Assembly (NCBI RefSeq): GCF_000745975.1
Contig: NZ_JQKJ01000033.1
Span: 1-33,195, forward strand
DNA: 33,195 nucleotides
From: Desulfobacter vibrioformis DSM 8776
GTDB taxonomy: Bacteria > Desulfobacterota > Desulfobacteria > Desulfobacterales > Desulfobacteraceae
Direction: 5' to 3'
How positions within the stretch are numbered: position 1 is the stretch's first letter; each line of letters starts with the position of its first letter. A program made the position numbers and the translations under genes. This document shows positions 1 through 33,195 of the stretch, one piece after another. The notes beneath the pieces were generated by a model. That model ran no database searches. It had not been told where the DNA came from and saw only the letters and a program-made list of their open reading frames with translations.

Positions 1-403
1 AGACAGGCGTATTATTGCCCACCATATCCCAGTTACCCTCCTCGGTGTAGAATTTAAGTGCAAAACCGCGAATATCACGTTCGGCATCAGCAGCACCGCG
101 TTCTCCGGCCACGGTGGAAAAACGTGCAAACAATTCAGTTTTTTTGCCGATCTCAGAAAATATCTTGGCGCGGGTGTATTGTGTGATGTCATGGGTTACG
201 GTGAAGGTACCATAAGCTCCGGAGCCCTTGGCGTGCATCCGTCGCTCGGGAATCACTTCTCTATCAAAATGGGCCATTTTTTCCAGGTACCAGACATCCT
301 GGAGCAGTTGAGGGCCACGAGGTCCAGCTGTCATGACGTTCTGGTTGTCAGGTACCGGAGCCCCGGCGTTGGTTGTTAACTTATTGTTCTCATCTTTCAT
401 CAT
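1..403 (-). CDS. katA: Catalase, N-terminal part (gene runs off the window)
   Basis: Monofunctional haem catalase, which disproportionates hydrogen peroxide to water and oxygen. The visible 134 residues contain the family signature [11 protein letters not shown] with the essential distal histidine (about residue 57), the [10 protein letters not shown] segment, [11 protein letters not shown], and GNNTPV with the distal-pocket asparagine, so the active-site half present here is intact. The start is the first of two consecutive ATG codons at 403, preceded by AAAGGAC about five bases upstream. The C-terminal three quarters lie outside the window. A catalase in an otherwise anaerobe-like gene set fits oxidative-stress defence. 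The family call is firm; the symbol is by family only. Confidence 0.93.
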
Positions 404-900
404 TGTTGTCCTTTTTTGTTATTGTTTTGTTGTGTTAACTGCATGTGAGAGTCGGTATCACATGAAAAAATAAATATTATCCAACCATTATACGCAAAGA
501 GTTGGGACAAAAAGGAAGTCAAGATAATTGGAGATTAGACATCTTCTTTTAAAAATTGCAATCGTTAATTTAAAAATTCTATAAAATTTCCATCTAAATT
601 ATAGGCAATAAGGACACTGTTGACTTTGTCTATTAGCTGTCGCCCAGGCCTTTTTAAAAACAGCATTGAATAACAGAAGCATTGTGGGGTGGGAACCGTC
701 TCAAAATCCTTATAGTTCCCCCCCTGACATGAGGATGAACAGATAAGATGAGAAGGCAGGAAACTCTGGGATTATTTTTCAACCCGAGAATCAAGCTCAA
801 ACAGTAGTAACCTTGACTATCAAAGTCTGCCCTTGGCAGTCAAATGCATAGTGTAATAATCAAGATTTGGCATTATCTTTAGCAGGTTACTTGGGATAGG
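404..900. other. Non-coding gap between the catalase and mcrC genes
   Basis: About 500 bases without a convincing gene on either strand. On the minus strand a TATAAT hexamer (rc of 487-492) lies about 85 bases upstream of the catalase start and could be its -10 box, but no well-spaced -35 is clear. A G/C-rich inverted repeat pairs 686-696 with 715-724 (ten pairs, one bulged base, 18-base loop) and lacks a T-run on either strand, so it is not a typical terminator. A second small hairpin (CTGCC at 827-831, GGCAG at 835-839) lies close to the 3' end of mcrC. I see no PerR- or OxyR-type operator that I would defend. Confidence 0.4.
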
Positions 901-2037
901 TCAAGATTCATGCTCTGCCTCCAGAATCTGCAGCAATTGGTGCCGTATAAGTATTGTTCTGGCACTCAAATCTATCGTGGCAAACCGAATTACATGTCCT
1001 TGGATAGTCACTGATTCATTAAACATGCTACCAATCGAAGGGTGCAGTAGAATTCCAGTTGCCTTGTCTGAGAGAGGATCTCCCAGCCCTTCCTGAGACC
1101 TCAAATAAGTATAAATTTGGTATAAATAGCCACTGCGTAGCGTTTCTTCTCTATACCAGCCTTTAGTCACAATTGAATTGAATTTGGTATCAATAATGAT
1201 CCGTCTGCCTGAAATTTCATGGCTTAAGATAATGTCTGTTCGCATTGAAGGGAAAATTTTGTCAATGCCCGAACTTTTTTGGTCTATAGCCCAGCCGATA
1301 AATTTTCCAGCATCGACATGCCACCCTTGACCTGACAAAGTAGTGTCATAAAAACCGGCAATTCCTTTTTCATAGAGTTTCCGAATCCAAGTGATTTCCC
1401 GGTCCGGCAACGACAAGTATCTTGTTCCGACTGACTCTGTTGGTAATGCTAAGTTGAACGCAAGGTGAGCTGCGGCAACCATTTTTCTGTCAATTGCATC
1501 GTGCCTTCCAAAACGGCCTACCGACACCTCCGCGCGTCCCGGTTTTTCTCCGACCACACCCATCCGTCTTAAATTGTTCGCAATAGACCTACACCTGTGT
1601 GCCAAAGGTTGCCGTTTTACCAAGCTCGAAATTTCTTCTAATGCTGACCTCACGAAACGATTGCGGGGCGTATCAACGGTCAACTCGTCAAAGCGACAAA
1701 ACACCTTGCCCTTATCAAGAAGCCTATGCCGTTCAGTCTTTAACAAATTAATCCGGCCACGAACGCGGTTCAGAGTCGCCTCGCGAGTCTGGTATCCAAA
1801 ACTTAAATTCCTCTTGATTCGCTGTTCGACCTGTGTGGATAAAATTTCTGCAATTAGGTCGGGTATGTCATCAGGATTTTCTTCAACAGAGACCTGTGAA
1901 GCTTGGTCAAGCTGCCGAAAGAGGTCAGATGCATAAAGCATAAGCAACCAAAGATTCCGCACAGGAATTCTTCCTATGTAACCTGCCTCCTCAAGAGTGG
2001 CGTTGGCTTTTGGTGATATGATTACGACCTCACTCAT
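901..2037 (-). CDS. mcrC: McrC-type nuclease subunit of a McrBC restriction system
   Basis: Nuclease partner of the McrB GTPase in modification-dependent restriction, which cuts DNA carrying modified bases. The 378 residues have the usual McrC plan: an N-terminal helical part (IGRIPVRNLWLLMLYASDLF) that would bind McrB, then a C-terminal PD-(D/E)xK nuclease fold. Its likely catalytic residues are D268 in MRTDIIL and D283/K285 in IIIDTKF. The gene starts three bases after the mcrB stop, so the two are co-transcribed and probably translationally coupled. No frameshift or lost motif is visible, so the subunit looks functional. The family call is secure; the modified base recognised cannot be read from this gene. 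Confidence 0.9.
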   Translation of the reverse strand: MSEVVIISPKANATLEEAGYIGRIPVRNLWLLMLYASDLFRQLDQASQVSVEENPDDIPDLIAEILSTQVEQRIKRNLSFGYQTREATLNRVRGRINLLKTERHRLLDKGKVFCRFDELTVDTPRNRFVRSALEEISSLVKRQPLAHRCRSIANNLRRMGVVGEKPGRAEVSVGRFGRHDAIDRKMVAAAHLAFNLALPTESVGTRYLSLPDREITWIRKLYEKGIAGFYDTTLSGQGWHVDAGKFIGWAIDQKSSGIDKIFPSMRTDIILSHEISGRRIIIDTKFNSIVTKGWYREETLRSGYLYQIYTYLRSQEGLGDPLSDKATGILLHPSIGSMFNESVTIQGHVIRFATIDLSARTILIRHQLLQILEAEHES

Positions 2038-2040
2038 TTT

Positions 2041-4245
2041 TTAGAATCCCTCAAGAAGCCGTTCTCTTGCCTTCTGGGCTTTATCAAGTGAATTAAACCA
2101 ATACTCATCCAAGAGAGGCCCAATTTCTGTGTCAACCACTTGGCGGAACCACTCCCGGGCATCATTCATTGGAATACCAAATGGAGGGGTGACATAGCTA
2201 TGCCCGATGCTGTACTGCTCGCCCAAGCTGGAATCAGATGCTATTTCTGTATTCAGAGACAAAATTCTATTTTCAATTTCATCAAGTATTTCTGTGGCTA
2301 TTCCACATTGAGTTTTCACCCAGTTCTTCCACGCTTTTCCGAGTACTGGTTTTAAATCGATAAAAGCAAATCTTCTCCGTAGCGCCAGATCGACAAGAGC
2401 AAGCGATCTGTCAGCGATATTCATAGTTCCAACCACATAAAGGTTGTCTGGAATAAAAACTCGCTCATCATCTTCACGGCGATATGAAAGCTCTAACGCC
2501 TCATTTGGAGTGCGCTTATCGACCTCCAGCAGAGTCAACATTTCGCCAAATATCTGTGCAGGATTACCTCTGTTGATTTCTTCAATTACAATAACGTGTC
2601 TTGTACTTGGTTCATTTTCGGCGGCTCTGATCATTTCAACGAAAGGGCCATCGACCAAAGTAAGTTTCCCATCACCCGATGGACGCCATCCCCGGACAAA
2701 ATCTTCATATGAAAGATTGGGGTGAAACTGAACGGCTCTCACCTTGCTGTCATTTTTTTGCCCGATAAGAGCAAATGCCAATCTCTTGGCAAGCCATGTT
2801 TTTCCTGTCCCGGGAGGGCCTTGAAGAATGAGATTTTTCTTTGTTCGAAGCCGCTCCAGAATCCTTTCAATCTTCACTCGTTCGATGAAACAACCATCCG
2901 AAATAATATTATCGACTGAATATGGTTCAATCGGAGCAATCGTAATTTCCTCTTCTGGCTCACTTTCCAGCTCGCCCCTTTGAACATCTGTATCAGTAGC
3001 ATTGGGGTGTGCTGATATCCCGCCATCCTTAAAAAGCCAGGCAGCAAGTGAAAGTTCTGGAAAGGAGTGGATTGGATAAGCCTCTTCCTGAAATCGTGTT
3101 TCCAATGTGTCCAGTACAGCTAAATAATCGTTTGCATTACAGCGACCTTTGGGACCATTGAGCCCGATTTTGATATTCAGTTTCTTGCTGATATACCTCT
3201 GAGACTGTCCATCAAGGGTCGGGAAGTTCCATGGCCGAATCCAGTACAACCCCATCGTCAAATTCCAGCCGACACCGAACCTTTCAGTTGCACTGTCATA
3301 AGCAGAAATAAAATCAGTTCTAACATCAGCGTTGTCAGAGTCTGAAAAGATTATAGCTTGGGCAAATATCTCCCATAGGGCATCAATGTCGTCAGGTTTT
3401 CTTTTGTTATCAAACCCAAAGAACCATGATCTCTGGTTGTTAAGTATAGGAATTCCTTCAAATGAATCTGGTATGGCTTCTTCCACTCCCAGAAAAGTTG
3501 CCAATTCAGTTGCGATATTTTTTCTGTTTACATCGGTAATACCACGATTGAAGATGCCCATAGCTGTAAAGGGACAGATGTCCTTCAGGGGACCTGCAGA
3601 ACCATCTTGAAACTGATCTTTCAGATTCGATAAGCCGTCAACTTTTGATGCAATTGAATGTATGCCTTTTATAAGTTCATCTCGTTTTTCCCTGTATAAA
3701 AGGAACTTGTCGGCGATAGCTTCATAAAAACGGGTCCAGAAAAAGCGCCTTTTATCTATAGATGTGTCGCCGAATCGCTCACGCCAATATGGTGCATTCC
3801 TGAATCGGTCAATATCTTGAGACTTATCTTCGAATGAAAAACTGATTAAAGCATCAGTAGCCCAGTCCCCAGGCAAAACACGCCATACAGTGATTCGATT
3901 TGTATAGAAGTACCATTCTCTTGGAGGATCGAAAGGGGTCCATTCAACATCTAAGGTCCGACCATCACCATGGTTCTTTTTTACAACGCCGATTGCCTTG
4001 ATAGCCATTACGGAGACGCTTTGTCCACGATTGTCGAATGGAAGATCATGCTTTCTAGTGTAAGAGGCTTTAATCGCAATCCGGTCACCGGTCTGGATGG
4101 ATTTCACTTGGTCAAGGTACTTGTCTTGGTATCCATTCAGCCAGATTCCGTCATTGAAAAATCTGCTTGTTTGATCCTCAGAGCCGTAAGTCGCCCCAAC
4201 AAACCAACATGCTTTTGATCCGACTCCTTCTGGTTTAGTGGTCAT
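2041..4245 (-). CDS. mcrB: McrB-type AAA+ GTPase with EVE/PUA-like N-terminal domain
   Basis: DNA-recognition and motor subunit of a McrBC restriction system. The first 150 residues (CWFVGATYG, GDRIAIKASYTRK, VEWTPFDPPREWYFYTNRITVWRV) resemble the EVE branch of the PUA superfamily, a reader of modified bases found fused to McrB-like motors. A middle region of unclear fold (about 160-430) follows. The AAA+ motor shows Walker A GPPGTGKT at 476-483, Walker B VIVIEEIN at 551-558 and the McrB signature MNIADRS at 608-614, followed by ALRRRF, a likely arginine finger. McrB proteins use GTP rather than ATP. The gene is followed directly by mcrC. The motor call is firm; the EVE assignment comes from reading sequence pattern only. 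Confidence 0.9.
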   Translation of the reverse strand: MTTKPEGVGSKACWFVGATYGSEDQTSRFFNDGIWLNGYQDKYLDQVKSIQTGDRIAIKASYTRKHDLPFDNRGQSVSVMAIKAIGVVKKNHGDGRTLDVEWTPFDPPREWYFYTNRITVWRVLPGDWATDALISFSFEDKSQDIDRFRNAPYWRERFGDTSIDKRRFFWTRFYEAIADKFLLYREKRDELIKGIHSIASKVDGLSNLKDQFQDGSAGPLKDICPFTAMGIFNRGITDVNRKNIATELATFLGVEEAIPDSFEGIPILNNQRSWFFGFDNKRKPDDIDALWEIFAQAIIFSDSDNADVRTDFISAYDSATERFGVGWNLTMGLYWIRPWNFPTLDGQSQRYISKKLNIKIGLNGPKGRCNANDYLAVLDTLETRFQEEAYPIHSFPELSLAAWLFKDGGISAHPNATDTDVQRGELESEPEEEITIAPIEPYSVDNIISDGCFIERVKIERILERLRTKKNLILQGPPGTGKTWLAKRLAFALIGQKNDSKVRAVQFHPNLSYEDFVRGWRPSGDGKLTLVDGPFVEMIRAAENEPSTRHVIVIEEINRGNPAQIFGEMLTLLEVDKRTPNEALELSYRREDDERVFIPDNLYVVGTMNIADRSLALVDLALRRRFAFIDLKPVLGKAWKNWVKTQCGIATEILDEIENRILSLNTEIASDSSLGEQYSIGHSYVTPPFGIPMNDAREWFRQVVDTEIGPLLDEYWFNSLDKAQKARERLLEGF

Positions 4246-4488
4246 AAATTATTTCCTGTAGTAAAAGCCTCTTTATTCTTTTTTTCATCAATCGGTAGTC
4301 CCTCTATCTCGAAAAGGTCGGTGACATGCGGCGGATACCTCTGTGTATTTAATCAAGAGCATAGTACTGTATTTTCCAGTAAGTTACCAGGAATGATGCA
4401 CTGAGGACTATATCAACGTCTGTCTAAAATTCGTTACAGGCTTTACACTCCTAATAACAGATTACAGGCACCCCGTTACACACACTTT

Positions 4489-4698
4489 TCATTTTTTGGT
4501 TTCTGGCTTGCAGGCGTGGCAAAAAATAGGCCCTTGATCAAGAAGGGAAGAGCATGAAGAGGCGTTAGCCCCCCTCCCCCAAAGATTAGCCGGTCGGTTG
4601 CGTTGTGATTTTTTCTCCTGTTTCTCTTTGCGCTTTTCTTTCAGAGTTTTTTCAGGTTTTTTCTTTTCGGTTTTCTGGGTATCTCTGGATTTGGACAT
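4489..4698 (-). CDS. Small lysine-rich hypothetical protein
   Basis: A 69-residue product whose first half is almost entirely Lys/Glu/Arg (MSKSRDTQKTEKKKPEKTLK and similar), highly basic and probably disordered or a single charged helix. Short basic proteins of this type occur in many proteobacteria, usually around 45 residues. Here the second half is different, with three cysteines, two of them in CHAC, and may be a read-on extension. The start at 4698 has no clear ribosome-binding site. The gene is divergent from the aromatic operon promoter at 4713-4739. No function is known to me, and it may not be expressed as drawn. Confidence 0.4.
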   Translation of the reverse strand: MSKSRDTQKTEKKKPEKTLKEKRKEKQEKKSQRNRPANLWGRGANASSCSSLLDQGPIFCHACKPETKK

Positions 4699-4712
4699 TA
4701 GTTCATTGACGA

Positions 4713-4739
4713 TTGACAGAAACAGATCAGACGTATAAG
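4713..4739 (+). promoter_or_regulatory. Likely sigma70 promoter of the pheA-aro operon
   Basis: TTGACA at 4713-4718 and TATAAG at 4734-4739 with a 15-base spacer; reading TAAGGT at 4736-4741 as the -10 gives 17. Transcription would begin near 4746, just ahead of the leader-peptide ribosome-binding site at 4754, giving a leader RNA of roughly 165 bases up to the attenuator terminator. Placement relative to the attenuator supports it more than the boxes alone. Confidence 0.5.
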
Positions 4740-4770
4740 GTTAAAAAAAATTTAAGGGAAAAATAGTTCA

Positions 4771-4848
4771 ATGATCTTTAGCTTCAACAAAAATTTTTAT
4801 TTTAGCACTCGATTTTATAGAAAGGACAGCCTGCCTGTGGACTACTGA
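4771..4848 (+). CDS. pheL: Phe/Tyr-rich leader peptide of the pheA attenuator
   Basis: A 25-codon reading frame (ATG 4771, TGA 4846-4848) preceded by AAGGGA at 4754-4759. Five of 25 residues are phenylalanine (positions 3, 5, 9, 11, 15) and three are tyrosine (10, 16, 25), clustered in FYF and RFY. A ribosome-stalling peptide for Phe- or Tyr-tRNA shortage would look like this. It sits between the operon promoter and an intrinsic terminator, ahead of pheA, the classical layout of an amino-acid attenuator. The sequence is not PheL of enteric bacteria, so the symbol is by role. Composition and position are seen; regulation is inferred. Confidence 0.75.
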   Translation: MIFSFNKNFYFSTRFYRKDSLPVDY

Positions 4849-4891
4849 TTTTTCCCATAAATGAACTGAAATCACTAAAACCGCAGCAGGC
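4829..4891 (+). promoter_or_regulatory. Antiterminator pairing of the pheA attenuator
   Basis: GCCTGC at 4829-4834, inside the leader-peptide frame, is perfectly complementary to GCAGGC at 4886-4891, the upstream arm of the terminator. After one bulged C, TGTGG (4836-4840) continues the pairing with CCGCA (4881-4885), giving about eleven pairs including one G-U. Forming this helix would break the terminator. A competing short hairpin (ACAG 4826-4829 with CTGT 4835-4838) could act as the protector stem. A ribosome stalled at the Phe/Tyr codons around 4813-4818 would cover its first arm and favour antitermination. Confidence 0.65.
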
Positions 4892-4913
4892 AAGGCCTGG
4901 GGCGGTTTTTTTT
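4877..4913 (+). terminator. Intrinsic terminator (attenuator) upstream of pheA
   Basis: AAAACCGC (4877-4884) pairs with GCGGTTTT (4902-4909), and CAGGC (4887-4891) with GCCTG (4895-4899) around an AAG loop, separated by a two-by-two mismatch. The hairpin is followed by an eight-T run (4906-4913). It lies 47 bases before the pheA start with no complete gene upstream on this strand, so it makes sense only as an attenuator. Confidence 0.82.
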
Positions 4914-4960
4914 ATTTGTGACTCATTAATGTCTGAACAAAAATAAAAAAGGAAATTAAC

Positions 4961-6100
4961 ATGACAAATCGTGAAGTCAGGGAGAAAGACAATCAAAAAC
5001 AAACAAGTGATGACCTTTCATCACTGTCTCCGCTTCGTGGGGAAATTGACCGCATTGATGACCGCATCCTTGAACTGATCAACCAGCGCCTTGAGATCGG
5101 TAAAAAAGTAGGGGAGATTAAAAAACAAAAAGGCAGTCAGATTCTGGACCGGAGCCGTGAACGCATGGTTATTGAGCGGCTTTCCCGGACGAATCCCGGC
5201 CCTGCGGATGCAAGTCTGATCCAATATGTTTTCAATGTGATCATTACTGCCACACGGGAGATCCAGAAGCCCAGGACCATTGGTTTTTTAGGGCCCCTTG
5301 CCAGTCATTCCCATATTGCAGCCCTCCATTATTTCAGGCACTGCGGAGAATTTGTTGAACAGTCCGGTTTTTTTGATATTTTCAACAATATTGAACGAAA
5401 AGAACTTCATTTCGGTATTGTTCCCGTTGAAAATTCCCTTGAAGGGGCTGTTAACTATACCCTTGATTTGTTTGCCGAATTTGATATTCATATTACGGCA
5501 GAGCATTATGAGCCTGTTTCCCATGATCTGTTATCCATTACAGGGGAACTCAAAGACGTTAAAACCGTTTACTCACATCCCCAGGCCATTGCCCAGTGTA
5601 AAAACTGGTTGAAGAAACACCTGCCCCATGCCACAGTCATGGAGACCACCTCCACATCAAATGCGGCACTTATGGCCTCAAAGGATGAGCAGATTGCCGC
5701 CATTGCATCGGGCAAAGCAGCTCATTTTTATACCCTGCTGCCCGTGGCATCAAAAATACAGGACCGTGCCGGCAATATTACGCGGTTCCTTGTGATCGGT
5801 GGAAATCATCCGGAAAGAACAGGGAATGATAAAACATCTATTATGTTTGCCACGAACCACACCCCGGGTGCTCTTTTCAGGGCGCTTTCTCCTGTGAACC
5901 GGGCTGGCCTGAACATGGTTAAACTTGAATCCAGGCCCACGCGCCGCAGTAACTGGAGCTATCATTTTTTCATGGATATTGAAGGGCACATCCAGGATGA
6001 GATTGTATTTCAAACCATTGAACAGATTCGAAGCCAGGCCCTGTATTTAAAGGTTTTAGGGTCTTACCCGATTTTTTCAAAACCGGAGATATTGCAATGA
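4961..6100 (+). CDS. pheA: Bifunctional chorismate mutase / prephenate dehydratase
   Basis: P-protein: converts chorismate to prephenate and then to phenylpyruvate, the committed route to phenylalanine, in the cytosol. Domains in order: AroQ-type chorismate mutase (about 22-103, with RGEIDRIDDRILELI and RLEIGKKVGEIK), prephenate dehydratase (about 106-280, with GIVPVENSLEGAVN and the catalytic-site ITRF at 273-276), and a C-terminal ACT domain (about 292-370) carrying GALF and ESRP, the motifs that bind phenylalanine for feedback inhibition. The 379 residues are a normal length. AAGGAAA lies a few bases before the ATG. The stop overlaps the aroE start (ATGA). Control is likely double: attenuation through the Phe/Tyr leader and allosteric inhibition through ACT. 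Confidence 0.97.
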   Translation: MTNREVREKDNQKQTSDDLSSLSPLRGEIDRIDDRILELINQRLEIGKKVGEIKKQKGSQILDRSRERMVIERLSRTNPGPADASLIQYVFNVIITATREIQKPRTIGFLGPLASHSHIAALHYFRHCGEFVEQSGFFDIFNNIERKELHFGIVPVENSLEGAVNYTLDLFAEFDIHITAEHYEPVSHDLLSITGELKDVKTVYSHPQAIAQCKNWLKKHLPHATVMETTSTSNAALMASKDEQIAAIASGKAAHFYTLLPVASKIQDRAGNITRFLVIGGNHPERTGNDKTSIMFATNHTPGALFRALSPVNRAGLNMVKLESRPTRRSNWSYHFFMDIEGHIQDEIVFQTIEQIRSQALYLKVLGSYPIFSKPEILQ

Positions 6101-6900
6101 TTGACGCAGCCACCCGGCTATATTGTGTATTTGGAAATCCTGTCAGGCACTCTAAAGGCCCTCTAATCCATAATGCCGCATTTAAAAACAAGGGCATCAA
6201 TGCCGTTTACCTTGCCTTTGAGGTGCAGGATGCCGCAGGCGCGGTGCAGGCCGTGCGCACGCTGGATATCCAGGGAGCTTCGGTGACCATTCCTTTCAAG
6301 GAATCCATCATGAAACATCTTGACTGGATCGATCCCACAGCCCGGGCCATTGGTGCCGTAAATACCATAGTGAATGAAAACGGCATATTGAAAGGCTATA
6401 ATACGGATTGTCAGGCCGCTGTTGCGCCCCTTGTCCCCTTTGGCGTTTCAGGAAAAACCGTCTGTATTGTGGGGGCAGGCGGGGCAGCCCGGGCCGTGGC
6501 CCACGGTGTTGCCGCTCAAAATGGGAATATCATCATCACCAATCGCACGGAACAAAAAGGCAAGGCCCTTGCTGAAACGGTTAACGCCCGGTTTATACCT
6601 GCCAACGAGATGGCAAACATCCAGGCTGATGTGGTGATCAATACCACAAGCATCGGCATGGTTCCCAAAGAGAATGGCATCAGCTTTCCGCCGGAAGCAT
6701 TAACATCTGATATGGTGGTGATGGATGTGGTATATACCCCGTTGAGGACCCGGCTGCTTGACGCGGCGGAACAAAAGGGATGCACAACCATTGACGGCTT
6801 GTCCATGTTCATTGCCCAGGCAACAGCCCAGTTTGAATTATGGACAGACATGACCCCTGATACAGACCTGATGCGGAATATTATTTCAGGCACTATTTAA
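6097..6900 (+). CDS. aroE: Shikimate dehydrogenase (NADP+)
   Basis: Reduces 3-dehydroshikimate to shikimate in the common aromatic pathway. The N-terminal substrate domain shows VFGNPVRHSKGPLIHN with the shikimate-binding Ser/Lys (about 19-20), the catalytic lysine in VTIPFKES (K68) and the paired aspartate in GYNTD (D104). The NADP-binding Rossmann domain has GAGGAARAV (126-134) and ITNRTEQK, whose Arg after Asn is typical of NADP preference. INTTSIGM is the usual late signature. Length 267 is typical. It overlaps pheA by four bases, implying translational coupling, and is followed 18 bases later by aroA. Confidence 0.97.
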   Translation: MIDAATRLYCVFGNPVRHSKGPLIHNAAFKNKGINAVYLAFEVQDAAGAVQAVRTLDIQGASVTIPFKESIMKHLDWIDPTARAIGAVNTIVNENGILKGYNTDCQAAVAPLVPFGVSGKTVCIVGAGGAARAVAHGVAAQNGNIIITNRTEQKGKALAETVNARFIPANEMANIQADVVINTTSIGMVPKENGISFPPEALTSDMVVMDVVYTPLRTRLLDAAEQKGCTTIDGLSMFIAQATAQFELWTDMTPDTDLMRNIISGTI

Positions 6901-6918
6901 TGATAAAAGGAGAACTTC

Positions 6919-8181
6919 ATGAAACAGGTTATTTCCAGAAATATCCAGGACCAGGTGGTCAGAATCCCGGGCTCCAAAAGCATTTCACACAGGATGCTGA
7001 TCTGTTCAGCCCTGGCTCACGGCATCTCTGAAATTTACAATGTACTGGACAGCCAGGATATTTCACTTACCCGTAAAGCCCTTGAGTGCATGGGGGCTCA
7101 AATTGAAAGCAAAACAAACAGCGCCCTGGTGGTCACAGGTTTCGGCGGACGGCCAAGGCCCTGGGCGGAGCCCATTCACCTTGGCAATTCAGGTACGTCC
7201 ATGCGCCTTTTGGCAGGTATTGCCGCCCTTGGCACTACCCCGTATACCCTGACCGGGGATGAGCGGATGCGTCAACGTCCCATGGGAGAACTTTTAGATG
7301 CCCTTGGCCGGATCCGGATCCATGCCGGTTCCCAAAACAATGAAGGCACCCCGCCTGTGGTGATCCAGGGCGGCGACAGGGCAGGGGGGCGGACCCTTCT
7401 TGACTGCTCCCGGTCCAGCCAGTACTTGTCTGCCCTGCTGATGGCCGGGGCTTTTTTTGACCAGGGCCTTGTGATTGATTTGACCGGTCCTGCCGTGTCC
7501 CAGCCTTATATTGATCTGACCCTGGATGTGATGAAGCAGTTCGGGGTCAATGCCTTCCGGATATCCGACACCTGCTATGAGGTTCCTGGGGGCCAGACCT
7601 ACACATGTGGCAAAAAATCCGTGGAACCGGATCTGTCCAATGCCGGCTATTTCTGGGCAGCCGGAGCTGTGACAGGTGCGGATATCGGCGTGGACAATAT
7701 CGGCACAGCCTCTTTGCAGGGCGATTTGAAACAGGCATATATATTTGAAAAGATGGGCTGTACGGTAAATCGTGACGGCCTGGTCCTGCGTGTAAAGGGC
7801 GGCCCTGGGCCTTTACACGGCGTGGATGTGGATATGTCCGATACCCCGGATGCCGTGCCTGCCGTGGCTGTAACCGCCGCGTTTGCAACGGGCACCACCC
7901 GGATTACCAATATCGGCCATCTTCGGGTCAAGGAGTGCGACCGCATTGATGCGGTTTGTTCCCAGCTCACCAAAATGGGAATTAAAGCGGTACAGGGTCC
8001 GGATTTTATGGAAATTACCGGCGGCACACCCCATGGCGCTGTTATTGAAACCTTTAACGACCATCGCATTGCCATGGCATTTGCCGTTGCAGGCCTTAGG
8101 GTGGATGGCATTAAAATAGAGAATCCCGTGTGCGTGGAAAAATCGTTCCCGACATTCTGGCAGCTCTTTAATGCCTTGTAA
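6919..8181 (+). CDS. aroA: 3-phosphoshikimate 1-carboxyvinyltransferase (EPSP synthase)
   Basis: Transfers the enolpyruvyl group of PEP to shikimate-3-phosphate. Motifs are all in place: IPGSKSISHR with the conserved lysine (K20), LGNSGTSMR (88-96), DERMRQRPMGELLDAL, DCSRSSQYLSALL, the DTPDAVP acid region (about 308-314), VKECDRI (E339) and FNDHRIAMA. The LGNSGTSMR form retains the glycine linked in this family to a PEP pocket that also admits glyphosate. AAAAGGAGA lies just upstream of the ATG. The last codons and stop are part of a short tandem duplication (8167-8198), described separately. Length 420 is normal. Confidence 0.97.
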   Translation: MKQVISRNIQDQVVRIPGSKSISHRMLICSALAHGISEIYNVLDSQDISLTRKALECMGAQIESKTNSALVVTGFGGRPRPWAEPIHLGNSGTSMRLLAGIAALGTTPYTLTGDERMRQRPMGELLDALGRIRIHAGSQNNEGTPPVVIQGGDRAGGRTLLDCSRSSQYLSALLMAGAFFDQGLVIDLTGPAVSQPYIDLTLDVMKQFGVNAFRISDTCYEVPGGQTYTCGKKSVEPDLSNAGYFWAAGAVTGADIGVDNIGTASLQGDLKQAYIFEKMGCTVNRDGLVLRVKGGPGPLHGVDVDMSDTPDAVPAVAVTAAFATGTTRITNIGHLRVKECDRIDAVCSQLTKMGIKAVQGPDFMEITGGTPHGAVIETFNDHRIAMAFAVAGLRVDGIKIENPVCVEKSFPTFWQLFNAL

Positions 8182-8246
8182 TTTTAATGCCTTGTAATTT
8201 TGGCGCCGTGCAGATTTGACGCTTTATAAATTTAATGCCCTGTAAA
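8167..8246 (+). repeat. Short tandem repeat spanning the aroA stop codon
   Basis: The 16-base unit TTTAATGCCTTGTAAT at 8167-8182 contains the last aroA codons and its TAA and is repeated exactly at 8183-8198. A third, degenerate copy lies at 8231-8246. The extra copies are untranslated and lengthen the gap to aroK. They look like slippage products with no sign of a regulatory role. Confidence 0.8.
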
Positions 8247-8264
8247 AAGTAAAAAGGAGTACCC

Positions 8265-8798
8265 ATGCGTCCCATTTTTCTTATCGGATACCGGTGTACC
8301 GGCAAAACCAGTACAGGAAAGTATCTGGCGGAGCTTTTGAACAAAAATTTTATAGATACGGATCTGGTTTTGGAATCAACTTTTGGCACGAGCATTGCCC
8401 AGATGGTGGCCCGGCACGGCTGGCCCTATTTCAGGACTAAAGAAACTGAAACACTGACGAATCTGGATCTGGAAAGCGCTCCCGTTATAGCCACGGGCGG
8501 CGGCATCATTCTTGCTGAAGAAAACAGAGCGTTTTTAAAGGAGAACGGGGTTGTTGTATATCTTTATGCCCCGGCGTCTGTTCTGACCGACAGAATCCGC
8601 AAAGATGAAAACAACACCGGGCGAAGACCGGACCTTACCCGTGACAGCCTTGCCCTTGAAACAAAAAAAATGCTTGAAATCAGAAATCCCTTGTACCAGG
8701 CACTTGCCGAGATATCCATTAACACAGAAGAATACGTCCCAAAAGCCGCAGCGCGCCGGATCATGGCCGTGCTCACAGATTCTGGAAGCAAATTTTGA
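8265..8798 (+). CDS. aroK: Shikimate kinase
   Basis: Phosphorylates shikimate at the 3-hydroxyl with ATP, feeding the EPSP synthase encoded just upstream. Seen: P-loop GYRCTGKTS (8-16), DTD shikimate/Mg site (31-33), the substrate arginine in FRTKE (R57), the glycine-rich ATGGGIIL (76-83), the lid GRRPDL with its arginines (about 119-124) and a late arginine in EIRNPLYQ. All functional residues of the family are present. Length 177 is typical. AAAAAGGAG sits just before ATG 8265. It is separated from aroA by an 83-base stretch containing short repeats but no terminator, so it is very likely in the same transcript. aroK and aroL cannot be separated from sequence here. Confidence 0.95.
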   Translation: MRPIFLIGYRCTGKTSTGKYLAELLNKNFIDTDLVLESTFGTSIAQMVARHGWPYFRTKETETLTNLDLESAPVIATGGGIILAEENRAFLKENGVVVYLYAPASVLTDRIRKDENNTGRRPDLTRDSLALETKKMLEIRNPLYQALAEISINTEEYVPKAAARRIMAVLTDSGSKF

Positions 8799-8824
8799 AA
8801 ATGCCAAAAAAAGGAGGATTTTTA

Positions 8825-9208
8825 ATGAATATCATAACCCATCAATTAATAGACAGCGAACTGTGCGGCAAACCGATCATGGTGGAAAACGGTAAAAGCC
8901 GTGTGGAATATACAACCACGCATAAAATGGCAGCAGATGACTCTGGGCTGGTGCATGGCGGATTTATTTTCGGACTTGCTGACTATGCAGCCATGCTTGC
9001 CGTAAATCACCCCAATGTTGTGCTTGGCGGGGCAGATGTTAAATTTCTAAAACCTGTCAAAGCCGGTGAATCTGTCTATGCCCAAGCCTGCGTAACATCA
9101 GCAGCAGGTAAAAAACAGATGGTCAGCGTCACCGTCAAACGTGAAGATGAGGTGGTTTTCAAAGGGGATTTTTCCTGCTTTATCCTGGAAAAACATGTTT
9201 TTAAATGA
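8825..9208 (+). CDS. Hotdog-fold thioesterase (PaaI-like)
   Basis: Predicted acyl-CoA or acyl-thioester hydrolase of the hotdog superfamily. The signature GLVHGGFIFGLADYAAM (about 41-57) matches the PaaI-type core, where the HGG stretch and a following acidic residue (D53) line the active site. The rest (ADVKFLKPVKAGESVYA) is the usual strand pattern. I chose ATG 8825 over the in-frame ATG 8795 because AGGAGG at 8812-8817 is seven bases upstream of 8825. This leaves a 26-base gap after aroK. As last gene of the aromatic operon it may act on an aromatic acyl-thioester, but substrate is unknown. Confidence 0.85.
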   Translation: MNIITHQLIDSELCGKPIMVENGKSRVEYTTTHKMAADDSGLVHGGFIFGLADYAAMLAVNHPNVVLGGADVKFLKPVKAGESVYAQACVTSAAGKKQMVSVTVKREDEVVFKGDFSCFILEKHVFK

Positions 9209-9243
9209 TCGCCTTTGGGGCGGGGTGTTAAGTTTTAAGTGTC

Positions 9244-9387
9244 AGGTTTTAGGCAATGTCATAAACCGAATTAAAACCATGAAGAGCATGAAGGACATGA
9301 AGATTGATTTTCCGACATATATTCTTCATGTCCTTCATGGTGAAATAAAATACTCAATGCTTAAGTGTATGACATTGAGGTTTTAGG
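9244..9387. mobile_element. MITE-like element with target-site duplication
   Basis: The element itself is 9254-9377 (124 bp). Its ends are a perfect 10-bp inverted repeat, CAATGTCATA (9254-9263) and TATGACATTG (9368-9377). Immediately outside both ends is the same 10-mer AGGTTTTAGG (9244-9253 and 9378-9387), a textbook target-site duplication. The interior has a second perfect 16-bp inverted repeat (9287-9302 with 9324-9339) that could fold as a hairpin. It holds no coding capacity. Its left end matches the first 12 bases of the insertion sequence starting at 32868, suggesting that an IS4-type transposase mobilises it in trans. Confidence 0.8.
9287..9339. repeat. Perfect 16-bp internal inverted repeat of the MITE-like element
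   Basis: CATGAAGGACATGAAG (9287-9302) is the exact reverse complement of CTTCATGTCCTTCATG (9324-9339), with a 21-base loop. Both arms are themselves built of ATGAAG-type half repeats, and 9279-9286 continues that pattern. The hairpin may end or stabilise transcripts reading out of the thioesterase gene. Confidence 0.85.
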
Positions 9388-9411
9388 TGATAGGAAATAC
9401 AAATTCCTATA

Positions 9412-9738
9412 CTACGCGTTTTGGGGCGCCTTGATCATATCGTCTTCCAGCATGTCAGCAATACCCAGGGCGGAATTCAGGGCGTCGTTAATCATGAAAA
9501 GCTGAATTTTCAGTGTTTTCAACGAGGCTGGGGTCGCTGCGATCTTTTCTTCTGATTCAAGAAGTGACGAAAACAAGTCTGCTTTCTGGGCAAATCCGGA
9601 CAAACGTTCACTGAATTGAACGATCTGTTTAGCCCACTTGTCCCTTTCTTCCCTTGTCAGTTCGATGTTTGCATTGTCAGTACCGTTAATCAGGTGGTCA
9701 ATCTGGTACTCCTGGGGGTTGGCGATGATTTCGTACAT
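9412..9738 (-). CDS. Hypothetical helical protein, 108 aa
   Basis: I do not recognise a family. The product is mostly predicted helix, acidic overall, with no signal peptide or membrane segment. Notable stretches are LTREERDKWAKQIVQFSERLSGFAQKAD written in helix-like heptads (about 28-55) and a C-terminal helix around NDALNSALGIADMLEDD. I chose ATG 9738 over the longer frame starting at 9804 because AAGGAG lies about ten bases upstream of 9738 and none near 9804. It is convergent with the aro operon across the MITE. Reading frame and ribosome-binding site make a real gene likely; function is unknown. Confidence 0.65.
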   Translation of the reverse strand: MYEIIANPQEYQIDHLINGTDNANIELTREERDKWAKQIVQFSERLSGFAQKADLFSSLLESEEKIAATPASLKTLKIQLFMINDALNSALGIADMLEDDMIKAPQNA

Positions 9739-9972
9739 GGTTTGTGCTCCTTTACATCTGAAATAAATCCGGAAAAGCGTTAAAACTGATCCAATGCCAA
9801 GCAAAGCAAAATTGTGTGAAGAATAAGCAGACGCCAGGCGTTAGTCAAGATTAGATGCTGAAAACATTAAAGATTCATAATCAGCCCATCCGGGAATAAT
9901 CCTAACACTCCTCTAATTATTAGGTGCTGAATGGCATTGATTTTATTTTTTTACTTGAATAAGGATTCATTT

Positions 9973-10209
9973 TCAATCTTCGTTTAAAAAATAATCCTGG
10001 ATATCCCCCTGGGTGTAAATAATTTTCAATATGGACAGATAAAGAGCCTGAATATAAACCTGTTCCCTGGCAATCCAGATGGTTTCTGCATTTTTATTGG
10101 CCATCCGGCATAATTGTTTCAGGGTGTATGCCGGCTGGCACATGCCTTGTGCTGCAACGCCAAAAACCAGTAATAATAAAGCCTGAACACAGACATAACG
10201 CTTGTTCAT
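9973..10209 (-). CDS. Short exported protein resembling the N-terminus of TolC-type outer-membrane proteins
   Basis: 78 residues from ATG 10209. Residues 1-25 form a clear Sec signal peptide (MNKRY, hydrophobic LLLLVFGVAAQ, then MCQPA). The mature start, YTLKQLCRMANKNAETIWIAREQVYIQAL, resembles the first helix of TolC-family proteins, which usually begins with a TLxxLxxLAxxxNxxI pattern, but the frame ends where the rest of TolC should follow. It may be a decayed remnant or an independent small periplasmic helical protein. A TTG two codons upstream is an alternative start. The TolC resemblance is weak and by eye. Confidence 0.5.
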   Translation of the reverse strand: MNKRYVCVQALLLLVFGVAAQGMCQPAYTLKQLCRMANKNAETIWIAREQVYIQALYLSILKIIYTQGDIQDYFLNED

Positions 10210-10316
10210 CTTCAACAGCCTTAGCCTCTATCTTGAAAACAGTTGCTAAAATGACCTATGGCATCGTGAACCATGAGAAAACGTCAGGATTTTTCTTGCG
10301 TCTGTTTTTCCTGTCC

Positions 10317-11147
10317 TCACTGTATTTTTTTGATGCGGCCTATCAGGTCTAAATTGGGACTTGTCTCAAGATCATGCGGGCTGACCATTTCCGCGGCGAC
10401 CAACGGGTTGCCCGCTTTTAACAATGAATTTATTTCATGTTTGTTAGGTGCCAGATGCGGATTTATTTTCCAATACATCTGCTCTGCCTGCTCAATCATT
10501 TCATTAAGTTCAGTGTCATCGGAGGATTCGTCTCCGGATTCATTTTCCACAAGGCTGTCCAATCGGGTCTTTAAAGGAGCCAAGGTTCCTTTAATGGACA
10601 GGCCGTATTTTTTTTCTGGGATTGCTTCGTAAAAACTGCGGTAAACCAATTCCGAACATACCACCGATTTTGTCTCTTTTCCATCGAATATCCGCTTAAA
10701 CAGTTTGAAAACCATGGCAATAATCGCTCTTAAAACCGCCTTCTCAACACGATCATGGGGAAGTTTCCTGATGATAATCAATACCCCGACGAGGTATAAT
10801 TGGTTATCAGCATATTTTGTACCTTTTTCAAAATAGTAATTGGCCCGCTGGACCACCGGATCAACCGGCCAGCCCTGTGAAGAAAAATCCATGCCGCTGT
10901 CTGATCTGAATCGGTAGACATCAACGTATTTTTGGGCACTGACTTCCTTTTCAAGCGGCGTTTGGACAACGCCTCTCGAACCGGCTTCAATGATTGTTCC
11001 GCCATTGAAGAATGCCGCATGGCTGTAATGTCCGCCGTCCACCAATCTTATGGCATCAGAAATCCACCCATCTCCGTAAGACAATAATACATCACCTGCT
11101 TTCACCTCATTCATGTCAATTTCAGCAATGTTTAATTTTTCTTCCAT
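10317..11147 (-). CDS. YiiX-like permuted papain-fold (NlpC/P60 superfamily) protein
   Basis: Predicted cysteine hydrolase of the permuted NlpC/P60 group (YiiX/YebB-like). The visible hallmark is the swapped order of catalytic residues: GDVLLSYGDGWISDAIRLV, then histidine H43 in GGHYSHAAFF, an acidic residue in TIIEAG (E54), and the nucleophile C164 late in SVVCSELVYRSF. There is no signal peptide, so it should be cytosolic or membrane-peripheral; one hydrophobic patch near 115-127 is short. The C-terminal 80 residues are acidic and unassigned. ATG 11147 follows AAAGGAAA. Members of this superfamily act on peptides, amides or lipids, and the substrate cannot be told here. Confidence 0.8.
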   Translation of the reverse strand: MEEKLNIAEIDMNEVKAGDVLLSYGDGWISDAIRLVDGGHYSHAAFFNGGTIIEAGSRGVVQTPLEKEVSAQKYVDVYRFRSDSGMDFSSQGWPVDPVVQRANYYFEKGTKYADNQLYLVGVLIIIRKLPHDRVEKAVLRAIIAMVFKLFKRIFDGKETKSVVCSELVYRSFYEAIPEKKYGLSIKGTLAPLKTRLDSLVENESGDESSDDTELNEMIEQAEQMYWKINPHLAPNKHEINSLLKAGNPLVAAEMVSPHDLETSPNLDLIGRIKKIQ

Positions 11148-11514
11148 CGTTTTTTTCCTTTGAGTTGAAGATTCATGGCGGGTTTGAACGATCCTTAGTT
11201 GAAGATGTGATTTTTTAAAAATCAGCTAAAACGAAGATTTATCCAGGTTTTCGCCAAAATGCAACAGGAAATTTAAAATATTTGGATCCCGGATTCTGGA
11301 AAATTATTGAGGGGCCATGGTGTTTGCAATCACCTCCCGATCTCATATATTTTTTCTCTCTATTGCTCGGAAACCGGGTTATTCGAAATGAACAGGGTGC
11401 CCAGCGATCTGGAAAAAAGCATAAATTGTTGACACTTTTTATCTGCTCTGATAATTTTTTAATTTTGTTAAAATAAAATCAAATGCTTTAGAATCAGGAT
11501 AAAATGAGGTTGCT
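11148..11514. other. Divergent intergenic region
   Basis: 367 bases between the divergent YiiX-like gene and the acidic helical protein gene. The only feature I can defend is the plus-strand promoter at 11429-11457. Neither strand has a convincing reading frame with a ribosome-binding site. Confidence 0.5.
11429..11457 (+). promoter_or_regulatory. Strong sigma70-type promoter
   Basis: TTGACA (11429-11434) and TAATTT (11452-11457) are separated by exactly 17 bases. The -35 is consensus and the -10 is four of six. It points at the acidic protein gene 58 bases downstream, with an AT-rich initially transcribed region. Confidence 0.65.
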
Positions 11515-11847
11515 ATGGTTCAAGATTATGATGATATTATTGAGCTTACCGAGGTGGTCACGGAAGAATCATCCCCCCAAGACCAGGAAACAATTAAACG
11601 GACGCAGCAACCCCCTGATCCGGAAGCGTTGCTTTCTGATGATGTTTCTTTGGCCCTTGGGGATAGTGAAAATATAATGACGTCACTGGGCCGGGATGAC
11701 ATAGAAGCGGCCCTTGAAAAATTTATAGAGAAAAAATTTTCTGAAACCATTGAAAAAATCCTTTTTGAAGTAATGGAAAAAGTGATCAAGCATGAAATAG
11801 AAGATATTAAAGCCGGGCTGCAGAAAGATCTTGACGATATTGGTTAG
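11515..11847 (+). CDS. Acidic protein with C-terminal amphipathic helices, 110 aa
   Basis: No family that I can name with certainty. Residues 1-55 are acidic, proline-containing and probably disordered (IIELTEVVTEESS, PPDPEALLSDDVS). Residues 58-107 form strongly amphipathic helices (DDIEAALEKFIEKKFSETIE, then EVMEKVIKHEIEDIKAGL). This plan, an acidic linker followed by a short helical oligomerisation end, recalls PopZ-like polar organisers and C-terminal tails of some deltaproteobacterial regulators, but that is a resemblance of layout, not a demonstrated homology. It has its own promoter and terminator, so it forms a single-gene unit just before valS. Confidence 0.7.
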   Translation: MVQDYDDIIELTEVVTEESSPQDQETIKRTQQPPDPEALLSDDVSLALGDSENIMTSLGRDDIEAALEKFIEKKFSETIEKILFEVMEKVIKHEIEDIKAGLQKDLDDIG

Positions 11848-11896
11848 GTTTGATTAAACGATTGACTTAATTTTTAAAAATTTTTATTAACGTGAC

Positions 11897-11920
11897 GGGG
11901 ATTGATTCAATCCCCTTTTT
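11897..11920 (+). terminator. Intrinsic terminator after the acidic protein gene
   Basis: GGGGATTG (11897-11904) pairs perfectly with CAATCCCC (11908-11915) around a three-base loop and is followed by five T residues. It separates the upstream single-gene unit from valS. Confidence 0.85.
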
Positions 11921-11984
11921 CATTAAACAGCCTTGGACTGCCTGGCTTTTTTAAAACGCGGGGTGGTTCACGACAAAACATGGC

Positions 11985-12011
11985 AGAGATCCCTCAGGAT
12001 AAGGGCTCTCT
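11985..12011 (+). promoter_or_regulatory. Hairpin in the valS leader
   Basis: AGAGATCCCT (11985-11994) pairs with AGGGCTCTCT (12002-12011) with one mismatch and a seven-base loop. There is no T-run, so it is not a terminator. It ends about 15 bases before the valS ribosome-binding site. It could stabilise the mRNA or act in regulation; neither is shown. Confidence 0.4.
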
Positions 12012-12040
12012 CATATTAAAAGGGTTTGAGGAGTTGAATT

Positions 12041-14710
12041 ATGTGTTCGGATTCCCTGGACAAAGGATATTCACCTAAAGAGATTGAAGAAAAGTGGTAT
12101 TCATTCTGGCTTGAAAACGGTTTTTTCAAAGCGGAAGACAAAAGTGACAGCCCCCCTTTTTCAATTGTGATTCCACCGCCCAACGTCACTGGCGTGCTCC
12201 ATATGGGCCATGCGCTGAACAACGTGATCCAGGATATCATGTGCAGATACAGAAGGCTTTTGGGGCAGAATGTTCTTTGGATGCCGGGAACCGATCACGC
12301 CGGAATCGCCACCCAGAATATGGTGGAGCGCAAACTGGCTGCCGAGGGCAAACACCGTGACCAGGTCGGCCGGGAAGCCTTTATCGAAGAAGTCTGGAAA
12401 TGGCGGGAAAAATCAGGTGGCGCCATCATCAACCAGCTCAAGCGTCTTGGTGCCTCCTGCGACTGGGACCGGGAACGCTTTACCATGGACGAGGGGCTTT
12501 CCGAGGCCGTACGCAAGGTGTTTGTCCGTCTGTACAAGGAAGGCCTGATCTATGAAGACCAGTATATCATTAACTGGTGTCCCAGATGCAGAACCGCACT
12601 TGCAGACCTTGAGGTTGAATACGAAGAAAAGGACGGCTACCTTTATTATATCCGTTACCCGTTTAAAGGCAGCCAGAAAAAAGGGCTGACCGTTGCCACC
12701 ACCCGGCCTGAAACCCTGTTTGGGGATATGGCCGTGGCAGTCAATCCCAAAGACGAAAGATTCAAAAACCTCGGGGAAACAGAAGTTGCGCTGCCCCTGA
12801 CAGACCGGGTAATTCCCATTATCCGGGATGAATATGTTGATACCCAGTTTGGTACCGGTGCCCTGAAAGTCACCCCGGCCCATGATCCCAATGATTTTCA
12901 TCTGGGTGAAAAGCACGGCCTGAAAAAATTAAAGGTCATTGATGATGCAGGCGCGATGCTGGAAGGGGCAGGACGTTTTGCAGGCCTTGACCGGTTTGAA
13001 TGCCGTAGAAAAGCAGTTGAAGCGCTTGAAAGCTTAGGGTTGCTTGAGAAAAAAGAACCCATAAAACACAGCGTGGGCAACTGCTACCGCTGCCATACCG
13101 ATGTTGAACCTTCCATTTCCAAACAATGGTTTGTCAAGGTAGGGCCTTTGGCTGCAAAAGCATCCCAGGCCGTGCGGGACGGCAGAACCAGAATTATTCC
13201 TGAAAACTGGTCAAAAACCTATTTTGACTGGATGGACAATATCCGGGACTGGTGCATATCCCGTCAGATCTGGTGGGGTCACCGCATCCCTGTATGGAAA
13301 TGCCCGGATTGCAAGGCTGTTATTGTTGAAGAGACAGATCCTGATGGCTGCACCAAGTGCGGATCCAAAAATATTGTTCAGGAAACCGATGTCCTTGATA
13401 CCTGGTTTTCTTCGGCACTCTGGCCCTTTTCCACCATGGGCTGGCCTGAAAATACAGATCTTTTGCAAACCTTTTACCCGACCAATGTCCTGGTTACAGG
13501 GTTTGATATACTGTTTTTCTGGGTTGCCAGAATGATGATGATGGGTATCCATTTCATGGACGATGAAATTCCGTTCAGGGATGTTTATATCCATGCCCTG
13601 GTCAGGGACGAGCACGGCAAGAAAATGTCCAAGTCCAAGGGCAATGTCATTGACCCGCTCAAGGTGATTGATGAATACGGGGCAGATGCGTTCAGGTTTA
13701 CGCTGGCCGCCTTTGCTGCCCAGGGCCGGGACGTTAAAATGTCCGAATCACGGGTGGAAGGGTACAAAAATTTTGTCAACAAGCTGTGGAATGCTGCCAG
13801 GTTCACCCTGATGCATATTACGGAAAAAGACGAACTGACAGACAATCTTGACCTGACCCTGACGGACCGCTGGATCTTGTCCAGGTGTGCTGAAACCTCC
13901 TTTGCCGTTAAACAGGGAATTGAGGAATACCGGTTCAATGAAGCTGCTTCTGCGGTTTACCAGTTTGTGTGGCATGAGTTCTGCGACTGGTATCTTGAAG
14001 CGGCCAAACCTGCCCTGTATGAAAAACTTGGGGCAGACCGGCGCGACGCAGCCCGTGGTGTTCTGGCCAAAGTGCTTGAAGACATTGTTATCATGCTGCA
14101 TCCTTTCATGCCCTTTGTTACCGAAGAAATTTACAACATTCTTCCGGGCACAAGCGGCTCTGTGATGAAGGCGGATTTTCCCTATACTGACGATGCGTTC
14201 AAAAAGTTCAAAAATCCGTCCTGTGAAAAAGAGATGGAATTTATGTTCTCTTTGATCTCAGGTATCCGCAATATCAGATCCGAGATGAACATCCAGCCCT
14301 CCACCAGGGTTAAGGTGCTGGCCACCACGGCAGACAATGCAGAAAAACTGCTGATTGCCGAAAATAAATCGGTCATTATCAATCTTGCCACCCTTGAGAA
14401 CCTGTCTTTCTGTGACGCAGACAATCCGCCTGAATCTTCTGCCACCACCGTTTCAGGCGCCACCACCTGCTATGTCTGCCTTGACGGTGTCATTGATTTT
14501 GACAAGGAAATCAGCCGTCTTGAAAAGGAGCTGGAGAAAAACACCAAGGAGTTGAACAGCATCCAGAAACGGCTGAACAACGACAGTTTCCTTGAAAAAG
14601 CCCCGGAGGATGTTATTGAGAAGGTCAGGGAACAGCATGAAGAACTCAAAGAGAAGCAGGATAAAATTACGGTGAACCTGGACCGGGTGAAGAATCTGAA
14701 ACAGGATTAG
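12041..14710 (+). CDS. valS: Valyl-tRNA synthetase
   Basis: Charges tRNA-Val, with an editing domain that removes mischarged threonine. Class I signature PPNVTGVLHMGH at 46-57 (HMGH as HIGH) and KMSKS at 528-532 are intact. The editing (CP1) domain lies between them, with TTRPETLFGD and GTGALKVTPAHDPNDF. Cysteine pairs in CPRCR and in CPDC...CTKC suggest zinc sites. The anticodon-binding domain follows, and the last 70 residues are the charged coiled-coil arm typical of ValRS (EISRLEKELEKNTKELNS). The 889-residue length is normal. GAGGAG lies seven bases before the ATG. nadC starts 17 bases after the stop, so the two are probably one transcript. Confidence 0.97.
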   Translation: MCSDSLDKGYSPKEIEEKWYSFWLENGFFKAEDKSDSPPFSIVIPPPNVTGVLHMGHALNNVIQDIMCRYRRLLGQNVLWMPGTDHAGIATQNMVERKLAAEGKHRDQVGREAFIEEVWKWREKSGGAIINQLKRLGASCDWDRERFTMDEGLSEAVRKVFVRLYKEGLIYEDQYIINWCPRCRTALADLEVEYEEKDGYLYYIRYPFKGSQKKGLTVATTRPETLFGDMAVAVNPKDERFKNLGETEVALPLTDRVIPIIRDEYVDTQFGTGALKVTPAHDPNDFHLGEKHGLKKLKVIDDAGAMLEGAGRFAGLDRFECRRKAVEALESLGLLEKKEPIKHSVGNCYRCHTDVEPSISKQWFVKVGPLAAKASQAVRDGRTRIIPENWSKTYFDWMDNIRDWCISRQIWWGHRIPVWKCPDCKAVIVEETDPDGCTKCGSKNIVQETDVLDTWFSSALWPFSTMGWPENTDLLQTFYPTNVLVTGFDILFFWVARMMMMGIHFMDDEIPFRDVYIHALVRDEHGKKMSKSKGNVIDPLKVIDEYGADAFRFTLAAFAAQGRDVKMSESRVEGYKNFVNKLWNAARFTLMHITEKDELTDNLDLTLTDRWILSRCAETSFAVKQGIEEYRFNEAASAVYQFVWHEFCDWYLEAAKPALYEKLGADRRDAARGVLAKVLEDIVIMLHPFMPFVTEEIYNILPGTSGSVMKADFPYTDDAFKKFKNPSCEKEMEFMFSLISGIRNIRSEMNIQPSTRVKVLATTADNAEKLLIAENKSVIINLATLENLSFCDADNPPESSATTVSGATTCYVCLDGVIDFDKEISRLEKELEKNTKELNSIQKRLNNDSFLEKAPEDVIEKVREQHEELKEKQDKITVNLDRVKNLKQD

Positions 14711-14727
14711 TTTAAAAACGTATATCC

Positions 14728-15558
14728 ATGAATATGACAGAACAGATCATCCGGCTGGCGCTTTTTGAAGATACCTGTCTTGGGGATGTGACCACGGAAA
14801 GTATTTTCCTTTATCCCCAGGAAAAAACCGCCATCATTGTAGCCAAACAAGACTTTATTCTGGCAGGCACTGATGTGGCAAAAAAGGTGTTCCATGCTGT
14901 AGATCCGTCAATGGAATGCAAGATCCATTTTAATGATTCGGACCCCATTAAAAAAAATGATGTAATCTTTACCATCAGTGGAGATATCCGCTCTCTTCTG
15001 ACCGCCGAACGTGTGGCGTTGAATTTTTTGCAGCGGCTTTCCGGCATAGCAACCCTGACACGAGAATTTGTCAAGACACTGGATAATCCAATGGTCAGGC
15101 TGGTGGATACAAGAAAAACCACACCTGGGTGGCGGAAAATTGAAAAAGATGCTGTCAGGGCAGGGGGGGGATTTAATCACAGATTCGCCCTTTATGACGG
15201 CATTCTGATCAAGGATAACCATATTACGGCTGCCGGCTCCATTGCGGCAGCCGTTTCCCTTGTCCGGGCCAGGGCGTCCCATCTGATGAAGGTGGAAGTG
15301 GAAGTCTCGGATATGGCCCAGGTGCAGCAGGCCATCGATGCCCGGGCGGATGTGATCATGCTGGACAATATGGACATTGATACCATGACCCAAGCCGTGG
15401 GGCTGATCGGAAAACGGGCCCTGGTGGAAGCGTCGGGCAATGTCAGCCTGAAGACGTTGAACGCCATTGCCGGAACCGGCGTGGATGTTATTTCCTGCGG
15501 CGCCCTCACCCATCAGGCAGTATCTGTTGATCTAAGTATGCGAATTCAATCGAATTGA
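14728..15558 (+). CDS. nadC: Nicotinate-nucleotide pyrophosphorylase (quinolinate phosphoribosyltransferase)
   Basis: Makes nicotinate mononucleotide from quinolinate and PRPP, a step of de novo NAD synthesis. Seen: N-terminal LFEDTCLGDVTTESIF, NFLQRLSGIATLT, substrate-binding DTRKTTPGWR (127-136), GGGFNHRFALYDGILIKDNH (146-165), VEVEV and MLDNM in the barrel, and the C-terminal EASGNVS and GVDVISCGALTH. All are standard for the family; length 276 is normal. The first ATG (14728) has a poor ribosome-binding site, and ATG 14734 is an alternative start two codons later. Codons for the GGG motif contain a run of eight G residues. The gene follows valS by 17 bases. Confidence 0.96.
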   Translation: MNMTEQIIRLALFEDTCLGDVTTESIFLYPQEKTAIIVAKQDFILAGTDVAKKVFHAVDPSMECKIHFNDSDPIKKNDVIFTISGDIRSLLTAERVALNFLQRLSGIATLTREFVKTLDNPMVRLVDTRKTTPGWRKIEKDAVRAGGGFNHRFALYDGILIKDNHITAAGSIAAAVSLVRARASHLMKVEVEVSDMAQVQQAIDARADVIMLDNMDIDTMTQAVGLIGKRALVEASGNVSLKTLNAIAGTGVDVISCGALTHQAVSVDLSMRIQSN

Positions 15559-15580
15559 TTTTAGTTAAAAGCAATTCGAC

Positions 15581-15614
15581 ATCAGGGTGGTCCAAAGGAT
15601 GACCAAGGCCTGAT
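15581..15614. terminator. Possible bidirectional hairpin between nadC and the hydrolase gene
   Basis: ATCAGG (15581-15586) pairs with CCTGAT (15609-15614), and TGGTC (15588-15592) with GACCA (15601-15605) inside it, across a small asymmetric internal loop. It sits 23 bases after nadC and 26 before the end of the convergent hydrolase gene. The following T-rich stretch is interrupted, so terminator function is uncertain. Confidence 0.35.
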
Positions 15615-15639
15615 ATTGTTTGATAGAATCCGTTTATCC

Positions 15640-16710
15640 TTATTTGTCAACTTGTTTGATCCAAAACAAGGCTGGCGAAGTAGACCTTTTAACTGTTTGG
15701 GTATAAGACATATTGCCGGAGCTGTTTATTCGCCAGTCAATTTCCTTTTGGACCTGGAACCATACAATTCCCTGAACCTTCCATTTGTTCAGCGTCCGGA
15801 ATGCTTCGACAATCCATTTGCTTTTCGCTCCCCCCTGATCTGCGCATGCGGTTTCAAAAATAAAAAGTGGTTTTTGGGGCGCGATGGCATTCAGTTCCCT
15901 GTATATCGGAAAAAAAATATCTTCAAACGTTTTCCAGGAACTTTGCCAGCCGTGTGTCTCCACGGTTCGGGTCGTCCCCCAATTGTATCCGTCCATGCCT
16001 AAAATATCCACATAATCGTCTCCCGGATAATAGGCGCCGGACTTATTCCATCCAGCTGTGGGATCATAAGTCATATTGGGAACCGATTCCGCATTGGGAC
16101 AAAATGCCCAGAGAACCTGGTTTGCGCCTGTACGACGGAACCGATTAACAACATACCGAAATATTTGCTGATAAATATCAGGGCTTTTGGGGCCAAACTC
16201 TTTTTTGGAGGTTCCCCAATGGTATCTTTGGAGGTTCATTTCATGGGCAAAGCGGATAATGAAAGGCTGGTTAAAGGCTTTGGCCTGATGGGCAAAATCA
16301 TTTAAATACAAGTCATATCCACCGTTCAGGATTTTTTGAAAAGGAACCATTTTTTCAATGCCATCCTCATAATACATGGGTTCCCAGGTAATACAGGGAA
16401 TCGCGCCCCGGTGCAATATCGTATTCAGGCTGTCCATGGGGAAACCACCTGTTTGGGACTGGGCTGGCCACTGTAAAAAGAAAACAACCAGGGCAGGGGA
16501 AAGTTTTGTTTCCCGTTCAATTTTATCCAGCTGTTTGCCCGTGACCGGGTATCCGTCCAGGGCCGTCCCCCAAAGTAAGGGCGCAGGGTTGGATGGAGAC
16601 GCTGACATTGAGCAGATCCCCGTGTCAGGTAAAAAAAAAGCCAATATAGCCAGTAAAAATAATGCCTTTTTGAATCTGTTTGTAATTAAAGAAAATAATG
16701 GTTCACTCAT
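15640..16710 (-). CDS. GH26-like secreted glycoside hydrolase
   Basis: Predicted beta-glycanase of clan GH-A, closest in pattern to family 26 (beta-mannanase and related enzymes). An N-terminal signal (residues about 14-33, ALFLLAILAFFLPDTGICS) directs it to the periplasm or surface. The acid/base glutamate is E157 in IIRFAHEMN, matching the GH26 HEMN motif. The probable nucleophile is E286 in PLFIFETACA. Aromatic residues for sugar stacking are frequent (WGTSKK, GMDGYNWG). The start overlaps the end of the glycosyltransferase gene by eight bases. In synthase-dependent polysaccharide operons such a hydrolase trims or releases the polymer. Exact linkage specificity cannot be read; mannan, mixed-linkage glucan and xylan are all possible. 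Confidence 0.8.
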   Translation of the reverse strand: MSEPLFSLITNRFKKALFLLAILAFFLPDTGICSMSASPSNPAPLLWGTALDGYPVTGKQLDKIERETKLSPALVVFFLQWPAQSQTGGFPMDSLNTILHRGAIPCITWEPMYYEDGIEKMVPFQKILNGGYDLYLNDFAHQAKAFNQPFIIRFAHEMNLQRYHWGTSKKEFGPKSPDIYQQIFRYVVNRFRRTGANQVLWAFCPNAESVPNMTYDPTAGWNKSGAYYPGDDYVDILGMDGYNWGTTRTVETHGWQSSWKTFEDIFFPIYRELNAIAPQKPLFIFETACADQGGAKSKWIVEAFRTLNKWKVQGIVWFQVQKEIDWRINSSGNMSYTQTVKRSTSPALFWIKQVDK

Positions 16711-18334
16711 GCTCTTCCGGATGGTTAAAATACAGAACCGTTGTTAAAATGATAAAATGGTAAAAAGCCCAACAAGAGTTGGCAATGATTGCCGCGGCAG
16801 GTTCCCGTTCGTAGTAGAGGCGGTTGATCCCCACAATAACGGCTGCAAAACTTAAAACAGCTGTTAAAATTTGTGGCCATATACTGGAAAGGGGAAGCGC
16901 CTTACTTTGTCCTTTGGGGGTTATACCAAATGAACCCTTAACACCCAAAATCCCAAGAAGTGATGCCTTCATATATACCGGAAAACTGATTGCATTCAGC
17001 AAAATACCTTGAACAAGATCTTTAAACGAGTACATCCGCTGATGAAGCGTACTGAAAAACAAGGTCAGTGAAAGAATAATATATGGCAGGAAAAAAATGA
17101 AATAAATTTCAGGCTTTGAAAAATAGCTGGGAACGTTAAAAAGCAGATATAAAATGGGACAATAAGCCATCACAAAAAATACCCACCCGATGAAATAATG
17201 GGTGCCGGAAAGAAAGTATTCCCACCACTTGGCAGGTTTTAAGCTGAACGGATTTTTAATAAACACCCCGGCAATCGTGCGGAACAATCCGACTGTGCCC
17301 AGGGCCCAGCGGAACTGCTGCCTGAAATAACCGCCTAAATCCTCCGGCCCCATGCCAAAGGCACAAACCTTGTTCAGATATGCGGACTTCCATGCCCTGG
17401 TATGGAATTTAAGGGATGTGGCAAAATCTTCGGTCACGGAAGATTCATCAAAGCCCCCCACATCAGCCAGCGCGTCTGTTCTGAAAATAACGTTGGTGCC
17501 ACAGCAAAACATGGCATCCTGATTACTTTTACCTTCGCAAATATATTCATAGAATACTGCTTGCTGCAGCCCGGATGCCCTGGCTACCCGATTGAATTCA
17601 AAGTTTGAGTAATATTGTGGTGTTTGAACGAAAGCCAATCGTGAATTGCCCTCCATCATGGCGACAAGGGGTTCGACAAAGTCCGGAAAAGGGTTCATGT
17701 CCGCATCAAAAACAATAATGTACTTTTCCTTTTCATTGCGGGTTTTTTCCTGAAATGGAAAAAACTGAAAACCTTCCCGGTGATTGCCTTCTACAAAATC
17801 AAGGAAATCGTTGATCATTCCTGCTTTGGCACCATGCCACCTGCGCCTGAAAAGATTGACGCCAATACCTTGGCATAAGACCTCCACATCTTTTTTGTAG
17901 GCTTCCATCTTTTCGGGTGTATCCCAGGCTGTGTCATAACGGGTGTCATCAAGAAAATAGAGGTGCTTGTTGGGGTAAGTCAGATTGTAAAAACATGTGA
18001 TCGTATCCTCAACCACTTCCAGGGGCTCTTTATACGAGGCAACCACAATCGCCACCGGGGGATAAACACGAAGTGCCGCTGGCTCCACCTCGGCAGGTGT
18101 GTTGGATTTAGGATTCAAGATGACATTCAGGACATTTAAAAAATAACCGATGCTGTGAATCAGCACAAAAGTTTCAGCGCAGAGCAGACAAAACGCAACG
18201 ATTTTTTCAAACCAGAGATAGGGTTCAATAATAAAAAGAACCGTGCGCGCGATCAGATACAAAAAAACCGCCAGCATGGTCAGGATCAATGCCAGCCCCA
18301 GGAGTGCGGTTTTAGAAATGGAAAAAGCGTTCAT
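16703..18334 (-). CDS. Cellulose-synthase-like family 2 glycosyltransferase (membrane)
   Basis: Processive inner-membrane polysaccharide synthase of the BcsA/HasA type. From ATG 18334 it has 543 residues: two N-terminal membrane helices (about 10-35 and 44-72), a cytosolic GT-A domain, and four or five C-terminal helices. Catalytic motifs: DD 129-130, DAD 210-212, TED 301-303 and QQFRW 339-343 (the QxxRW of processive synthases). There is no C-terminal PilZ domain, unlike BcsA; a separate PilZ gene lies at 23341. I prefer 18334 to the longer frame from 18412 because AGGAAA precedes it by five bases and the upstream gene ends at 18348. The sugar nucleotide used is unknown. Confidence 0.9.
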   Translation of the reverse strand: MNAFSISKTALLGLALILTMLAVFLYLIARTVLFIIEPYLWFEKIVAFCLLCAETFVLIHSIGYFLNVLNVILNPKSNTPAEVEPAALRVYPPVAIVVASYKEPLEVVEDTITCFYNLTYPNKHLYFLDDTRYDTAWDTPEKMEAYKKDVEVLCQGIGVNLFRRRWHGAKAGMINDFLDFVEGNHREGFQFFPFQEKTRNEKEKYIIVFDADMNPFPDFVEPLVAMMEGNSRLAFVQTPQYYSNFEFNRVARASGLQQAVFYEYICEGKSNQDAMFCCGTNVIFRTDALADVGGFDESSVTEDFATSLKFHTRAWKSAYLNKVCAFGMGPEDLGGYFRQQFRWALGTVGLFRTIAGVFIKNPFSLKPAKWWEYFLSGTHYFIGWVFFVMAYCPILYLLFNVPSYFSKPEIYFIFFLPYIILSLTLFFSTLHQRMYSFKDLVQGILLNAISFPVYMKASLLGILGVKGSFGITPKGQSKALPLSSIWPQILTAVLSFAAVIVGINRLYYEREPAAAIIANSCWAFYHFIILTTVLYFNHPEEHE

Positions 18335-18347
18335 GGATTTCCTAGGC

Positions 18348-21300
18348 TTAAAATTGATATCGGACAGCTGCCTGAAAACGATTGGTGTCCCACTCCCCGG
18401 AGCGATGCACAAGGCCTTCTACATTTACCATCCAATGCGGATTAAATTCCAGATGCCATTTGAGGCTTAATTCTATGGATGGATTTTGATCTGAATTCTG
18501 CCCCAGGGAAACGACAATATCATAAAAATGGCGTGGACTTCCGCAAAAAAGCAATTTTGAAAGATCATGATACCATTCAAACGATATCCTTCCTTCCAAA
18601 TATTCATCAGGCGTCCAGTAGGGGTGAATGATATCAATGAGATCGCCCTTTTGATATTGGTAGATATTGGTTTCCCGGGTGTCGCGGTATTCAGCCTTTA
18701 AATTTGTTTTAAATACGTTCGGGTGATCGGTGAACGCGTATCCAACGGACAATTCTCCTCTTTTTTCATGATTGTCGTCGTTATAGGAGAGGTATTGACC
18801 CTTTGCGCCAATATCCAACTGCCTGGTCGGATTGGATGTTATACCGAGCCACCACGCATCCACCTGGGTTTCCTGCCGGATCGCAAACTCATTATCAAAC
18901 ACATCCATCCGGTCAAAACCCAGGCCGATTTTTAAATAATCTTTCAGGTTTAACCATAAGTGGGCATTGCCGCTGTCGGTTCCTTCGAACTTTCCGCCAT
19001 TACCGTATTTTTTTGTCCACCGAAACATGCCTTGCAGTTCCGGGGTCATAACACCGGACAGTTCAAATGTGTGGCCGTTAAATTCATAGGTATCATGGTC
19101 ACCCAGGGCAGATTCCAGCCACTGGTGCCCCATGATACGGAAATGATAACGACATAAAAATGGTATGTCCACCTGAAGATCATACCGCTGGTGCTCGATT
19201 TGGGAGAGTTCACCCCGCCCCTGCTCCTTGGCATAGTAGTAATCTGTGCGGACCGATGGATTGCGCCGGATCTTGTTTGCCTCAAGTGCTGTCCGGGCTA
19301 AATTGTGCAAGGGATCAAGGTCAAGCAATGTCTGGTAGTACACAGCCTCCTGGTTGCATAACCCAAGCGAGCAATCCACCTGGGCTTGATCAAAAAGCGC
19401 TTCCTGGTTTCCGGGGTCATGGGCTGCCAGTTCCGACAGCGTGTTCCTGGCGGATAAAAACCGCAGATGATAGGCATGGTATTTGGCTTTTTGCTCTAAA
19501 AAGGCGGTTTTTTGAATTCGATACGCCGGCAATAATTGAATGCGAATTTCTTCCAGTCTTTGGTTCAGATATGATGCCTTGAGATATGATGCTTTGCGTA
19601 TCGGTAAAAATGGTTTCTGGAAAAAAAGCGCATAGCCCTCATAGATCGAATCTTTCTGAACCATTTCCTTTAATTTTTCCAGCCGGCTGTGAACCGCGGT
19701 ATCATTTAAACCCATTAATAATTCATTTGACAATTCATTCAGGTTTGTAAGAAGCATTTGATCCACCGGTGGATTATATAACTTCGCATAAGTTTCAAAG
19801 GCGCTGTCCATATGCTTTGCCCAGCATTGTGTGCGCGCCTGTTCAATCAGAACAACCGGATTTTGGGGCTGTGCCGACAAAAGCGCTTCATATGTCTCAA
19901 CCGCTGCCTCATACTCCCTTGACCATGCCTGTACACGCGCAAGCCCCAGATTGATTTTGTAGTTCTCCGGAAATTGGGTGTTCAGCTCTTTAAATAATTC
20001 CCTGGCTTGTCCATATTGTTTGTCAACCCCCAATAGTTCGGCCAGTTCCAGTTTCGCAGGGAAGATTTCCGGATCCTTTTTTAAGGCGGTTTCATAGCAG
20101 AAAATGGCCTGGGAATTGAGACCGTGGACAGCAAATAAGCGGGCCCATTGCACTAACGCCATGGGGCGCTCCAATGCGGGATCAAACAATTTTTCCATAA
20201 ACGCTTTTGATGCCATATCTAAATGGCCATCACTGAAATGATAATAAAATTCGGCCTCTATGTGTTTAGGGTCTAAGGCGTGTGCCTGCTGAAAAGCAGC
20301 GTGGGCTTTTTCCGGATCATTCAGTTTGAGCGCCGTCTTTCCCAATCCGATAAATGCCTTGATTTTATCCGGCATCGTTATAGACGGCATTTGGGTGGCA
20401 CAGATCTCATAGGCATCATAAGCTGTATCATATTGTTTTAAATGGTAAAAGGTCTGCGCTTTTAATAAGCAGGCTTGGTGATACCATGCTGCAATGTCGC
20501 CGGTTCCGGTTTGTTCATCGTTATTTTCAGCGTTTGTAATCCATGTGTTATTGATCTGAACGATGCTTGGTTCCCTGAAAAACTGGTCAAACAAGTCCCG
20601 GGCCTGGAGAAACGATTTTTCCTGCAGCTTTAATTGTCCAAGCTCCAGGAGCAGTTTTTCCTTGGGAAATCCTTTATAAATGAGCATGCGATAGCGCCCC
20701 TCGGCTTCTTCATAACGTTGTGTACTACGTAAGAGTCCTGCCAATTTCAACTGGACGGTAAAATCATCGGGACGGGAGTTCAAGTAATCGCGGTAAATGT
20801 TTTCACTTTTGTAAAAATCCCCCCACATGTTCATAAGGTCAGCAAATTTCAGGTTTAATCCCGGCTGCTCGCCACCCATTGATCTGGCTTTTAAAATAAG
20901 GGTCCGACATTTCGCAGCATGGCCTGCATTGGCTTCCACATAGGCGGCTTCGCTTAAATCATCCGGATCAAGGGAAAAATGATCTTCACGGGAAATCAGC
21001 GCTTGATAAATTTCCATCGCTTGTTCGTATTGTCCTATTGCGGAATACGCACGGCCAAGCTGGCGCATTAACTCCGGTGATTTTGTTTTCCGGACAGTGG
21101 GCCGGACAGTGGGGCTGTTGAGCAAAAGAATCGCATCTTCATAGCGTTTGCTCCAAAGATAGGCATCGATAATCCCTTTCAGGGCATCAGGGTGATCAGG
21201 GTGTTTGCCGAGGATAATTTGAAACTGCGCAATGGCATCGGATAAAAGATGCTTTTTATATGATAAAAGCCGGGCCAGTGCCAGCCGTGCATCCAAATCA

Positions 21301-21461
21301 GGTATTTGCTCTGACTCGGGTATGATGGTTTCCCCCGCCAGAACACATTGGGGAGAAAATGTGATACAGCCGGCCAGGGCAATAATGCTGCAGGCAGTGG
21401 CCCAAAGAGTTCTCATCCGCCGGATTTTTGAAATACGCAAGCAATTATTCCCGTAGGGCAT
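18348..21461 (-). CDS. TPR protein with outer-membrane beta-barrel (BcsC/PgaA-like export porin)
   Basis: 1037 residues. A signal sequence comes first (about 16-42, MRTLWATACSIIALAG). Degenerate tetratricopeptide repeats follow from about 50 to 700, with repeated DALKGIIDAYLWSKRYEDAI, YEQAMEIYQALI and AKLELAELLG type units. The last ~310 residues are rich in alternating aromatic strands and end in RYQF, with a terminal phenylalanine as in outer-membrane barrels. This is the plan of BcsC, PgaA and AlgK/AlgE-type exporters, which scaffold the periplasm and pass a polymer through the outer membrane. ATG 21461 has GGGAG upstream and overlaps the preceding gene by 17 bases; ATG 21416 is an alternative. 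An LAGC stretch resembles a lipobox but fits a barrel poorly. Confidence 0.85.
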   Translation of the reverse strand: MPYGNNCLRISKIRRMRTLWATACSIIALAGCITFSPQCVLAGETIIPESEQIPDLDARLALARLLSYKKHLLSDAIAQFQIILGKHPDHPDALKGIIDAYLWSKRYEDAILLLNSPTVRPTVRKTKSPELMRQLGRAYSAIGQYEQAMEIYQALISREDHFSLDPDDLSEAAYVEANAGHAAKCRTLILKARSMGGEQPGLNLKFADLMNMWGDFYKSENIYRDYLNSRPDDFTVQLKLAGLLRSTQRYEEAEGRYRMLIYKGFPKEKLLLELGQLKLQEKSFLQARDLFDQFFREPSIVQINNTWITNAENNDEQTGTGDIAAWYHQACLLKAQTFYHLKQYDTAYDAYEICATQMPSITMPDKIKAFIGLGKTALKLNDPEKAHAAFQQAHALDPKHIEAEFYYHFSDGHLDMASKAFMEKLFDPALERPMALVQWARLFAVHGLNSQAIFCYETALKKDPEIFPAKLELAELLGVDKQYGQARELFKELNTQFPENYKINLGLARVQAWSREYEAAVETYEALLSAQPQNPVVLIEQARTQCWAKHMDSAFETYAKLYNPPVDQMLLTNLNELSNELLMGLNDTAVHSRLEKLKEMVQKDSIYEGYALFFQKPFLPIRKASYLKASYLNQRLEEIRIQLLPAYRIQKTAFLEQKAKYHAYHLRFLSARNTLSELAAHDPGNQEALFDQAQVDCSLGLCNQEAVYYQTLLDLDPLHNLARTALEANKIRRNPSVRTDYYYAKEQGRGELSQIEHQRYDLQVDIPFLCRYHFRIMGHQWLESALGDHDTYEFNGHTFELSGVMTPELQGMFRWTKKYGNGGKFEGTDSGNAHLWLNLKDYLKIGLGFDRMDVFDNEFAIRQETQVDAWWLGITSNPTRQLDIGAKGQYLSYNDDNHEKRGELSVGYAFTDHPNVFKTNLKAEYRDTRETNIYQYQKGDLIDIIHPYWTPDEYLEGRISFEWYHDLSKLLFCGSPRHFYDIVVSLGQNSDQNPSIELSLKWHLEFNPHWMVNVEGLVHRSGEWDTNRFQAAVRYQF

Positions 21462-22098
21462 CTTGCAGCTCCCTGATCGCTTGGTCCTGTTTGCCGGCCC
21501 AAATCAAGACAAACGCGTATTTTTTCTTGATTTCCCGGTCATCCGGCAACGCATGGATCAAGTATTGGTAATGCGATATGGCTGCGTCATAACGTTTGAC
21601 CCAGCTCAGAACCTGTGCAAGTTTCAGGCGCGCCTTATGGTCGTTGGGATGTGTTTTGAGATAATCCGTGAAAATCGTCTCTGCATCGGCGTAATTCTTC
21701 ATCGTGATATACAGGTCAGCCATGGCAAGCTGAGCTTGGTCATCCAATTGCTTTTTGGGTAATGATTCAAGGCGTTTCAGGGCTTCTGTATGATCACCGC
21801 TCCAAAAATATGCCTTGGCCACCCCAATTTTAGCTTCCATCAGTTCCGGCTTTTCTTTCAACACTTTTTTATAGGCTTGGATTGCCTCCGGATAACGTTT
21901 GGCATAGGTCAAAAGCTTGGCCAGCTCCAATCTGGCTTTCCAATCCGGAATATCTTCAATCTGGGCTTGGTTTTCCCCCGGAGGATTTATGAATTCGTTT
22001 TGTGAACCGGCCTGGGATCCTGCGAAGCGGACGGGGAAAACGCATACACAAAAAGAAATAGTCAGACATGCCGCAAAAAGAAGTTTAGCATTTTTCAT
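21445..22098 (-). CDS. Periplasmic TPR protein
   Basis: 217 residues with an N-terminal signal peptide (KLLFAACLTISFCVCVFPV, then RFAGSQA) and about four TPR units (KRYPEAIQAYKKVLKEKPEL, NYADAETIFTDYLKTHPNDH, KRYDAAISHYQYLIHALPDD). The repeats resemble those in the next gene, suggesting duplication within the locus. GGGAG precedes ATG 22098. The start overlaps the upstream TPR gene by four bases and the end overlaps the downstream barrel gene by 17, so the three are translationally coupled. Likely role: part of the periplasmic scaffold between the synthase and the outer-membrane porin. No enzymatic motif is present. Confidence 0.82.
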   Translation of the reverse strand: MKNAKLLFAACLTISFCVCVFPVRFAGSQAGSQNEFINPPGENQAQIEDIPDWKARLELAKLLTYAKRYPEAIQAYKKVLKEKPELMEAKIGVAKAYFWSGDHTEALKRLESLPKKQLDDQAQLAMADLYITMKNYADAETIFTDYLKTHPNDHKARLKLAQVLSWVKRYDAAISHYQYLIHALPDDREIKKKYAFVLIWAGKQDQAIRELQDALRE

Positions 22099-22796
22099 AT
22101 AGAATCTCCCAATGCATCATAGTATTCAATAATCGCTTCATTGAAAGCCCCCTTCCATGAGAGTACCCGGGCAAGGTGTATCCGGGCAAGCCGGTGTTGG
22201 GGATGGGCAGCCAACACGCTGCGGAATAATGAAATGGATTCATCGTAGCGCTTCATCCATCCGAGCATTTCTCCCAGTTCTAATTTAAAGGAAACGGATT
22301 CGGGCTCCAATTGCAATAGTTTACGATATAATTGTTCGGCTGTCTGAACATTACCCTGCCGCTTATACAGCACTGCCAAGCGTGCCAACCGACGTTTATC
22401 CTCAGGCCATTTATCCGGACCCGGGCGATAGAGCCCGATGGCGTCATCAATCCGGTCGAATTGCTCATACAGTCCTGCCAATTGGAAAACCAGGGATTCA
22501 TTATAAGGCTCTTTTTTTAAAATATCTTTAAATATTGCAGTGGCTTGATCAAAACGGCGGATTGAAAAGCAGGCAGAGCCTAAATGCATCATTGCCGTGG
22601 GGCTTTGCAATCCTGATTGAATGGCTGCTTTGTATAAAGGTATGGCACCTTCAAAATCGTTTTTTTCGAAACACTGTTCTGCCTTGCGAAAGAATACCCA
22701 CTTTTCTTGGATTTGATGGTAGCCAAACGTAGCAAGTAGGGCCGTGGCCATTAAAATCAAACCGAAAACAAGGTATTGACGTTTTTTTAGGCTCAT
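22095..22796 (-). CDS. Membrane-anchored TPR protein
   Basis: 233 residues. One N-terminal membrane helix (about 8-25, YLVFGLILMATALLATFG) after a short basic start puts the rest in the periplasm. Five or so TPR units follow (DFEGAIPLYKAAIQSG, RFDQATAIFKDILKKEPYN, NVQTAEQLYRKLLQLEPES, RYDESISLFRSVLAAHPQ). It may tether the export scaffold to the inner-membrane synthase. No good ribosome-binding site is visible before ATG 22796. The stop overlaps the next gene's start (ATATGA). It is 104 bases downstream of the STAS gene and may share its transcript. Confidence 0.82.
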   Translation of the reverse strand: MSLKKRQYLVFGLILMATALLATFGYHQIQEKWVFFRKAEQCFEKNDFEGAIPLYKAAIQSGLQSPTAMMHLGSACFSIRRFDQATAIFKDILKKEPYNESLVFQLAGLYEQFDRIDDAIGLYRPGPDKWPEDKRRLARLAVLYKRQGNVQTAEQLYRKLLQLEPESVSFKLELGEMLGWMKRYDESISLFRSVLAAHPQHRLARIHLARVLSWKGAFNEAIIEYYDALGDSI

Positions 22797-22875
22797 AAAA
22801 GATACGGTTGAATGTTATCTCTCATTATGTCTTGACGTATTTGATCATTGTAAACGAAATGGCCTTATTTTATCT

Positions 22876-22903
22876 GGATTTATCCATCAGGATTTATCCA
22901 TCA
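22876..22903. repeat. 14-bp tandem duplication at the STAS gene stop codon
   Basis: GGATTTATCCATCA occurs at 22876-22889 and again at 22890-22903. The second copy contains the stop codon of the STAS gene (rc of 22901-22903). It resembles the duplication at the aroA stop. Confidence 0.8.
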
Positions 22904-23242
22904 GGCAATTGCTTTTAACGCTTCCTCCAAGGTATTGAAAAAAGGAAAAATACGGTTCATTTTGGTTAAATCAAATATGCTTCGTGTGGTATTATGGATG
23001 TTGCAAATCACAAGGCGCCCCCCCTTATCCATCGCTTTGAAACTTGCGATCAGGGCGCTTAGGCCACTGCTGTCAATAAATTCGACATTGGCAAGGTCCA
23101 GTATGATCCGCTGATGCCCGTCGCTGATCCAGTCAATCATCCTGCCTTTAAACACTTTGGCCACCAATGCATCGATCTGTTTTTCAAGGGGAATCACCAC
23201 CAGCACATGATCTATCTCTTTTGAATTGATTTCCATTGCCAA
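22901..23242 (-). CDS. STAS-domain protein (anti-sigma-factor antagonist type)
   Basis: 113 residues, a single SpoIIAA-like STAS fold. The hallmark VEFIDSSGLSALI places the phosphorylatable serine at S58, in the loop where SpoIIAA-type antagonists are phosphorylated by a partner kinase. Central strands (RIILDLANVEF, RLVICNI) are typical. No anti-sigma kinase or phosphatase is encoded nearby, so its partner is elsewhere. ATG 23242 and ATG 23236 are both possible; the second is better spaced from AAAAGG. It heads the polysaccharide gene cluster, so partner switching could control either transcription or assembly of that machine. Confidence 0.88.
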   Translation of the reverse strand: MAMEINSKEIDHVLVVIPLEKQIDALVAKVFKGRMIDWISDGHQRIILDLANVEFIDSSGLSALIASFKAMDKGGRLVICNIHNTTRSIFDLTKMNRIFPFFNTLEEALKAIA

Positions 23243-23340
23243 TGCCTTTTAGGGGTTGCGAACCGGCTGCTTTTGTTCTATTCAATAACATTGAATGGCA
23301 TGGACTGCAAACCCTTTTGCCCAATTGGTTAAGATAAAAC

Positions 23341-24147
23341 ATGGATAAACGCCGTGAGATCCGCCGCTCAATCGAGTCGATTATATTGCCTTTTTTGGGC
23401 ACCCGGGAAATTGATCATGAGCCATTTCAATTTTTAATCATGGATATCAGCGTGAACGGATTGAAAATAGCTATCCCCAGATGGCTGGTCGGCAGGGATA
23501 TCTTAAAGCAGGATGAATTGATCAATATGCATATCCCGTTCCGTCTGGGTGCGGCTGAATATAAACATGGGCGGGTCATGTGGAAGAAATATGACGATAC
23601 CGTTCCAGGTGATACTTACGGCATTTATATGGAAAACAGGATATCTCCTTATGATCCGGTATACATCTCACTGGAAACATTGAAAATAGATATTGATTTT
23701 CAGGAATTTGATTCTGTGGAAAATATATCGATTAAACTTCTAAAAGATATGTACCTATTGAAAAAAGGTATTTTAGTCTACCTGAAACACTTATTGCCCT
23801 ATTTCACGCGAATAACAGAATATCGCGGTGAAGAATATAAGCAGCTCAAAGATATTTTTTTATCGGATATCATCAAAAAGGTTGGCCAAAATTATGAAAA
23901 GTTGTTTGCGCTTTATGAGGAAACAAGAAATATATGCTGTTCTCTGAATAACATCTCAAAGTCCATTGACCTTGAGGAACTCAGGGAGCTGGTCGAATCC
24001 GAAATCAATATTGAAATACTGAAATCCACATTTGAATCCGAATCCATCCTGCCATATCTTAACGCAATCAAGATTCTCGAACAAAAACAATATGCCAATT
24101 ACAATATGATTGTCATGCTGTATGTGAAAGAACTGGAATACACATAA
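23341..24147 (+). CDS. PilZ-domain protein with helical C-terminal extension
   Basis: Probable c-di-GMP receptor. The N-terminal ~115 residues show the two PilZ signatures: arginines in MDKRREIRRS (RxxxR at residues 4-8 or 5-9) and DISVNG (D35, S37, G40; the DxSxxG motif), followed by the beta pattern LKIAIPRW and GRVMWKK. Residues about 120-268 are helical, charged and unassigned (YLLKKGILVYLKHLLPYF, ELVESEINIEILKSTFES). They may be the effector part. The gene is divergent from the STAS-to-hydrolase cluster, with only 98 bases between the two starts, so shared control is plausible. The adjacent glycosyltransferase has no PilZ domain of its own, which makes this a candidate receptor for it. 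Confidence 0.85.
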   Translation: MDKRREIRRSIESIILPFLGTREIDHEPFQFLIMDISVNGLKIAIPRWLVGRDILKQDELINMHIPFRLGAAEYKHGRVMWKKYDDTVPGDTYGIYMENRISPYDPVYISLETLKIDIDFQEFDSVENISIKLLKDMYLLKKGILVYLKHLLPYFTRITEYRGEEYKQLKDIFLSDIIKKVGQNYEKLFALYEETRNICCSLNNISKSIDLEELRELVESEINIEILKSTFESESILPYLNAIKILEQKQYANYNMIVMLYVKELEYT

Positions 24148-24336
24148 AAAACAAGATGAGTACAATCATTCGAAATGCTTTCATATTGAAATTCATCTTT
24201 TCATATATTTTTTTTGCAAGAATTTTAATTTTACGATACTTTATAAAAACAAAGCGATATTCTTAAAATTCATTTTATTTTGTTAGTATCAACGGATTAA
24301 TGAACCGACCCCCCACTCAATCAAGGAGGCGGCAAT

Positions 24337-26514
24337 ATGAGTCAAAAGGCGACATGGATTATCCTGGCAGTGATCGTATCTGTTTCAGCATTCTGGTTTA
24401 TTTTTACGGGCGGGTTGATTCCGGAACGGCATACGGATCAGGCCCCCCCGGAAACGGAATCCGGCGATCAGGTCATTACGCTGAAATTCGGCCATGACAT
24501 GCCCGAAGCCAGTGCCCAGCATGAGACGGCCATCCGCTATGCTAAAGTCGTAAATTATAAAACCCAGAACCGCATCAAAATAGATGTTTACCCGGCCCAG
24601 TCACTGGGCACAGACCAGAATATGCTTGAAATGGCCCGGGAAGGACAACTGGCCATTATCCTGCCGCCAACAGCCAAGATGACGACCCTTGTCCCGGAAC
24701 TCCAGGTCCTGGATCTGCCGTTTTTATTTCCGGATCGACAGAGCGCGTATGCGGTGCTGGACGGGGCACCGGGCCAGAGCCTGTTAAATAAATTAAAGGA
24801 CCACGGCCTGGTCGGCGTATCGTTCTGGGAAAGTGGATTTAAACAGTTTACAGCCAACCGCCCCATCCGAACCCCCCGGGATTTCCACGGGCTGAATATC
24901 CGGGTGATGAAAAGCCAGGCCATTATGGATCAATACCGGGCCCTGGGTGCCAATCCCATCCCCATTGATTTTCATAAAACCTATCAGGCCCTTGCAGATG
25001 GAACCGTGGACGGTCAGGAGAATCCCCTTGTATCCATTGTGAATATGAAATTTTATGAGGTTCAGCCCTATATGACGATCAGCAACCACGGGTATCTGGC
25101 CCAGGCACTGGTCTTCAGTAAAACCGTTATAGACTCCCTGCCACTGGAAATCCAAAATATTCTTTTGGCCTCGGGGAAAGAAATCGTTTCTTTCGAACGT
25201 CAGGAAATCATGGAAGATGAAAAAAAGTTTTTCAAGACCATCCAGGATTTCGGAACACGTGTCCATCATTTGACAGAGCAGGAAAAAAAGGAATTTCGCC
25301 AATCCTTTGAATCGATTTACCTCAATTACCCGGAAGACAAAGGGAAAAAAATTCTTTCCATGATCCAGAATTTTTTGATCAGAAGGAAGATCACGCAACA
25401 GAATGAGATCGTGATCGGCTTGAATGCGGACATGAACTCCGCCTCAGCCCTTTCCGGAAAGGCCATTCACAGGGGAATGATACTGGCCGTGGATGAAATC
25501 AACCGCTCCGGCGGCATCCTGGGGAAAAAAATCCGCGTGGTTGCCAGGAACAACTCTGGTCTCAGTGCCCGGGGATTGGAAAATCTAAAGGAATTTGCTG
25601 CCATGGACAACCTCCTGGCAGTGATGTGCGGAATATACAGTCCCATTGCCCTTGCATCAATTGATTTTATCCACCAGGAAAAAATTATTTATTTAGATCC
25701 ATGGGCCGCGGCCACAAAAATTGTGGATAACGGACACACGCCCAACTATGTATTCCGGGTTTCCGTCCGGGATGCCGAAGCCGGACCTTTTCTGGTCAGC
25801 AAGGCCCGGAACAGATACAAAAACATTGCCCTGCTTCTGGTCAATGACGGATGGGGCCGGGGGAATGAAAAGGGAATGCTTGCGGCACTGAAGCAGCAGG
25901 GAATGGCTCCCACGGATGTGCAATGGTTTTCCTGGGGGCAGGCAGATATGACCGAACAGCTCTCCGCCATTGAAACATCCGGAGCAGAAGTTATCCTGAT
26001 GGTTTCTCCCGCCGCTGAAGGCGCAACCATCATCAAAAATATGGCTGCCCGGAAAAAGAAACTGCCCATTATATCCCACTGGGGAATTACAGGCGGAATG
26101 TTTTGGGAATCGGTAAAAAAGGAACTGGAAGCCGTAGATCTGAGTTTTCTTCAGACATATTCCTTTTTTGGGGAACAGACCCAGACGGCCCAAAACCTGA
26201 TGGATGAATATTTTAAAATGTTTCAGGTCCAAACCCCGGGGGATATATTTGCCCCGGTAGGAACTGCCCATGCCTATGACCTGGTCAGGTTAATCGCCAT
26301 GGCAGTGGAAAAGGCCCGGACCACGGACCGGTCTTCCGTCAGGGATGCCATGGAGAACCTGGGAGCGTATCCGGGTGTGGTTAAAAATTACAACCCGGCA
26401 TTTACGCCGGAAGACCATGACGCCCTGGGACCTGACTCCTTTCTGTTATGCCGGTACAATGCCACCGGCCACATCATTCCCATTCTCGACATAGACCCTG
26501 AAAAAAACAAATAA
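24337..26514 (+). CDS. Membrane-anchored fusion of TRAP DctP-type and LivK-type ligand-binding domains
   Basis: 725 residues. An uncleaved-looking N-terminal helix (about 7-26) is followed by two complete periplasmic binding modules. Residues about 46-345 are a DctP-type TRAP solute-binding domain (ITLKFGHDMPEASAQHETA, the carboxylate-binding arginine in LNIRVMKS at R189, DGTVDGQENPL). Residues about 356-715 are a LivK/Peripla_BP_6 domain (AIHRGMILAVDEINRSGGIL, VMCGIYSPIALASIDF, and LLLVNDGWGRG). Neither TRAP membrane subunits nor Liv permease genes are near. Instead a histidine kinase starts 11 bases downstream, so this is probably a sensor input and not a transporter part. AAGGAGG precedes the ATG by eight bases. 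Ligands are unknown. Confidence 0.88.
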   Translation: MSQKATWIILAVIVSVSAFWFIFTGGLIPERHTDQAPPETESGDQVITLKFGHDMPEASAQHETAIRYAKVVNYKTQNRIKIDVYPAQSLGTDQNMLEMAREGQLAIILPPTAKMTTLVPELQVLDLPFLFPDRQSAYAVLDGAPGQSLLNKLKDHGLVGVSFWESGFKQFTANRPIRTPRDFHGLNIRVMKSQAIMDQYRALGANPIPIDFHKTYQALADGTVDGQENPLVSIVNMKFYEVQPYMTISNHGYLAQALVFSKTVIDSLPLEIQNILLASGKEIVSFERQEIMEDEKKFFKTIQDFGTRVHHLTEQEKKEFRQSFESIYLNYPEDKGKKILSMIQNFLIRRKITQQNEIVIGLNADMNSASALSGKAIHRGMILAVDEINRSGGILGKKIRVVARNNSGLSARGLENLKEFAAMDNLLAVMCGIYSPIALASIDFIHQEKIIYLDPWAAATKIVDNGHTPNYVFRVSVRDAEAGPFLVSKARNRYKNIALLLVNDGWGRGNEKGMLAALKQQGMAPTDVQWFSWGQADMTEQLSAIETSGAEVILMVSPAAEGATIIKNMAARKKKLPIISHWGITGGMFWESVKKELEAVDLSFLQTYSFFGEQTQTAQNLMDEYFKMFQVQTPGDIFAPVGTAHAYDLVRLIAMAVEKARTTDRSSVRDAMENLGAYPGVVKNYNPAFTPEDHDALGPDSFLLCRYNATGHIIPILDIDPEKNK

Positions 26515-26525
26515 AGACATCCGGG

Positions 26526-28640
26526 ATGAAACATCAGACAGCGCCAAAACACAAACAACTGCAGCAGAAAATCAGGAAAAGCTATCTGGGATTTGTGGCC
26601 GGACTGATGCTGGCCGTTCTCGCGACGGTGTCCTGGGTCCTGGTGACGGAATTGGGAAACGGACTGGAGGACTCTCTTTCAGTAAAAGGGGTTCATATCT
26701 CCCGGCGCATGGATCTGCGCCTGGAATCCCTGCTCGATACCATTAAAAATTTCAGCCGGAACCATTTTATTATCAACGGAATCGTCCATCCCAAGAATCA
26801 GAAAGATTATCTGGGTATCATGGTCGAAGATTTCAGCCATCTCCAGAGTATCAGCGGAATCACCATCCTGGATTACGCTGGAAATCTCATCTCATCAAGT
26901 ATGGTGACCCCGCCGAATTATAAAAGAAGCGTCTACCTGCGCCCGGTCCTGGAAACCGGGAAAAGCATCCAGGAATTCTACGGAAACGGGAACCATCTTC
27001 TGCTGATAGAGCCCATTCTCCATTATGACACCCCCATCGGCGCCGTGGTGGCCGAAGTAGACCTGCTTGACCTGATGACGCGTCTTCTTCCCGAGGATGA
27101 GACGGAATTTTACCGGCTCTATGCCGGTGACCGGATGTTGATTTCCCTGAATTACAAAAAAAATGCCAAATATATCATGGCAGATACAATCGCCGGCCCG
27201 GAAGGAATGGCTATCCTCAACCGCCTGGGTATCCGTATTGAATCCGGTAAGCTTCAGCAGGTTCATTATGAGCCCCTGATTGCCGTCATCATCCAGCTGA
27301 TCTTTATCGGAGTGATTTTTCTTTTACTTGCTGCCTTGATCTCTATCCGTCTGGGCAACAGCTTGGCCCGGCCCGTTTTGAACATGGTGAACAAAGTGCG
27401 TTCCTCTGATGATCTGGACGCCACGGTTTCCTTCAGCCCGGCCGGGACAGGTGATGAACTGGAAATCCTGGCAGAGGCCCTGGACAAAAGAGATGCACAG
27501 CTCAGACAATACCGGGAAAATGCCATGATCCTGCTGGAAAAGAGTGAAGCCCGGAACCGCGCCGTGGTCGATAATCTTCTGGACGGCATCATCACCATTG
27601 ATGAAAAGGCAATTATTGAAACCTTTAATCCGGCAGCGGAAAAAATTTTCGGGTATTCCCGGGAAGAGGTCATTGGCCGGAATGTAAAAATACTGATGCC
27701 GGGTGCCTACCACCGAAACCATGATTCATATATCCAAAATTACCTGACCACCGGCACGAAAAAGATCATCGGCATAGGACGGGAGGTGTCAGGGAAAAGA
27801 AAAGACGGCACTGTTTTTCCCATGGACCTGTCCGTAAATACCATGATGGTCCGGAATCATGAATTATTCACCGGCATCATCCGGGACATCACCCAGCGCA
27901 AACAGGCAGAAGCGCAACTGGTCGAGGCCAAGGAAAAAGCAGAGGAAGCCAATCGGTTAAAATCCGAATTTCTCGATGTTATGAGCCATGAACTGCGCAC
28001 CCCTTTAACGGTGATGCTCGGCAACCTCCCTTTGCTTTCCGATCCCGGGGACATGCCTCCGGCCGAAGAAATCGTTGAGATCGTGGAAGATATAGATGAT
28101 GCAGGACAGCACCTGCGTCAACTGATCAACGATATTCTGGACATCAGTAAAATCGAGGCCGGGCACATGCTTTTGAACCTGGAAGCCCTGGATATGGAAG
28201 CTCTGGCAGATGATTGCATTGCCACGATTCAGGGGTTGGCACAGAAGAAAAATCTCACGCTGGAAAAGTCCGGTCCATCCATCCGTATTACGGCAGATCC
28301 CCTGCGCATAAAACAGGTTCTGTTGAATCTGCTGTCCAATGCAGTGAAATTCACAGACACTGGCAAAATTTGCATAACATTTGAACCGGATCAGGATAAC
28401 GCCCTAATCCGGGTAACGGATACGGGCTGTGGAATTGACTCAGCCAAACAGGAGCAGATTTTTGAAAAATTTACCCAGGCGGACGGCAGCGCCACCCGGG
28501 CAGCGGAAGGAACCGGCCTTGGACTGGCCATAACCAAAAAACTCGTGGAACTTCACGGCGGGAGCATCGGGGTGGAAAGCGTCCCGGGCAAAGGAAGCAC
28601 ATTTTGGTTTTCCCTGCCCCTGGCGTCATCCAGGACCTGA
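26526..28640 (+). CDS. Hybrid-free sensor histidine kinase (Cache, HAMP, PAS, HisKA, HATPase)
   Basis: 704 residues. Membrane helices at about 20-41 and 251-275 enclose a ~210-residue periplasmic domain of dCache type (ISGITILDYAGNLI, YLRPVLETGK, PILHYDTPIGAVVAEVDLLDL). A HAMP linker (about 276-330) and a PAS domain (about 341-457, NLLDGIITIDEKAIIETFNP, FPMDLSV) come next. The kinase core has the phospho-acceptor histidine H488 in FLDVMSHELRTPL, the N box VLLNLLSNAVKFTD, the G1 box DTGCGID and the G2 box GTGLGLAI. No receiver domain is attached. It lies 11 bases after the binding-protein fusion and about 100 before the GGDEF regulator, its likely partners. The start has only a weak ribosome-binding site, suggesting coupling. 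Confidence 0.93.
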   Translation: MKHQTAPKHKQLQQKIRKSYLGFVAGLMLAVLATVSWVLVTELGNGLEDSLSVKGVHISRRMDLRLESLLDTIKNFSRNHFIINGIVHPKNQKDYLGIMVEDFSHLQSISGITILDYAGNLISSSMVTPPNYKRSVYLRPVLETGKSIQEFYGNGNHLLLIEPILHYDTPIGAVVAEVDLLDLMTRLLPEDETEFYRLYAGDRMLISLNYKKNAKYIMADTIAGPEGMAILNRLGIRIESGKLQQVHYEPLIAVIIQLIFIGVIFLLLAALISIRLGNSLARPVLNMVNKVRSSDDLDATVSFSPAGTGDELEILAEALDKRDAQLRQYRENAMILLEKSEARNRAVVDNLLDGIITIDEKAIIETFNPAAEKIFGYSREEVIGRNVKILMPGAYHRNHDSYIQNYLTTGTKKIIGIGREVSGKRKDGTVFPMDLSVNTMMVRNHELFTGIIRDITQRKQAEAQLVEAKEKAEEANRLKSEFLDVMSHELRTPLTVMLGNLPLLSDPGDMPPAEEIVEIVEDIDDAGQHLRQLINDILDISKIEAGHMLLNLEALDMEALADDCIATIQGLAQKKNLTLEKSGPSIRITADPLRIKQVLLNLLSNAVKFTDTGKICITFEPDQDNALIRVTDTGCGIDSAKQEQIFEKFTQADGSATRAAEGTGLGLAITKKLVELHGGSIGVESVPGKGSTFWFSLPLASSRT

Positions 28641-28740
28641 TGTGCCGTAAAAGATCTTTGTATGCTGGGTGTTCGGTTGAACTTTTTACGGGGTCACCAA
28701 TTTTTAGACAGACAGGGGTAATTCCTGACGGAGCAGACAT

Positions 28741-29607
28741 ATGAACAAGATACTGATTGTGGATGATAATGAAAAAACACGGACCATGCTCAAACGCCAT
28801 CTGAAAAAGGAAAAGTATGAAATTTTTGAAGCCAAGGATGGTTTTGAAGCTCTGAAAATCGTTGAAACCGACAAGCCCGGGGTCATTCTTCTGGATGTTA
28901 TGATGCCGAAAATCAGCGGGATGGACGTATGCCGGCGTATCCGGGCCAGGCATGACAGTGACCTGTTCCACATCATCATGCTCACCGGGGTTGCCACGGC
29001 CGAAAGCAAGGTATCCGGACTGGATATGGGGGCAGATGATTATGTGACCAAACCCTTTGACATTGTGGAACTGCTTGCCAGGATCCGGGTGGGATTTCGT
29101 TCCGTTGCCAACCGGAAACAGGCAATAATTGACAACCTGACCCAGGTTTATAATAGAAATTTTTTCACTGCCTATTTAAAAAAAGCCATAGAACAGGCAC
29201 ATCGGTACAATTATGATCTGTCCCTGATCCTTACGGATATTGATCACTTCAAAAAGGTTAATGACACCCACGGCCATTTGGCCGGGGATAAAATTCTGAC
29301 AGAAATGGGATCCCTTTTGAAAAAATTCTGCCGGGCCTCGGATCTGGCGGTGCGGTGGGGCGGGGAAGAGTTTATCATTGTGATGCCGGAAACCAATATT
29401 GCCGGCGGGACAGTCCTGGCGGAAAAAATAAGAGCAGGGGTCGCTGCTCATGATTTTCCGGTGGTTTCAGGCATAACTGCCAGTTTTGGTGTGGCAACCC
29501 TGAAAAAAGAGGGGGCGGACAGACTATTGAAGGATGCTGATGAAGCGCTATATACGGCAAAAGAAAATGGAAGAAACCAGGTGGTCACCTATAGCGAAGA
29601 AGGATAA
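28741..29607 (+). CDS. Response regulator with GGDEF output (diguanylate cyclase)
   Basis: 288 residues. Receiver domain 1-120 with acidic pocket D8/D9, phospho-acceptor D52 in LLDVMMP and K104 in YVTKPFD. The GGDEF domain (about 125-285) has an intact active site RWGGEEF (207-211) and catalytic TDIDHFKKVND, so it should make c-di-GMP from two GTP. The feedback I-site RASD (198-201) lies exactly five residues before GGEEF, so product inhibition is expected. This is the PleD/WspR style of output. It follows the histidine kinase by 100 bases and is the natural phosphate acceptor. GGAG lies nine bases before the ATG. Confidence 0.94.
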   Translation: MNKILIVDDNEKTRTMLKRHLKKEKYEIFEAKDGFEALKIVETDKPGVILLDVMMPKISGMDVCRRIRARHDSDLFHIIMLTGVATAESKVSGLDMGADDYVTKPFDIVELLARIRVGFRSVANRKQAIIDNLTQVYNRNFFTAYLKKAIEQAHRYNYDLSLILTDIDHFKKVNDTHGHLAGDKILTEMGSLLKKFCRASDLAVRWGGEEFIIVMPETNIAGGTVLAEKIRAGVAAHDFPVVSGITASFGVATLKKEGADRLLKDADEALYTAKENGRNQVVTYSEEG

Positions 29608-29677
29608 ATACGAAAAGCAGAACATGGTCTCCATACCATTGTGAACTGGGAACAAAGGGCATTGTTGCTCTGTTGGA

Positions 29678-32600
29678 TCAGGGCTCTGCGATCGTCCAGA
29701 ATATCCGTTGAAAAAAAGACACCCCGTCATGGACAACATGGATCAGCACCGGAACGATAAACAAAGTGACCGGGGTGGCGATCAATTCTCCCCAGGCCAG
29801 AGATATGGCCGCAGGGATCAGGTACTGGGCCTGTTCCGAAGATTCGGACAACAGGGGTATCAATCCGCAGACCGTGGTCAGGGTGGTGAGAATGATGGCC
29901 TGGAAACGGATTTTTCCGGCTTTCATCAGGGCCTGAAAGCAGGACGGCGAAGAAGGCGCAAGCTCGTTGTAGCAGATGAGTAAAACCAGGCTGTCATTGA
30001 CCACCACGCCGGTAACGGCCAGCATGCCGAAAAAGGAGAGTATGCTCAAGGGGATACCCATGATCCAGTGACCAATCACGGCGCCTACAAAACCAAAGGG
30101 AATCACTGACATGATGACCAGGGGCTGCCAGTAGGATTTCAGCGGTACAGCCAGCAAGGCGTAAATCAGGAACAGGATCATGATCAGGGCGCCAATCAGG
30201 CCGCCTTTCATCTCATCTTTCTCTTCCTGTTCACCGGCCATTTTGATGGACAACTGAGGATACAGCGCGTTGAGTTTTGGCGCGATTTTTTCGTAGATCA
30301 GTTTTACTGCCTCATCAGGGCTGATCACATCTTTATCCAGAGCGGCCTGAACCTGGACCACGCGATGCCCGTTCTGCCGGGCAATGGCGCTGGGTGTGTA
30401 ACCGGATTCAATGGTGGACACCAGGGACAGGGGAACCCATCGGTCCTGATCGGTTTGAATGCGGGTCGCCAGCAGATCCTGCATGTAGCGGCGCCGGTCC
30501 TCCCGGTACTGGATCATGACCTTGACTTCTTCGGTGCCGCGCTGCACACGCTGTACTTCCAGACCGCCGAAGGCATCACCGATCTGTGCGGCCAGGTCAG
30601 CGGTTGTCAGCCCCAGGTGGCGGGCTTCGGGCTTGAGGCGCAGGCGGAGCTGGGGACTGCCTTGATTCAGGTCGTCGCGGAGGTCATGAATACCATCCAC
30701 CTTGCCAAGCGCTGCGGTAAAACCCTTGACCGCAGCCTTTAAAACAGAATCCTCCGGTGCGCTCAGTTCAACGATAAAGCCCCCTCCGGTTTCAAACGAC
30801 CCGCTGAAGGTCAGGGTCTCGATACCTTCCAGTGTGCCCACCTGTTTGCGCCAGCGGCGCAGGGTCTCCAGGGTATCCAGGCGCCGATCTGTTTCGGGTT
30901 GGAGTTCCGCGTATATTTCGGCGCTGGTCGGCCCGTCCACGCCGGTCATGATACGGGCAATGGGCGGTTTGTCGGTATCAAGCTCGGCCATGGCTTCCTC
31001 ATTGAGCGTTTTTGCGACCTTTTCAATGGTTTCGAGGTGGGCCACGATCAGGTCCGATGGCGATCCGCTCCGGGTTTTAAGCTTAACCGTGATAATCTGG
31101 CCAGGAACTTCCGGGAAAAAAACCGTCTTGATCCAGCCGTTGAAAATCAGGCCGTAACTGCACAAGGCGATGGTCAGCAGGATAACCAGCGCGGCATAGC
31201 GCTGGTTGAGGGTAATCCGCAAAAGCGGCCGGTACAGGCGGTCTCTGACGAAAGCCATCAGGTCGCCGGCAAAATTCTGCACCTTGTTCCATAGACGGGC
31301 CGGGTGAAAGCCTTTGGCGGTTGTTCGTGGCTTGTCCATACGAATGCCCGCCAGATGTGCCGGCAGAATCAGCTTGCTTTCCAGCATGGAGGACAGAACT
31401 GAAATAATAACCACCCCCGCGAAACTGGCAAATATTTTGCCGATCTCATTGTCGATGAGCAGCAGCGGATAAAAAGCCGCAACGGTCGTGAAACAACCGA
31501 AAACCGTGGCGGTTGACACGCGCTGCACACCCTGGATGGTGCCGGCCACTGCATCGCCAGTCTCCCTGCGGGCCGCAAAAACGCTCTCGCCCACCACAAT
31601 GGCGTCATCCACCAGGATGCCCAGGACAATAATCATCCCAAAGGTGGTGATGTCGTTGAGCGAATAGCCGAGAAACCGCTCGCCCATCAGCATCAGGGCG
31701 CAGGACAGGGAGATCGGAATACCCATGGCCACCCAGAACGCCAGCTTGACATTGAGAAAAAGAGTCAGCAGCACAAACACGATCAAAAGCCCCTGCCAGG
31801 CATTGGAGGCCAAGAGCGCCAGCCTGGCCTGCATATAGGGCGCCTGTGCGGCCCAGATGTCCACCTCGATTCCCTGGGGCAGCCGGGGGCGGATCTTGTC
31901 GATCACTTCGCGTGCAGCCTTGTTGATTTCAATCAGGTCTCCTTTTTCTCCGCTGTAAACCAGCATGCCCACCGAGGGTTTGCCCTGGAACCGGGCAAAA
32001 TACGGCTCGGTTTCAAAGCCGTCCATCACGGTGGCGACGTCCCGGACCAGGAGTCTTGAGCCGTTAGCCAGGGTGCGCAGCCCGATGGCGGAGAATTCCT
32101 CATAGGAACCGGCCTTGTGGTCGGCTCGGATAATGATCTTGCCGCTGGTGCTTTCGATGCTGCCAATGGAATAGTCCAGGGAGGCCTTGTTGATGGCGTC
32201 GGCTACCCCCACCAGGGTCATGCCATGGGAACGCAGCCGGTCCATATCAATCTCGATGCGGATTTCATAGGGTTTTTGTCCGAAAAGTTCTATCTTGGTT
32301 ATCCTGGGATGGGCGAGCAATTCTTCCTTCAGCTCCCGGGAAACCTTTTGCAGCGTAACATCGTCGATCTGGCCGTACACCTGCACAATCAGGGCCATGA
32401 TATTAAATTCCTGCCGTGTTATAACGGGGCGTTCCGCGCGCCCGGGCAGGTTATAAATACTGTCCACCCGCGATTGAATGTCGTTTTTAAAATGGTGAAT
32501 ATCTGTCTTGCTGGTTTTCCGTACAGATACCCTGGCGTATCCCCTTTCTGAAACCGAGGAGATCTTTTTGATCCCGGGCATTCCTTCCAGCGCTTTTTCA

Positions 32601-32803
32601 ATCCTGCGGGTGATGCCTTCGTCCACCTGTTCGGCGCTGGCGCCAGGGTACGCGGTTTCTATGGTGACTGTATTGGTCGGTATGGCTGGAAACCCTTCAA
32701 TGCGGATGGTATAAAGGGTGACCGTCCCCGCGATCAGGACAAGAAGCATCAGCAGATTAGCCGCCACCGGATTCCTGGTAAACCAGGCAGATAAGGTGTG
32801 CAT
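29678..32803 (-). CDS. RND-family efflux permease (HAE1/AcrB-like)
   Basis: 1041 residues, the usual size. It is a proton-driven inner-membrane pump component that works as a trimer with a periplasmic adaptor and a TolC channel. Seen: N-terminal WFTRNPVAANLLMLLVLIAG, the first large periplasmic loop (VTIETAYPGASAEQVDEGIT), the proton-relay aspartates D399/D400 in GILVDDAIVV, a repeat of the whole plan in the second half (LIGALIMILFLIYALLAVP, and VVNDSLVLL in the equivalent relay helix). GAAAGG precedes ATG 32803. Its upstream adaptor gene has been cut by an insertion sequence, leaving a tail that ends three bases before this start, so the pump may have lost its native promoter and partner. 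Substrate is unknown. Confidence 0.92.
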   Translation of the reverse strand: MHTLSAWFTRNPVAANLLMLLVLIAGTVTLYTIRIEGFPAIPTNTVTIETAYPGASAEQVDEGITRRIEKALEGMPGIKKISSVSERGYARVSVRKTSKTDIHHFKNDIQSRVDSIYNLPGRAERPVITRQEFNIMALIVQVYGQIDDVTLQKVSRELKEELLAHPRITKIELFGQKPYEIRIEIDMDRLRSHGMTLVGVADAINKASLDYSIGSIESTSGKIIIRADHKAGSYEEFSAIGLRTLANGSRLLVRDVATVMDGFETEPYFARFQGKPSVGMLVYSGEKGDLIEINKAAREVIDKIRPRLPQGIEVDIWAAQAPYMQARLALLASNAWQGLLIVFVLLTLFLNVKLAFWVAMGIPISLSCALMLMGERFLGYSLNDITTFGMIIVLGILVDDAIVVGESVFAARRETGDAVAGTIQGVQRVSTATVFGCFTTVAAFYPLLLIDNEIGKIFASFAGVVIISVLSSMLESKLILPAHLAGIRMDKPRTTAKGFHPARLWNKVQNFAGDLMAFVRDRLYRPLLRITLNQRYAALVILLTIALCSYGLIFNGWIKTVFFPEVPGQIITVKLKTRSGSPSDLIVAHLETIEKVAKTLNEEAMAELDTDKPPIARIMTGVDGPTSAEIYAELQPETDRRLDTLETLRRWRKQVGTLEGIETLTFSGSFETGGGFIVELSAPEDSVLKAAVKGFTAALGKVDGIHDLRDDLNQGSPQLRLRLKPEARHLGLTTADLAAQIGDAFGGLEVQRVQRGTEEVKVMIQYREDRRRYMQDLLATRIQTDQDRWVPLSLVSTIESGYTPSAIARQNGHRVVQVQAALDKDVISPDEAVKLIYEKIAPKLNALYPQLSIKMAGEQEEKDEMKGGLIGALIMILFLIYALLAVPLKSYWQPLVIMSVIPFGFVGAVIGHWIMGIPLSILSFFGMLAVTGVVVNDSLVLLICYNELAPSSPSCFQALMKAGKIRFQAIILTTLTTVCGLIPLLSESSEQAQYLIPAAISLAWGELIATPVTLFIVPVLIHVVHDGVSFFQRIFWTIAEP

Positions 32804-32806
32804 GGT

Positions 32807-32867
32807 CTACCTTTCTTTCTCTGGTTTGGGCTGAACGAGCAGCCCGCTGGTGAAGCTGGCGTTGGGT
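32807..32867 (-). pseudogene. C-terminal remnant of a gene cut by the insertion sequence (probable RND adaptor)
   Basis: Reading upstream from TAG 32807-32809, an open frame of 19 codons (ending GLLVQPKPEKER) runs back to exactly 32867. The next base, 32868, is the first base of the insertion sequence, where the frame meets a stop. The tail ends three bases before the RND start, the usual position of the membrane-fusion (adaptor) gene, so that identity is inferred from location, not from sequence. The rest of the gene would lie beyond the other end of the insertion, outside the window. Confidence 0.6.
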
Positions 32868-33195
32868 CAATGTCATAAAGTTAACAGGTAGTAAAAATAT
32901 ATTGTAAATACAGACTATTATGATATATTTGGTATTAACACCAACTCAAAATTTTTCTTATGAAAGGAGAATAATATGTCAAAAAAAGTTCAAAAACAAA
33001 ACGATTGTGGCACGGAACCTGCTTTCCAAGATCTGTGCCGAACTGATCGAATATCTTAAAGAAATTTTGAATTCATCCCAATTTGTAGAGAGGCACAAAC
33101 AATCCCAAAAAGATTTTATACGCCAAAGAAAACTTCCCTTTCAAACTCTTTTCCTGTTTTTCATAAATTTCATCAAAGGATCATATCAAGATGAG
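32868..33195 (+). mobile_element. IS4-type insertion sequence, left part
   Basis: The element starts at CAATGTCATAAAGTTAAC (32868-32885) and runs off the window. The first 12 bases equal the left end of the MITE-like element at 9254-9265. An AT-rich leader of about 90 bases with a ribosome-binding site (AAGGAGA, 32964-32970) precedes a transposase reading frame. Insertion interrupts the gene upstream of the RND permease. The right end and target duplication are outside the window. Confidence 0.72.
32976..33195 (+). CDS. IS4-family transposase, N-terminal part, with a frame change near its start
   Basis: ATG 32976 lies five bases after AAGGAGA and reads MSKKVQKQ before meeting TAA (33057-33059). 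From about 32992 a different frame is open to the window end and reads like an IS4 transposase N-terminus (IVARNLLSKICAELIEYLKE, FVERHKQSQKDF, RQRKLPFQTLFLFFINFIKG). The protein start and body are thus in different frames, joined near the A-rich stretch 32981-33000. This is either a frameshift that has inactivated the gene, a recoding site, or a sequencing indel. No ATG exists in the body frame; GTG 33007 is a possible start without a clear ribosome-binding site. The catalytic DDE residues lie beyond the window. Confidence 0.62.

Follow-up and report, generated by a model that had tools for sequence, protein, structure and literature searches.

Periplasmic binding proteins (SBPs) of the DctP and LivK families usually serve transport. 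LuxP is a soluble SBP, and the DctB protein of Bacillus subtilis is of the DctP type. LuxQ reads AI-2 via LuxP, as passages of PMC8534201 describe; in the DctB-DctS-DctA system of B. subtilis a kinase for C4 acids has an accessory co-receptor at its side, according to passages of PMC6978683; and in the BvgS and EvgS kinases and the CdgH cyclase two SBP-like domains in series feed one enzyme, as stated in parts of PMC8534201, PMC4352136 and PMC5431781. A DctP-LivK fusion was not found described among the matches listed from the titles and abstract openings of the open-licence literature. Here we analyze such a fusion, encoded in a 33,195-nucleotide stretch of DNA from Desulfobacter vibrioformis DSM 8776 (the window), and we conclude with good confidence that it is a tethered two-module co-receptor for a dCache sensor, and not a transport protein, which gained its DctP module once. 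The features on which the analysis turns are these:

23341..24147, + strand: protein with a sub-threshold PilZ match, upstream of the fusion (PF07238, 19.9 bits; cut-off 22.5)
24337..26514, + strand: DctP-LivK fusion, predicted membrane-anchored co-receptor (open ORF, 725 aa; Pfam, AlphaFold2)
24343..24405, + strand: N-terminal hydrophobic helix of the fusion, residues 3-23, predicted membrane anchor (AlphaFold2; hydrophobic segment in 59/63 fusions)
24487..25329, + strand: DctP domain, residues 51-331, with conserved K169, R189, E228, N229 and H251 (Pfam, conservation)
25405..26424, + strand: Peripla_BP_6 (LivK-like) domain, residues 357-696, with conserved W456, R474, W506, H581 and Q606 (Pfam, conservation)
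26526..28640, + strand: dCache-PAS-HisKA-HATPase_c histidine kinase, 704 aa (Pfam, with dCache_1 below cut-off; model)
26658..27275, + strand: dCache sensor region in the periplasmic part of the kinase, residues 45-250, common to the partners of the fusions (alignment, model, Foldseek)
28741..29607, + strand: response regulator with GGDEF, predicted c-di-GMP output (PF00072 and PF00990, Pfam)

The first half of the fusion is a complete DctP domain (PF03480, residues 51-331, 290 bits, E 2.2e-86) and the second a complete Peripla_BP_6 domain (PF13458, residues 357-696, 145 bits, E 6.6e-42), so that both folds which the first-pass annotation had read in one chain, behind a single N-terminal hydrophobic helix, are present by Pfam. 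TIGR00787 (dctP) exceeds its NCBIfam cut-off in the fusion, and the urea/branched-chain SBP families of NCBIfam match its second half only below cut-off. The AlphaFold2 model, built from a 47-row alignment, has a mean pLDDT of 91.8, a helix at residues 3-23 and two well-folded halves, with residues 25-42 below a pLDDT of 50; its pTM is 0.67, and the mutual orientation of the halves is therefore uncertain. Among the 50 Foldseek matches listed for this model all fall on the first half (best 4ovs), and the LivK assignment of the second half rests on sequence, not on Foldseek. A strongly hydrophobic N-terminal segment precedes the DctP domain in 59/63 fusions; the four exceptions include L118, which is cut, and L142, whose start codon is probably misplaced. 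A crude lipobox pattern was seen in 5/63. Within its own 4.47 Mb draft genome the fusion is the sole full-length match.

The kinase starts at 26526, 11 bases past the fusion stop at 26514, and the receiver-GGDEF gene begins 100 bases after the kinase. A Cache-type kinase at this distance had been proposed from the sequence, and it holds: PAS, HisKA and HATPase_c are found by Pfam, and the dCache fold is recognized by model and Foldseek, with Pfam dCache_1 sub-threshold (21 bits, cut-off 45). The modelled sensor region (pLDDT 93) resembles the dCache sensor domains of DctB, KinD and, lower down, LuxQ; DctB with bound malonate or succinate and KinD with bound pyruvate are among its top six Foldseek matches, and the Vibrio cholerae LuxQ domain 3c38 comes at rank 47. 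A sequence search of the PDB with the kinase N-terminus returned no match. Pfam dCache_1 is likewise below cut-off or absent in seven further partners of fusions or DctP-only proteins that were scanned.

A dCache-type sensor domain is encoded in the next gene at 63/63 fusion loci tested, at L150 and in the window; the count omits L097, L129 and L146, which stop at contig ends, and L150, where the sensor gene follows an interrupted fusion ORF. The next-gene proteins of the 63 loci and the window (n = 64) all match, at 153 bits or better, a dCache HMM that was built from these same proteins, and the N-terminus of the window kinase alone matches 64/64 by BLAST, itself included, with a minimum of 62 bits. 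The gap between fusion and sensor gene is at most 30 nt in 61/64 loci, with a 4-base overlap in 23, suggesting that the two genes are translationally coupled. By BLAST, the effectors of the 64 partners are a histidine kinase in 47 (39 with a receiver), GGDEF in 15 and unclassified in 2, namely L098, cut by a contig end, and L142, which is short and has a separate GGDEF ORF next. The partners at L104, L110 and L115 carry GGDEF-EAL in place of the kinase, again with sub-threshold dCache_1 (Pfam). The first-pass annotation, made from the window alone, could not have shown how widespread the fusion is, that dCache sensors also accompany stand-alone relatives of each half, or that the effector is of GGDEF type in 15/64. 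A separate downstream GGDEF regulator is present in some fusion loci and is not universal.

The same association was seen from the kinase side, where a dCache alignment was searched against 389 genomes of the class and 395 of the phylum. It matched 23 places in 19/389 class genomes, and 20 of these adjoin a gene for a fusion (5), a DctP-only protein (1) or a LivK-only protein (14). The kinases L195:4626-6818 and L196:4734-7031 have a related dCache domain and no adjoining SBP gene, and their genomes also carry a fusion; the L197 place ends at a contig edge. Four of the 395 phylum genomes were matched: the window's, G615 and, weakly, G658 and G632.

No genes for TRAP or Liv permeases were found in the window (Pfam on 23 ORFs; tblastn), as the first-pass annotation had stated for the adjacent genes, and DctM, DctQ and LivH were found at 0/68 fusion loci (67 plus the window) by tblastn above set score limits, in flanks of varying length: at least 5 kb on both sides in 43 of the 67 and at least 2.5 kb in 51. 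The tblastn references were verified as DctM, DctQ and Liv permease by Pfam, and DctM and DctQ pass the same limits in 8/8 DctP-only loci. A fused LivM-ATPase reference matches four fusion loci through its ATPase part only; the match is strong at L140 and weak at L119, L124 and L170. At L140:377-1756, from Zoogloea oleivorans, a pair of matches to Liv-like ABC ATPases (33% over 483 aa) is found some 6 kb upstream of the fusion, at the edge of the sequence, and a Liv permease may lie just past that edge. With a sensor gene next to the fusion and no such permease gene found nearby, at homologous loci as in the window, the earlier proposal that the fusion serves as a sensor input rather than in transport is strongly supported.

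Full fusions number three in 86 genomes of the same family and five in the 389 class genomes searched with a threshold of E 1e-60, the window's included in both, and a sample of 395 phylum genomes held the window's alone. From 146 relatives in a scan of GTDB species genomes the best 80 loci were taken, and four of these (L091, L092, L095, L147) were already among the finds of the family, class and phylum searches. Among these best 80, 67 are further fusions with both halves over at least 590 aa; the other 13 comprise five cut by contig ends (L155-L157, L160, L161) and eight DctP-only loci. By phylum label the 67 fall in Pseudomonadota (46), Campylobacterota (9), Thermodesulfobacteriota (5) and Nitrospinota (2), with one each in Planctomycetota, Myxococcota, Bdellovibrionota and SAR324 and one in an unassigned gammaproteobacterium, so that at least seven phyla are represented among the best 80 of 146 relatives, as labelled in the genome records; many of the genomes were assembled from metagenomes (MAGs), and a phylum with a single record may reflect mis-binning. 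Named strains with a fusion include Dechloromonas denitrificans ATCC BAA-841, Amphritea atlantica DSM 18887, Oceanospirillum beijerinckii DSM 7166 and Zoogloea oleivorans Buc. Chance or an assembly artefact of a single contig is ruled out by the 67 or more further fusions, and confinement to the window's family by the class search and the GTDB scan.

Each half also occurs alone. Among the stand-alone LivK relatives, BLAST gave twelve with at least 40% identity (L040-L042, L044, L073-L079, L087), and in 12/12 the large ORF that comes next encodes a related dCache domain, at 34-70 bits; the kinase core lies in the dCache ORF in 10/12 (BLAST, with Pfam for L040, L041, L042, L073 and L074) and one ORF beyond it in L075 and L087. 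The L086 stand-alone LivK (38% by BLAST, 41% in the class search) is followed by a hybrid kinase without a match to the dCache model, and some more distant stand-alone LivKs have GGDEF partners (L080, L194) or a Liv permease neighbour (L083), with an ambiguous neighbourhood at L082. On the DctP side, the L043 protein, 54% identical and DctP-only, has a hybrid kinase encoded after it, and the sensor of this kinase reaches 188 bits against the model of the fusion partners. Directly downstream of that kinase, L043:5660-6883 encodes a protoglobin-GGDEF protein, likely a gas-sensing cyclase. The two genes after the DctP-only relative L084 (42%) encode SPOR-domain proteins, neither DctM nor a kinase, and stand-alone DctP relatives at 42-46% identity adjoin DctQ and DctM. 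A ligand could not be guessed from the TRAP-linked DctP relatives, since their neighbours are mixed in three loci (L163, L090 and L168: amidase, amidohydrolase, FAA hydrolase, gamma-glutamyltranspeptidase, AFOR and others).

In the LivK-half tree the 47 fusions form one clade (97/94) and, with an outgroup root, join 12 sensor-paired LivKs (89/70), inside a larger group (98/98) to which the other sensor-paired LivKs and L082 also belong. The DctP-half tree, which excludes L166, L160 and L161, separates the fusions and L043 from 16 others (15 labelled TRAP, plus L084) at 96/99, and DctM or DctQ adjoins the TRAP-labelled DctPs. In the dCache tree a branch at 95/84 divides the 47 fusion partners and the L043 kinase from all the LivK-only partners and the three sensors without an SBP. 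Fusions alone as one clade were rejected by the DctP tree (p-AU 0.034) and not by the dCache tree (0.24); L043 may well have arisen inside the fusions by loss of LivK. These groupings are consistent with a single fusion event in which the LivK-dCache pair was already in place, and it looks as if the DctP module was added once to a LivK-type SBP that had a dCache sensor as its partner. Thirteen GGDEF-type partners and L142 form one group (100/100) across Campylobacterota and Gammaproteobacteria, suggesting that this type of partner was transferred between phyla.

Candidate pocket residues are conserved in both halves. In the DctP half, K169, R189, E228 and H251 are found in 63/63 fusions and N229 in 62/63, and R189, E228, N229 and H251 also in 15/15 TRAP relatives. 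The scan patterns included fusion residues 91-99 and 164-171, where conservation is biased, and because K169 lay in a search pattern the unbiased set is R189, E228, N229 and H251. We take R189 to be the carboxylate-site arginine, by analogy with R147 of SiaP. In the LivK half, W456, F473, R474 and G507 are found in 63/63, D479 and Q606 in 62/63, W506 in 61/63 and H581 in 60/63, and each of these eight is present in 17/17 stand-alone LivKs paired with a kinase or cyclase. Among four other Liv proteins, F473 occurs in 4/4, D479 and G507 in 3/4, and W456, H581 and Q606 in 1/4 each; F473, D479 and G507 thus appear to be general Liv residues, and W456, H581 and Q606 would fit sensor-paired LivKs. 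In the AlphaFold2 model most candidate pocket residues sit at the ends of strands or directly behind them, and since SBP clefts usually lie there we infer a place in the cleft.

In D. vibrioformis a c-di-GMP output is possible, given the GGDEF regulator downstream, the weak PilZ match upstream and a divergent polysaccharide-type cluster. The PilZ-like protein at 23341..24147 is a possible c-di-GMP receptor, and its membership of the sensor module is uncertain. On the reverse strand, 15640-22796 encodes a GH26-like protein, a GT2 with cellulose-synthase similarity and three TPR proteins (Pfam), a gene run divergent from the PilZ-fusion-kinase-GGDEF genes and possibly for exopolysaccharide synthesis. 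A STAS-domain protein (22901-23242, reverse strand, E 5e-23) lies between this cluster and the sensor genes. Elsewhere in the window, 901-4245 (reverse strand) encodes a McrBC-like pair, an AAA_5 ATPase and a McrBC component, likely a restriction or defence system.

We propose that the DctP and LivK modules would each close on a small molecule, an organic acid being likely for the DctP module, and that the fusion would dock on the dCache domain that the neighbouring kinase carries. Its ligand state would alter kinase activity, in a direction that we can only infer, and the kinase would act on the downstream receiver-GGDEF protein, presumably by phosphotransfer, and so set c-di-GMP. A fuller account, in which the fusions are widespread two-analyte co-receptors, two SBPs fused once and tethered, both docking on one dCache domain, with the kinase or cyclase reading their combination (AND, OR or ratio) and setting c-di-GMP, is a real possibility that we hold tentatively. 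The AND or comparator input suggested in the first-pass annotation may be one form of it.

It is unlikely, and still to be taken seriously, that ligand sensing falls to one half alone, with the other serving for docking or as a spacer; the system would then read a single ligand through a decorated co-receptor. Conservation is lower in the LivK half (53%) than in the DctP half (68%), L043 keeps its kinase without a LivK, and the LivK-only relatives have no DctP; the LivK half also correlates less with the kinase sensor in tree distance over all 54 taxa (0.37 vs 0.86 for DctP, partial Spearman). This last advantage fades to about equal (DctP 0.70, LivK 0.63) once 14 divergent taxa are dropped, the window and its near relatives among them, and the correlation was rejected as proof of which half contacts the kinase. 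The conserved candidate pocket residues in both halves and the match of W456, H581 and Q606 to stand-alone sensor-paired LivKs also speak against it. Rather doubtful is an arrangement in which the dCache domain of the kinase is the main ligand sensor, as in DctB, with the role of the fusion limited to ligand delivery or competition and as many as three inputs in all: ligand-bound DctB and KinD are among the first six Foldseek matches, yet LuxQ is matched as well (rank 47) and reads AI-2 only through LuxP, in the account given in sections of PMC8534201. The regular pairing with an SBP also suggests dependence on it. That the fusion is a transport SBP for unlinked TRAP or ABC permeases, with the neighbouring kinase regulating transport genes, is very improbable, since the usual transport role of both families, the DctQ and DctM genes beside stand-alone DctP relatives (42-46%) and the Liv-like ATPases near one fusion (L140) are set against DctM, DctQ and LivH near 0/68 fusions, a dCache sensor gene next in every testable locus, an anchor-like hydrophobic N-terminus in 59/63 and the position of both halves in clades apart from the sampled transporter SBPs.

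If the tethered co-receptor reading is true, the fusion and its partner form a portable chemosensory module over several phyla, in which SBP domains were combined, added and perhaps lost while the sensor type stayed constant and the output varied between histidine kinases and GGDEF or GGDEF-EAL enzymes. The LivK-only, fused and DctP-only members would then be a natural series for studying how one receptor integrates two inputs. The stand-alone LivK and dCache pairs resemble the fusion system in their LivK domain, which is homologous, and in their dCache partner, whose homology is distant (34-70 bits), but they lack the DctP module and their sensors lie across the 95/84 branch from the fusion partners. 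BvgS, EvgS and CdgH resemble the fusion system in feeding tandem SBP-like domains into one kinase or diguanylate cyclase; their two domains are both PBPb-type and lie within the kinase or cyclase chain, whereas the fusion joins two other families in a separate polypeptide, the same-chain arrangement being absent here, with a stop at 26514 and a new start at 26526. DctB-DctS-DctA likewise places a co-receptor beside a kinase, but it needs the DctA transporter and has no second SBP module, whereas no transporter gene was found near the fusion. In LuxP-LuxQ of Vibrio harveyi, as is proposed for the window, a kinase with a tandem-PDC (dCache) domain takes its signal from a periplasmic binding protein, as passages of PMC8534201 indicate; there one SBP of one fold serves one ligand, whereas here two unrelated SBP folds share one tethered chain. 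By analogy, the fusion would belong with the SBP-coupled dCache sensors LuxP-LuxQ and DctB-DctS, and its two-fold tethered chain would be the new element.
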